Of a stretch of 53,617 nt of DNA, positions 1-53,617 are shown piece by piece; the first letter of the stretch is position 1, and each line of letters starts with the position of its first letter. The notes below the pieces were generated by a model. It saw only the letters and a list, made by a program, of their open reading frames with translations. It was not told where the DNA came from and searched no databases. The stretch comes from Candidatus Zixiibacteriota bacterium (GTDB lineage Bacteria > Zixibacteria > MSB-5A5 > GN15 > FEB-12). The stretch lies in contig JAWXAN010000027.1 of assembly GCA_034439475.1 (NCBI GenBank), positions 1 to 53,617 of the forward strand, given 5' to 3'. The translations under genes and the position numbers were made by a program.

Positions 1-429
1 ATATAATAACACACCGAGAAAATGTCTGGACTTTCGGACACCTGCAGTCCGCCGCAGGCGGATTGGGGAAAACTGTTGCACTTCAAATGTGAATCCACCT
101 TCCAGCTTGCGCCGGAATGACATTAACCGTGGTATGCCAATGGTGTCGGACGGGGGTAACCGCCCCGTCGGTTACCCCCGACACCACAGGACAAGATCAC
201 ACTGCAAGCAGTGTGGTACAAGATATTAGAGAAGACATACCCAACACTGTCGTTGCGAGGAGCGACTTCCGAGGAGTGACGCGGGAATCTCATGCCTGCC
301 AGCTGTGGCGAGTTCTCTCTTTTTCTAATACGAAAACCAATACTGGTTCCCGGCCTGCGGGATGACATTCGATCAGGAGTCAGGATCACGGGGATCCTGA
401 TTTACAATATATAAACCGAGAATGACCCG
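1..429. other. Intergenic stretch with degenerate dispersed repeats
   Basis: No convincing gene is seen; the short open frames here lack family resemblance and start signals. The stretch is made of fragments of short palindromic repeats common in such genomes: a 'ccttccagcttgcgccggaa' unit near 99-118, a 'cgttgcgaggagcgacttcc' unit near 250-270, and a perfect 8-bp inverted repeat (TCAGGATC, 380-387 with GATCCTGA, 393-400). The first unit has a close relative at about 47063-47083. Confidence 0.6.
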
Positions 430-3162
430 CTATTTCAGCAACAACATCTTTTTTGATTGAGAGATATCGCCAACGGTGAGAGTGTAAAGATAAATGCCGC
501 TTGCGACTCTTTGGCCGTTATTGTCGGTTCCATCCCATTCTATATAATGCGATCCTGCCGCGAGAGCTGAACCCACCAACTCGCGCACGTTCTGGCCAAT
601 TAGATTGTAAACATTAAGATGGACTTCACCTGAAGCTGGAATGGTGAAGGCAATAGTTGTGGCAGGATTGAACGGGTTAGGAAAATTTTGCATGAGTTCA
701 AACGAAACCGGCAAATTATCTCGATCATCGTCGGCACCGGTCGGCAAATAGAGAATCGTGTTACCATAAATATTAAATCCGTTCGAGCGCGGATCAGACC
801 AGACATACCATGCCCGTCCCCGCTCGGCATATACTGAAGGCGAATTCATGATCTCAGGGTTACCCGACGCTACTGGTTGATTAGCTCCTATTAGATTGAA
901 AGCCGGATCCAGTAATTGCGTGTAAACCTTCGCTTTTCCTTCTCGCCAGTCAACCCAGGCTGTGCTTACATAGTCATCGTTGTCGATTGCCAGCGCTGGG
1001 TCATCGGCCAACGAAGCCAAGTCATTGGTGATTTCAAAGGCCGGAATAGCAACTGTGCTGGCCGATGACACCACCGTCATATACAGTTTTTTTATCCCCG
1101 TGTCTGTTCCTGTCCATAAGAGAACCGTTTCGCCGGTTGTGGATATATCGGCGGCCAAACTTCCAATAGGGACATTGGCAATTGATGAGATGTAACTAAA
1201 TGTCCCGCCGGGGGTCTTGTCAGGATTGTACCAGCGTCCTTTGACGGTCGGAGTGGCGGCACCGTTATCGAGCCAGACGATATAAAAGCGGTTGAGATTA
1301 TCTTTGCCAATATGGAGCGCGGTGTTTTGCACGTCGGTACTTGAATTGGAAATCTGGAACTCCGCGCCATCAAGCTGGCCGGAAGTCGAGAGCCAACGCC
1401 CGTACACTTGAGGTGTGCCGTTTCGGTTGTCAATCCATGCCACCAAGGCTCTTCCGGTGTTGTTCATGACCGCTTTAAGGTCAAGCTTGCCGGAGGACTG
1501 CGCACTTTCGGAAATCATGAATTCGGCTTCACTAAAACTTCCCCAGATAGAACCGAACCGACCAAAAATCCGTTGTCCGCCGTTTCCGGCTACTGGCCTG
1601 CTGTCAATCCAAACTACGAGTGATTTATTGTTGCCGCTTGTGGCATTTGGGTTTGATTGCAGGCTTCCAGAAGTACTCTGATTAACTTTGACGTTACTTT
1701 GAAGCAGGGAGCCGGTATGGGAGAATGTTTGAAGATAAATATCGCCGGCATCGTTGCGCTCGTCGACAAAGAGCGCCAGATTCCACCAATTGGTCGTGGT
1801 CAGAATATATGGATCAGTGGACTGAGCGCCAATTGCGTCATCGTTGATGACCCGCTCTGGCGTGAAGAGTCTTGTACCGGCATTATCAAAAAGCATAAAA
1901 TGAATGTTCTCGTTACTGCCAACCTCGGTCCATACTATGCCATATCTGTTCAGTTGGCCAAGAGAAAGCGACGGGGCCCAGCGTTGTCCATCGGTGGCGA
2001 GGTTCGCCGTTCGTAATGTGGAGGGAACCAAACCGTTTGAAATGACTCGCACGGCAATACTGTTTTGAGCGGCAAACGAAGCCCATGTCGCAAGAAGGGT
2101 GCCCGTTGAAGAGATGCCAAATTCAAGGTCCCAATTGGTGGCGAGTGTGTCATTTACTGAAATCAAAGTATTGCCTCCGATGAGACCGCCGACCGGGTCG
2201 TATCGCTGGGCGAAGACTTCCTGGCCCTGACGACGATCTAACCAGCCGATGATATATTTATCCAGAGGCGAGAAGACAACCTCCGGGGCAAATTGCGGAT
2301 CGGCATCAAATGGAGGCGGGACGACAGAAAAATCAGCTCCGATGGCAGCGCCCGCGCCACTGAAAAGTCGGCAGAAAATGTCAGCTTGGCCATTCCTATA
2401 GTCCTCCCATGCGACCAAAAGTCCGCCGCTCGGTTGGGTAGAGACTGAAGGAGCCCAGCGTTGGGTGGATGGAGTAATTGAATTAACTGTCAAAGGGCCA
2501 ACAAGTGTTGATCCGTTGGCAGCAAGCAATTTCATTGCAACGGTATTCCCTCCGGTCGAGTAGTCCTCCCAGACAACGACAACACGGCCGTCAGGGAAGA
2601 GAGAGACATCATATAATCCGGCAAAGGCGTTTGACGAAGTATCATTTACGATAAACGGAGATCCAGTGAGTACAAAAGATGAGCTATATCGGGTGCAGAA
2701 TATAAGTCCGTTTGTTTGGTCACGGTAGCAGAGAATAATATTTCCTGACGTGTCGACTAAGAGCTTAGGATCCACATAATCCGAGCCGATTGAAGAGCCA
2801 GCCGTGAAAAAGTTAATTCCAGTCTTCACCCCCGAAGAACTCAATTTTTGAGCGAAAATCTTCCAACTTCCGGCGCGATGATCTTGCCAGACGGCAAGCC
2901 AGGAACTGTCTTTCAGTTGTTTTATCGAGGCATTGGTTTGCGCAAACGTGGCTGGAGCAACTGATTCGGAGAGGGCAATGTCTGCGGCGCTGGAGGCTGA
3001 CGGCAAAAATTCAACGGACTTCTGGTTGGAGATGTCTCTTCGTTCAAGTTTCAATCCGGAGAGTTGAGCCTCGTGAATAGCTGCGCGATCAAAGCTATTT
3101 TCCCCGAAGCTATCTGTGGTAAGAAAAGTGAAAAAAATGAGAATAAAAGAAATCTGTTTCAT
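430..3162 (-). CDS. Secreted beta-propeller-like protein with T9SS-type C-terminal sorting domain
   Basis: This 910-residue protein begins with a signal peptide (Lys then a run of Ile/Phe/Leu to about residue 20). Most of its length is about twelve degenerate repeats of 50-70 residues, each with a core such as VWxDxRxG followed by a short strand and a polar turn (for example AWEDYRNG, AWIDNRNG, AWVDWREG). This suggests a beta-propeller or similar all-beta fold. The last ~90 residues carry the QNFPNPFNP motif, a FlgD-Ig-like core, WDGTDNNG and SGIYLY, the hallmark of type IX secretion C-terminal sorting domains in the FCB group. It is therefore probably exported and anchored at or released from the cell surface. 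A PorV-like protein at 37108-38085 fits a T9SS-like route. No catalytic site is recognised, so the substrate or partner is unknown. It is transcribed divergently from the gene at 3579. Confidence 0.8.
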   Translation of the reverse strand: MKQISFILIFFTFLTTDSFGENSFDRAAIHEAQLSGLKLERRDISNQKSVEFLPSASSAADIALSESVAPATFAQTNASIKQLKDSSWLAVWQDHRAGSWKIFAQKLSSSGVKTGINFFTAGSSIGSDYVDPKLLVDTSGNIILCYRDQTNGLIFCTRYSSSFVLTGSPFIVNDTSSNAFAGLYDVSLFPDGRVVVVWEDYSTGGNTVAMKLLAANGSTLVGPLTVNSITPSTQRWAPSVSTQPSGGLLVAWEDYRNGQADIFCRLFSGAGAAIGADFSVVPPPFDADPQFAPEVVFSPLDKYIIGWLDRRQGQEVFAQRYDPVGGLIGGNTLISVNDTLATNWDLEFGISSTGTLLATWASFAAQNSIAVRVISNGLVPSTLRTANLATDGQRWAPSLSLGQLNRYGIVWTEVGSNENIHFMLFDNAGTRLFTPERVINDDAIGAQSTDPYILTTTNWWNLALFVDERNDAGDIYLQTFSHTGSLLQSNVKVNQSTSGSLQSNPNATSGNNKSLVVWIDSRPVAGNGGQRIFGRFGSIWGSFSEAEFMISESAQSSGKLDLKAVMNNTGRALVAWIDNRNGTPQVYGRWLSTSGQLDGAEFQISNSSTDVQNTALHIGKDNLNRFYIVWLDNGAATPTVKGRWYNPDKTPGGTFSYISSIANVPIGSLAADISTTGETVLLWTGTDTGIKKLYMTVVSSASTVAIPAFEITNDLASLADDPALAIDNDDYVSTAWVDWREGKAKVYTQLLDPAFNLIGANQPVASGNPEIMNSPSVYAERGRAWYVWSDPRSNGFNIYGNTILYLPTGADDDRDNLPVSFELMQNFPNPFNPATTIAFTIPASGEVHLNVYNLIGQNVRELVGSALAAGSHYIEWDGTDNNGQRVASGIYLYTLTVGDISQSKKMLLLK

Positions 3163-3578
3163 AAGGAAAGATGAGAAAAGGTGAAAGTTAAAGTGGTCTG
3201 TTTTCCAAGAGGTGTATATGGAAAGGTTTGTCTGTGCCCCATTGAGACTAATATCGTCATAACGTCCATTTTTTGCAAGCAGTTATCTTGTTGAGACTGC
3301 GCTCCTTCTACAACAATTATCGGTCAGTTTAGTTGTGGAGCAGGGGGATATTTTCAAGAAAGTTCATATCTTTTTTGCTAAAGATATGGTATACATAGCG
3401 AAGAAATGATGCCCCCACCTGTACTACCGTTCGAAACCAATGATTGCCCAAGAATTAGGATGCACCTTTTGAGCCGATGTTTCGTATGCAACAGTATGAA
3501 ACTATACGATAGTTCTTGTACTTGCGAACATCCTTGGGGCGAGAGCAGACCGGAAGGCTCAACGGTAATCAGACGCCA
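3163..3578. promoter_or_regulatory. Divergent intergenic region between two secreted-protein genes
   Basis: This 416-base AT-rich stretch separates two divergently transcribed genes and should hold both promoters. No reliable -35/-10 pair was identified. A perfect 6-bp inverted repeat with a 3-base centre (AACTAT-acg-ATAGTT, about 3500-3514) lies about 65 bases upstream of the chosen plus-strand start and could be an operator. Confidence 0.35.
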
Positions 3579-5549
3579 ATGACCGACCTTCTGATAAAGC
3601 GACTTTTATCTCTTGCTCTGGTTGGAGCATTCATGCTCTCGGTAAATCCTGTACCTATTTTAGCTCAATCTTCGCCACTGCCCCGTTCTACTGCGGAGGA
3701 ACTGCTTGAAGACGTGCTGACCCGTCTGAATGAACGCTCAAAGGATGCTGCCGATGAATATCTCGATATTCTTATAAAGCTCCAGGATGTTCTCGAAGAT
3801 TACAGCGACTATCTGCTCGACCTCGACGATAAGGACCGCCTTCGACATACTCTCTCGTTCAAAACCTTCACAACCGCGCTCAAAAACGACACCTATATTT
3901 CAGATTTGGAACGGCTGCCGGATGATATCGAGAACTTCTCTTCAGAAATAGAGACTATTGAGCAGCGGCACCGGCTCAGCGAGAAGAGCAACCAGCCAGC
4001 ATGTTGCAATCTCCTCCGAAATTTTCGGCGAGAACTCGGTGTAATCTCGGAGCTTGCCGACGATTATATTAGTTCAAATAAACGACGCCATATGGCTGCC
4101 AAAGAAATTCGAGCGTATCTGCTCGCCGAATTGGATAAAATCCGAACCAAAGGAGCAAGAGAAGTATTGCTCTCTGAAGAACTGGTTGAGCGTCTGCTTG
4201 AACAGGGCGAAATCGATGAGGCTATTAGAGAGAAGCTCGAGCAGAAACTTGAAGAAGATATCTATTCCAAGGGACGTACCGAGGAAGACCTATATAGTGA
4301 CGCCAAAAAAAACAAGAACAAGCATAAACCTGTCAAGCCAGCACGGCCACCGACCCCGGTCCGTCCCACGACAAAGCTTCCCCCCATTGAATTCAGAACA
4401 GGCAAGAGCGGCCATAAAGTGTATGGACGCTCAAATGAATATGCCGAGAGTTTAGCTGTGGCATCATCAAAAGTGCCTATTACCATCGAGCTTCCATTTG
4501 GCAATCTTGAGATAGTCGGCTGGGAGCAAAAGATGATTTTGGCAACGATGGAAGTCGAGGTGTCTTCGCAGTCCAGCATCAAGGAAAAGGAATTTCTTGC
4601 TCAGTCAATGCTCAAGTTGGCCAAATCGACATCGGGTTATTCAGTTGAGGCGTCGATGCCCCAACATGGTTCCGGCGACACCAAACTGCTGAACGCTTCA
4701 TTGACTATCTACCTTCCCGCTCAAAACCACCTCATCTGTGATCATCAATTTGGCGAAGTAAAGATATCAGGGGTTATGAACGGCGTTGAGTTGAACTGCA
4801 AAAGTTCAAGTATTACGCTTTCGGAGATTACTGGAGGAGCAATCGTCGACAACTCAGCCGGCGAAGTCTCTGTCTCTGATGTCAGCGGCGCCCTTAAAAT
4901 TGCAAATACCTTCAAACCAATCTCAGTCTCTGACTGCAATGGCGAGATGAATCTTGAGAATGCCTATTCAGAAATTTCATTGTCGGACTCCAAGGGGAAT
5001 GCTGCAATCCGAAACACAGGGGCAATTCAGATTAGCAGTCATGCTGGCAATATTCAATTGAACAACAGTTACGGCGCGGTAATTCTTGAGGATGTCAAGG
5101 GTAATCTTATCATCAATAATGCCTTCGGGAAAGTTGCAATTTCAAATGTCATAGGCTCAGCCTTCCTGGCCAACAGCTACGCCAATATCACTGCCGAGGA
5201 TGTGCATGGGTTATTAAATGCGAACACGCAATTTGGAATTATCTCGGCATCGCTTTTGAGCGGCCCCATTAATCTTGTCAACCAGAACGGGGTCATTCAA
5301 GTCGTTCTCGACGGAGCCCTGAGAGGGACTTCGACTATACATTCAAGCTTTGGAAGTATTGATATCTCGGCCAGTGACCGATGCAATATCATCCTCTCTG
5401 CCAGCGCCCGCGAGGGGAAAATTCAGTTTCTCAAACCAATTCAGATAATCGACCGTGGCGCGGTCAAAACCGCGATCATCAAATTCGGCACCGGCAAAGA
5501 TTCATTGTTTGTCACGGGCGTGAATTGCCCGATTATCATAAGCGAATAA
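3579..5549 (+). CDS. Secreted coiled-coil protein with DUF4097-like beta-solenoid
   Basis: The start is placed at the internal ATG (MTDLLIKRLL), because the Lys/Arg plus hydrophobic stretch that follows is a signal peptide ending near PILAQ. The protein is 656 residues from there. Residues ~35-235 are highly charged and helical, probably coiled coil. A Lys/Pro-rich linker follows (KNKNKHKPVKPARP). The C-terminal half is a series of short strands of the kind LxNxYGxVxLxDVxGN (for example NSYGAVILEDVKGN, NAFGKVAISNVIGS), typical of the DUF4097 'putative adhesin' beta-solenoid. DUF4097 proteins occur in bacterial envelopes and some are linked to anti-sigma or stress functions, but no molecular function is established. 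It probably sits in the periplasm or on the surface. It converges with the HDOD gene downstream. Confidence 0.65.
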   Translation: MTDLLIKRLLSLALVGAFMLSVNPVPILAQSSPLPRSTAEELLEDVLTRLNERSKDAADEYLDILIKLQDVLEDYSDYLLDLDDKDRLRHTLSFKTFTTALKNDTYISDLERLPDDIENFSSEIETIEQRHRLSEKSNQPACCNLLRNFRRELGVISELADDYISSNKRRHMAAKEIRAYLLAELDKIRTKGAREVLLSEELVERLLEQGEIDEAIREKLEQKLEEDIYSKGRTEEDLYSDAKKNKNKHKPVKPARPPTPVRPTTKLPPIEFRTGKSGHKVYGRSNEYAESLAVASSKVPITIELPFGNLEIVGWEQKMILATMEVEVSSQSSIKEKEFLAQSMLKLAKSTSGYSVEASMPQHGSGDTKLLNASLTIYLPAQNHLICDHQFGEVKISGVMNGVELNCKSSSITLSEITGGAIVDNSAGEVSVSDVSGALKIANTFKPISVSDCNGEMNLENAYSEISLSDSKGNAAIRNTGAIQISSHAGNIQLNNSYGAVILEDVKGNLIINNAFGKVAISNVIGSAFLANSYANITAEDVHGLLNANTQFGIISASLLSGPINLVNQNGVIQVVLDGALRGTSTIHSSFGSIDISASDRCNIILSASAREGKIQFLKPIQIIDRGAVKTAIIKFGTGKDSLFVTGVNCPIIISE

Positions 5550-5625
5550 AGACACAAAATCGGCAGTGCTTCTCCGCACCTCAACACACATCTCAATTTT
5601 TGGAAATCTTAACGGAATATCGAAA

Positions 5626-6939
5626 TTATTGAACGGCTACCGTTCGTAATCTGGACGAATTAGACGCATAATCCTCAAGCCGATTTTCCATCGCAGCGAC
5701 CATTGTACGATCCGGGGGAGGAAGTTTGCAGGAATTTGTCAGCACAGTCATTTCCTGAAGAACCGCCCGTATTGCTTTGACACTCTCTATAATCGCATCA
5801 GAGGATGGGTGAAGTGTATTCTGGCTGTCAACCACGCTACCGGCGCCGATCTCTGACCTCAAAAATTCCGCCCGGCTCGAAATGAGAGTGATGGCCGTTG
5901 AAATCTGCTGAGCCATCTGATCCATAGCCTCACGAAGGGTGTCATTCGATACAAGCCGAATTTGATCCCGGTTGATCTGCTGCTGCATCTGGCGGTTTTC
6001 GCGAAGGACCGATTCCACTGTGACATACTGATCGAAAAGCAGACGGTTGGCTTCCATGAGAATTTCCTCGGTCGAGCCGACCTCGATTTCTAAATACCGC
6101 GCTTCTTCGATAGTCTTGCTGAACAAACTCTTTTCGATGACGCGGAGGTCTTCCTCGCTCAAGCCAAGATTATCTCTCAGAATCTCGCGCGCTTCCTGTT
6201 CTTCTCTCGCCGGGGGCCTGCTGTTGATATAGAGCGAGAAACGGGAAAGTTGATTGGCCAGCGAAAGGACTTGGGAGGGCACAAGTTCCGGATGGGTTGT
6301 GTGCGGTGTAAATACCGTGTGGTGCCGACCCACAGCCAGTGAAATCGACTCAGGCAAATGCCATTGGTCGAGCAAGAACTGACCGACAAGAGCGTGGTTT
6401 GTTCCCCAAATCTCCTCTTCGAGATCTACAAGATTTCCTTCGCGTCCCGATGCCATCCAGACACGCGGGAACTCAGCAGGAAAGGCTCCTTCGAGAATTA
6501 ACAGGCCGATATCATGCACAAGTCCCGCGACATAGAGTTCCTCAGGATTGCGGTACTTTATCTTCTCGGCGATCATACGACAGGCAATAGCCGTCTCAAG
6601 CGAGTGTCTCCAGAAGCGAAGCCGGTCAATGCCGGTGCTTACTTTCGAAGTCAGTGAATACACCGAACTCGAAAGAGCCAAGGCAGTAACCTGTTTCATT
6701 CCGATTGTCATCACGGCCTGGGTAAGTGAGGATACTTTGCTTGGTAGACTGTAGAAAGGAGAATTGACAATTCGCAAAACTTTGGTCGTCAACATTGGAT
6801 CGCGGGAGAGAATTGTCGCGAGTTGACCGGCGGAGGCATTGTCATCATGAGATAGACGCACTACCTCAGAGAGAGTCTGAGGAAGGGATTTCAGCTCCTT
6901 ACGTCCATCGAGGATTTTCTGTATAAGTACTTTATCCAT
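5626..6939 (-). CDS. HDOD-domain signalling protein
   Basis: The first ~210 residues form an HDOD domain, a non-catalytic relative of HD phosphohydrolases used in signalling. It opens with LPQTLSEVVRL, continues with LSRDPMLTTKVLRIVNSPFY and includes LVHDIGLLILEGAFP. The remainder is helical and ends in a segment (MDQMAQQISTAITLISSRAE) that resembles the dimerisation helix of a histidine kinase, but no ATPase domain follows. HDOD proteins act in c-di-GMP-linked regulation of motility, pili and stress, though the output here is unknown. I use the ATG at 6939 (437 residues). A longer reading would need a TTG at 7020 and adds 27 unremarkable residues. It is the last gene of the set that starts at 11212. 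Confidence 0.8.
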   Translation of the reverse strand: MDKVLIQKILDGRKELKSLPQTLSEVVRLSHDDNASAGQLATILSRDPMLTTKVLRIVNSPFYSLPSKVSSLTQAVMTIGMKQVTALALSSSVYSLTSKVSTGIDRLRFWRHSLETAIACRMIAEKIKYRNPEELYVAGLVHDIGLLILEGAFPAEFPRVWMASGREGNLVDLEEEIWGTNHALVGQFLLDQWHLPESISLAVGRHHTVFTPHTTHPELVPSQVLSLANQLSRFSLYINSRPPAREEQEAREILRDNLGLSEEDLRVIEKSLFSKTIEEARYLEIEVGSTEEILMEANRLLFDQYVTVESVLRENRQMQQQINRDQIRLVSNDTLREAMDQMAQQISTAITLISSRAEFLRSEIGAGSVVDSQNTLHPSSDAIIESVKAIRAVLQEMTVLTNSCKLPPPDRTMVAAMENRLEDYASNSSRLRTVAVQ

Positions 6940-7034
6940 AAAGCCACTGTTTAGGTTATTAATTGTATCGGATAAATTGCGGGATGGTTGAGCCAGAACG
7001 GACGAAAAGCGCCTAAACAAGAACTATTCAGAGA

Positions 7035-8306
7035 CTAAACAGAGGAGGAATTGGCCGTCGATTTTGCCACAAGTCGGATGATTCGCTTTTCCAGTTGGGC
7101 TTTGCACTGCATTGAATAGGTGGATATTGCCAGTGCCTGCCGGGCGTAAAAAAGAGCCGAATCGGGGTCTTTTTGGCGGTGCTCATAGAACTTGGCCAGT
7201 TCCAGATTCGCCCAATAACTTTGACGAGTCTGGCTGGCGGAAATTTTTTTCCATAAGAGACTTGCCCGCTCCGACTCCCCTTGCCGTTTCAGCACATTTG
7301 CAAAATAGAGCTGTTTCTCTCCGTCCCCATTGTCTGAGTCCAACTCGACTCGCTCCATAACTGTTACGGCCGTATCGATCTGTTTTCTGCGCCCATAAAT
7401 TCTCGAAAGAGAATAGAGGTCTTCGTCATAATCCAAATTGCCTCCTTTAGTCTCAAAAACATCTTTGAGCTGCATGAGCAAAAGGTACAGACTGACAATA
7501 TCCTGACGATTATGTTCGAGCACAGAGGGCATTACCGAGCAATCTTCTTCGGACAACCACTTGAAATAGACCGATGGCATCAAAAAGCCGGGGAAATCAT
7601 CGACCCTGAAGTAGCCAAACAGTTCACGTTCGATATTTGTCAATGAACAGTCTTTGAGCCTTCGTTTAAACAACCGCCTCGCGGGGTGCAAAAGATCCAG
7701 ATGAGTAGAGCATGGGATTTCCCGCGCTACGCGGTTGATTATCATCCTATCCTTGAGTAACGGAAGATCAAAGGCCGCGCCGTTATAGCTTACAAGAATT
7801 ACCTCTTCGTTCAGTTGCTCCAATAGTAACTCAAGCAATGCCTGCTCATCGCTGAAGTCCGGCAGAAAATATTGAGTGACCACAAATCCCAAATCGGTTA
7901 CGCGTCCAACGCCCACCAGAAAAGTGACCGCCCCGCTCCCTCCTAAACCGGTGGTCTCGGTATCGATAAACAGAAGGTCTTTTATTGCCAGTACTCTGTC
8001 CTGATGATCAGAAGTAAACGCCGAGTGCGGGATCGAGAGTCTTGTGTCTATCGAGATAAGTTCGGTCTGGCCGAAGGCGCTCCCGAACGGATAATGCTTT
8101 ACCGAGCGGACGATAGTCCCGCAGAAAGTAGTTAAAACCTCGCCGCCGATTGAATCGGCAAGGGCCTGATATCGGTCAGGCAGTTTTGATGAATAATCCG
8201 GCGCAGCCAGAGGGACAATATTGAAATCAGAGCTGGAAGGCGAAGGGGGAACACCGATCAGATGTTTGAATCGTTTCAGTTGAAAGTCGAGATTGTCATC
8301 GGTCAT
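7035..8306 (-). CDS. YprB-like DEDD 3'-5' exonuclease domain protein with TPR tail
   Basis: Residues ~110-290 match the RNase H-like DEDD exonuclease fold of the YprB/RNase_H_2 group. Exo I is FIDTETTGLGGSG (Asp and Glu metal ligands), Exo II is VSYNGAAFDLPLLKDR, and Exo III is HNRQDIVSLYLLL with the last Asp. The final ~120 residues are helical pairs resembling TPRs (YFANVLKRQGESERASLLW and SYWANLELAKFYEHRQKDP). The role is probably processing of DNA or RNA ends; the substrate is not deducible. The ATG at 8306 (423 residues) is chosen over an upstream in-frame start that would overlap the previous gene much further; at 8306 the overlap with the HEAT-repeat gene is 11 bases, consistent with translational coupling. 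Confidence 0.8.
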   Translation of the reverse strand: MTDDNLDFQLKRFKHLIGVPPSPSSSDFNIVPLAAPDYSSKLPDRYQALADSIGGEVLTTFCGTIVRSVKHYPFGSAFGQTELISIDTRLSIPHSAFTSDHQDRVLAIKDLLFIDTETTGLGGSGAVTFLVGVGRVTDLGFVVTQYFLPDFSDEQALLELLLEQLNEEVILVSYNGAAFDLPLLKDRMIINRVAREIPCSTHLDLLHPARRLFKRRLKDCSLTNIERELFGYFRVDDFPGFLMPSVYFKWLSEEDCSVMPSVLEHNRQDIVSLYLLLMQLKDVFETKGGNLDYDEDLYSLSRIYGRRKQIDTAVTVMERVELDSDNGDGEKQLYFANVLKRQGESERASLLWKKISASQTRQSYWANLELAKFYEHRQKDPDSALFYARQALAISTYSMQCKAQLEKRIIRLVAKSTANSSSV

Positions 8307-9252
8307 TGTAAAACGAATCCGTCTGCAAAGCAGAGCGTACTTTGAGTAAAGCCAGTCGGTCGGTTTCCCGCGCAAGGTATGTCTTAAGATATCCCGATGT
8401 ATCCTTTGGATCGGCGAGAGCCAGCCCAACTGCGGCATGGGCGCGGCGATGCGGGTCAGACGAAGCGAGCGCTCTGTTTAATGCAGAGATCGACGAATCA
8501 CTTGCGAGTTTCCCAAGGACCAGACAGATATGATTTCCAGTAAGAGTGTCTTTTGTTTTACTCAGCGAATCAGCCAAGACGGCGATAACCTGGAAGGTGT
8601 CAAGCATAAGCATTGAACTCCCGGCGGCCATCCGCGCGCCGTAGAAATCATCGCCGAGCATGTACGTCAGGCCAGAAATAGCGCTGTTTAATCCAAGTCG
8701 ACCGGCTGCGACGGCCGCGGATTTTCGAACCTGGCCGATTGAATCCAAAAGTCCGGTGAGAATTGAGGGCTCCGCGCGATGACTCTTGATTTTTCCCAGT
8801 GCGCCAAGACTCTCATCCCGCACCTGCCATCGCTCATGACTCACTGATTTCATGAGCGGCTCAGTCGCGGCGCTATCTCCAATCTCTCCCAGCGTCCAGG
8901 CCGCGCGCTCGACAACCAGGCCTTCGGTTCGGCGTAATGCTATAAGCAGATCCGGAACTGCCGGGGTACCAATCTTTTTCAGAATATTCATGATCGTCAG
9001 ACGTTCGCGCGCTGATTTCGTGGTGAATTTGTCAATCAAAATAGGTACGGTATTCACTCCTATGGCGGCCAGAGAATCTATCGCTGGCTGAACCATGGTC
9101 TGGAACTTCACTTCGCCCGATGAAGCAATGACAAAAAGTGAATCAATCTTCTTTTGCAGATCCGATGGCGCGGATGTCACAGCTACCGAATGCAAAATAC
9201 AGACCACGATTGTTGACAATAGCACACGTGTTACTTTACTATTTGCTATCAT
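8296..9252 (-). CDS. Exported HEAT-repeat protein
   Basis: The protein has 318 residues. An N-terminal hydrophobic segment (VLLSTIVVCILHSVAVTSA) is a signal peptide or anchor. The rest is an array of HEAT/PBS-lyase-like repeats of about 30 residues, for example RAAWTLGEIGDSAATEPLM, DESLGALGKIKSHRAEPSI and HAAVGLALADPKDTSGYL. Such arrays are scaffolds that bind proteins, so a partner is expected; the neighbouring GxDxY-repeat lipoprotein, whose stop lies only 4 bases upstream, is the obvious candidate. No catalytic residues are seen. Confidence 0.8.
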   Translation of the reverse strand: MIANSKVTRVLLSTIVVCILHSVAVTSAPSDLQKKIDSLFVIASSGEVKFQTMVQPAIDSLAAIGVNTVPILIDKFTTKSARERLTIMNILKKIGTPAVPDLLIALRRTEGLVVERAAWTLGEIGDSAATEPLMKSVSHERWQVRDESLGALGKIKSHRAEPSILTGLLDSIGQVRKSAAVAAGRLGLNSAISGLTYMLGDDFYGARMAAGSSMLMLDTFQVIAVLADSLSKTKDTLTGNHICLVLGKLASDSSISALNRALASSDPHRRAHAAVGLALADPKDTSGYLKTYLARETDRLALLKVRSALQTDSFYNDR

Positions 9253-9256
9253 ATAT

Positions 9257-11212
9257 CTACTTGTTCGCCTGTGTGCTATCCGGAGCGATCATTTCAATAT
9301 CCATCCCCCCGCCCCACTGGGAATTGGTTCGCCAGTAAAAATTATCCCGTCCATAGCCTACGTACTGATCGAGTCCACCGAGGTCGATAAAGAGCCCGAT
9401 TGAACCGAAATCCCGACGGGGATTGCCGTAACCGTGGGTGTTGTCCGGATTCTTTATGAGATAGCGGTCGTTGCCGCCATTATCAATCAAAAGTCCCGCG
9501 CCATTGGCTGAACCGGCCGCCTGGGAGAGGTCATGGGCGGTGTAAACATCATCTCCCTGTCTATCGAGCAATATCCCGCAGGAATAGTCATGGCCGCAAC
9601 CCTGCATGAGCCCTTTTCCGAAATAGACATCATTGCCTAAACCATCAACGAGAATACCGAGCGTCATATGTGTCGCCGCTCCCTGCCCGTACTGATAGCA
9701 TTGGTAATTGTCATTGCCGCTCGAGTCATAGATGACGCCCAGCGACCACCAGTATGAACAGGCTTGGGCAAAAATATCCGACGAATAGGAATCAGACCCT
9801 TTTAGGTCGACGATCGCCCCGATGCCTCCTGACATCCATGGACGGAGGCCGTAGCCGAATCCCTGCGACATTGATAAATAGCGATCTTCGTAACGCAGGA
9901 AATCTTTATATTTTCCACCTGCGTAATACGAGTCAGATCCGTCCATCTCATAGATCATCCCGATCCCGTCGATAAAGCCGAATCCTTGAGAAAAAACAGC
10001 GGCATTGTAAATATCCCGTCCGCCTTCGTCGATGAGCAATCCAAGCCCGAAAGTTCCGGCTCCTTCGACATGGGTGTCGCCGTCGTAACGGTCATCGCCG
10101 GCAGGGTCATAGAGGATACCGTATCCAAAATAGCCCGAACCAAGCCCGAACGATTTGGCGTCGTAGCGGTCATTTCCTTCAAAATCGAGAAGTATCCCGG
10201 CAGAAAGGCAACCTGATGCTATAGTGAAATCGGTCAGTGAGCGGTAATTATCATCGCCGCCAAAATCGATAATGATACAGCCATGAGGTTTGCCCGGATC
10301 ATACGACAAATTGTAATTGTCGTCGCCGCCAAAATCGATGATAAACGAATAATTACCGGTATATGTGTCAGTTCCCTGGCCTCCCACCGCCCACCCGGAT
10401 TGCTTGCCGAGATATGATTCGGCGTCGAATTTTTTTGGGAGTATCGCTGCTGACTTTATTAAATCGGCTATTGATACCTTTCCATCCTTGATATCTTTAC
10501 GAAGACCCAAAATTTCGGGCATGAGTTCCTGAAGGCAGTCAGTCCCCGCCGCAACAATCGGGTCCCTGTCAAAAAGATAGCCGAACTGAACAAACCTCTC
10601 GGCGTAACTTTCTTCGAGCTTTTCAAGCGAATCCAGAGCGGCCACACCGAGCTTTTCTTCATCGGTGCTCATTGTGATAATATCTTTGAATTGATTGAGC
10701 AAAAACTTTTTTTGTGACGCGCTCAATCGACCCAAAGCCGCATCGGTGGATTTAGGAAAAATAACACCCAGATACTTTGACGCCCGGGTCAGTAGCGAGT
10801 TGAGTTGCAGATGCGTGTAAAATAGGTTGTAACGCTCGCTGAGCTCTTTCGAAGTCAGCTTATAGGGACTTGAACGGCCCGTTTGATGTTCTCCCAGTAA
10901 GTCGGTATAAAGAATCCGAGAAATGATCTCAGGGTGACCGATAACATGCCCGTTTTTCAGACTGGTACTGTAATCAATCATCTCGAGCGGTTTGAGCATC
11001 AAATCCGCGACTACTTTTAGACGAAAAGAGTCCGGATCAGTGTAATCGGATCTAAAGCCGATATCATCCGGTTTCAGATTCAAATAATCGCTAATATGGC
11101 GCAATCCGAACCATTCAGGCGAGTCGACTTTAGTGCCAGCAGGCGAATCCTGTGCTCCGGTGGAGGCACAGGCTATCATGAATGAAAAGAAGATAAAAAG
11201 GCATAATCTCAT
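9257..11212 (-). CDS. Lipoprotein with about 13 GxDxY beta-repeats
   Basis: The start is set at the ATG giving MRLCLFIFFSFMIAC, a lipoprotein signal with lipobox MIAC; a start 24 bases upstream is possible. The mature protein (about 630 residues) has a helical, charged N-terminal third. From about residue 270 to the end it has a tandem array with a period of about 27-40 residues. Each unit has the core GxDxY (GTDTY, GDDNY twice, GNDRY, GDDRY, GRDIY, GSDSY twice, GNDNY, GNDVY, GDDVY, GNDRY, GLDQY), then an aromatic/Gly stretch (GxGxxxGxG) and a hydrophobic strand (GILxD). The Gly/Asp-rich turns recall RTX calcium repeats but the spacing is longer and the Tyr is invariant, so I expect a calcium-stabilised beta-solenoid rather than a true RTX toxin. 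It is probably in the outer membrane and is first in a compact four-gene set. Confidence 0.7.
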   Translation of the reverse strand: MRLCLFIFFSFMIACASTGAQDSPAGTKVDSPEWFGLRHISDYLNLKPDDIGFRSDYTDPDSFRLKVVADLMLKPLEMIDYSTSLKNGHVIGHPEIISRILYTDLLGEHQTGRSSPYKLTSKELSERYNLFYTHLQLNSLLTRASKYLGVIFPKSTDAALGRLSASQKKFLLNQFKDIITMSTDEEKLGVAALDSLEKLEESYAERFVQFGYLFDRDPIVAAGTDCLQELMPEILGLRKDIKDGKVSIADLIKSAAILPKKFDAESYLGKQSGWAVGGQGTDTYTGNYSFIIDFGGDDNYNLSYDPGKPHGCIIIDFGGDDNYRSLTDFTIASGCLSAGILLDFEGNDRYDAKSFGLGSGYFGYGILYDPAGDDRYDGDTHVEGAGTFGLGLLIDEGGRDIYNAAVFSQGFGFIDGIGMIYEMDGSDSYYAGGKYKDFLRYEDRYLSMSQGFGYGLRPWMSGGIGAIVDLKGSDSYSSDIFAQACSYWWSLGVIYDSSGNDNYQCYQYGQGAATHMTLGILVDGLGNDVYFGKGLMQGCGHDYSCGILLDRQGDDVYTAHDLSQAAGSANGAGLLIDNGGNDRYLIKNPDNTHGYGNPRRDFGSIGLFIDLGGLDQYVGYGRDNFYWRTNSQWGGGMDIEMIAPDSTQANK

Positions 11213-11298
11213 AGGGGTAATATATAGTATCGGCATTGAGGACTGTGCAATTTAAATGAATCTTCGAATGACTTAAAGTGAGAATGTGAGAAAGAAAA

Positions 11299-11332
11299 AT
11301 AAAAAAACGCCCCCGAGGATATCGGGGGCGTT
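11299..11332 (-). terminator. Rho-independent terminator of the pilin gene
   Basis: On the minus strand the sequence forms a GC-rich stem (AACGCCCCCGA with TCGGGGGCGTT, loop TATCC) followed by a run of seven T residues. It lies about 22 bases after the pilin stop codon, so pilin mRNA is probably monocistronic. Confidence 0.9.
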
Positions 11333-11353
11333 GATCTGTCTTCGAAGTCGCTC

Positions 11354-11773
11354 TTAGGCAGCGGCGTCGTTTGTGGTATTCGTAAGAGTGCCGAGTTGAT
11401 TGACTGTCCACACATCGTTGGTGGCATCGTCATCAAGATTGGCAGTTGCAGTGCAAGTAAAGGTATTTGCAGCAGAAACCATGACATAGGTGTAGAGGGC
11501 GCTATTCATGATCTCAACGCCAATCTGCGGGAAACTACCGTTGGAAGCCGCGGTTACACCACCGTCACCATAAGTGGCGTTAGCCTGACGATAGCTGTGC
11601 TGCATGGTATAGACCTGCTTGAGCAATTGCTTGGCTTCAGACTGCTTGGCGCGAGTGCTCGCAGTCATAAAACGCGGGATGGCCAAGGCGGCCAAGATAC
11701 CGATGATGACCACCACGATCATCAATTCGATAAGGGTAAAACCCTTTTTGCTATTGAGTTTGTTGAGAACCAT
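11354..11773 (-). CDS. Type IV pilin, major-pilin-like
   Basis: This 139-residue prepilin has a short basic leader and the prepilin peptidase site KKG/FTLIE, followed by the canonical hydrophobic N-terminal helix (LMIVVVIIGILAALAIPRF) with Glu5. The small variable C-terminal domain is rich in Ala, Thr and Asn. It should be processed by PilD and assembled into a type IV pilus or a pseudopilus, as the main subunit judging by its own promoter and terminator. A strong ribosome site (AAGGAGG) lies 6 bases before the ATG. No other pilus assembly gene is in the window. The long antisense frame over this gene is a shadow. Confidence 0.92.
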   Translation of the reverse strand: MVLNKLNSKKGFTLIELMIVVVIIGILAALAIPRFMTASTRAKQSEAKQLLKQVYTMQHSYRQANATYGDGGVTAASNGSFPQIGVEIMNSALYTYVMVSAANTFTCTATANLDDDATNDVWTVNQLGTLTNTTNDAAA

Positions 11774-11831
11774 CGATTCCTCCTTGGGATATTCGGTTCA
11801 ATTCGTTTTCGTTGCCTTCGGGGTAGAGTAT

Positions 11832-11846
11832 GGCAAAGCCCGTGCC
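11832..11846 (-). promoter_or_regulatory. Sigma-54 promoter of the pilin gene
   Basis: Read on the minus strand the site is GGCACGGGCTTTGCC. It matches the sigma-54 (RpoN) consensus GGCACG-N4-TTGC, with the -24 GG and -12 GC elements separated by exactly ten bases. Transcription should begin near 11820, giving a leader of about 47 bases before the pilin ATG. The neighbouring NtrC-type activator (12292-13695) is the likely partner, as PilR is for pilA in Pseudomonas and Myxococcus. Confidence 0.85.
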
Positions 11847-11849
11847 TTG

Positions 11850-12291
11850 ATGGATGGCCTTATTTGAACAGCTTTCTAATGGCGTTAACTGATTGAATCA
11901 TAACGGGTCTATTGAACATTCACAGATTATCTGAGTCATCGTTTTAATTTTGAACAAGGAAAGCTCTCGAAATGCAGGGCAAATTGCCGGACGTAGTTGC
12001 AGATTGCAATAGCAATAGAAGTAATCTTCCAGCGTTCTCCGAGGAGACAATACCGCGTTGTGTTGTGTTGAGTCTTTGCGAGGAATGAGGCAAAGCCGAA
12101 TGACCGCCAAGAGGACAGGCAAAGGCGCCATAAAGAGGGCAACCACGGGGGGTTGCCCCTACGGAATATCGAACGTTTGGCATTGACATAATCGGTCTGG
12201 ATTTGTAGGGGCAGGTCCCCGTGCCTGGACCGACAGTATGAATTATCTGTCAAGCGGGGTCGCGTGACGTCACAGAAAATTGGGGCCCCTT
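11850..12291. repeat. Pilin upstream region with palindromic dispersed repeats
   Basis: No gene is supported here. Around 12137-12165 there is a palindromic unit (GGGCAACC...GGTTGCCC then CCTACGG), and around 12205-12233 a related unit (GTAGGGGCAGGTCCCCGTGCC) in opposite orientation. The same pair in the same order occurs at 41756-41840, so this is a dispersed repeat family. The part nearest the pilin promoter may hold activator sites, but none was recognised. Confidence 0.6.
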
Positions 12292-13695
12292 CTACTTTTT
12301 CCTTGATATATTTTTCGAAGGAGATGTCTCTTTACCGGCTGGATCATCGAGCTTGTAACGCTCGATCTTTCTATAAAGCGTCGAAGCATCAATCCCAAGT
12401 ATCCTTGCGGCTTCGGCTCGCTTGCCATCAGTCTGGCTCATTATATAATGTATATATGCCTTCTCTATAGACTCCAAAGTCGGTGTCACCGGAGTCGACT
12501 CGTTGACAATCGAAGTCTGGTTTGGTTCGGCGAGCTTCTCAGGGAAGTCCGCGGCTTCAAGTCGATTGGTTCGGTTGAGGAGTATTGCCCGCTCAAGTGT
12601 ATTTTCAAGTTCACGAACATTTCCCGGCCAGCTATAACCAGCGAGAAGCTTCATAGCTTCGTCTGAAATCATTTTCGGCTGAGTGTTCGCCTTGCCGCAA
12701 TACTTTCCAATAAAGAATTCGACAAGCACAGGGATATCTTCGACCCGCTCTCGAAGGGGCGGAATGGTGATAGGAATGACATTGAGCCTATAAAACAAAT
12801 CGGCCCGAAAGCGATTGGCTTTGACATCGTCTTCAAGGTCTGAGTTTGTGGCGGCAATGAGTCGAACATCGACTTCAATTGGTTGTGTCCCTCCAACCGG
12901 CGTAATTTTTTTATCTTCGAGAACGCGAAGGAGTTTGACTTGGATTGCAAGCGAGGTATTGCCGACTTCGTCGAGGAAGAAAGTACCCCCATGAGCTACG
13001 GTAAATAATCCATCTTTATCTTTGAAGGCTCCGGTGAAGCTCCCCTTTTTATGGCCAAAGAGCTCGGATTCCAAAAGCGTTTCGGGGAGCGCGGCGCAGT
13101 TGATTGTGACAAAAGGGCCGCTGCACCGTGGCGAGTGACTATGAATAGCTCGCGCCAGCAAATCTTTTCCTGTTCCTGACTCTCCCCGAATGAGAACAGT
13201 GGAGTCGGAGGATGAAATGCGTTTTGATATCTTTTTGACATTGGCGATGCTTTCTGAGCTGCCAATTATGGTATCAAAAGAATTCTCACCTTGAAGCTGT
13301 TTTTTAAGAGACCTATTTTCTCGCATTAGCGATTTACGATTCAGTGATTTTTCTATCGCGAGCTTTATCTCATCGACTTTGAACGGTTTGGTTATGTAAT
13401 CTGCAGCCCCCTGTTTCATCGCCTCAATCGCGGTATCGACCGAGGCGTAGGCTGTCATAATAAAAATCTCCTGATCGCTTTTGAATGCCTTCACCTCTTT
13501 GAGAACATCGATTCCGGTCATTTCCGGCATCTGTAAATCAGTCAGGACCAGATCATAATTATGCTCTTTGAGCAAAGCTATACCATCAATGGGCGAACTG
13601 ACAGCATCGACAGAGTAACCCTCTTTGGACAACATAATTTCCATGAAATTGCACATGGAATCTTCATCGTCGATGACAAGAATTTTAGTCGGCAT
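12292..13695 (-). CDS. Sigma-54-dependent response regulator, NtrC/PilR type
   Basis: The domain order is complete over 467 residues. A receiver domain (1-120) has the acidic pair DDED, the phospho-acceptor Asp in LVLTDLQMP and Lys in ITKPFK. The AAA+ sigma-54 interaction domain (~145-375) has Walker A GESGTGKD, the GSFTGA sigma-54 contact loop and Walker B TFFLDEVGN. A Fis-type HTH (~425-455) has AEAARILGIDASTLYRKIER. It binds enhancers and activates RpoN promoters when phosphorylated. The sigma-54 promoter of the adjacent pilin suggests it is a PilR-like pilin regulator, an inference from proximity. A ribosome site GGAG precedes the ATG. Its sensor kinase is not next to it. Confidence 0.93.
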   Translation of the reverse strand: MPTKILVIDDEDSMCNFMEIMLSKEGYSVDAVSSPIDGIALLKEHNYDLVLTDLQMPEMTGIDVLKEVKAFKSDQEIFIMTAYASVDTAIEAMKQGAADYITKPFKVDEIKLAIEKSLNRKSLMRENRSLKKQLQGENSFDTIIGSSESIANVKKISKRISSSDSTVLIRGESGTGKDLLARAIHSHSPRCSGPFVTINCAALPETLLESELFGHKKGSFTGAFKDKDGLFTVAHGGTFFLDEVGNTSLAIQVKLLRVLEDKKITPVGGTQPIEVDVRLIAATNSDLEDDVKANRFRADLFYRLNVIPITIPPLRERVEDIPVLVEFFIGKYCGKANTQPKMISDEAMKLLAGYSWPGNVRELENTLERAILLNRTNRLEAADFPEKLAEPNQTSIVNESTPVTPTLESIEKAYIHYIMSQTDGKRAEAARILGIDASTLYRKIERYKLDDPAGKETSPSKNISRKK

Positions 13696-13846
13696 TGTTT
13701 CTCCGGCACAGGGATACGTTCATAGGTTTATCGTATAAATCGGCAAAAAATCCTGTACCTATAGGCAGAACCTTATATCTGTCCATATGACAGTCTGGGA
13801 GTTGACCGAAGCCTTTCACGCCGTTATCTTGAAACAAAGGATTGAA

Positions 13847-14857
13847 ATGAGTTTTAAGTCAAAATTATCCCACCGAGATCGAATCGCCTCAATCTGCGCT
13901 GGCGAGAAGCCTGATCGTTACGCGGGATCGATGTGGCGGCATTTTTACCATATGGAGCACCATGCCGAGGGGACAATCGAGGCTATGCTCATGTTCCAGC
14001 GGCAGTTCGATTGGGATTTTATGAAGATAAATCCAAGAGCCGACTATCATATTGAAGACTGGGGGCTCAAACAAACATACTCCCGTAACGAATTTGTCAA
14101 ACATGTAAAAACAAGTTTTCCTGTAAAAAACGCCGATGACTGGCTCAAACTGCAAGTGCTACCTCCTACATCGCCAGCCTTGGCAGAACATTTACAGGTC
14201 GTCTCCGAAATACGCAGGCGGTCGGATAGAGAACTTCCCTTGTTCATGACAGTTTTTACTCCACTGGCAATCGCCGGGAGGATGGTTGAAAAGGATGAAA
14301 TGCTGGCTGAGCATATCAGGTCAGCGCCAGATAAAGTCCTCGCAGGCATTGAGACAATAACCAAGACATTCGAAACCTATGTCGGCGAACTTCGCAATGC
14401 CGGAGCCGATGGTCTTTTTTTTGCGACAACATCCTGGGCGAGCAGTAACCTGATAACGTGGGAAGAGTACCAGCGATTTGGAATTCCGTTTGACTTGCGG
14501 ATACTCAAAGCCACCGAATCAAGCGCTCTGAATCTGTTTCATATCTGCTCAAACAACAATTTCCTACCCCAATTGGCAAAAGAGAATTATCCGGTACAAA
14601 TGATCAATTGGAATAGCGCTGACCCAACAAACATTCCGCTCGACAAAGCATATGACATCATCAAGAATAAAGCATTGGTCGGCGGAATAGACCATGATGG
14701 TTGGGCGCGAATGAGTGATCCGTCCGAAGTGAGCTATCTGGTCAAAAAGCTTCTGTCGCACCATGATCCATCGCGGCTTATTCTTGGCCCGGGCTGTACC
14801 ATTCCGCCTGAAACGCCGATTATTAATATCAAAACGATAAGAGAAAGCTTGGGATGA
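13847..14857 (+). CDS. URO-D-family protein (methyltransferase-like)
   Basis: A member of the uroporphyrinogen decarboxylase superfamily, 336 residues from the ATG preceded by an AAAGGA ribosome site. The C-terminal signature ILGPGCTIPPETP and the earlier segment FHICSNNN are typical of URO-D-like proteins. The arginine-rich N-terminus of true HemE is absent and the protein resembles the broad group that includes corrinoid methyltransferases such as MtaA/MtbA, so haem synthesis is unlikely. The substrate cannot be named. Its TGA overlaps the ATG of the next gene (ATGA), so the two are cotranscribed. Confidence 0.75.
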   Translation: MSFKSKLSHRDRIASICAGEKPDRYAGSMWRHFYHMEHHAEGTIEAMLMFQRQFDWDFMKINPRADYHIEDWGLKQTYSRNEFVKHVKTSFPVKNADDWLKLQVLPPTSPALAEHLQVVSEIRRRSDRELPLFMTVFTPLAIAGRMVEKDEMLAEHIRSAPDKVLAGIETITKTFETYVGELRNAGADGLFFATTSWASSNLITWEEYQRFGIPFDLRILKATESSALNLFHICSNNNFLPQLAKENYPVQMINWNSADPTNIPLDKAYDIIKNKALVGGIDHDGWARMSDPSEVSYLVKKLLSHHDPSRLILGPGCTIPPETPIINIKTIRESLG

Positions 14858-15315
14858 ACGCCAAAGCGCAACAATTGATTCGTGACATCACTCACACCAT
14901 TTCGGATAAGCAGACCGAGACGGCGGTGCTTCAGAGCGCGGTGGAATTGCTCGACGCCTACTCCGACACCTTTAACTGGACAGGCTTCTATATGATGCGC
15001 GGGAATGTTCTAGAAGTCGGCCCGTATATTGGGCCTGTCACGGAGCATGTTCGAATCGAACTCAACAAAGGGATTTGCGGAGCCACGGCTACACAAAAGA
15101 AAAGTATCGTCGTCGATGATGTCAGATCTGATCCTCGTTTTTTAGCTTGCTCACTCACAACCCGCTCGGAAATTGTCGTGCCGCTCATGGACGGGGATGT
15201 ATGTTTAGGCGAAATTGATATCGACTCAGACAAACCTAATGCTTTTAATGATGATGATAAAACAATGCTTGAGGAAGTAGCGCGGATAATAGTAGCGCGA
15301 TTGAAAATGTGCTGA
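14854..15315 (+). CDS. msrC: Free methionine-(R)-sulfoxide reductase, GAF-domain
   Basis: The whole 153-residue protein is one GAF domain with the pattern of fRMsr enzymes: FNWTGFYMMR near residue 40, VGPYIGPV, KGICGATA, DPRFLACSLTTRSEIVVPL and GEIDIDSD. The cysteines in GICG and in LACS correspond to the redox-active positions of the family. The enzyme reduces free L-methionine-(R)-sulfoxide with thioredoxin, protecting the cytosol against oxidation. It is coupled to the URO-D gene by an ATGA overlap and followed after 22 bases by a tiny membrane protein. Confidence 0.85.
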   Translation: MNAKAQQLIRDITHTISDKQTETAVLQSAVELLDAYSDTFNWTGFYMMRGNVLEVGPYIGPVTEHVRIELNKGICGATATQKKSIVVDDVRSDPRFLACSLTTRSEIVVPLMDGDVCLGEIDIDSDKPNAFNDDDKTMLEEVARIIVARLKMC

Positions 15316-15337
15316 ACGTTAGACAGTGAGGTTGTAT

Positions 15338-15490
15338 ATGTTTATTGGTGTGCTCCTGGTCCTTCTTGGCGTCCTGATGCTTCTTGAGCGAACAGGAATC
15401 ATTTATGGCCAAGTCTGGGACTATCTTCTCCCGGCGGCATTGGTCGCTCTTGGTATTCACATTGTATCGCGAAATCGCTCTAAGAGATAA
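15338..15490 (+). CDS. 50-residue membrane protein, LiaI/DUF5668-like
   Basis: A small frame reads MFIGVLLVLLGVLMLLERTG, a short polar turn (IIYGQVWDY), a second hydrophobic segment (LLPAALVALGIHIV) and a basic tail (SRNRSKR), then TAA. Two transmembrane helices with Gly in the first and a basic C-terminus match the LiaI/LiaF-like transmembrane module (DUF5668) found in many FCB bacteria. It lies 22 bases after the fRMsr stop, in the same direction, so it is probably the last gene of that operon. The role is unknown; relatives are linked to envelope stress. Confidence 0.7.
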   Translation: MFIGVLLVLLGVLMLLERTGIIYGQVWDYLLPAALVALGIHIVSRNRSKR

Positions 15491-15502
15491 CTCAGAATTC
15501 GG

Positions 15503-15940
15503 CTATTTGTTTTCTCTTTCTTCAAGTTCTATCAGCACTCCGCCTGTCGAAGCTGGATGGATAAAGGCAATGCGCTTTCCTTCGGCGCCTATGCGCGGCG
15601 TCTCGTCGATTAAGCGCAGGCCGGATGCTTTGAGTTCCGCCAATTTTTGTTCGATATCATCGCAGTACATACAAATATGATGAAGTCCTTCGCCCCGTGT
15701 TGAGATAAATCTCGCGATGGGACTCTGTTGCGATGTCGCGGCGACCAATTCGATACGGCCATGAGTCATACCTTTGAGATTGCTTTCAAGTCCGGCAAAG
15801 ATGGCAACTTCCACATGCTGGTCGGCGACTGATTCGCGATGCGCTGGCGAATTCCCTAATAAGGTGGAATATATCGCAATCGACTTTTGTAAATCGGCAA
15901 CAGCAATGCCAATATGCGAGATGATAGACTTTTCGGACAT
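15503..15940 (-). CDS. mce: Methylmalonyl-CoA epimerase
   Basis: A vicinal-oxygen-chelate protein of 145 residues, the usual epimerase length. It has the N-terminal metal ligand in HIGIAVADL, the central GLHHICMYCDDI with the second His and the C-terminal FIHPASTGGVLIELEE with the Glu ligand. It interconverts (2S)- and (2R)-methylmalonyl-CoA, linking the carboxylase product to the mutase, both encoded in the same operon. It is the last gene, 11 bases after the lipoprotein gene. Confidence 0.93.
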   Translation of the reverse strand: MSEKSIISHIGIAVADLQKSIAIYSTLLGNSPAHRESVADQHVEVAIFAGLESNLKGMTHGRIELVAATSQQSPIARFISTRGEGLHHICMYCDDIEQKLAELKASGLRLIDETPRIGAEGKRIAFIHPASTGGVLIELEERENK

Positions 15941-15951
15941 AGTGGATTAGG

Positions 15952-16479
15952 TTACAAATCTTCGTCTTCTTCAGCCTCTGCGGCCGAATCGGAGGCATAC
16001 TGGAGCGAATCATATTTAAGCTGACCATCAATTGTACCGACCGTTGGTTGAATCCAACGTCCACGGTGATGATAGACTCGATTAACAGTCGGAAAACGCG
16101 TAATATTCCCGGACGGACCTTTCATCACAACCACTATTGAAACATCGGCTGAATCACGACCATAGATTGTTACATCGCTAACGACCATTGAGTCAGTCGA
16201 ATCGGCTTCAGCCGAAACGATCTGCGGGAAAGCAATATAATCGTCGAGCGTGAAATGCTCCTGTATGTATTCAAACTCATTATCAAAGAGCACGCTCTTA
16301 TCATTGTACCTCAGCCTTTCGATAGCTTCGGTAAAAGTCGCCTGAATTTGCTCTTTGTCGGATAGTGACGAATCCGCATTCGCCTGATCTTCCTGTTTCT
16401 CGCTTTTGTCGCTGCAACCAGTGATTAGACCTGCGCAAGCCAAAATAAGTGAAAATCTGACGCGCCTATCTATTGTCAT
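15952..16479 (-). CDS. Small lipoprotein inside the methylmalonyl-CoA operon
   Basis: The start at 16479 gives a lipoprotein signal ([18 protein letters not shown]) with lipobox LITGC and a good ribosome site (GGGGAG, 5 bases away). The mature part is about 150 residues, acidic, with an Asp/Glu-rich N-terminal linker and tail (AEAEEDEDL). The middle (a helix then strands ending in [13 protein letters not shown]) resembles small alpha+beta periplasmic domains such as the SnoaL/DUF4878-like type, but no family is claimed. It overlaps the end of the mutase gene by 14 bases, so translation may be coupled, although a periplasmic or outer-membrane protein has no obvious part in the pathway. Confidence 0.7.
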
Positions 16480-18043
16480 GATATTCTCCCCAAGTATTTC
16501 GCAACGTATCGGAAATCTCGCCCACGGTGCAGTAATTCTCGACAGCGGCCAGCACCGATGGGACGATATTGTCATTTTTCACTGCGGATTCCTTTACCAA
16601 CGCCAAACTCTTTGTAACCGCCGAAGAATCTCGGGAAGCCTTCAGCTTTATCAACGCCTCAATTTGGCGGCGTTCCGATTCCGGGTCAATCTTTAACACT
16701 ACTGGAATTTCCACTTTCTCCTGACGGTAACGATTGACACCCACAACGATCATCTGCTCTGATTCGATATTTTTTTGATACTCATAGGCAGATTTGGCAA
16801 TTTCATTTTTGAAATATCCGTTTTCGACACACTGCACCGACCCGCCCAGTTTTCTAATATGTTCCATAATTTCGGTAATCTTCTTTTCAAGTTCGTCAGT
16901 AAGATATTCAACAAAATACGACCCGCCAAGCGGATCGGCGGAATTTGCGACACCGGACTCATTGGCCAAAATCTGCTGAGTGCGAAGAGCGATTTCGGCC
17001 GACTTTTCGGTCGGCAGTCCCAGCGCTTCATCGAAAGCATTCGTGTGCAAGGATTGCGTCCCGCCAAGAGTCGCGGCAAGTGCCTGCACGGTTGTGCGAA
17101 TGATATTATTCTCCGGCTGTTGGGCGGTCAATGTCGAGCCGCCGGTTTGGGTGTGAAAGCGAAGCAGCAGCGAGCGTTCGTCTTTTGCGCCGTACTTTTC
17201 TTTGACAATCTTCGCCCAGAGTCTCCGGGCCGCGCGGAATTTTGCTACTTCTTCAAAAAGGTCATTGTAGGCTACGAAGAAAAAGGACAGACGCGGGGCG
17301 AATGAATCTATCGTCAAGCCCGCTTCAAGTGCGGCATCGACATAGGCAATGGCATTTGATAATGTAAAAGCAACTTCCTGTGCAGCGGTCGATCCGGCCT
17401 CTCGAATATGATAGCCGGAAATGGATACTGTGTTATATCGGGGTGTCTGTTTTTCTGCAAAAGCAAAGATATCGGTGATTACGCGCATTGACGGCTTTGG
17501 CGGAAAAATATAAGTCCCGCGGGCGATAAACTCTTTGAGAATGTCATTTTGCACCGTGCCGGTCAATTGATCAGGTCTCACCCCTTGTTTTTTGCCAACC
17601 GCGATATACATCGCATAGAGGATAACCGCGGTGGCGTTGATAGTCATCGAGGTTGAAACTTTATCGAGCGGGATGCCGTCGAAGAGCGTTTCCATATCGT
17701 GAAGCGAGTCAATGGCCACACCCGTGCGTCCGACTTCACCGCGCGCCATGCGATGATCGGAGTCATAGCCTATTTGCGTAGCAAGGTCAAAGGCTACCGA
17801 AAGTCCGGTCTGGCCGCGCTCCAGAAGATATTTGAATCGTCGATTTGTTTCAGTCGCGCTGCCATAACCGGCATATTGGCGCATCGTCCATATCTTGCCG
17901 CGATACATATCGGAATAGATCCCTCGTGTGTAAGGATATTCCCCCGGTGCGTCCTGCCTCGATTTATTTCGGGGGGCATTGTCTTCTTCGACGACTCGCG
18001 GAATCACAATGCCTGAAGTCGTTTTCATTTCGCGCTCGGCCAT
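16466..18043 (-). CDS. mcmA: Methylmalonyl-CoA mutase large (catalytic) subunit
   Basis: The 525-residue protein is the substrate-binding TIM barrel of methylmalonyl-CoA mutase without a B12 domain, the split arrangement of many bacteria and archaea. Signatures: [24 protein letters not shown] with the substrate-contact Tyr (Tyr89 in Propionibacterium MutB), [25 protein letters not shown] with the Arg equivalent to Arg207, [13 protein letters not shown] and [17 protein letters not shown]. Both diagnostic residues are as in genuine methylmalonyl-CoA mutases. The cobalamin-binding subunit is encoded at 24724-25143. The ATG at 18043 overlaps the biotin-carrier stop as TGATG; a TTG one codon upstream is less likely. 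Confidence 0.93.
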
Positions 18044-18579
18044 CAAATGAACTCCACCAATCTGTCTCCTTTTTCGACAGACCGTCCGGTTTCGATATGG
18101 ATGGATTTCACCGTCCCATCGGCTTTGGCTTTAATGCTGTTTTCCATTTTCATGGCTTCAATTACAACCAGCGTCTCCCCTTTTTTAATTTTGTCGCCGG
18201 GCGAAACTTTGATGTGTAAAACCATTCCGGGCATAGGCGCTTTGAGAGTCGTTTCGACAGCATGACCCAAAGTTGTCCCAGCGGTTTTTCGCATTTGTGC
18301 CAACGAATAATCCTCGATCGTCACCGGAATCTCAATGCCTGAAATCAAAACAGACTTTTCGCCGTAGGTCTCGCTGTTCCTCACATCGACTTCCGCCGTG
18401 TGATTGTCTACAAGCATGAGCATTCTACTCTCGCCGCTTTGTCTTGTTCCGAGCGGATAGCTCTCGACCAGACAATTTCTTCCATTGACTGTCGCCTGAA
18501 GTTTTCCACTATTGCCAGTCGCAAAGTCCAGATGAATATCGAATTCGTGCTCGTCAATTGTTACCGTATAGCGAGGCAT
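18043..18579 (-). CDS. Biotin carboxyl carrier protein of an acyl-CoA carboxylase
   Basis: In 178 residues, the last ~70 form a biotinyl domain: APMPGMV, EAMKMEN with the biotinylated Lys, and the closing strand GDRLVEFI. The first ~100 residues are a beta-rich domain like that preceding the biotinyl domain in propionyl-CoA carboxylase alpha chains, so biotin carboxylase and carrier seem to be a split alpha chain. It carries carboxyl groups from the biotin carboxylase (18579-20117) to the carboxyltransferase (21060-22610). Start and stop overlap both neighbours as TGATG, so expression is strictly coupled. Confidence 0.92.
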
Positions 18580-20117
18580 CAGCGGCTTCCCCTAAACTGT
18601 TTGAGCGAGTTTTTGCGATGGACAGCTGTCCAAGGCGAAAGCGACTGTTCTTTCGAATGTCCGTTACCAGCGCCGACAGAAATTCTTCTATCGCTCAGAA
18701 ACTTATCAAGAGAGGAGGCGATTGCGGCTTTTTCCGCAAGATCGGCGTCGTATGGGCTATATCTGTTGTCAGGATATTCTTCAGAGAGAAATCGAGTGGA
18801 AAAATCGCCGGCCAGAAAACGCGGATGCGCCAGCACCGTCTTATGAAAGCCGATTGTCGTCTTCACTCCTGAAATCCGATATTCATCCAATGCCCGTTGT
18901 GCCCGGGCTATTGCCTCTAAGCGGTTTTTGCCCCAGACCACAAGTTTTGCAATCATGGGATCATAGAAAATTGGGATTTCAGAAAATATTACAACTCCGG
19001 CATCGACCCGCACACCCGGCCCGGCTGGAGGTCGATAGTTCTTCAATACTCCAGTGGATGGTGCAAATCCTTCATCCGGGTCTTCAGCATAAATCCGAAG
19101 CTCGATTGCGTGGCCGTTAATTGTGACATCATTCTGCGCAAAGCCAAGCTTCTTCCCTTCAGCGATGGCGATCTGTTCTTTTACCAGATCAAGCCCTGTT
19201 ATCATTTCTGTCACCGGATGTTCGACCTGCAGGCGGGTGTTGACTTCGAGAAAATAAAACGACCCGTCTTTGTCGACAAGAAACTCCACGGTTCCTGCCC
19301 CGACATACTTCGCGCGTTTGGCAATATCGACCGCCGCTTGTCCCATCTTATGGCGAAGTTCCTCCGTCATCACCGGCGATGGGGACTCCTCTATAACTTT
19401 CTGGTGTCGGCGCTGGATCGAGCATTCACGTTCGTTCAAGTGCAGATAGTTGCCATGTGTGTCGCAGAGGATTTGGATTTCTATGTGTCGCGGTTGAAGC
19501 AGATACTTTTCAATAAACACCCGTCCATCGCCGAAGGCCGATTTGGCTTCGCTGCTCGCCGATTTTAATGACTCGTCAAACTGATCGAGTGCGTCGACCA
19601 CACGCATCCCTTTTCCGCCACCGCCAGCCGCCGCTTTGATGAGCACCGGGAAGCCTATTTTCACGGCAAACTCTTTGGCTTTCGAAATATCTTTTTCATC
19701 GATTGTTGTCCCCGGCACTACCGGAAGCCGTGCCGCAACCGCCATCGCGCGAGCCTCGATCTTATCTCCGAGCACAGTTATTGTCTCGGGGCGCGGCCCA
19801 ATGAAAATGAGCCCTTCATCGGTGCATCGTTTTGCAAATATCGCGTTCTCTGACAGGAATCCATAGCCGGGATGGACGGCTTCGGCTTTAGAGGCTTTGG
19901 CCGCTCTGATGATATTGTCCTGGACAAGGTAGCTCTTTGCGGACGGCGATTCGCCGATATGGTAGGCTTCATCGCACATACGGACATGGTAGGCGGTTTT
20001 GTCGGCATCGGAGTAGACGGCAACTGAGCGAATACCGAGTTCGCGGCAGGCTCTCGCTATGCGGACAGCAATTTCGCCTCGATTGGCGATAAGGATTTTT
20101 TGGATCTGCTTTATCAT
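18579..20117 (-). CDS. accC: Biotin carboxylase subunit of propionyl-CoA/acyl-CoA carboxylase
   Basis: This is an ATP-grasp biotin carboxylase: ILIANRGEIAVRIARACRELG at the N-terminus, HPGYGFLSENAIFA, the Gly-rich ATP loop KAAAGGGGKGMR, the ERECSIQRRHQKVIEESPSP segment and FLEVNTRLQVEHPVTE in the active site. With 512 residues it is about 60 longer than E. coli AccC, the excess being a poorly conserved C-terminal tail. It uses ATP and bicarbonate to carboxylate biotin on the adjacent carrier. The context (carboxyltransferase, epimerase, mutase) points to propionyl-CoA as the final acceptor. The ribosome site is weak and the start is 6 bases after the Mrr stop, so coupling is likely. Confidence 0.93.
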   Translation of the reverse strand: MIKQIQKILIANRGEIAVRIARACRELGIRSVAVYSDADKTAYHVRMCDEAYHIGESPSAKSYLVQDNIIRAAKASKAEAVHPGYGFLSENAIFAKRCTDEGLIFIGPRPETITVLGDKIEARAMAVAARLPVVPGTTIDEKDISKAKEFAVKIGFPVLIKAAAGGGGKGMRVVDALDQFDESLKSASSEAKSAFGDGRVFIEKYLLQPRHIEIQILCDTHGNYLHLNERECSIQRRHQKVIEESPSPVMTEELRHKMGQAAVDIAKRAKYVGAGTVEFLVDKDGSFYFLEVNTRLQVEHPVTEMITGLDLVKEQIAIAEGKKLGFAQNDVTINGHAIELRIYAEDPDEGFAPSTGVLKNYRPPAGPGVRVDAGVVIFSEIPIFYDPMIAKLVVWGKNRLEAIARAQRALDEYRISGVKTTIGFHKTVLAHPRFLAGDFSTRFLSEEYPDNRYSPYDADLAEKAAIASSLDKFLSDRRISVGAGNGHSKEQSLSPWTAVHRKNSLKQFRGSR

Positions 20118-20123
20118 TCTGAG

Positions 20124-21050
20124 TTATTCTTGCGAAAAATAGTCCTCATCAATCTTCTTAAGCTCATATGTTTCTTTTGTAGCAATTCCTATATTATAAC
20201 GCAACATAAGGAGCGCAAGCTGGTTACCTCCAATCAACACAACTCTCTTGTTAATAGTCTCTACGTATTGTTCGGCATCTTTTGTAAAAGAAGACGTTGT
20301 TATCAAAACGCCTCTATGGGCCTTTTTTCCTTCAAGACTTCCCACAAATCCTTGAATGATTGGTCGACCAACAACATTTTCCCATCTCTTCGCTTGCAAA
20401 AAGATTTCATCAAGACCGAGTTTGTCTTGTTGGATTACTCCGTCTATTCCACCATCTCCTGAGCGGCCAATTCTTCTGCCAGCGTCAGCCTGAGTACCTC
20501 CGTAACCCATCTTGATCAGTAAATCGACAATGAGTTGCTCAAAAAACTCGGGAGACGATTTCTTCACTCGATCTAACACTTCGACGACCAATGCATCATT
20601 GATTTCCTTGATTCCTGAATTGATTAACTCTTCGGGCGTCTGAGAGATAGTATCACTGTTACCTTTTGTAATGTCTTCCAGCCTTTTCTTCTTGCTGGGC
20701 GGACCTTTAATCGCTTGAAAAACTTGAAACTCTTCAAAACGCATAAGATATTTCCTGTCAATCGACGATGGATTTTCTCGTAAGACGTTAGTTCCTCGTT
20801 CAGTTATCTTAAAGACTCCTTTCGATACCCTGTCAATCAATCCAGCCTTCTTAAGATAGGTCCGCGCCCAACCAACCCTGTTACGGAAGATAGATTCAAA
20901 CCCACTCGGCAACCTTTGAATCATTTCCTCCGGGGAAAGCGTGAATTGTTGAGCAAGAATATTACCAACTTCCACAAGGAGCTTTTCCTTTCCATCGCCA
21001 TAATGTTTCAGCAATGGTAAAATCAATGCATCATAAGTTGGAATTGCCAT
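20124..21050 (-). CDS. Mrr-family restriction endonuclease (type IV-like)
   Basis: Residues ~1-95 are an Mrr N-terminal winged-helix domain (AIPTYDALILPLLKHYGDG, then RTYLKKAGLIDRVSKGVFKIT). Residues ~165-290 are the Mrr catalytic domain: FEQLIVDLLIKMGYGG, the active-site Asp in GDGGIDGVI, the QxK motif in IFLQAKRW and RGVLITTSSFTKDA. Mrr enzymes cut DNA carrying methylated bases, and no methyltransferase is nearby, which fits a type IV enzyme. The position is odd: it fits exactly between pccB (9 bases) and accC (6 bases) on the same strand, and its AGGGG ribosome site overlaps the pccB stop. It is intact. Either a defence gene has been captured by the operon or this nuclease has a regulatory link to it. 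Confidence 0.9.
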   Translation of the reverse strand: MAIPTYDALILPLLKHYGDGKEKLLVEVGNILAQQFTLSPEEMIQRLPSGFESIFRNRVGWARTYLKKAGLIDRVSKGVFKITERGTNVLRENPSSIDRKYLMRFEEFQVFQAIKGPPSKKKRLEDITKGNSDTISQTPEELINSGIKEINDALVVEVLDRVKKSSPEFFEQLIVDLLIKMGYGGTQADAGRRIGRSGDGGIDGVIQQDKLGLDEIFLQAKRWENVVGRPIIQGFVGSLEGKKAHRGVLITTSSFTKDAEQYVETINKRVVLIGGNQLALLMLRYNIGIATKETYELKKIDEDYFSQE

Positions 21051-21059
21051 TCATTACCC

Positions 21060-22610
21060 CTACAGCGGAATATTCCCGTGCTTTTTCGCTGGATTTGAAT
21101 CTTTCTTTGTCTCAAGCATCTCAAACGCCCGAATGAGCCGCAGTCGAGTCGATTTCGGCTCAATTATATCATCCACATATCCGCGCGCCGCGGCAATAAA
21201 CGGATTGGCAAATTTCTCGCGATACTCGTCTTCCTTCTGTTTAGTCGCGCTCTCAATATCTTTTGACTCCGAGAGTTCCTTTTTAAAAATAATCTCCACT
21301 GCACCTTTTGGTCCCATCACCGCAATCTCCGCTGACGGCCAGGCGTAGCTGATATCACCGCGGATATGTTTGGAACTCATAACATCGTATGCCCCGCCGT
21401 ACGCTTTGCGCGTGATGACTGTGACTTTCGGCACTGTCGCCTCGCAGTAGGCATAGAGCAGTTTTGCGCCGTTGCGGATAATACCGCCATGCTCCTGATC
21501 GACACCGGGCATGAATCCCGGCACATCCTCGAATGTGAGCAACGGGATATTGAAGGCATCGCAAAATCGAATAAAGCGCGCCCCTTTGGTCGAGGAATTA
21601 ATATCGAGAACACCAGCCATGACCGCCGGTTGGTTGGCAACTATCCCGATTGACCGGCCGCCTATCCGTGAAAATCCGACAACAATATTTTGCGCGAATT
21701 CCTCATGTACCTCAAAGAAAGTGCCAACATCAACAATGGCACTGATGACATCTTTGATGTCATAGGGCTGGTTGGGGTTTGTCGGAATGATTGTATTGAG
21801 CGAATTTTCCTCGCGCTCCAACGGGTCCCCATTAGGAGTAAAGGGCGCGTCCTCGCAGTTGTTCTGCGGCAGATACTCCATGAGTCGTCGGACTTTTGAA
21901 ATGGCATCGGCTTCGTTTTCACAGGCAAAATGTGAGACGCCAGATTTGCTGGCATGCACCATCGCGCCGCCGAGTTCTTCAGAGGTTACCACTTCATGGG
22001 TGACAGTTTTAACCACATTGGGGCCGGTTACAAACATGTACGAGGTCCCTTTGGTCATGAGCACAAAATCAGTAATTGCCGGACTATATACCGCCCCGCC
22101 GGCGCATGGGCCAAGGATAAGCGAAATCTGCGGCACAACCCCTGAGGCCAGAGTGTTGCGCAAAAATATATCGGCATAGGCGCCGAGCGATACGACACCC
22201 TCCTGGATGCGCGCGCCGCCGGAATCATTGAGTCCGATAATAGGCGCACCGACTTTCATCGCCATATCCATAATCTTGCAGATTTTCTCGGCATGAGCCT
22301 CAGAAAGTGAGCCGCCAAGGACAGTAAAATCCTGCGAAAATAAAAACACCTGACGGCCATTTATTTTGGCACATCCGGTGACCACGCCATCGCCGAGAAA
22401 GACCTGTTTGTCCAGCCCAAAATCTGTCGACCTATGCGTCGCAAACATATCAAACTCTTCGAAAGAATTCGGATCGACCAGCAGGTCAACCCGTTCACGC
22501 GCTGTCAGTTTTCCTTTTTTGTGCTGATCATCTATCCGTTTTTGGCCGCCGCCAAGTTTTGCCTCGCGGCGCATAGCTTCAAGATGGTTGAGTTTGTCTT
22601 CGATGGACAT
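21060..22610 (-). CDS. pccB: Propionyl-CoA carboxylase beta chain (carboxyltransferase)
   Basis: This 516-residue carboxyltransferase of the crotonase fold has the N-terminal half [20 protein letters not shown] and [15 protein letters not shown], and the C-terminal half [39 protein letters not shown] and the acyl-CoA site [10 protein letters not shown]. Length and motifs match PccB/MmdA. It transfers the carboxyl group from biotin to propionyl-CoA, giving methylmalonyl-CoA. Because an ATP-dependent biotin carboxylase is in the same operon and no membrane decarboxylase subunit is seen, I favour carboxylase over sodium-pumping decarboxylase. The neighbours are an MBL hydrolase upstream (14 bases) and Mrr downstream. 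Confidence 0.93.
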
Positions 22611-22624
22611 TATATTTGAAAATC

Positions 22625-23503
22625 CTAATGAACGGTTTTGACTGGAGACGTTTTGGCTGTCGATGTATCCAGAACCGGCTCGACAACAATTTTACCTTCG
22701 CGCTCGAACACCCGTCCGAACGGAAAGGCTATTTCATGGTCATAGGCGACAATGACCTGCTCCTGTATAATCCGTGGCAGGAGTTGGCGTTTGACATTGA
22801 GCGAAGTCAGCGGGAAGACATCGGTTGCAGGAACAAATGGCAAACGCATATGATGCGAAGATGGAAAAATATCGGCGTAATAAAATACTTTGCGACCTTC
22901 AGATTCCATCTCTATTCCAAAATGCCCAACTGAGTGGCCGCCAGTGTGAATGGCTCGAATGCCTTGAAATAATTCACAATCGGGCTCGATCAGTTCGAGC
23001 TGGCCGGATTCTTTAAGTGGATAGAGTCGTTCAGGGATATACACCGCCGAGGTACGCTCATCGGAATGCAACGCCGCCTCCCACTCTGTTTTTGAGACAA
23101 TATATTTGGCCTTAGGGAAACGCGGCACATATTTGCCGTTCGCGTCAAACTTGACCGCCCCCCCGCAGTGGTCGGTATGCAGGTGTGTTAAAATCACATA
23201 GTCGATGTCTTCGGGCTTGTAACCGAACGACGCCAGCCCGGCATCAAGATTTGAGATGCCATCAGTGCCATAAATCTTCTTCTCCCTGTTGCTCAACGTG
23301 TCGCCTAAACCGGCATCAAAAATCATGGTCTTGCCGTGAGCGTTCAGAACAAAAATATTATTGAGCATTGGGATAAGATTATTTTCATCGGCGGGCAACA
23401 AACGATTCCACAAAGTCTTGGGAATCACCCCGAACATCAGTCCGCCATCGAGACGGAATTTCTGCTCTACAAACGAACGGATTTCGAACCGTCCAAATTT
23501 CAT
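22625..23503 (-). CDS. MBL-fold metallo-hydrolase
   Basis: A metallo-beta-lactamase-fold protein of 292 residues with the zinc motif [10 protein letters not shown] (HxHxDH), the later ligands in [11 protein letters not shown] and the Asp in YYADIFP, and a distal His in AYDHE. The arrangement resembles AHL lactonase-like and glyoxalase II-like hydrolases; the substrate cannot be read from sequence. Its ATG overlaps the acyl-CoA dehydrogenase stop (ATGA), so it may act on a thioester or lactone of the same pathway, which is an inference only. Confidence 0.88.
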
Positions 23504-24702
23504 CGGCCACCAATGACATGACCGGCAATGACCAGACGCTGGATTTCCGAAGTCCCTTCGTAGATTTCCAATACGCGCTGGTCGCGGTACATTTTTTCGA
23601 TAGGCGAGAATTCGCCGATATAGCCATAACCGCCATGAATCTGCATCGCGCGGTCACAGCAAAAACGGGCGGCCTCTGTGGCATACAGCTTTGCCTGTGC
23701 GGCTTCGAGACTATACGGCTGTCCTGTATCTTGCAACGTCACGGCTTTATATGTCAGACAACGCGCAGCCTCAAGCCGCACCGACATGTCAGCGATCATC
23801 CATTGAATTGCCTGAAGTTTTGCGATAGGCTGGCCGAATGCCTGCCGTTTTTTGGCGTAAGCGACCGATTCATCGAGCGCTCTCTGTGAAAGTCCTACCC
23901 CCTGTGCGGCCACGCCAATTCGCGCGCTGTCGAGAGTAGCCAGAGCATAACGGAACCCGCGTCCGTATTCGCCGATGAGATTTTCTTTTTTGATGCGAAC
24001 ATTTTTGAGAACTATTCCGCCTGTTGTAGCGGCCCGCATACCCATTTTGTTTTTGAGAATCCTCTTTTCCCACCCGGGCTGGTCGGTTTCAACGACAAAA
24101 GCGGAGACTTTTGGTTTGCCTTCAATTCGGCAGAATAAGACTGCGGTGTCGGCAACATCACCATGCATGATAAAAATCTTCTCGCCATTGACTATGTACC
24201 CATCGCCGTCTTCAACTGCGACCGTCGCCTGATTGGCGGCATCGGAACCGGCCTGCGGTTCGGTTAAAACAAAAGCGGCCACGCGCTTTCCATTGATGCA
24301 TTCAGGGACAAAGCGGGCTTTTACATCCTCGGAAGCAAAATTCAAAATCGGATACGTTGCAAGCTCAGCGACATTGGTGAGTAGCCCCAACGCCGCATCC
24401 CAGTAACTGAGTTCCTCGGTGAGGGTGATGTACTCAAGGTGTGAGAGTCCGCGGCCACCGTATTGTTTGGGCATGGCATAACCGATAAATCCGGCCTGTC
24501 CCATCTTCCGATACAGTTCAAACGGAAACGGACGCGGCTCGGGGAGACGATCCCAATATTCCGAGACCGGCACCATATGCTCAAGCGCGAATGTGCGCAC
24601 TTCATCGCGCACCGCCTGTTGTTTGGGGTCGACATTAAACGGATGCTTGCGATTTTCCGATACCGACGGAGTGACAATTTTTTCTTCGAGAGTTGTGTCC
24701 AC
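23500..24702 (-). CDS. Acyl-CoA dehydrogenase
   Basis: A complete FAD-dependent acyl-CoA dehydrogenase of 400 residues. It shows AFVLTEPQAGSDAANQAT, the substrate and flavin loops near GEKIFIMHGDVAD, RIGVAAQGVGLSQRALDESVAYAKKRQAFG and the C-terminal QIHGGYGYIGEFSPIEKMYRDQRVLEIYEGTSEIQ, where the Glu in YEGTSE is the expected catalytic base. It oxidises a saturated acyl-CoA to the 2-enoyl-CoA. In an operon leading to methylmalonyl-CoA, a short- or branched-chain acyl-CoA from amino-acid or odd-chain breakdown is plausible. The start is a GTG with AAGGA ribosome site. Confidence 0.93.
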   Translation of the reverse strand: MDTTLEEKIVTPSVSENRKHPFNVDPKQQAVRDEVRTFALEHMVPVSEYWDRLPEPRPFPFELYRKMGQAGFIGYAMPKQYGGRGLSHLEYITLTEELSYWDAALGLLTNVAELATYPILNFASEDVKARFVPECINGKRVAAFVLTEPQAGSDAANQATVAVEDGDGYIVNGEKIFIMHGDVADTAVLFCRIEGKPKVSAFVVETDQPGWEKRILKNKMGMRAATTGGIVLKNVRIKKENLIGEYGRGFRYALATLDSARIGVAAQGVGLSQRALDESVAYAKKRQAFGQPIAKLQAIQWMIADMSVRLEAARCLTYKAVTLQDTGQPYSLEAAQAKLYATEAARFCCDRAMQIHGGYGYIGEFSPIEKMYRDQRVLEIYEGTSEIQRLVIAGHVIGGR

Positions 24703-24723
24703 TGTTTCTATCCTTGTGAAAAA

Positions 24724-25143
24724 TTACATAATCTTTTCGTCTGATGATTTATTTTCGATGGCGCGCCGCAAAAACTGAATAGCTTCCTCAGTCGGGGCGC
24801 CGGGGGTGAAGATTTTCGCGACACCCATTTTTTCAAGTTCGGCCTTGTCGTCGTCGGGAATAATTCCACCGCCGAAAAGCATGATATCCGTTGCCCCGCG
24901 TTTTTTTAGTTCATCGAGAATTGCCGGAAAGAGTGTCATGTGGGCGCCGGAGAGAATCGAAACGCCGACAGCATCGACATCTTCCTGCACCGCGGCATCG
25001 ACAATCATTTCGGGTGTCTGGCGAAGTCCCGTGTATATAACTTCCATGCCGGCATCGCGAAAGGCGGCGGCAATAACTTTGATTCCCCGGTCATGGCCGT
25101 CAAGTCCGGGCTTGGCAAGCAGCACTCGTATTTTTTTAGGCAT
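24724..25143 (-). CDS. Cobalamin-binding subunit of methylmalonyl-CoA mutase
   Basis: A stand-alone B12-binding domain of 139 residues with the full motif: DGHDRG supplying the lower-ligand His, SILSGAH, and the [11 protein letters not shown] loop. It carries adenosylcobalamin and completes the radical mutase with a large subunit. Only one such gene is present for two large-subunit genes (16466-18043 and 25168-26865), so it may be shared. Ribosome site GAGGAA precedes the ATG. It is 24 bases downstream of the paralogous large subunit. Confidence 0.95.
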
Positions 25144-25167
25144 TATTCCTCGGTAGTAGGATTATTC

Positions 25168-26865
25168 TCATGACACCTGCATCGCCGCTTGGCTCTCGAC
25201 CCATTCACCCCATGACGCGCGAAGCACATCGCACATCTCGCCCACTGTGGCATATTCTTTCGCGCACACCATAAGCGCTTCGAATGTGTTGCCGTTTCCT
25301 CTGGCGATTTTGTCGAGATTATCGAGAGCCACCTGAACCGCGCCGTTGTTGCGCTGGGCTTTGATTTTTTGCAGGAAGGCAATCTGACCCGGTTCGACCG
25401 AACGGTCAATTTTCAGCACAGGGATATCTATCTTCTCATCTTCCATAATGAACTCATTGACGCCGACTATTATTCGCTCTTTGCTCTCAAGTTCCCTCTG
25501 GTGCTGATAAGCCGATTTCGCCAGTTCGCGCTGGAAGTATCCGTCTTCTATACAAGCAATCACACCTCCGCGACGGTCTATCTCAGCGAAATATTCCTCG
25601 GCTTCGGCTTCCATCTTATCGGTAAGAGCCTCGACAAAATACGACCCGCCCAGCGGGTCGACCGTATTCGCCACACCGGTTTCATAGGCAATGACCTGCT
25701 GGGTGCGAAGCGCGATGAGCGCGGCTTTTTCCGATGGTAACGCGAGCGTCTCATCCATTGAATTCGTGTGCAAGGATTGTGTGCCGCCTAAAACACCGGC
25801 AAGAGCCTGAATAGCAGTACGTGTAATATTATTTTCTGGCTGTTGCGCTGTCAGCGAGCATCCGGCCGTTTGGGTGTGAAAACGCATAAGCCAGCTTTTG
25901 GGGTCTTTTGCGCCGTACTTATCCCGCATACGTTTGGCATAGATGCGGCGTGCCGCGCGATATTTGCAGATTTCTTCAAAGAAGTCAGAGTGCGAATTAA
26001 AGAAGAACGAAAGTCGCGGCGCGAAATCGTCGATATTCTGACCGGCAGCTATCGCCGATTCGATATAACAAAAGCCATCGGCAAGTGTGAAGGCCAGTTC
26101 CTGCACAGCAGTCGAGCCTGCCTCGCGAATATGATAGCCGGAGATTGAGATCGTATTCCACTGCGGAACATGCTTTGTGCAGTAGTCCATCATATCGGTG
26201 ATGAGTCGCACCGAAGGAACCGGCGGGAAAATATATTCCTTTTGCGCGATATATTCTTTGAGAATGTCATTTTGAAGCGTGCCGCGGACTTGGTTGAGCG
26301 GTACCCCTTTTTTCTCAGCGACTGCAAAGTACATGGCCAAAATCATCGAAGCTGGCGAGTTGATAGTCATCGAAGTCGAGACCTTGCTTAAATCGATGCC
26401 ATCGAAGATTATCTCCATATCCGCAAGCGTGTCAACGGCCACTCCGCATTTGCCGACCTCGCCGAGAGAGCGCGGATGATCGGAGTCGTAGCCCATCAGG
26501 GTGGGCAGATCAAAAGCGGTCGATAGTCCGCCGCCTCCCTGTTCAAGGATATATTTGAAGCGCTCATTTGTTTGCCGTGGCGTTCCCATTCCTGCAAATT
26601 GACGCATCGTCCAAAGTCTGGTTCGGTAGAGGGTGTGATGAACTCCGCGAGTGTAGGGGAATTCGCCGGGCAGGCCGATATTCCTCCAGAAATAGTCTTC
26701 GCTGTCGGCTTGTTTCAAATTGGCCGGGGTGTAGAGTTCATCGATATCGACACCTGAAACGGTGAAGAAACGAGGAACCGATTTCTGAGATCGGCTTTTG
26801 GCGGCAGTTTTATCCCATATTGTGAGCCGCTCTTTAAGTTTTTTTAAAAATGTATTGTCAAACAT
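25168..26865 (-). CDS. Second acyl-CoA mutase large subunit (methylmalonyl-CoA mutase family)
   Basis: A 565-residue paralogue of the protein at 16466-18043, with a longer N-terminus. It has all the barrel motifs: [48 protein letters not shown] and [17 protein letters not shown]. At the substrate-contact position, however, it reads MRQFAGMG (Phe, not Tyr) while keeping Arg in PPVPSVR. Phe at that site is characteristic of isobutyryl-CoA mutase, which also changes the Arg to Gln, so this enzyme is intermediate. It may be a variant methylmalonyl-CoA mutase or accept another acyl-CoA. The ATG at 26865 has GGAGAA 8 bases upstream. It is the first gene of the operon. Confidence 0.9.
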
Positions 26866-27059
26866 AGTGCATTTCTCCGTATTTAGAGCAAAAACATAAT
26901 AGAAGGCCGCTACAAAAGCAAGCAAGATGGACAGTTAAACACTCGTCGAGATTTGATTTTCTATCATCAATTCTCCCACTGCTACACTGGCTCTTTACTA
27001 TAACAAGCAATGTCTATCAGTTGTTTTACGTACCAAATTCTGCTATATATCCTTTATCC

Positions 27060-28304
27060 ATGGAGAGGTTCATAAATAGGAAAATCGAATGGCGAGAATA
27101 TGCCTTTCCAATCGCTGTAATTATGGCGATATTGGCTTTATCTGTGCTTGAGCATTCTACCGGCGGCACCACTTTTAATCAAAGCGAAAAAACCTGGCAG
27201 GCTAAATTAGACCTGCACCTCGGATGGGCACCATTTGCAGTTAGACCGCTGACTTCATATTCGACATTGATTATCCACAATCTCACTCCTCTGTCGATAA
27301 AAGAGTCGTTTCTTGTTCTTCAGTACACACTCGCATTTTTTTTCGGTCTGGCATTCTATGTTTTTCTAAGACAATTAAAAAATACTCGAGATTGGTCACT
27401 CATTGGATTGGTACTCCTTATGACCGCGCTGCCAGTCTTCCTCGCTCATTCAGAACCTATCCATACCTGGGATGATTTTTGGGCATATTTGTTTCTAACT
27501 CTCACTGGAATTGCGCTGGCTGGAAAGCGAGCGATATATGCGGTCGGATTCTTCACCCTCGGATGTTTCGCGCGAGAACAAACTCTTTTTTTCTACCCGG
27601 TCTTTGCAGGCGGGATTCTTTATCTCACTCGAGACGAACCGCCGTTAAAGCGATTGATGCTCCTTGCTGCGCCTATCTTAATTTTTGGAAGCTACTATGC
27701 CGCTGTCTGGCGGCCACAGGATCCAAACCGGCTCAAATTGGCAAATTTCAATTTTGCCTCTCCTCTCCGCACCAGCGACACATTGTTTTCTGCCTTTGTC
27801 GCACATGGCGCGCTTTGGTATGTCTGGTGTGTGAGTGTAATAACTCAATGGAGCAAATCGAAAACGGAAACGGAACGATTTCTGCTAAAAAGCTCTCTCT
27901 TTGCAGTGCCTGTCACTCTGGCAATTGGATTTTTCTTTTCGTACACCAGAGAAACACGCATAATGTTTCCGGCTTTCATTTTCACTATTCCGCTTAGCCT
28001 TTTTTGGCTAAAGAGACTTGGCGAAGGGCTTTACCAACGCTGGCATTCACAACCAGTCTTATCTATATCCCTGCTATCACTTGCTGTTGTCTTATCGATG
28101 ACCGGAGGAATATGGTTGGCCTACACGCTTTTCCCAATATTTGAGTACCGGGGCTGTTCTGATTTCCAGCGCAATTTTGCCGGAGCCCACTTCGGGATGA
28201 TTCTATTTATTATTTCTTGTCAGCTTTCTTTGATTAGAAGAAACACAGGTGATTTGAATCAAAGGCTTTCAGAGACAATTAATTTGAATGATGAAACTGC
28301 TTGA
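27060..28304 (+). CDS. Polytopic membrane protein, possibly glycosyltransferase-like
   Basis: The protein is about 414 residues from the first ATG and is dominated by hydrophobic helices (about 10), for example AFPIAVIMAILALSVL and LAFFFGLAFYVFLRQL. The general look, including HSEPIHTWDDFWAY in an outer loop and a C-terminal cluster of helices, resembles bacterial lipid-linked glycosyltransferases (GT-C fold), but the hallmark DD/DxE motif is not clear and I do not assign a family. It lies next to a similar gene on the same strand, divergent from the mutase operon. Confidence 0.55.
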   Translation: MERFINRKIEWREYAFPIAVIMAILALSVLEHSTGGTTFNQSEKTWQAKLDLHLGWAPFAVRPLTSYSTLIIHNLTPLSIKESFLVLQYTLAFFFGLAFYVFLRQLKNTRDWSLIGLVLLMTALPVFLAHSEPIHTWDDFWAYLFLTLTGIALAGKRAIYAVGFFTLGCFAREQTLFFYPVFAGGILYLTRDEPPLKRLMLLAAPILIFGSYYAAVWRPQDPNRLKLANFNFASPLRTSDTLFSAFVAHGALWYVWCVSVITQWSKSKTETERFLLKSSLFAVPVTLAIGFFFSYTRETRIMFPAFIFTIPLSLFWLKRLGEGLYQRWHSQPVLSISLLSLAVVLSMTGGIWLAYTLFPIFEYRGCSDFQRNFAGAHFGMILFIISCQLSLIRRNTGDLNQRLSETINLNDETA

Positions 28305-28396
28305 GTCGGTCAACAGGTCAAAGAGTGCTCGCCGCCAAATCTTTGCTTGCACCTTAAGCGCTTGACTTGGTTTATCTAATAGATATTTTTATAAAC

Positions 28397-29755
28397 ATGT
28401 CACACCAACAGTCGAATCATGTCAGTTTAGGGCGTAAAGCCTTTCTTATCATACTTATTACCGCTATAGGATTAAGACTGCTCTGTTTCGGTCTTATGTA
28501 TTGGCAGGTTCCCCCCGAAAAGTGGTCTCGACTCACTCCGGACTCAGATCAGTATGCACAAGCCTCATCTACAATTCTTAAAAATTTCGATTTTGACACA
28601 CATACTATCAAAAAACAGGGACCCGGATACCCGGCATTTCTTGCGCTTGCAGGATGGCGGAATGACGATGACTCAATTCGGATTATTCTTATCCAGATAA
28701 TTCTTGGAGCATTTTCTTCGGTATTGATTGCGAAACTCGCTCTTCAATTGGGGGGGGCGCGAAATGTTGCCTTTATAGCCGGTATGGCCCATAGTTTGTC
28801 ACCCGCGGCTATCAGCCTTTCAAATATTTTATTAACTGAATGTCTCTTTGTGTTTCTCATGCTGTCTGGATTTACGCTTGCCTTGGGCGCATTCAAATCA
28901 TCGAACCCGCGACAATTTATTCTTGTAGGATTGCTTTTTGCAATGGCTGCGCTGGTGCGATCTACTGGGGTTATGTTGTATGGCATATTCGGCGTACTCT
29001 GGATTGGTTGGTGCCTACAGCTGACGGACGCGTTCGTGCGCTGTCTTCGACGAACTTTGCCCGGAGTCCTAACTGCGACGGCGGTTTGGGGGCTGATTTT
29101 GGGCTCGTATCTCCTATATAACTATAACACAATCGGTGTTGCTCAAATATCTCTCGCAGGCTCTGGCGGGCTCAAAAACGTAATTTGTGTGGTGGAGGAA
29201 CGAACCGAACAATTGCCTTTTCAAGGTATGAGAGACCGATTCGATGATTCGGTTAAAGCCCGAATGGAGAGATCGAATAAATCATACGTCTATGAGTTTA
29301 CCCACTTGGCGAACGAGAAGACCTCGTATCAGCTGTCGCATCACAGAGACGTGTATCTGGCTGTTTGCTACAAAAACATAATTGACAATGTCCATAATGA
29401 TTTTGAGTTGTACACTGTGCAGACTCCAGTGTGGAAAAATGAAGTGAATGCCGTTCGCGCATATTTAGGCGATCATAAACTGCACTTTCGGACGTCAGTT
29501 TTAGCCTTATTAGGATTACTGTATATGATTTGGCGCCGTCAATATCTTCTGGCTTCATTCACTGTGACAATATTTCTGTATTTTGCGCTAACCTCAGCAT
29601 TCTCGTATTGGCAAACTTCCCGTATCATATATCCTGCAACTCCGGCAATTTCAATTTTTACCGCCAGCGTAATAGTTGCCGTGTGGGATGTTTTGATGAA
29701 GATAAAGGGAATAACGAGGAAGATGAAGCCGTTGGATGCTTCTGCTTCAAATTAA
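28397..29755 (+). CDS. GT-C-type membrane glycosyltransferase (ArnT/PMT-like)
   Basis: This 452-residue membrane protein has the early periplasmic-loop pattern of GT39/ArnT-like enzymes: an N-terminal helix, then LTPDSDQYAQASSTI with an acidic pair, then GPGYPAFLALAGW (the family's P-x-YP-like loop) and about ten helices. Such enzymes transfer a sugar from a polyprenyl phosphate donor in the periplasm. The acceptor is unknown. An 8-G homopolymer (about 28750-28757) lies in its early coding sequence. It converges with meaB, the two ends overlapping by 4 bases. Confidence 0.75.
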   Translation: MSHQQSNHVSLGRKAFLIILITAIGLRLLCFGLMYWQVPPEKWSRLTPDSDQYAQASSTILKNFDFDTHTIKKQGPGYPAFLALAGWRNDDDSIRIILIQIILGAFSSVLIAKLALQLGGARNVAFIAGMAHSLSPAAISLSNILLTECLFVFLMLSGFTLALGAFKSSNPRQFILVGLLFAMAALVRSTGVMLYGIFGVLWIGWCLQLTDAFVRCLRRTLPGVLTATAVWGLILGSYLLYNYNTIGVAQISLAGSGGLKNVICVVEERTEQLPFQGMRDRFDDSVKARMERSNKSYVYEFTHLANEKTSYQLSHHRDVYLAVCYKNIIDNVHNDFELYTVQTPVWKNEVNAVRAYLGDHKLHFRTSVLALLGLLYMIWRRQYLLASFTVTIFLYFALTSAFSYWQTSRIIYPATPAISIFTASVIVAVWDVLMKIKGITRKMKPLDASASN

Positions 29756-30690
29756 GCGAACCGGCTATAAATCTCTGACGCTATGGCGTAGGGACTTTCT
29801 TTATTCTTTTCCACCCGATCAATAATTTCATTGATATTCTCTTCGGTTGAAACTTGGCTGAGAAAATCCCTGTCAAACTGCAATTTTATCGATGCCAGTA
29901 TCGTCCTTTTGATCTGATCCCTTCTATGCGCAGTGAACTGATTGCGCTCCTTCCGAAAAGCAATAAATTCGTCTATCCGCAGAATAACACGGTCAATATT
30001 TTTCTTATTCACCGCATCGGTTGACTCTATCGGCGGACGCCAGCCCGAAGCCGGATGCTTGCGAATATCCAAAGTCATCTTGAGTTCTGCCGCGATTCGT
30101 TCCGCCCCTGGACGGTCGGCTTTATTGACAACAAAAATATCGCCGATTTCCATCAGACCGGCCTTCATCGTCTGCACCGCATCGCCTGATTCAGGCACAA
30201 GAACCACCACCACAACATCACAGGCATCCACAATATCAAGTTCAACCTGACCCACCCCGACCGTTTCAATAAGGGTAAGATCAAAACCAAAAGCATCAAA
30301 GATGGTTGCCACATTGTTGGTGGCATCGGCCAGCCCTCCGCTTGCGCCGCGTGTTGCCATTGAACGAAAATAGACCGAGCCATCTGAGGGAAACTCATAC
30401 ATACGCACCCGGTCGCCCAGTAATGCGCCGCCGGTGAACGGAGAGGTTGGGTCGACAGCGATTATGCCGACCTTGTTTTTTCGGGCAAGGTATTGGTGGA
30501 CGAGCGCGTTCACGAGGGTTGATTTCCCTGCGCCGGGCGGGCCGGTTATGCCTATACGAAGGGCATGGCCGATTTTGGAATACAATATCCCAAGCAGATC
30601 CTGCGAGCCATTCTCACCATCCTCGACATACGAGATGAGTTTGGAAAGCGCCCGCACATCCCCGCCCTGAAACTTCTCCAGTACTGTCAT
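29752..30690 (-). CDS. meaB: Methylmalonyl-CoA mutase-associated GTPase MeaB
   Basis: A G3E-family GTPase of the MeaB/ArgK type with 312 residues. It has Walker A GITGPPGAGKSTLVNAL, the base region IAVDPTSPFTGGALLGDR, Walker B-like LIETVGVGQVE and the guanine motif NKAD. MeaB protects and loads adenosylcobalamin mutases, expelling damaged cofactor with GTP. It therefore serves one or both mutases of the operon at 15503-26865, although it is separated from them by two membrane-protein genes on the other strand. It starts 45 bases downstream of the recJ stop. Confidence 0.95.
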   Translation of the reverse strand: MTVLEKFQGGDVRALSKLISYVEDGENGSQDLLGILYSKIGHALRIGITGPPGAGKSTLVNALVHQYLARKNKVGIIAVDPTSPFTGGALLGDRVRMYEFPSDGSVYFRSMATRGASGGLADATNNVATIFDAFGFDLTLIETVGVGQVELDIVDACDVVVVVLVPESGDAVQTMKAGLMEIGDIFVVNKADRPGAERIAAELKMTLDIRKHPASGWRPPIESTDAVNKKNIDRVILRIDEFIAFRKERNQFTAHRRDQIKRTILASIKLQFDRDFLSQVSTEENINEIIDRVEKNKESPYAIASEIYSRFA

Positions 30691-30735
30691 GGCATACTCA
30701 TGCGTCTCATTCTCACACGAGAACCGCGCGGCAGA

Positions 30736-32484
30736 TTAACTGTAACGCGGCGACATATCTCCCACGGTGAGTTTTATATCACGAAGTCGTATCTGTATGC
30801 GGGTAATGTCATTGTAGGTATTGTACTCGACAGCATAGACCAAATCAACCAGACAGCCTTTGTCGGAGATGACCCGCGCCATATCACCGAAACTAAAACC
30901 GATAACATCGAGCACAGCATCCCCTTTACGAACGCGCATTTTGAGATGATTGTTGCCGACAAGCGATGGCTGTCCGACAACTTCGCAATTACGCGTGAGA
31001 AATATCGGCCGCATATTCTGCGGACCAAACGGCGAAAAAGCTTCGATTGAATCCATGAACTTGTCATTTATTTCGCTCAATTCAATCTCGCTGTCGATAA
31101 ATAATTTTGGCACTATATCATCGTTGCTGAGATTTTTAGCCGAGACTTCTTTGAACCGTTTTCGAAACTCTTCGATTCTTTCAGGTTTTATCGAGAGCCC
31201 CGCGGCATACTTGTGCCCGCCATATCGCATGAGAAGATCTTCGCATTCTTTCAACGCCTCGCACAGATGGAAGCCGGGGATAGACCGCGCCGAGCCTTTG
31301 CCTTCCCCGTTTGAGACGGCAATCATGACGGTCGGGAGATGAAATTTCTCCACAAGCCGGCTCGCGACAATCCCAATGACGCCCTGATGCCACCCTTCGG
31401 CGGAAAGCACGATTGCTTTATCGGTCGCCAAATCGACTGTTACAGCCATCTGTTCGAGCGCCTGTTTGAGCGTCTGCTCGTCGATTTCCTTACGGCGTTT
31501 GTTTTCTGTGTCCAAAGTGCGGGCGATTGATTGGGCAAGGCTTTCATCACGAGTTGAAAGAAGGCGAACTGCCTGTTTCGCATCCCCAAGACGGCCGAGC
31601 GCGTTGATGCGCGGTGCCAGAATAAAAACTACTTGGCCTGTTCCAATATCCTTACCCATGAGCCCGGAGACAAAGGCGAGTGACTTTAATCCCGGTTTTG
31701 TTGTGCGAGAAATCTGGCGAATGCCAAATTTTGTGAGAACCCTGTTTTCTCCAACCAGCGGCACAATATCAGCCGAGGTTCCTAAGGCAACCAGATCAAG
31801 ATGTTCGTACAGTTCCGTTTCATTCTGATTGAGCCGCTTGTAGAGCGCCTGCGCAAATTTAAAAGCAACTCCAACACCCGACAGCTCTCCGCCGTAGGTG
31901 CAACCGGCCTGCTTGGGATTCACAATCGAATACGCTTTGGGTATGACATCGCCGGGTTCATGGTGATCGGTCACGACGACTTCAATTCCCAAATTGCGGG
32001 CATATTCGACTTCTTCTACAGCCGTGATGCCCGTATCAACCGTCACTATTAGAGTGACACCCTGCGAGTGGGCTTCATCGATACCATCCGGCGAAAGACC
32101 ATATCCTTCAATAAGCCGGTTGGGAAGATAGAAGTTGACTTGGCCGCCCAGTTTATTGAGAACCATATAAAGCAAGGTTGTGGCAGTTATGCCATCGACA
32201 TCGTAGTCGCCGTAGATCATTATCTTTTCGTTGTCGAAAAGAGCTTTGGTTACACGGTCAATTCCCTGCTCCATTCCCTTCATAATGAACGGATCTTTGA
32301 GGTCGGTCAACTCGGGATGGAGGAACTGCTCAATCGCCTCAGCCTTATTCAAATGACGATTGATGAGAATTTTCACAATGTCTGCAGGCAAACCGGTCTT
32401 GCTGCTCAAATCAGCGACCAGTGTCGGGTCCGGATCTGGTGCCAGAACCCAACGGAGCGGAATGACGCGGTGGGACACTATCAT
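30736..32484 (-). CDS. recJ: Single-stranded-DNA-specific exonuclease RecJ
   Basis: A DHH-family exonuclease of 582 residues: YGDYDVDGITATTLLY (motif I), IVTVDTGITAVEEVEYA, VTDHHEPGD (DHH motif III), LGTSADIVPLVGENR and the DHHA1 part SARSIPGFHLCEAL with GGHKYAAGLS. The C-terminal OB domain is present. It degrades single-stranded DNA 5' to 3' in recombination and mismatch repair. The start at 32484 has a strong ribosome site (TTGGAGG, 7 bases upstream) and lies 24 bases from the end of RNase P RNA, so recJ may be read from the same promoter. Confidence 0.95.
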   Translation of the reverse strand: MIVSHRVIPLRWVLAPDPDPTLVADLSSKTGLPADIVKILINRHLNKAEAIEQFLHPELTDLKDPFIMKGMEQGIDRVTKALFDNEKIMIYGDYDVDGITATTLLYMVLNKLGGQVNFYLPNRLIEGYGLSPDGIDEAHSQGVTLIVTVDTGITAVEEVEYARNLGIEVVVTDHHEPGDVIPKAYSIVNPKQAGCTYGGELSGVGVAFKFAQALYKRLNQNETELYEHLDLVALGTSADIVPLVGENRVLTKFGIRQISRTTKPGLKSLAFVSGLMGKDIGTGQVVFILAPRINALGRLGDAKQAVRLLSTRDESLAQSIARTLDTENKRRKEIDEQTLKQALEQMAVTVDLATDKAIVLSAEGWHQGVIGIVASRLVEKFHLPTVMIAVSNGEGKGSARSIPGFHLCEALKECEDLLMRYGGHKYAAGLSIKPERIEEFRKRFKEVSAKNLSNDDIVPKLFIDSEIELSEINDKFMDSIEAFSPFGPQNMRPIFLTRNCEVVGQPSLVGNNHLKMRVRKGDAVLDVIGFSFGDMARVISDKGCLVDLVYAVEYNTYNDITRIQIRLRDIKLTVGDMSPRYS

Positions 32485-32507
32485 AGACAGCCTCCAAGGC
32501 ATTTTTG

Positions 32508-32889
32508 AAGCTATTGAAAGCAGGAAATAAGCCGAGTTCTGTACACCCCGCGTTAGCGAGGCTAACAGTCATTTATCTGGGCGCACGGTTACCCGAACGC
32601 TCATGCGGCCTACCCGGGAATCAAACGAGACGAATCAGCCTCTCTTCCCTTATTTGGCCTTGCTCCAGGCGGGGTTTGCCCATCACGTTTGTCACCAAAC
32701 GGATCGTGGTCTCTTACACCGCGTTTTCACCCTTATTCCGCGCAAGCGCGAAACGGTTTAGTTTCTGTGGCACTTTCCGTCGAATCACTTCGCCCCGGCG
32801 TTACCGGGCGCCTCGATTCTGTGGAGCTCGGACTTTCCTCATCCCGCTTTGACACGGGACGCGACTGTTCCTCCTGCTTTCAATAGCTT
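32508..32889 (-). ncRNA. rnpB: RNase P RNA, bacterial type A
   Basis: On the minus strand the conserved core is clear: GAGGAAAGTCCGAGCTCC near the 5' end, GGGTGAAAA, AGAGACCACG, AGATAAATGACTG and ACAGAACTCGGCTTAT near the 3' end. Those blocks form the P4 pseudoknot and the J-regions of type A RNase P. The ends are closed by an unusually long P1 helix (32508-32525 pairing with 32872-32889, about 18 bp). It is the catalytic subunit that trims tRNA 5' leaders. It starts about 51 bases after the guaB stop, with an AT-rich TATATA segment just upstream as a possible -10. Confidence 0.96.
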
Positions 32890-32940
32890 TCGTTTATATA
32901 TAACACAACAACACAATATCTTCATAGTTACAACCTGCGC

Positions 32941-34422
<1,482 letters not shown>

Positions 34423-34513
34423 TCAATTTGTAGCCGTTGCACGATTTCTAAAAGGGACGACGTTTCCGGCTTTAACTGAGAAAAAAAGGGAAAGTGCCGG
34501 ATAAAATTGTCTC

Positions 34514-35230
34514 TTAGTTCGATTCAGCTTCTTCCCAGTAAAGCAGCGAACCGCAGTTATCGCAGGTATGAATCCGGTCGGCGCGTTTAATTTCCTGCAC
34601 CTTCTTGGGCGTCAAGGCTTTAAAACATGCTCCGCAGGCCCGTTTTTTAACGGCATTTACAACCCGTCCGCCTTTGCCTCGGCGCACTCTTTCATAGGTC
34701 GAAAAGGCCGCGCGGGGAATGGTGGAGACTATTTCCTGGCGATTGGATTCTTTATTCGAAACTTTACTACCGATAGAATCGACTTTTTCCCTGAGAATCT
34801 GGAGTTGTTTTGTATTGTTTTCGCGGATCGAAACCTCGCGCTCCAGCAGGGCTTCGATTTCCTTTTCGGAATTCGAGCTGAGATCAATAGTTTGCAGCAA
34901 GAGCGTCTCCTTTTCGGATACAAAAGCTTTGATGGCATCGATACTGGCGACCAAAGCGTCATACTCTTTGTTTGTCTTGATTGACATCATCTGCTGCTGG
35001 TATTTTTGGAGGTCGGCTTCTTTAGATTTAATATCCAATTCGAGTTGTTTTTGTCGCACACGAGCCTCTTCAAAACTCTGCTTGGCCGTCTCAAGTTTGC
35101 TCTTGGATTCCTGCATCTCGCGTTCGAGAGTGTCTATCATATCGGGGAGATATGCTTTGGAACGTTCAAGTTCGCCAAGGTCGTAATCAATGATCTGAAG
35201 TTTTAAAAGCAATTCGAGTTCGTTGTGCAT
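34514..35230 (-). CDS. Coiled-coil protein with C4-type zinc ribbon (DUF164 family)
   Basis: A 238-residue protein. Residues ~5-170 form a long charged coiled coil (for example EREMQESKSKLETAKQSFEE). The C-terminus has two CxxC knuckles (CGAC and CDNC), 20-25 residues apart, forming a zinc ribbon. This is the widespread zf-RING_7/DUF164 architecture, often near rnpB and GTP-metabolism or cell-wall genes, with no firm function; binding of nucleic acid or a protein partner is the usual suggestion. A GGAGG ribosome site precedes the ATG. It follows the tRNA operon, from which it is separated by a terminator. Confidence 0.85.
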   Translation of the reverse strand: MHNELELLLKLQIIDYDLGELERSKAYLPDMIDTLEREMQESKSKLETAKQSFEEARVRQKQLELDIKSKEADLQKYQQQMMSIKTNKEYDALVASIDAIKAFVSEKETLLLQTIDLSSNSEKEIEALLEREVSIRENNTKQLQILREKVDSIGSKVSNKESNRQEIVSTIPRAAFSTYERVRRGKGGRVVNAVKKRACGACFKALTPKKVQEIKRADRIHTCDNCGSLLYWEEAESN

Positions 35231-35271
35231 TATCTCTATTCCTCCTCAGTCAGTCGAAAGTCTTTTGGGCG

Positions 35272-35312
35272 AAAAAAAACGCATATGCAGGTTTTTGGCC
35301 TGTAAATGCGTT
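35272..35312 (-). terminator. Rho-independent terminator of the tRNA operon
   Basis: Read on the minus strand: AACGCAT...CCTGCATATGCGTT with an internal CAGG/CCTG pairing and a central AAAAA loop, followed by eight T residues. It lies about 105 bases after the tRNA-Val 3' end and about 40 bases before the start of the zinc-ribbon gene. Confidence 0.85.
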
Positions 35313-35417
35313 TGATCTGCTCGGTATTCCAAGTTCTGTTTTTCTGCAGAGCGGCACCGGTGGAAGACTCCTCGAATTGTTAACTTATATGTCAAAAGCG
35401 GCATCATACCTTTTCTT

Positions 35418-35491
<74 letters not shown>

Positions 35492-35510
35492 TCACATCCC
35501 AAATCATTCA

Positions 35511-35584
35511 TGGGCCCTGCAGGGCTCGAACCTGCGACCCGCTGATTATGAGTCAGCTGCTCTAACCAACTGAGCTAAGGGCCC
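35511..35584 (-). tRNA. tRNA with anticodon CAU (elongator Met, or Ile2)
   Basis: The cloverleaf is complete: acceptor GGGCCCT/AGGGCCC, anticodon stem GCTGA/TCAGC with loop CTCATAA and T arm GCAGG/CCTGC. The G1-C72 pair excludes initiator tRNA. A CAU anticodon is shared by elongator tRNA-Met and by tRNA-Ile2, whose C34 is changed to lysidine by TilS; base sequence alone does not settle which this is. Discriminator is A, no encoded CCA. Confidence 0.9.
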
Positions 35585-35600
35585 GTTCAGTTAGTCGGTT

Positions 35601-35629
35601 AGTATAGCAGGGCAATATTCCTCGGTCAA
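35601..35629 (-). promoter_or_regulatory. Sigma-70 promoter of the tRNA operon
   Basis: On the minus strand TTGACC (35624-35629) and TATACT (35601-35606) are separated by 17 bases, each at 5 of 6 matches to consensus. Transcription would start roughly 10 bases before the first tRNA. Confidence 0.85.
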
Positions 35630-35802
35630 GAGTTTATTCTTAGGTATAACTGGGCTAGTTGACTAAATGTTTCCTGTGTATTGATTTATCTGAGGCGATA
35701 AAAGATCAAATATTCTCTGTTTGATGCCAGCGGGAGACACTAAATAGTCCTATGCGGTTATGCTTGGCTGAGTGATAAAATACGACTTTATTTACAGCCG
35801 CT

Positions 35803-36012
35803 ATGAAAAAAACACTCGAAAATGACTTCCTCTGGGGTGTGGCAACTTCTTCTTTTCAGATTGAAGGCGGCATCGCCAACGATATGACCGATTGGGAGAA
35901 GCAAGGTAAGTTTCGTGTGAACGGCAAAAATCCCCTTGTCCGAGGCGCCAGTGTCGGGCACTTTCGACCTCGACCGGAAGCCACGGCCGTGGCTTCAAAG
36001 CTACATTCCTGA
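35803..36012 (+). pseudogene. Truncated family 1 beta-glucosidase (N-terminal fragment)
   Basis: The first ~50 residues read like the start of a GH1 beta-glucosidase: FLWGVATSSFQIEGG, then DWEKQGKFRVNGKNPLV and a GASVGHF segment. A full enzyme has about 450 residues, with catalytic Glu in NEP and ENG motifs; here the frame diverges after about residue 50 and stops at 69. The gene is therefore a remnant, cut by the foreign material that follows. The start is preceded by an AT-rich region without a clear ribosome site. Confidence 0.75.
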
Positions 36013-36369
36013 AGTCATTGGGCAGTGTACTTGACCTACCTCGCGACTGCAGCCTTTGCGGCGTCCCTCGGGCGAATCCAATGGCTCGGGCGCAGGGCGA
36101 CTCGCACGTTCGTGATCGCGAGCTTCTTTGCATTGCTGTGCCTTGTGAACAGAGGTTTGCAGTTCCCGGACCCAACAGTGGTCTTCATGCATTGGTACAC
36201 GATTCCAGCTTTTGTTGCCGGAATTCCGGCCGTCCCATGGATCATGCCCTGCCTGTTCGGTGTCGTTTTACTGCGCCGTGCGGGTGATGAGCAACGTTGA
36301 CGACAGCGGCCTAACAACCAGTTCGGGCGAGCGGGGGCTTCGCACAGTTTGATGGAAATGGGCTTAGCT
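36013..36369 (+). other. GC-rich foreign fragment with attC-like half site
   Basis: This stretch is richer in G and C than its neighbours. An open frame (36025-36300, 91 residues) would encode a small membrane protein with two or three hydrophobic segments, but it has no recognisable family or ribosome site. Its TGA is followed by GCGGCCTAACAACCAG (about 36307-36322) and a short GCGAGC/GCTTCGC hairpin, which resembles the start of a chromosomal-cassette attC site (RYYYAAC core GCCTAAC). The matching GTTAGGC end is missing, perhaps removed by the IS3-family element that begins at 36370. Confidence 0.45.
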
Positions 36370-37055
36370 TGTACTGCTCCCCATTAGTCAAGCTGATTTG
36401 ATGAGTGTCTCATGGTCTAAGTTATAGGTTGCTTCAGCCTGGTTCGGCGTCCGGTATTTGTGCGTCGAATGCAGGTATGTTTCATTGTACGTTTCGATCC
36501 AGCCCGATATGGCCGTCGCCACCTCATGTGGCGAACTCCACTCCCGCAACCATATCAGTTCTTCTTTTATCGTCCGCATCTTTCCGAGGCGAGCTTACAG
36601 CATTCGCTCGGTGTGGTTCCACCATTCCCTTAGGTTATCAGCATTCCCCTTGGGATTATTGTGACCAAAGGGAATGGTGTAACCATAGCTCGTGAAGGCT
36701 TGGTCAATCCCCAACAGTGAACAAGTTTTCATAAACCTCACCGAAGTCGGCTGGCTACCGTTATCAGACATAAGATGCACCTGACTGGAACGACTTCCAT
36801 CGCGAAAGCGTCTGGATACTCCCAGTTCTAAAGCCTGCAACCATTCTTGGGACGTCGAGCTCTTGCCGCAGTGATGTCCCACTATCTGCTTGGTATACCA
36901 GTCCAGCACAATAACCAGATAGCACCAGCCAGTCTCAGTCATTATCTTAGTCATATCAATACCCCACCATTGGTTCGGTCGCTCCGCTCTCGGTTTGGGA
37001 CGGAGAGAGGTTCGTGGGACATCATGGGTTGTCTGGCCGGCCCAAAACACCTCCT
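36370..37055 (-). mobile_element. Truncated IS3-family insertion sequence
   Basis: The outer end at 36370 reads TGTACTGCTCCCCATTAGTC on the plus strand, a good IS3-family terminal repeat. Reading inward on the minus strand is the integrase core of OrfB: NQWWGIDMTKI (first Asp), LVIVLDWYTKQIVGHH, LMSDNGSQPTS (second Asp), NNPKGNAD and EELIWLREW with YNETYLHSTHKYRTP. OrfA, the N-terminal part of OrfB and the other terminal repeat are absent, so the element is dead. The coding frame is broken twice around 36600-36690 by mirrored insertions. Its inner end lies just before the PorV-like gene. Confidence 0.85.
36388..37053 (-). pseudogene. IS3-family transposase (OrfB) remnant, interrupted
   Basis: Two open segments belong to one gene. 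The upstream part (about 36595-37053) covers the first Asp to the region of the third catalytic residue and ends with REWWNHTERML. The downstream part (36388-36579) covers MRTIKEELIWLREW to the C-terminus, LDHETLIKSA. The expected join would be SYNNPKGNADTERMMRT. Instead about 24 extra bases sit on each side of NNPKGNAD, and a stop follows ERML. The catalytic Asp pair is present but OrfA and the N-terminal domain are lost. Confidence 0.8.
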
Positions 37056-37107
37056 GTAATTTACATTGACAGTTTTGGCTTTTTGGGCTATCATACCACA
37101 AGCAAGT

Positions 37108-38085
37108 ATGGCACAATTCCGCAATTTCCCCCTTCAGTTCACGCATCTTTCAAAATCTGCCTTGATTCTATTGGCTTTTGCCTGTCTGCATGAGCCTGTA
37201 ACCGCAGGTGATGCCAATAAAAATGCAGGAACAAGTTCCTTTTCATTCCTAAAGATAGATATCGGCTCAAGAGCGGTTGCCATGGGCGGAGCATACACAG
37301 GTCTTGCCAACGACGAAGAAGCCCTTTACTATAACCCGGCCGGGCTGGTGACGATGGAAGGGAAACGGTTTATTGCCGGTTACCATAACTATTTCATCGA
37401 TCTGCAATCGGGATTTCTTGGGTATATTCATCCACTTGGGGAGAATAGAGCCTTTGCTCTTTCATCGAGTTATCTGAGTTTTGGCACATTTACACAGACT
37501 GATCTACAGGGAAATGTCGAAGGTGAGTTTAGCGGCGGGGATTTGTTTTTTGCTGGTTCGTTTGCGCAGAGATACAATAGGGCTTTTTCGTTTGGCGGTA
37601 CGCTAAAATTTCTATATGAGAAGATTCAGGAATATTCTGCCACAGGTGTTGCCGCAGATTTGGGTGTTCGCTATTCTTCAGACCGAGATCGGTACGGAGC
37701 AGGATTAATGATCCAAAATATTGGCTCCCAGCTTTCAAGCCTCGGAAGTAAAAAGGATGGTCTTCCGACCTCGATCCGTTTGGGCGGTTCAATGAAGCCG
37801 CGAGGTGTACCAGTACTTTTTGCCGCCGATATTATCCTTCCGACAGATAATGATCCGGTTTTTGCTGTCGGTATTGAATATTTTGAGCAGAATCCGTTTT
37901 TTATCCGCGCTGGGTGGAATAGTTACGGCTCGAACTTTCGGGCCCGGGACTCCGAAGACAAACTTGCCGGATTTGCGCTGGGCTTCGGTTTTAACTACAA
38001 AAAGAATTTGAAATTCGGCTACGCCTTCATGCCCGGAGCAGACCTTGGCGACAGCCACAGAATCACGCTTTCAGGAAGACTGTAA
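37108..38085 (+). CDS. PorV/PorQ-family outer-membrane protein
   Basis: The ATG at 37108 gives a signal peptide (LILLAFACLHEPVTAG), 325 residues in total. The mature protein starts with SSFSFLKIDIGSRAVAMGGAYTGLANDEEALYYNPAGL, split here for length as the classical UPF0164/PorV N-terminal block (IDIGSRAVAMGGAYTG and ALYYNPAGL). It continues as an outer-membrane beta-barrel ending in LSGRL. PorV is the carrier that delivers T9SS cargo to the attachment complex; related PorV-like proteins also occur outside T9SS. Its presence supports the sorting-domain protein at 430-3162. An IS remnant abuts the region upstream, so the native promoter may have been lost. Confidence 0.85.
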   Translation: MAQFRNFPLQFTHLSKSALILLAFACLHEPVTAGDANKNAGTSSFSFLKIDIGSRAVAMGGAYTGLANDEEALYYNPAGLVTMEGKRFIAGYHNYFIDLQSGFLGYIHPLGENRAFALSSSYLSFGTFTQTDLQGNVEGEFSGGDLFFAGSFAQRYNRAFSFGGTLKFLYEKIQEYSATGVAADLGVRYSSDRDRYGAGLMIQNIGSQLSSLGSKKDGLPTSIRLGGSMKPRGVPVLFAADIILPTDNDPVFAVGIEYFEQNPFFIRAGWNSYGSNFRARDSEDKLAGFALGFGFNYKKNLKFGYAFMPGADLGDSHRITLSGRL

Positions 38086-38118
38086 TCGAACTTGTATGAG
38101 ACAGTGGAGTATATGCAA

Positions 38119-38589
38119 ATGAAAAAACAGGGTATTAAATGGATTGGGATTTGTGCTATTTTCTCAATTTTCTCAGCGCTTATGTTTTCGTGCTCTCAGA
38201 ACGCTCAAAGTGATCCACGGGAGGTCGTTATTGCGCTCTTTGGAGCGATGGAGAAAAATGACGATGCCGCGCTCTTTCATCTGCTTGATGTGCCTGAGCT
38301 TATGAAGAACAAGGAGAGCGACTATAGCCTCAACACGGATGAGCCGCGAGTTTTTCACAATCCGCAGGATGTAGTCAAAGATTTGATGGATGGCGGACTG
38401 ACCAAAGAACGATGGTTCGCATACCAGCGAATTATCGGTAAAGCATCGATCACGGGCGATGCTGGCTCGGTCGACGTGATGTTTGTCGACAAGGATAAAT
38501 CCCAAGGATATCGCACCCGATTCGGCGTCCACAAAGTGGGCGAGAGCTGGAAGATATATTCTTTTAAGACCATCGCTGAAGGCTCATAG
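38119..38589 (+). CDS. Putative lipoprotein, NTF2-like/DUF4878-like
   Basis: A lipoprotein of 156 residues from the second of two near-adjacent ATGs (GGAG lies 9 bases before it). Signal GIKWIGICAIFSIFSALMF then SC gives the lipid-modified Cys. The mature part starts DPREVVIALFGAMEKNDDAAL and ends VHKVGESWKIYSF, the beginning and end of many DUF4878/SnoaL-like small periplasmic domains that bind ligands or act as accessory subunits. It is transcribed with the PorV-like gene 33 bases upstream. Confidence 0.7.
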   Translation: MKKQGIKWIGICAIFSIFSALMFSCSQNAQSDPREVVIALFGAMEKNDDAALFHLLDVPELMKNKESDYSLNTDEPRVFHNPQDVVKDLMDGGLTKERWFAYQRIIGKASITGDAGSVDVMFVDKDKSQGYRTRFGVHKVGESWKIYSFKTIAEGS

Positions 38590-38678
38590 GCCTTTCCCAT
38601 TGTCTATGTTAAGGTCGGTTAATCTTTTGACCCTACAACAACTATTCTATCATAAAATATCTTCAGGGGGATTAAGTT

Positions 38679-39026
38679 TTGTCTGATATCGAGGCGCCTG
38701 CTGTCACGGTTTTGGAGTTACAACGCATCCTGGATTCAGGCCGTAAGATTTTCCTTTTGGATGTTCGGACGGCTGGCGAGTTTGAAGCGGGACGTCTGCC
38801 ATTCACCGACATTTTAGTCCCCCATGATGTTCTCTCGGCACGAATTGAAGAAATCCCCAAGGACAGAGAGACTGAAATCTATTGTTTTTGCCGAAGCGGA
38901 CGTCGGAGCGCGATTACGACAACTTTTCTGAGAGGTTTGGGCTACGAGAAAGTGTTCAACATAACCGGTGGAATAATTGCGTGGAAAGATGCCGGCTTTG
39001 ATTTGATAAGCGGCCCGGCTGAATAA
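38679..39026 (+). CDS. Rhodanese-like domain protein
   Basis: A single rhodanese domain of 115 residues: LLDVRTAGEFEAGRLP near the N-terminus and the active-site loop CRSGRRS with Cys and Arg. It ends with GGIIAWKDAGFDL. Rhodaneses shuttle sulfane sulfur or bind thiol/anion ligands; the substrate is not known. The TTG start follows an AGGGGG ribosome site at the right distance. No signal peptide, so cytoplasmic. Confidence 0.92.
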   Translation: MSDIEAPAVTVLELQRILDSGRKIFLLDVRTAGEFEAGRLPFTDILVPHDVLSARIEEIPKDRETEIYCFCRSGRRSAITTTFLRGLGYEKVFNITGGIIAWKDAGFDLISGPAE

Positions 39027-39284
39027 GAGTCTGTGACATTCGTCTCGTATCGCATTGTATTACTTACAGTTAATTAATGTAGAGAGAGCTTGAGACAGTT
39101 TTTAAGGGTGGACTTGGGCGCTCGACTTTTGGCCTGACTAATTTGGAAACTCTTGATTGCACATCTGCGAGCCTTAATCGTAATTCTAATGCATAGAAAA
39201 TCGAAAATTTGGTTGTGCTGAAGCGGGTGGGGCTGTATATTGACTCCCACTGAAATCGATATGTTGTCGGAGGAAAAAATTGTG
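39027..39284 (+). promoter_or_regulatory. Intergenic region before lipoprotein gene
   Basis: There is no gene in this 258-base stretch. A TTGTGC and a TATATT about 17 bases apart near 39214-39242 form a possible promoter for the lipoprotein that follows. A clear ribosome site (GGAGG) is at about 39269-39273. Confidence 0.4.
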
Positions 39285-39791
39285 ATGAAAAAAGTATTAA
39301 CTTTCATAGTTGTATTGGCCGGAGTCTCTACTTCGGCATGGATTATCAGCTGTAGGAACGATGTCATTGTGCCTGATCCCCCAACTCTCATTGGCGATTA
39401 TAAGGGCATTTATTCGTATCTTGAGTTGGATGGAGTTGACACCGTTGTGGTCAAGGGCCAATACATAACGATGAGGTTCACCTCCTCCTTTTTCCAGATG
39501 CGCTGGGATGAGACGGTCAATCTTGCGCTCTACCCGGATACTGTCAAGACAAGAAATTTCTGCGATATTGATGGCGATTACACGCTTAACAATGGCGTTC
39601 AGTTCATTGTTTTGGATTCAAGTACGACCCCGGTTGTCTGCAGGGAATCCCAAAATCCTTACGGATCATTTGCTCTTGATCAATCACGAGTGGAAACTAT
39701 CGACACTACTTATATGAACCAAATCCTGCAGGACCCAGTTTCCGGCAATCAGTTGCGACGCACCATCCGTCTTGTTGCAAACAACAATTAG
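39285..39791 (+). CDS. Small lipoprotein of unknown function
   Basis: The ATG at 39285 (168 residues) gives MKKVLTFIVVLAGVSTSAW then IISC, a lipoprotein signal with lipobox IISC. The mature protein is a compact beta-rich domain (GDYKGIYSYLELDGVDT, then VVKGQYITMRF) with an extended C-terminal acidic tail. Two Cys in the mature part might pair. No family is recognised. The gene is followed by a strong terminator, so it ends its transcript. Confidence 0.7.
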   Translation: MKKVLTFIVVLAGVSTSAWIISCRNDVIVPDPPTLIGDYKGIYSYLELDGVDTVVVKGQYITMRFTSSFFQMRWDETVNLALYPDTVKTRNFCDIDGDYTLNNGVQFIVLDSSTTPVVCRESQNPYGSFALDQSRVETIDTTYMNQILQDPVSGNQLRRTIRLVANNN

Positions 39792-39822
39792 GTTTTTTCT
39801 TTCATACTGACTCCTTTTAGTT

Positions 39823-39848
39823 AAACCGGCCCACGGCCGGTTTTTTTT
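39823..39848 (+). terminator. Rho-independent terminator after lipoprotein gene
   Basis: Stem AAACCGGCC/GGCCGGTTT with a CAC loop, followed by a T tract (39841-39848). Confidence 0.9.
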
Positions 39849-39968
39849 GTCCAAATTAAGTCATTCCAAAAATCTACTGACAGTAGCTGTCAGGGCTATC
39901 CCTGATACTTGTTGCGCAGACAGGATGATGGTAAATCAGACCTAAAAGCGTATTCAGGATGGAGGAAT

Positions 39969-41507
39969 ATGTTAGCAAAGGTAGTATCGTCGGCGACCCT
40001 CGGTGTGGACGCTTACACAGTGGAAGTTGAGGCTGACATTCAGCAACAGCTTCCGGCATTTGTCACAGTCGGGCTTCCCGATGGCGCGGTACGTGAGTCA
40101 AAAGAGCGCGTCACTGCCGCAATCAAAAACTCAGATTTTGTTTTTCCGGCTAAAAAAGTAACTATTAATCTCGCGCCGGCAGATATTAAAAAGGAAGGTT
40201 CGGCATTCGATCTGCCAATCGCGGTCGGTATTTTGGCGGCAACAGGACAAATCCTCCGTGAGCGATGCGATGACTATGTCCTGCTCGGGGAACTCTCTCT
40301 CGATGGCGCGGTCCGGCCAGTCCCGGGTGTTCTGCCTATGGCCATGAATATTCAAAGCGGCAATGGCATAAAAGGGATAATTGTGCCGTATGAGAATGCC
40401 CGCGAGGCCGCCATGGCAGACACAATTCCTGTCTATCCGGTCAGGTCTCTCAAAGAGACTGTGCAGTTTCTGGAAGATGAATCCACTATAGCGCGCTATC
40501 TCATAAATATTGATACGGCCTTCGAAGAAGCGCGAAAGTATGCAGTCGATTTTTCCGATGTCAAAGGCCAGGAGTCAGCGAAAAGAGCGTTGGAGGTTGC
40601 CGCCGCCGGAGGGCACAATATTATTATGATCGGCCCACCCGGCTCTGGTAAAACAATGCTTGCGCGCCGCATGTCAACTATTTTGCCGGATATGACAATC
40701 CCTGAAGCTCTGGAAACGACCAAAATACATTCTGTCGCTGGACGCCTTGCCGAAGATGCCGCTATTGTCGCTACCCGGCCGTTTCGTTCACCTCATCACA
40801 CAATTTCTTATGCAGGGCTTGTGGGTGGAGGGGCAATTCCAAAACCGGGCGAGGTCTCGCTTGCGCATCATGGCGTTCTCTTTCTCGATGAACTTCCGGA
40901 ATTCAAAAAGGATATCCTTGAAATGCTTCGCCAGCCGATGGAAGACAAACAGGTGACAATTTCCCGGGCATCGACGACCATCACCTATCCGGCGGGATTC
41001 ATGCTCATCTCAGCTATGAATCCATGTCCGTGCGGCTATCATGGGGATCCAAATCATTCCTGCAACTGCAGTTCGGGGGAAATTCAGCGCTATATGTCGA
41101 AAATTTCCGGACCGCTGATGGATAGAATCGACATTCATATCACTGTCCCATCGGTCAAATTCAAAGACCTTTCATCGAATGAAGCCGGTGTAGATTCATT
41201 GAGCATCCGCTCGAGAGTCAACAAAGCGCGTCAGAGGCAATTGGCGCGATTCAAAACTGAAAAGCACATTTACTGCAACGCCCATATGGAAGCGCGTGAT
41301 ATCCGGAGAGTCTGCACGATAGACGAGAAATCACAGGCGTTGCTTGGGCTGGCAATTAAAAAGCAGGGACTATCGGCGCGGGCGTATGACAGAATCCTCA
41401 AAGTCGCACGAACGATCGCAGACCTTGCCGATTCAGACGCCATCGAGATGGGTCATCTGGCCGAGGCGATTCACTACCGGACGCTTGATAGGCATCTGTG
41501 GTTATGA
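39969..41507 (+). CDS. comM: YifB/ComM family magnesium-chelatase-like AAA+ ATPase
   Basis: The protein has 512 residues from an ATG preceded by GGAGG. It begins with the ChlI-like N-terminal domain (LGVDAYTVEVEADIQQQLP, GLPDGAVRESKERV), then the AAA+ module: Walker A GPPGSGKTMLARR and Walker B GVLFLDELPEF. A Cys cluster (CPCGYHGDP, CNC) and the C-terminal Mg-chelatase-type domain follow. In Vibrio and Haemophilus ComM is a hexameric helicase for branch migration during natural transformation, while a general role is unclear for other bacteria. It is monocistronic, judging by the terminator upstream and repeat-filled gap downstream. Confidence 0.93.
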   Translation: MLAKVVSSATLGVDAYTVEVEADIQQQLPAFVTVGLPDGAVRESKERVTAAIKNSDFVFPAKKVTINLAPADIKKEGSAFDLPIAVGILAATGQILRERCDDYVLLGELSLDGAVRPVPGVLPMAMNIQSGNGIKGIIVPYENAREAAMADTIPVYPVRSLKETVQFLEDESTIARYLINIDTAFEEARKYAVDFSDVKGQESAKRALEVAAAGGHNIIMIGPPGSGKTMLARRMSTILPDMTIPEALETTKIHSVAGRLAEDAAIVATRPFRSPHHTISYAGLVGGGAIPKPGEVSLAHHGVLFLDELPEFKKDILEMLRQPMEDKQVTISRASTTITYPAGFMLISAMNPCPCGYHGDPNHSCNCSSGEIQRYMSKISGPLMDRIDIHITVPSVKFKDLSSNEAGVDSLSIRSRVNKARQRQLARFKTEKHIYCNAHMEARDIRRVCTIDEKSQALLGLAIKKQGLSARAYDRILKVARTIADLADSDAIEMGHLAEAIHYRTLDRHLWL

Positions 41508-42146
41508 CAGTTTTTCTCCTTTCTCCATCAACAGGCGGGGTTCGGGAATGACTGGCGCGCGTGTGCTACTCGTCGCGCCGCTCTAGTCCCGGCTCCCCTG
41601 TTAATTGGAAGGTGATTTTTCAGGTTTGGGGGAAGGGAAGAGGTGGAGACCGGAGAAAGTTTCGGCATACGAATATCGGATGAATATGAGATTGTCAGGA
41701 CCGCCCGCCGTGGCGGACGGTGTGAAGAAAGAGGGAGGGCAGCCCTCCAATGTCGGGCAACCACAGGGTGCCCCCTACAGGACAATCAAATGATAACTCT
41801 GTTTATTCCGTAGGGGCAGGTCCCTGTGCCTGCCCTCTTTCGTGAGGGGGACAGCCATGACGGATATGAGGAATTTGTTGGTGCACGGAAACGTACACCA
41901 GCCACGTAAGATGGCCTGCGGAATCGCTGAACCACAGGGGTTCATCGCTACAAGACCAAGAGAAGAGAACCCGCCACAGCTTGCGGTGTGATCTGAATGT
42001 TGGCGCCCGACAGTACGCCTGAAGCGCGTTTTATCCATTGACAAGAATGGATATTCGCCTATCTTATCACAGTATTAGTACATCTGGACGTGCAACGTAT
42101 TCAACGCGCGACAAAACATTCAGTTCTGATCGGAGTAGGTTACATC
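41508..42146. repeat. Intergenic region with paired palindromic dispersed repeats
   Basis: No gene is supported. The segment 41695-41715 contains CCGCCCGCCGTGGCGGACGG, a GC palindrome. At 41756-41782 the unit GGGCAACCACAGGGTGCCCCC followed by CTACA, and at 41809-41840 the unit GTAGGGGCAGGTCCCTGTGC, repeat in the order and orientation seen at 12137-12233. The two units face each other (CCCCTAC...GTAGGGG) around a ~40-base spacer in both loci. Confidence 0.6.
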
Positions 42147-44516
42147 ATGAAGCGATTTTTAATAGTCTGCGCTGTTTTCTGTTTTATTCTTTTTTCGCAT
42201 GATGTCGCTCTGAGTCAACAATGCTGTGTCGGAAGTACTGGTAACATCGATGGTTCTCCCGGTGATTCGACCGATGTCTCTGACTTGACATCTCTCATCG
42301 ATTTTCTTTTTATCAGTTATGCCGAGCCGGCTTGTCTCGCCGAGGCAAATGTCGATGGGAGCATCGATGGGGTTATCGATGTGTCCGATTTATCGGCATT
42401 GATTGATTTTCTTTTCATTAGCTACGCGCCGCTTATTCCTTGTGAGGATGAGACTCTGATGGACCCGGCTGTACGTATGGCAGCTATTGACAGTGTTGAC
42501 AGTTTCTCTAGCACCCTTAACTGGTCAAATCTTGATGCTGCCAACAATCAATTAGCAGATTATATCAATACCCTTCCTGAATTTGATACGGCGGGGGTTA
42601 TAGGTGAGACTGGAAACGTGTGGGCACTTTTTGCCGACAGTGTGATGCTCATGTTTGGCAAAAATCGGCCACCATCGGATTCTGCTTCCGCTGTAGGCCC
42701 GACAGTTTATGAATCCATTGATGAATTGAATCAAATCGTGATACCGGATAATTCTAAGCCAGTTGGGAACGTTACCCCGCAGCCGTCTGCCGCAGCAAGC
42801 GAGGAATTACCGGAATCGGCACAAGTTCGTATGATTCAGACTTTGGGGGCTTATTTCACGCCTGCTGGCCCAACTATACGGTCGTGGCTGACATTGAATG
42901 GTTATTTCATGGCGGCGTCAACATCGGGTACGGTCAACGCCCTCAAGTCCGTGAGCGGAGATGGTATTCTCTATTTTGACGGCCATGGCGGGGCGGGTTA
43001 TTACGACCCGACCCTTACCGTTGGAGAGTTTGCTTTGTGGACAATGACAGAAGTGACAGTTGCAAATATTCCTTCGTATACCGCAGATATGAAGGCTAAG
43101 CGTTTGGTTCTCATGATCGAAGTTGTCGGTGTGACGGTTGCTGGAGCGGAAATAAGAGAACTCCATTACGGCATTACATCTAAATTCATAAGCTACTATT
43201 GGGGAAACTTTGCTCCAAACGCGATGGTCTTTATTGACGCCTGCGGAGCAGGCGGCTCCTTGGCGGCAGGGTTACGAAACGCCATGTTGAACAAGAATGC
43301 GTCGGTCTATTTCGGCTGGTCTCACATAGTAGGTAGCGATGCCGCCGCATTGGTTGCGAAGTTCATGTTTGATCGCCTGCTTGGGGCAAATGAAGCGGCT
43401 CCAAAAGAAACTCCGGACCAACGCCCCTTTCCGTATCCCGACATCTACGGAGATTTGGCAAATAGGGGGTTACATATTCATCCAAGCCTTAGCGCTGGCG
43501 GTTTGACAACGTTCAAATCATTTCATGGATCTGGGAATTTCGGCCTGCTCGCGCCAAGTATTTCATTTATGAGTATGGAGGAAGCGGTTGATGGTTTGAC
43601 TATCAATGGCATTTTCGGGACTGACCCGGGCGCGGCCGACAGGCGTGTGCAAGCAGACGGGGTCGATCTCAATGTGGTAAGCTGGACACCGACCGAAATA
43701 AAGTGTGACATCGGAAGAGACGGCACCGGCTCAGCTGGCCCGGTGGCTGTGGAAGTGCGTGGGTCATTCGGTGACCTAACGCCTCTGACATATCGAAAAA
43801 GCAACGTAGTCAATCTGACTTCCTGGCGGATTCCATTCCATTACGAGCACCAGGAGGGTGGGGCGAAAGTAGTGGTAGAAATGAATGTTCATATTCGCGC
43901 CGATATACACGCACACCGCGAGGTAATACACGAGCCGCCGGTCAACCTTGTTGGTGTCCCCTTCTACCATGCCCTGGACTCCTACGGAAGTTTTACGGCC
44001 GGCGGGAGCGGAACTGGCTGTACTGGCGGATGCTGTTGGACGAGCACCTGGTCGGGTGGCGGAGAAATACCCATAATCGAAAATGCAGTCGACGCCATTT
44101 CGTTTGGCGCACTTGGAGGTATAGATCCACTGCATCACACTTTCACCATGTCCATGGGAGCCGGAATAGATGTCGGTATAAACACAAATGATTGCGGTTC
44201 GTGTTCTAATGACTGTTACAATTCCACTTTGAGTTGGAGAACGGAGATAGCCATAAATGAAGGTTTTGACCCTGAGCCGTACTTTACTATGTATTTGAAC
44301 AGCAATTATGATCTGATTCCGGGCGAACGCGTTCCGTCTGGAATTATCCCGGTGACGAATTACATATTTTATGACGATGGCGTAGCGACCATCAAGTTAA
44401 CCTGGCCGGCTGTTGTCGCTGAATTTCCACCAGACCCTGACGGGGCGGTTCGGTCGCCTGAGATGTTGAACGCGCCCGTGAACATTACCCCCGAGCCTCC
44501 GACAGGCGCGAAGTAA
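42147..44516 (+). CDS. Secreted protein with dockerin repeats and caspase-like (clan CD) domain
   Basis: The ATG at 42147 gives a clean signal peptide (MKRFLIVCAVFCFILF) and 789 residues. Residues ~30-95 hold two calcium-type repeats (DVSDLTSLIDFLF and NVDGSIDGVIDVSDLSALID), as in dockerins. Residues ~250-430 hold a candidate clan CD peptidase: ILYFDGHGG with His280 and, 86 residues on, MVFIDACGAGG with Cys366, the spacing and strand context of caspase/gingipain/CHAT enzymes. A segment near 515-575 (INGIFGTDPG, VVSWTPTEIKCDI, GPVAVEVRG) is IPT/TIG-like, and the C-terminus is a Cys-rich beta region. It would be exported; no cleavage target is visible. Upstream GGAG/TAGG serves as ribosome site. 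Confidence 0.75.
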   Translation: MKRFLIVCAVFCFILFSHDVALSQQCCVGSTGNIDGSPGDSTDVSDLTSLIDFLFISYAEPACLAEANVDGSIDGVIDVSDLSALIDFLFISYAPLIPCEDETLMDPAVRMAAIDSVDSFSSTLNWSNLDAANNQLADYINTLPEFDTAGVIGETGNVWALFADSVMLMFGKNRPPSDSASAVGPTVYESIDELNQIVIPDNSKPVGNVTPQPSAAASEELPESAQVRMIQTLGAYFTPAGPTIRSWLTLNGYFMAASTSGTVNALKSVSGDGILYFDGHGGAGYYDPTLTVGEFALWTMTEVTVANIPSYTADMKAKRLVLMIEVVGVTVAGAEIRELHYGITSKFISYYWGNFAPNAMVFIDACGAGGSLAAGLRNAMLNKNASVYFGWSHIVGSDAAALVAKFMFDRLLGANEAAPKETPDQRPFPYPDIYGDLANRGLHIHPSLSAGGLTTFKSFHGSGNFGLLAPSISFMSMEEAVDGLTINGIFGTDPGAADRRVQADGVDLNVVSWTPTEIKCDIGRDGTGSAGPVAVEVRGSFGDLTPLTYRKSNVVNLTSWRIPFHYEHQEGGAKVVVEMNVHIRADIHAHREVIHEPPVNLVGVPFYHALDSYGSFTAGGSGTGCTGGCCWTSTWSGGGEIPIIENAVDAISFGALGGIDPLHHTFTMSMGAGIDVGINTNDCGSCSNDCYNSTLSWRTEIAINEGFDPEPYFTMYLNSNYDLIPGERVPSGIIPVTNYIFYDDGVATIKLTWPAVVAEFPPDPDGAVRSPEMLNAPVNITPEPPTGAK

Positions 44517-44644
44517 GCCACTTTTTTTCGTATTACTGGCACAGTAACGCGTTTTCTACTATTAAGACGCACGTATACTCATGGTATTGAGGTCATTTCA
44601 AATATGATTGACTTTATCATTGTGATGCGTACCTTTTCAGTCCC

Positions 44645-46396
44645 ATGTCCAAGATTACACAGCGCACACGTACCGAAAAGCTTCTGCTCGAAGCCGCTCG
44701 GATTTTCAACTCGACATTAGAATACGAAGACCTCCTCGAATCGGTCCTCAAACTGGTCATGACTGCCGCTGGTTCCGAAGCCGCGCTTGTGTTCAGAGTC
44801 GACCATCATCGAAGCGACATGAAAATCCGCTTTATGCTCTGCGCCGAATGCGACATGAAAGTCATCAAGAGAGAGTTGAATGAAGAAGTTACACATTGGG
44901 CATCGCGCTTCCGGGAGCCGTTCATCGTCAATAACGCCTCAGACAACGGTTTTGTAGACCCTGAATTGAGCGCATTGGTAGGCATAAAAATCCGAACCGT
45001 GCTCACGGTGCCGCTTATCGGCAAAGGGCATATGATCGGAGTCATCCAGGCTCTCAACAAAGCCGATGGCGAGTTCACCGATGCCGACCAAGATATGCTC
45101 ACTGGTCTCAACAACCAAATTGCGGTGGCAATCGACAACGCCCATCTCTATCGCGAAGTTAAACGCGAAGCGCTTGAGAAAAATCTTCTGCTCGAAGTCG
45201 GGATGAAGCTTTCGAGTTCGCTCAATCTCGATGAGGTCCTCAGGGCAATTATGTCATCGCTCAAACAAGTAATATCCTACGATGTCGGCGGCGTCTTCCT
45301 GATCGACCCGGAGGAGATGAAAGTCAAATCCATATTTGTGGTAGGCTATGATCCGAGCTATGATGAAAAACTCCAGCTCAAAATCGGTCAAGGCCTTATC
45401 GGTTCGGTGGCCCACACGGGTGAGCCGGTCAATGTGCCGGATGTTTCCAAAGACAGCCGATATGTGGATGCCAACCCGAAAACCAAAAGCGAACTGGTTG
45501 TTCCGATAAAGCTCGGCGATAAAATCCTGGGCGTCATAAATCTTGAATCCGATCAGCTCAGAGCATACGACCGGCGCACGATCTCGCTTGTTTCGGCCTT
45601 TGCCTCGCAGGCGGCGATATCGCTCGAACGCGCGAGACTTCATCAGAGCTTGCTCGACGCCAAAAAACTCGACGAACAGTTAAACATCGCCAGAGAAATT
45701 CAGCGTTCGTTTTTGCCGGAGCGGGATCCCGCCGTGGCCGGATATGATGTTTGTGGGACAAACATTTCATCGGGGCAGGTTGGCGGTGATTATTACGATT
45801 TCATACGAATAGTTGACGGCCATACCGGTATTGCCATAGGCGATGTTTCCGGCAAAGGAATGCCGGCGGCTCTGATTATGGCATCTTTTCGTGCCTCGCT
45901 TATTGCAGAAATCCGCAACAATTATTCCATCAGAACTATCTGTCAGAAAGTAAACTCCCTCCTGTTCGAATCCATGGAATCGGGGAATTATGTAACGGCC
46001 GTGTATGGTGTGCTCGATGCCCGTCATCACATACTAACATTCTCAAACTGCGGCCACAATCTTCCGGTCTTATTGCGCAAAAACGGACAGGTCGAATATT
46101 TAGCTGAAGGCGGCCCGGTGCTCGGAGTCACCAGCGATGCGACATACGAAGAGCGTGCGATGGTTCTCAGCCCCGGCGACACGGTCGTTCTCTATACGGA
46201 CGGTGTGACAGAAGTTTTCGACAAAAATGGAGTGGAATTCGGTCTCGACAGGCTCATCGAGGTTATAAAGAAAAATAAGGCGAAGTCAGCCAAAGAGATT
46301 CAGGCCGCGATTTATGCTGTCGTGACAAAATTTGCGAGTGAAGACCATATTTACGATGATCTCACGATGATAGTCATCAAGCGGCTGCCCGTTTAA
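44645..46396 (+). CDS. GAF-GAF-SpoIIE serine phosphatase (RsbU-like)
   Basis: A 583-residue cytoplasmic protein. GAF domain 1 (~15-165) ends with NQIAVAIDNAHLY, GAF domain 2 (~185-335) with AAISLERARLH, both sensory. The C-terminal ~240 residues are a PP2C-type SpoIIE phosphatase: REIQRSFLPERDP, VGGDYYDF with the metal Asp, GDVSGKGMPAAL, YTDGVTE and DDLTMIVIKR. Such proteins dephosphorylate an anti-sigma-factor antagonist, releasing a sigma factor in stress. No antagonist or anti-sigma kinase is nearby, so the target is elsewhere. It stands alone. Confidence 0.93.
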   Translation: MSKITQRTRTEKLLLEAARIFNSTLEYEDLLESVLKLVMTAAGSEAALVFRVDHHRSDMKIRFMLCAECDMKVIKRELNEEVTHWASRFREPFIVNNASDNGFVDPELSALVGIKIRTVLTVPLIGKGHMIGVIQALNKADGEFTDADQDMLTGLNNQIAVAIDNAHLYREVKREALEKNLLLEVGMKLSSSLNLDEVLRAIMSSLKQVISYDVGGVFLIDPEEMKVKSIFVVGYDPSYDEKLQLKIGQGLIGSVAHTGEPVNVPDVSKDSRYVDANPKTKSELVVPIKLGDKILGVINLESDQLRAYDRRTISLVSAFASQAAISLERARLHQSLLDAKKLDEQLNIAREIQRSFLPERDPAVAGYDVCGTNISSGQVGGDYYDFIRIVDGHTGIAIGDVSGKGMPAALIMASFRASLIAEIRNNYSIRTICQKVNSLLFESMESGNYVTAVYGVLDARHHILTFSNCGHNLPVLLRKNGQVEYLAEGGPVLGVTSDATYEERAMVLSPGDTVVLYTDGVTEVFDKNGVEFGLDRLIEVIKKNKAKSAKEIQAAIYAVVTKFASEDHIYDDLTMIVIKRLPV

Positions 46397-46495
46397 GTCG
46401 ATAAGGGTGGAGTATCCAAAAGATTCGCCTGTCGACGAGAGGCGGATCGAGATTTATTGAGTACGTGGAAACCCGATAGGGTCCGGGGGGCGAGC

Positions 46496-47030
46496 ATGTC
46501 GAATAGAAACATCATTATACAACCTATAAATCTTCTCAAAGTACTCCTCGCCTGTATTAGTTTTCTTACCATCACAAGTCTCGCAGGAGTTTTCAGCAAA
46601 TACTACCTCGGATACGATCATCTTCGAGGAATCATTCCGCTCTTTAATTTGGCTTATGAGTCAAATATCCCGACGTGGTTTTCGTCGGTCATCCTCTTGG
46701 TTGGCTCGATCATAGCATTTGTTATCGCTTCCCAGAGACGGCAATTCAAGAATGTCGGTTTTAAGTATTGGTATGGATTGTCCGCGATATTTCTCTATTT
46801 GTCGGTAGACGAAGCGGCGAGGCTGCATGAGTCGTTGGAGGAATTGTTGAGGCTTCGGGCCTCAAAGAGACAATGCCCAGTTTCGGCTGGGTGCTGCCAT
46901 TTTCAATTGTGACTGTGGTGGTAGGGATAGCTCTCTGGCGATTTATCGCACAGCTTCCTAAACGCGTGAGGAGCCTGCTCTATCTGAGCGCAGTCTTATA
47001 TGTGGTGCTGGTCTCTCCACGGCGGACAAG
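46496..47030 (+). pseudogene. Frameshifted and truncated membrane-protein gene
   Basis: The first frame (46496-46912) encodes two or three transmembrane helices (LLKVLLACISFLTITSLAG, SVILLVGSIIAFVIASQ, YWYGLSAIFLYL) followed by SVDEAARLHESLEELL, a motif that recurs in uncharacterised polytopic membrane proteins. After that the same frame becomes nonsense, while another frame (46873 onward) continues with a natural helix (MPSFGWVLPFSIVTVVVGI) and then AQLPKRVRSLLYLSAVLYVV. I conclude a frameshift near 46865. The second frame is in turn cut by a dispersed repeat after about 47020. Confidence 0.65.
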
Positions 47031-47054
47031 CAAAGATGGCCTGCACGAAGACGA

Positions 47055-47175
47055 AGATGGATTCCAGCTTGCGCTGGAATGACAGTTGGGAAGGGAATGA
47101 CATTTAGATCTGGAATGACATTTGGCGCGAGATTGACATTAAATGACATTATATGTGCCCCCTCAATATATATGC
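47055..47175. repeat. Degenerate short tandem repeat (GGAATGACATTT-type) cluster
   Basis: Beginning with a dispersed repeat (GATTCCAGCTTGCGCTGGAA), the sequence continues with four copies of an ~18-base unit built on GAATGACATTT / GATTGACATT, then two copies of ATATGxxCCCC(C/T)TC. It lies at the broken end of the membrane-protein pseudogene and before the lptE-like stop codon. Confidence 0.6.
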
Positions 47176-47180
47176 CCCCT

Positions 47181-47702
47181 TCACCATGAAGTTATCGTCT
47201 TATTGAGAATGGCCTCCACCAGACGCGCGACTGCTTTCGATTGTCCGACTTCTTCAGTCTCAGTCGCGGCATCGTAGATCCCTTCCTGAATTGTGACTTC
47301 TTTCCATATATCAGTCTGGTCTGTCGGATTCCTCAAAGTGAGATCAAAACTCATGACCACTTTGTACTGCTCAACCTGATCGTTCTGGTCAAATCGATGC
47401 GGCAGACGTTCATACCGATTCAATGAGCCAATCAACACGGCCTCGGCATTTTCTTCGGGAAGCAATTTGATACTTCCCTCCGCGATAAAGGCATCGGTGA
47501 TGAGGGTTGTTAATCGTTCAGTCAAAGTCAGCTCCGAAGTTATGTTTTCAAACGGGAAAATATAGATGGAACTGATACTCGATTTCCCTTTCGGATTGAA
47601 CGTGTAGACACTGCAACCGGAACACATAATCAAAATAACCATGAGAAGAGCAACTGTCCGAACAGTGTGAACGAAGTACTGATTTCCAGAAATGTTTCTC
47701 AT
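47181..47702 (-). CDS. LptE-like LPS-assembly lipoprotein
   Basis: From the ATG at 47702 (173 residues) the signal is VRTVALLMVILIMCSGC, lipobox CSGC. The mature domain has SVYTFNPKGKSSISSIYIFPFEN, an alternation of beta and alpha elements, and NRYERLPHRFDQND, all typical of the LptE (DUF4136-like) fold. LptE plugs the LptD barrel for lipopolysaccharide insertion. It overlaps the stop of hutI by 17 bases only if the longer TTG start is used; from the ATG it lies 17 bases downstream of it, and is still likely cotranscribed with hutI and hutU. Confidence 0.8.
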   Translation of the reverse strand: MRNISGNQYFVHTVRTVALLMVILIMCSGCSVYTFNPKGKSSISSIYIFPFENITSELTLTERLTTLITDAFIAEGSIKLLPEENAEAVLIGSLNRYERLPHRFDQNDQVEQYKVVMSFDLTLRNPTDQTDIWKEVTIQEGIYDAATETEEVGQSKAVARLVEAILNKTITSW

Positions 47703-47718
47703 ATACGATCCATCATTA

Positions 47719-48984
47719 TCAGCCGACAACGAGCTTCCCTTTTTTAATTACTTTGGTCACCAAATTCACTCCGTAATGATAGGGAAGTTCGCGATAATCC
47801 GCCATATCCCAGAGCACAATATCGGCCTGCTTGCCGGAGACAATCTGGCCGATAGTTTTCTCCCGATTTATTGAAACCGCGGCATTGACTGTGACCGCTG
47901 AAATTGTTTCCGCCGCAGTCAGTTTCATATGTATTGCCGCCAACGACATAACCATTGGCAATGACTCAGTGCAGCTTGAGCCCGGATTGCAGTCTGTCGA
48001 CAGGGCGATAACAACACCGGACTCGATCATTTTTCTTGCTGGAGCGTAATGGCGTCCGCCGAGCGAAAATGATGTTCCGGGCAAAAGCACAGCCGAAGTT
48101 CCACTACTCGCAAGTGCCTGTATGCCGTTCTCTGAGATAAACATCAGATGATCTGCGCTGACGGCGCCCATTGATGCGGCGAGTTCCGCACCGCCGGTCG
48201 ATGCGAGTTCATCGGCATGGAAGCGAAGTTTCAACCCCGCGCTTTGGGCGGTTTGTTGAATGAGGCGCGACTCTTCGATACTAAATACCCCCTCTTCACA
48301 AAATATATCTGAAAACTCCGCGAGGTTAGCCTCAACCACAGCCGGTATCATTTCGTTGAGAATTAAATCTATATATCCTTTGCGGTCGTTGCGGTATTCA
48401 TCGGGGAATTCATGCGCTCCCAAAAAAGTCGAGACCGTTTCCATCGGATGATGATTTCTCAGTTCGCGAATGACTTCGAGAGACTTTATCTCAGCTTCCG
48501 TTGACAAGCCATAACCGGATTTTGCTTCGATAGTCGTCACCCCATGCGCCAGAAGCCGGTCTAATCGCTTTTTTGCTTTCTGAAACAGAACTTCTGATGA
48601 TGTCACGCGAAGGTCCCGCACCGATGATCTGATTCCGCCGCCGGATTCGGCAATTTCCATATATGTTTTGCCCTGGGTTCGCATTTCAAATTCCCTCTCA
48701 CGCGTGGCCGAGAAAATGGGATGGGTGTGGGCATCGATAAAACCCGGTGTGACCACACATCCGCCAGCATCGATTACCCGGCATCCGAACGCAAGCGGCG
48801 AACGTCGTTCTATTTCATCTGAATCACCCACCGAGACAATTTCTTCGCCTGCGGCGGTAATGCCGGCATTTGTGATCAGCCCAAGATCATTCATTGCCTT
48901 GCCCTGCCGCGGAACATCGCCGGCCATTGTGACCAGTTGTCCGATGTTCTTTATAAGTAGAGTCGCTTTCTTATTTACATGCAT
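47719..48984 (-). CDS. hutI: Imidazolonepropionase
   Basis: An amidohydrolase of 421 residues with the metal site HTHPIF following TPGFIDA, the KSGYGL and FHADE motifs, and DCNPGS near the C-terminus, as in HutI. It opens the imidazolone ring of 4-imidazolone-5-propionate to N-formimino-glutamate, the third step of histidine breakdown. It is next to urocanase, 79 bases away. Confidence 0.95.
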   Translation of the reverse strand: MHVNKKATLLIKNIGQLVTMAGDVPRQGKAMNDLGLITNAGITAAGEEIVSVGDSDEIERRSPLAFGCRVIDAGGCVVTPGFIDAHTHPIFSATREREFEMRTQGKTYMEIAESGGGIRSSVRDLRVTSSEVLFQKAKKRLDRLLAHGVTTIEAKSGYGLSTEAEIKSLEVIRELRNHHPMETVSTFLGAHEFPDEYRNDRKGYIDLILNEMIPAVVEANLAEFSDIFCEEGVFSIEESRLIQQTAQSAGLKLRFHADELASTGGAELAASMGAVSADHLMFISENGIQALASSGTSAVLLPGTSFSLGGRHYAPARKMIESGVVIALSTDCNPGSSCTESLPMVMSLAAIHMKLTAAETISAVTVNAAVSINREKTIGQIVSGKQADIVLWDMADYRELPYHYGVNLVTKVIKKGKLVVG

Positions 48985-49063
48985 TGTTATAGTGATTTTG
49001 TAGGCGTCTCATCGTGACGTTGAATGATTCAGGTATGCGAGACTTAGCGTTACATCATGGAAC

Positions 49064-50719
49064 TCATTTTTTCGCCATCGGAATCTTTACTTTATTGTCT
49101 TTGGCGAACTTGGTGGCATCGTCATACCCTGCATCGGCATGACGAATAATTCCGGTGCCCGGATCGTTGGTCAGAACGCGATTCAATCGAAGTGACATCT
49201 CTTTTGAGCCATCGGCGACAATCACCATCCCGGCATGAATCGAATTGCCAATGCCGACTCCGCCTCCATGGTGGATCGACACCCATGACGCGCCTGAGGC
49301 AGTATTGAGCATGGCGTTGAGCAGCGGCCAGTCGGCGATAGCATCCGAGCCGTCTTTCATGGCTTCGGTTTCCCTATAAGGCGAAGCAACTGAGCCACAG
49401 TCGAGATGGTCGCGGCCAATGACCATCGGCGCGCTAATTTTGCCCTTCTTAATGTAGCTGTTGATTATTTCCCCGAACTTTGCCCGTTCGCCATATCCAA
49501 GCCAACAGACCCGGGCAGGTAGACCTTGAAAGGGAACTTTTTCGCGGGCTTTTTTGATCCACCTCACAAGCGGCTTATTGTAGGAGAACTCTTTGAGAAT
49601 AATGTCATCTGTTATGGCAATGTCTTTAGGGTCTCCCGAGAGTGCAACCCACCTGAACGGCCCTTTCCCTTCGCAGAAAAGCGGCCGTATATATTCCGGC
49701 ACAAAGCCGGGAAACGAGAATGCTGTTTTCAGTCCGCCGAGCTCAGCTTGGCCGCGAAGGTTATTTCCGTAATCAAAAACAATCGAGCCGGCTTTCTGAA
49801 ACTTTATCATGGCATCGCAGTGTTTGGCCATCGATTCGAACGAGCGCGCGATATACCCTTTGGCATCAACTGTGCGAAGGCGTATTGCTTCGGCTACGGT
49901 CAGTCCTTCTGGGATGTATCCATTGAGTTCATCATGGGCCGATGTCTGGTCTGTCACAATATCGGGAATAATCCCCCTGCGGAATATCTCAGGAAAAACC
50001 TCGGCGCAATTGCCGACCAGCCCTATAGAAATAGGGACGCCGGATTTTGTCTGCTCTTTTATGAGCTTAAGGGCCTTATCGAGCGTTTTGATTTTGATGT
50101 CGCAGTAGCCGATTTTGACTCGTCGGTCGATGCGGGCTTCATCAATTTCGACAACCAGCGCCGACGCGTTATTGAGTGTCGCCGCCAAAGGCTGGGCGCC
50201 GCCCATCCCTCCCATGCCGCCGGTCAAAATCCATTTTCCGGTCAAATCGCCGTTGAAATGCTTGTCAGCGGCGGCGGCGATCGTCTCATAGGTGCCTTGG
50301 ATGATCCCCTGTGTGCCTATATACATCCAGGACCCGGCTGTCATTTGGCCGTACATAATAAGTCCAAGCTTCTCGAGCTGGCGGAATTTCTCCCATGTCG
50401 CCCAGTGCGGCACAAGATGAGAATTGGCGAGAAGCACTCGCGGAGCATATTCATGGGTCTGAAATACGCCTACCGGTTTTCCCGATTGGATTAATAGTGT
50501 TTCATCATTTTTGAGTGACTTCAGCGAGCGGACAATGGCCTCATAACAATCCCAGTTACGTGCCGCTTTGCCAGACCCGCCGTAGACGATTAGTTCCTGT
50601 GGTTTTTCTGCAACCTCGGCATCGAGATTGTTATTGAGCATTCGGAGGGCGGCTTCCTGGTGCCACCCGAGGCAGGATAGTTTCAATCCGTGCGCCGCAG
50701 AAACGGCTTTGGCTTTCAT
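49064..50719 (-). CDS. hutU: Urocanate hydratase
   Basis: From the ATG at 50719 the protein has 551 residues, the usual urocanase length. Motifs: [24 protein letters not shown]-like [13 protein letters not shown], the NAD loop [15 protein letters not shown], and [14 protein letters not shown] with the catalytic Cys. It hydrates urocanate to imidazolonepropionate, second step of histidine degradation. The frame stays open for another 67 codons upstream without an ATG, only a TTG at 50920, and this contains plausible residues ([20 protein letters not shown]). HutH (histidine ammonia-lyase) is not in the window. Confidence 0.95.
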
Positions 50720-51136
50720 CGAGTTACCTGCATACAAGCGGGCAATATACTTGTCGCATGCGCGATAGTCAAACGCTGAGTTTGGAGGGGGGAATGGATA
50801 ATAGTTGCTTTGGATTCTCACGAGAACAGTTTGTGGGATGACTTCTCTGAAAATTTCAAACGAATGACTTGACAACAGGTCAAGAATAAGCTTGCTTGTT
50901 TCTATTATCAAGAATGTCAACTGAAAGCTAAGGCAACTGTGATCATGGTTTTGTCAAGAGAGAAGCTCGCTAAATCGAGGACTCTTCTCTTTATTGCCCC
51001 CCCCCCGCGATAAATCGCTCTTTTCTCGGCTTTCAAGAATCTGTCGATTCGCGACCGACTTTCATCGAGAATCATTCTTTTCACATACCGAATCTATGTC
51101 AATTGGCAAGCGCGAACTCTTCACAGGGAGGGCAGC
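50720..51136. promoter_or_regulatory. Divergent region between hutU and thioredoxin-like gene, with a C10 tract
   Basis: The 417-base region is mostly the in-frame extension of hutU on its proximal side. Around 50997-51006 there is a run of ten C residues (ten G on the other strand), followed by GCGATAAATCGC, a short palindrome. Such tracts in promoters can vary in length. No clear promoter was found. Confidence 0.4.
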
Positions 51137-51745
51137 TTGATCCAGCATAAGAATCAAAGTCCACGAGCAGGCCACCGAATACTCTCGGTTTCGCTCGTTA
51201 TCCTGTTGGCATCAGCGCTCGCCTATTTCGGCGGTACTTTTGCAGGGGGTATCATTAACAATCAAAAAGAGGCCGAGGTCGCGGCTGAAAGTCAGACCGA
51301 ACGTGAATTATTTGCTAAACAGCTCTTGGAGCGTATGGGCACACTTTCGGTCGGCGATACCCTGCCTGATTTCGAGTTTGATGCCACCGATGACCATCAT
51401 TTCATGCTATCGGATCTGATTGTAGGCAATACGATTATCACCTATGTCGAGCCCACTTGTAATTCCTGTCATGGCCAGCTTCTGATGATCGATTCGCTGA
51501 TAAAAAGTAACCAGTTGTCGCCGGAGCGGATAATTATGATTGCAACAGGAGATTTTGAGGCGACCAAATTCATCCATGAAGAATCGAATTTCTCGTTTCG
51601 GATACTCAATGACCATCAGAGGGAAATCGGTCAGAAATATAAAATCTCTACATACCCGTTTAATATATATATTGACTCATCCAGAGAGATCACCGCTCTT
51701 CACCCGTACGCGCTTAGAAGGGAGGAGATCATCTCTGTTCGGTAG
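51137..51745 (+). CDS. Membrane-anchored thioredoxin-like (TlpA/redoxin) protein
   Basis: A protein of 202 residues starting at TTG with GGGAGG nearby. An N-terminal transmembrane segment (LSVSLVILLASALAYFGG) anchors the protein to the inner membrane. The rest is a thioredoxin fold of the peroxiredoxin/TlpA type with VGDTLPDFEF, the redox motif PTCNSC (CxxC), and the cis-Pro loop in STYPFNIYI. It may reduce disulfides in periplasmic proteins or assist cytochrome c assembly. It is followed by the Cys-rich peptide gene on the same strand. Confidence 0.85.
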   Translation: MIQHKNQSPRAGHRILSVSLVILLASALAYFGGTFAGGIINNQKEAEVAAESQTERELFAKQLLERMGTLSVGDTLPDFEFDATDDHHFMLSDLIVGNTIITYVEPTCNSCHGQLLMIDSLIKSNQLSPERIIMIATGDFEATKFIHEESNFSFRILNDHQREIGQKYKISTYPFNIYIDSSREITALHPYALRREEIISVR

Positions 51746-51821
51746 TTTCAGTTGATAGTTCGTTTATGTCGAAACGAGTGTTCCCATCTGTTGTGGAACA
51801 CCACACAATGGAAGTGTTACT

Positions 51822-52090
51822 ATGTTTACAAAACAATTACTCGGAGTCATTGGACTAGTATCATTATTTATGTTCATCTTTGCCATGGCATTTACTGTGG
51901 CGGCTCCGGCCTTCGCAGGCCCTGAACCGCCGCCGGGTGAATTTTGTTGTTATATCATGGCTGCGATGATCCTACGTATTGGTCTTGCGAGGGTTGGTTG
52001 CAACTGCACACTAATATCTGCGTCAATAATCCTCCGCAGCCCCCGCCCGCCAATTGTCTCACGCGGTGTCGTACCTGCCCGCCGATTTGA
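51822..52090 (+). pseudogene. Cys-rich secreted peptide gene, probably frameshifted
   Basis: The frame from 51822 begins with a clean signal peptide (LLGVIGLVSLFMFIFAMAF, then AAPAFAGPEPPPGE), then becomes unnatural (CCYIMAAMILRIGLARVG). From about 51955 the frame one base earlier reads HGCDDPTYWSCEGWLQLH, then TNICVNNPPQPPPANC and LTRCRTCPPI and stops at 52090. This second part has five to six Cys in a patterned array with Pro, like a disulfide-rich secreted peptide. A one-base deletion, or a programmed shift, between 51940 and 51960 would join them into an ~89-residue product. Ribosome site GGAAG is present. Confidence 0.6.
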
Positions 52091-52153
52091 ACAATTGATG
52101 GATCCTCATATCAAGCTATGTCGCTAGGCAAGGTTTCCTGGCGGCATAATTTT

Positions 52154-52181
52154 GCTGTCGGGCGCATTCGCGCTCGACAGC
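52154..52181. repeat. Strong hairpin after the Cys-rich peptide gene
   Basis: GCTGTCGGGCGC pairs with GCGCTCGACAGC (loop ATTC), a 12-bp stem with a single G-U. There is no T tract on either side, so an intrinsic terminator is not proven; it may stabilise the mRNA end. Confidence 0.6.
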
Positions 52182-52309
52182 ACTAAGTTAATGAGTGGCG
52201 ATGAACGCAATACACTATTTTCGCCCATGTACGTCTCAATGATGTATGATGCGATAATATGTGCTCACTCATCAAGATGGACCAAATGTCGTCGGAGATT
52301 GTGATTTCA

Positions 52310-53617
52310 ATGCTCAGAACAGTATTCCTCGTCTCAGTCATAGCAATAACCACCTTCACGATCTCTACCGCTCAAGACAGTTCAGCTTATATTTACGGTC
52401 TGCAAACGAATAACAAATTGAAGATGCTGTTCTACAATATGGGCGTGTTCTATCAAGTGCCTCATGATATCGTTCTTGACCCGTTAACCGGGCTTCATCA
52501 TAAAATATTTACTTATCCACCTGAGAGCGGTGGGTCATATCTTGCCGGTCATATCACAATTGGCGGCATCGTCAATAGTGATACGCTCAGTACACGTTTT
52601 GGATCATTCGAACTTACGACTGATCCTTCAACCTTTGGATATTTTGGCTATCAAACCAAAGATAACCGGCAGAGTTACTACTCGCACGAGGCCCGCTCAG
52701 AGCTTGATCTTGTCTGCCAGTATCTTGATACAGTAATCAAGACACCGTTCTCGTCACGTTTTCCCTTCTATCCAGAAAACAAACATACCCCGCTCAATAT
52801 CAAAATACGCCAGCGGTCGATGGCTTGGTCTAGCCCCCCCGTCGATGATTTTATCCTCGTCAGCTATGAACTTGAAAATATCGGCAAGCAAACGATTGAA
52901 CAGGTCTTTGTCGGACTCGGGGGCAATCATTCGAGCAATTTTAATCCGTCTGACTCTAATCCTGGATGCTACGTCGGTCATCTCAAAGACTGGCCTTCTA
53001 TTGATGGTTGCAACTATCGGGACACAGTCGGGATCTCTTATATCATCGACACCGACGGCAGGTTCAGTAACGGAGAATGGAGTGATATAACTCCGAAGGC
53101 GGGCGTCGGAATGCGACTTTTAGAAGCGCCAAGCGATGCCAAACGACGCAATTACAATTGGTGGACGCCAGCTCAACTTCACTTCGGGTCAATGGCTTTA
53201 GAGCTTCCGTGGGGTCCGCGCCAATTTGCGCAGCCCGGAGAACGGTTTCGGGATTTTGGTCATGGCCTCGGCTTTCCTTATTACGATAACAATTATTACT
53301 ATCTTATGAGCAAACGCGAATTTGACTACGATCAGATGTTTGCCGCGGTCGACCATACAGCAGAAGGCTTTCTGCCGCCTCATGGCGGTGCTGTCTCGTT
53401 TGCAACTAATAGTAATGCCAGAAATAATGCTGAATTCGTCTACAGCTTCGGCTCTTTTGATCTGCCTCCCGGCGCTAGGGCTGAATTCACCATAGCAATT
53501 GTCGCTGGTGATTCAATCCATGTCAATCCCGATGATTACAAAAATCTCTTTGATCCGGCTAATCCGACACCATACTATAATTCTTTAGACTTCTCACAGC
53601 TTGCCAACAATGCCCGG
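52310..53617 (+). CDS. Secreted protein of unknown function, 3' end outside window
   Basis: The frame from 52310 is open to the end of the window (436 residues visible). A signal peptide (TVFLVSVIAITTFTISTAQ) precedes a beta-rich region with many aromatics, e.g. YIYGLQTNNKLKMLFYN, FILVSYELENIG and FDLPPGARAEFTIAIVAGD. The segment SYELENIGKQTIEQVFVG looks like an Ig-like or galactose-binding-like fold, found in many FCB secreted proteins in which a C-terminal sorting domain follows. In-frame ATGs at 52259 and 52277 are alternatives; GGAG at about 52294 suits 52310. Confidence 0.65.
   Translation, partial: MLRTVFLVSVIAITTFTISTAQDSSAYIYGLQTNNKLKMLFYNMGVFYQVPHDIVLDPLTGLHHKIFTYPPESGGSYLAGHITIGGIVNSDTLSTRFGSFELTTDPSTFGYFGYQTKDNRQSYYSHEARSELDLVCQYLDTVIKTPFSSRFPFYPENKHTPLNIKIRQRSMAWSSPPVDDFILVSYELENIGKQTIEQVFVGLGGNHSSNFNPSDSNPGCYVGHLKDWPSIDGCNYRDTVGISYIIDTDGRFSNGEWSDITPKAGVGMRLLEAPSDAKRRNYNWWTPAQLHFGSMALELPWGPRQFAQPGERFRDFGHGLGFPYYDNNYYYLMSKREFDYDQMFAAVDHTAEGFLPPHGGAVSFATNSNARNNAEFVYSFGSFDLPPGARAEFTIAIVAGDSIHVNPDDYKNLFDPANPTPYYNSLDFSQLANNAR

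Follow-up and report, generated by a model that had tools for sequence, protein, structure and literature searches.

The window analysed here is a stretch of 53,617 nucleotides from a Candidatus Zixiibacteriota bacterium (contig JAWXAN010000027.1). The gene of interest lies on its forward strand, opening with the ATG at 42147 and closing with the stop codon at 44514–44516, and its open reading frame translates into a product of 789 residues (Table 1). The initial annotation had described in this product a signal peptide, two DVSDL repeats and a candidate catalytic pair – His280 in DGHGG and Cys366 in DACGAGG – all of which lie exactly where it had placed them. Judged by eye, the N-terminus (MKRFLIVCAVFCFILFSHDVALS followed by QQCC) is compatible with a Sec signal peptide; it has no lipobox, in contrast to the related protein L011 and the Armatimonadota relative L030. 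Because a paralogue in the same genome and the relative L019 are flanked by different genes, no operon partner is suggested by the neighbourhood.

Table 1. Features of the putative exported caspase-like protein and its flanking genes, in window coordinates.
Feature	Position	Strand	Basis or remark
ComM/Mg-chelatase-like gene, upstream	39909–41507		Named from translation only
Gene of exported caspase-like protein	42147–44516	+	789 residues plus stop; ORF and translation; full-length paralogue and relatives
Putative Sec signal peptide, residues 1–23, cleavage between ALS and Q	42147–42215	+	By-eye reading
Dockerin-like module, two repeats (DVSDL...DVSDL), residues 24–101	42216–42449	+	About 50 genome copies; 11-module profile
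Conserved α/β segment ahead of catalytic domain, residues 104–175	42456–42671	+	Conservation in relatives
Clan CD (CHAT-like) domain, residues 221–470	42807–43556	+	35-member family; hhalign to CHAT 95.1%, score 61.9
Codon of His280 (CAT), putative catalytic His, DGHGG	42984–42986	+	Invariant in 35/35
Codon of Cys366 (TGC), putative catalytic Cys, IDACGAGG	43242–43244	+	Kept in 31/35
IPT/TIG-like Ig domain, residues 478–556	43578–43814	+	Family profile matches
C-terminal region with conserved H582-x-R-x-D-x-H588-xx-R-xxx-H595, residues 557–789	43815–44513	+	Conservation among close relatives
GAF/SpoIIE-like phosphatase gene, downstream	44645–46396		Named from translation only

Searched as a single sequence against Pfam-A, NCBIfam and the PDB, the protein gives no match up to E = 10, and direct sequence searches with the catalytic domain against Pfam, NCBIfam, PHROGs, PADLOC and the PDB returned nothing convincing. 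The α/β segment ahead of that domain – possibly a prodomain, and the only part of the AlphaFold2 model with a pLDDT of about 70–80 – is joined to the His/Cys domain by a variable linker. The IPT/TIG-like region is recognised through the family profile, which aligns with part of the amylase 1qho (E 1.8e-9) as well as with PDB chains named IPT/TIG; the Pfam TIG model itself matches 6 of 19 family members, the window protein not being one of them. Ig-like domains adjoin the core in several members of the family. The C-terminal region is probably β-rich. The HxRxDxHxxRxxxH motif within it (residues 582–595; 43890–43931) is invariant in the five aligned sequences that cover it; L030 and L019 have lost part of it. 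The motif may bind a metal or have a structural role.

The protein is not alone. One full paralogue, 43% identical over residues 4–645, is encoded in its own genome (2.66 Mb in 82 contigs), and a first search gave matches in 5 of 61 genomes, the own genome included. At an earlier step of profile extension, members were present in 10 of 132 genomes of the same phylum, a further step added one Armatimonadota locus (in Candidatus Zipacnadia), and the final profile retrieved members from 17 of the 132 own-phylum genomes and from 46 of 291 Armatimonadota genomes (E ≤ 0.1). No family member was found in the viral contigs and plasmids searched. The resulting alignment contains 39 distinct rows, 35 of which cover the catalytic domain and serve for all dyad counts given here; identity across the core domain ranges from 12 to 51%.

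The initial annotation had named conservation in homologues as the check on its His/Cys pair, and the outcome speaks for the pair. His280 is the sole fully invariant column across the two phyla, and Cys366, likewise kept in members from both, ranks within the top four conserved columns, which places the pair beyond chance. The glycine beside the histidine (G281) is present in 31 of the 35 members and forms part of a GG in the window protein. The four members with a replaced cysteine, by Gly in L041, L043 and L044 and by Arg in L045, all belong to one clade, as if the residue had been lost a single time. From their sequences these four are likely to be pseudoenzymes, and the loss suggests that the family scaffold can serve without catalysis.

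Which of the known clan CD families comes closest was addressed by profile–profile comparison, with alignments of CHAT, C25 and C14 built from matches in related genomes. Against CHAT (PF12770), hhalign aligns 178 columns of the family profile (95.1%, score 61.9), matching the family histidine to the HG motif of CHAT and the family cysteine to its AC motif, so that the clan CD-type site originally proposed is recovered with the very same two residues. The score lies well beyond the controls, which reached at most 20.5 in 100 column permutations and 37.0 in 100 block permutations, 18.0 with the reversed profile and 10.5 with an alpha/beta-hydrolase profile as decoy; when the family set is narrowed to 13 near relatives, the CHAT match persists but is weaker (72%). 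The corresponding values are 15.4% for C25 and 20.4% for C14, the latter rising to 64.5% with full-length C14 ORFs, although this ranking is an unfair contest, since the C25 and C14 alignments are less diverse (Neff about 2.7 versus 4.7).

The resemblance to CHAT peptidases thus comprises the histidine in a THG context, the cysteine in a strand ending in xxAC, and the order of the elements that follow – a helix, a GAxxYxGW strand and another helix, running parallel to CHAT in the alignment. Unlike CHAT proper, all family members tested fall below the curated Pfam cut-off of 24 bits (the best reaches 11.2 bits, and the window protein gives no match), and the protein appears to be exported together with dockerin-like and IPT domains. 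With caspase- and metacaspase-like C14 peptidases (PF00656) it shares an alignable segment up to SGHG (about 64%, score 40.8), but this match stops after the histidine, and the window protein has no match to the C14 model. Gingipain-like C25 peptidases (PF01364), which include the T9SS sortase PorU, are likewise clan CD enzymes that these bacteria export, yet the window protein shows only the weak profile match to them given above, no PF01364 match up to E = 10 and no T9SS tail. Assignment to C14, C25 or CHAT proper was therefore rejected on model scores, and the protein is most likely a CHAT-like clan CD peptidase that none of the three family models captures.

Clan CD peptidases are characterised by a His-before-Cys order and a glycine beside the catalytic histidine, the dyad sitting at the C-terminal ends of the adjacent parallel strands β3 and β4 of a six-stranded sheet (PMC4357240). 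In the window protein, the conserved dyad follows the His–Cys order and a glycine adjoins the histidine; the two residues are 86 positions apart, a long spacing that exceeds those of PmC11 (His133/Cys179) and MARTX-CPD (His91/Cys140) by about 40 residues (PMC4357240). AlphaFold2, with input limited to the window protein and L030, gave a mean pLDDT of 34.6 for two sequences and 30.8 for one, and as both models are of very low confidence, most likely owing to shallow alignments, we infer the fold from the profiles only.

On this evidence, the window protein is most likely an exported clan CD cysteine endopeptidase of the caspase/CHAT type. Exported by Sec, it would use His280, behind a presumed strand ending in HG, to activate Cys366, located where the following core strand ends, and would thereby cut peptide bonds in extracytoplasmic proteins. 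Positioning of the substrate or stabilisation of the enzyme would fall to the IPT/TIG and C-terminal domains. A fold and dyad of clan CD could also belong to a surface protein that is no general protease and whose domain processes the protein itself or binds a ligand, with the dyad making one cut only or being scarcely used. The clade in which Gly or Arg has taken the place of the cysteine while the rest of the domain is kept would fit such a role, as would the Ig-like domains beside the core of several members; retention of the cysteine in 31 of the 35 members, from both phyla, is, however, more than purely structural use would require, and the window protein has both residues, so that we regard this reading as rather unlikely. 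Far less probable still is that the HG and DAC motifs have arisen by coincidence in another α/β fold outside clan CD. In favour of coincidence, no clan CD model matches the sequence directly and the AlphaFold2 models are poor, but the CHAT match pairs both residues and scores much higher than the permuted and decoy profiles, and the two residues are among the most conserved columns of the family.

How such an enzyme might be held outside the cell depends on the N-terminal repeats. Both are segments of the calcium-loop/helix type with a conserved D-x-x-D, and similar modules are found in about 50 places of the genome. A profile built from 11 of these modules matches in the PDB, at E ≤ 1, only chains bearing type I dockerins, namely those of C. 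thermocellum (best 4fl4, E 0.005); given this confinement and the number of copies, the DVSDL repeats are no chance occurrence. The Pfam Dockerin_1 model (PF00404) gives sub-threshold matches in some module copies and none in the window protein. In six other proteins that we read (L003–L008), the module is located at the very C-terminus; in the window protein, its paralogue, L010, L013, L015 and L019, it follows the signal peptide close to the N-terminus. L011, another relative, is a lipoprotein that lacks the module.

The suggestion that the bacterium is T9SS-capable also stood up, given that its genome encodes PorU-type PF01364 proteins – PF01364 is present in all 61 relatives searched – and has 25 Por_Secre_tail matches over the cut-off among the 33 listed. 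None of these lies in the window gene, and the idea that the protein has its own tail for T9SS export was accordingly rejected. Elsewhere in the window, a Por_Secre_tail match on the reverse strand (445–684, in the ORF 430–3162) marks a probable T9SS cargo protein. Cohesin-like matches (PF00963) in the genome are few and weak: nine in total, three over the cut-off. They include matches on C13, C66, C21, C11 and C54 (L132–L139) in ORFs that also have a T9SS tail, and the Pfam cohesin model also matches in an E. coli control genome. Together with the approximately 50 dockerin-like copies, the proteins combining cohesin-like matches with T9SS tails hint at a surface cohesin–dockerin system, to which docking of the window protein is plausible.

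The N-terminal repeats, which probably bind calcium, would thus tether the enzyme to the cell surface or within a complex, and the cohesin-like domains of T9SS-anchored proteins in the same cell may be where it docks. A competing account, concerning the docking alone and compatible with the peptidase reading, is that this lineage uses the repeats as a general-purpose tag for export or anchoring, stabilised by calcium and binding no cohesin, and that the enzyme acts by itself. The presence of the module in so many places and at either end of proteins, the scarcity of cohesin-like matches and the E. coli control make this nearly an even bet, whereas the occurrence of cohesin-like matches in T9SS-tailed proteins, an arrangement also proposed for Ca. 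Stygibacter (PMC8542988), argues against it. Our fuller picture – a clan CD peptidase family without a model in the searched libraries, occurring in two or more phyla and exported either as lipoproteins or in secreted form, with one lineage recruited by its N-terminal dockerin into a T9SS-displayed cohesin complex and another turned pseudoenzyme – is offered tentatively, at somewhat less than even odds. For the window protein, the analysis shows the anatomy of the gene, its family, the conserved dyad, the profile similarity to CHAT, the many copies of the dockerin-like module and the cohesin-like and T9SS proteins of the genome, whereas the fold, catalysis, substrate, calcium binding and docking partner are inferred.

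The initial annotation had called the combination of dockerin repeats and an exported caspase-like enzyme in a T9SS-capable bacterium unusual, which proved too strong. In Ca. Stygibacter (Cloacimonadota), a gingipain-like C25 peptidase with signal peptide and dockerin has been published alongside a T9SS-anchored cohesin scaffoldin (PMC8542988), so that a dockerin joined to a clan CD peptidase in a T9SS bacterium is not unprecedented. The two cases are alike in uniting an exported clan CD-type protein and a dockerin in such a bacterium; they differ in that the Ca. Stygibacter enzyme belongs to family C25, has a C-terminal dockerin and comes from the Cloacimonadota, whereas the window protein belongs to the family described here and has an N-terminal module. 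RflaF_05439 of Ruminococcus flavefaciens (PMC3573020) is also a cellulosome-related protein with a cysteine-peptidase-like module, but its fold is papain-like rather than clan CD. No open-access paper among those searched brings dockerin together with either Zixibacteria or clostripain, and the main text of a survey of prokaryotic caspase homologues mentions neither CHAT nor dockerin (PMC3501461). What is new is therefore the family, which the searched libraries do not cover, and the position of the module at the N-terminus, the combination itself being already known in kind. A clan CD-type family missed by Pfam-A and NCBIfam, found in nearly a sixth of the Armatimonadota genomes searched and scattered through those of its own phylum, would widen the range of bacterial caspase relatives, which are here carried on exported proteins. 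Through the dockerin fusion, an extracellular protease is linked, in a way open to testing, to a cohesin complex that may be displayed on the surface, in a lineage for which metagenomes are the main source of knowledge.

A dockerin-like stretch is also present at the N-terminus of the Armatimonadota member L030, in this case behind a lipobox. At that locus, two neighbouring lipoprotein genes (L030:2918–5413 and 5605–8010) are near-identical in their lipobox and dockerin-like N-terminus and diverge afterwards.
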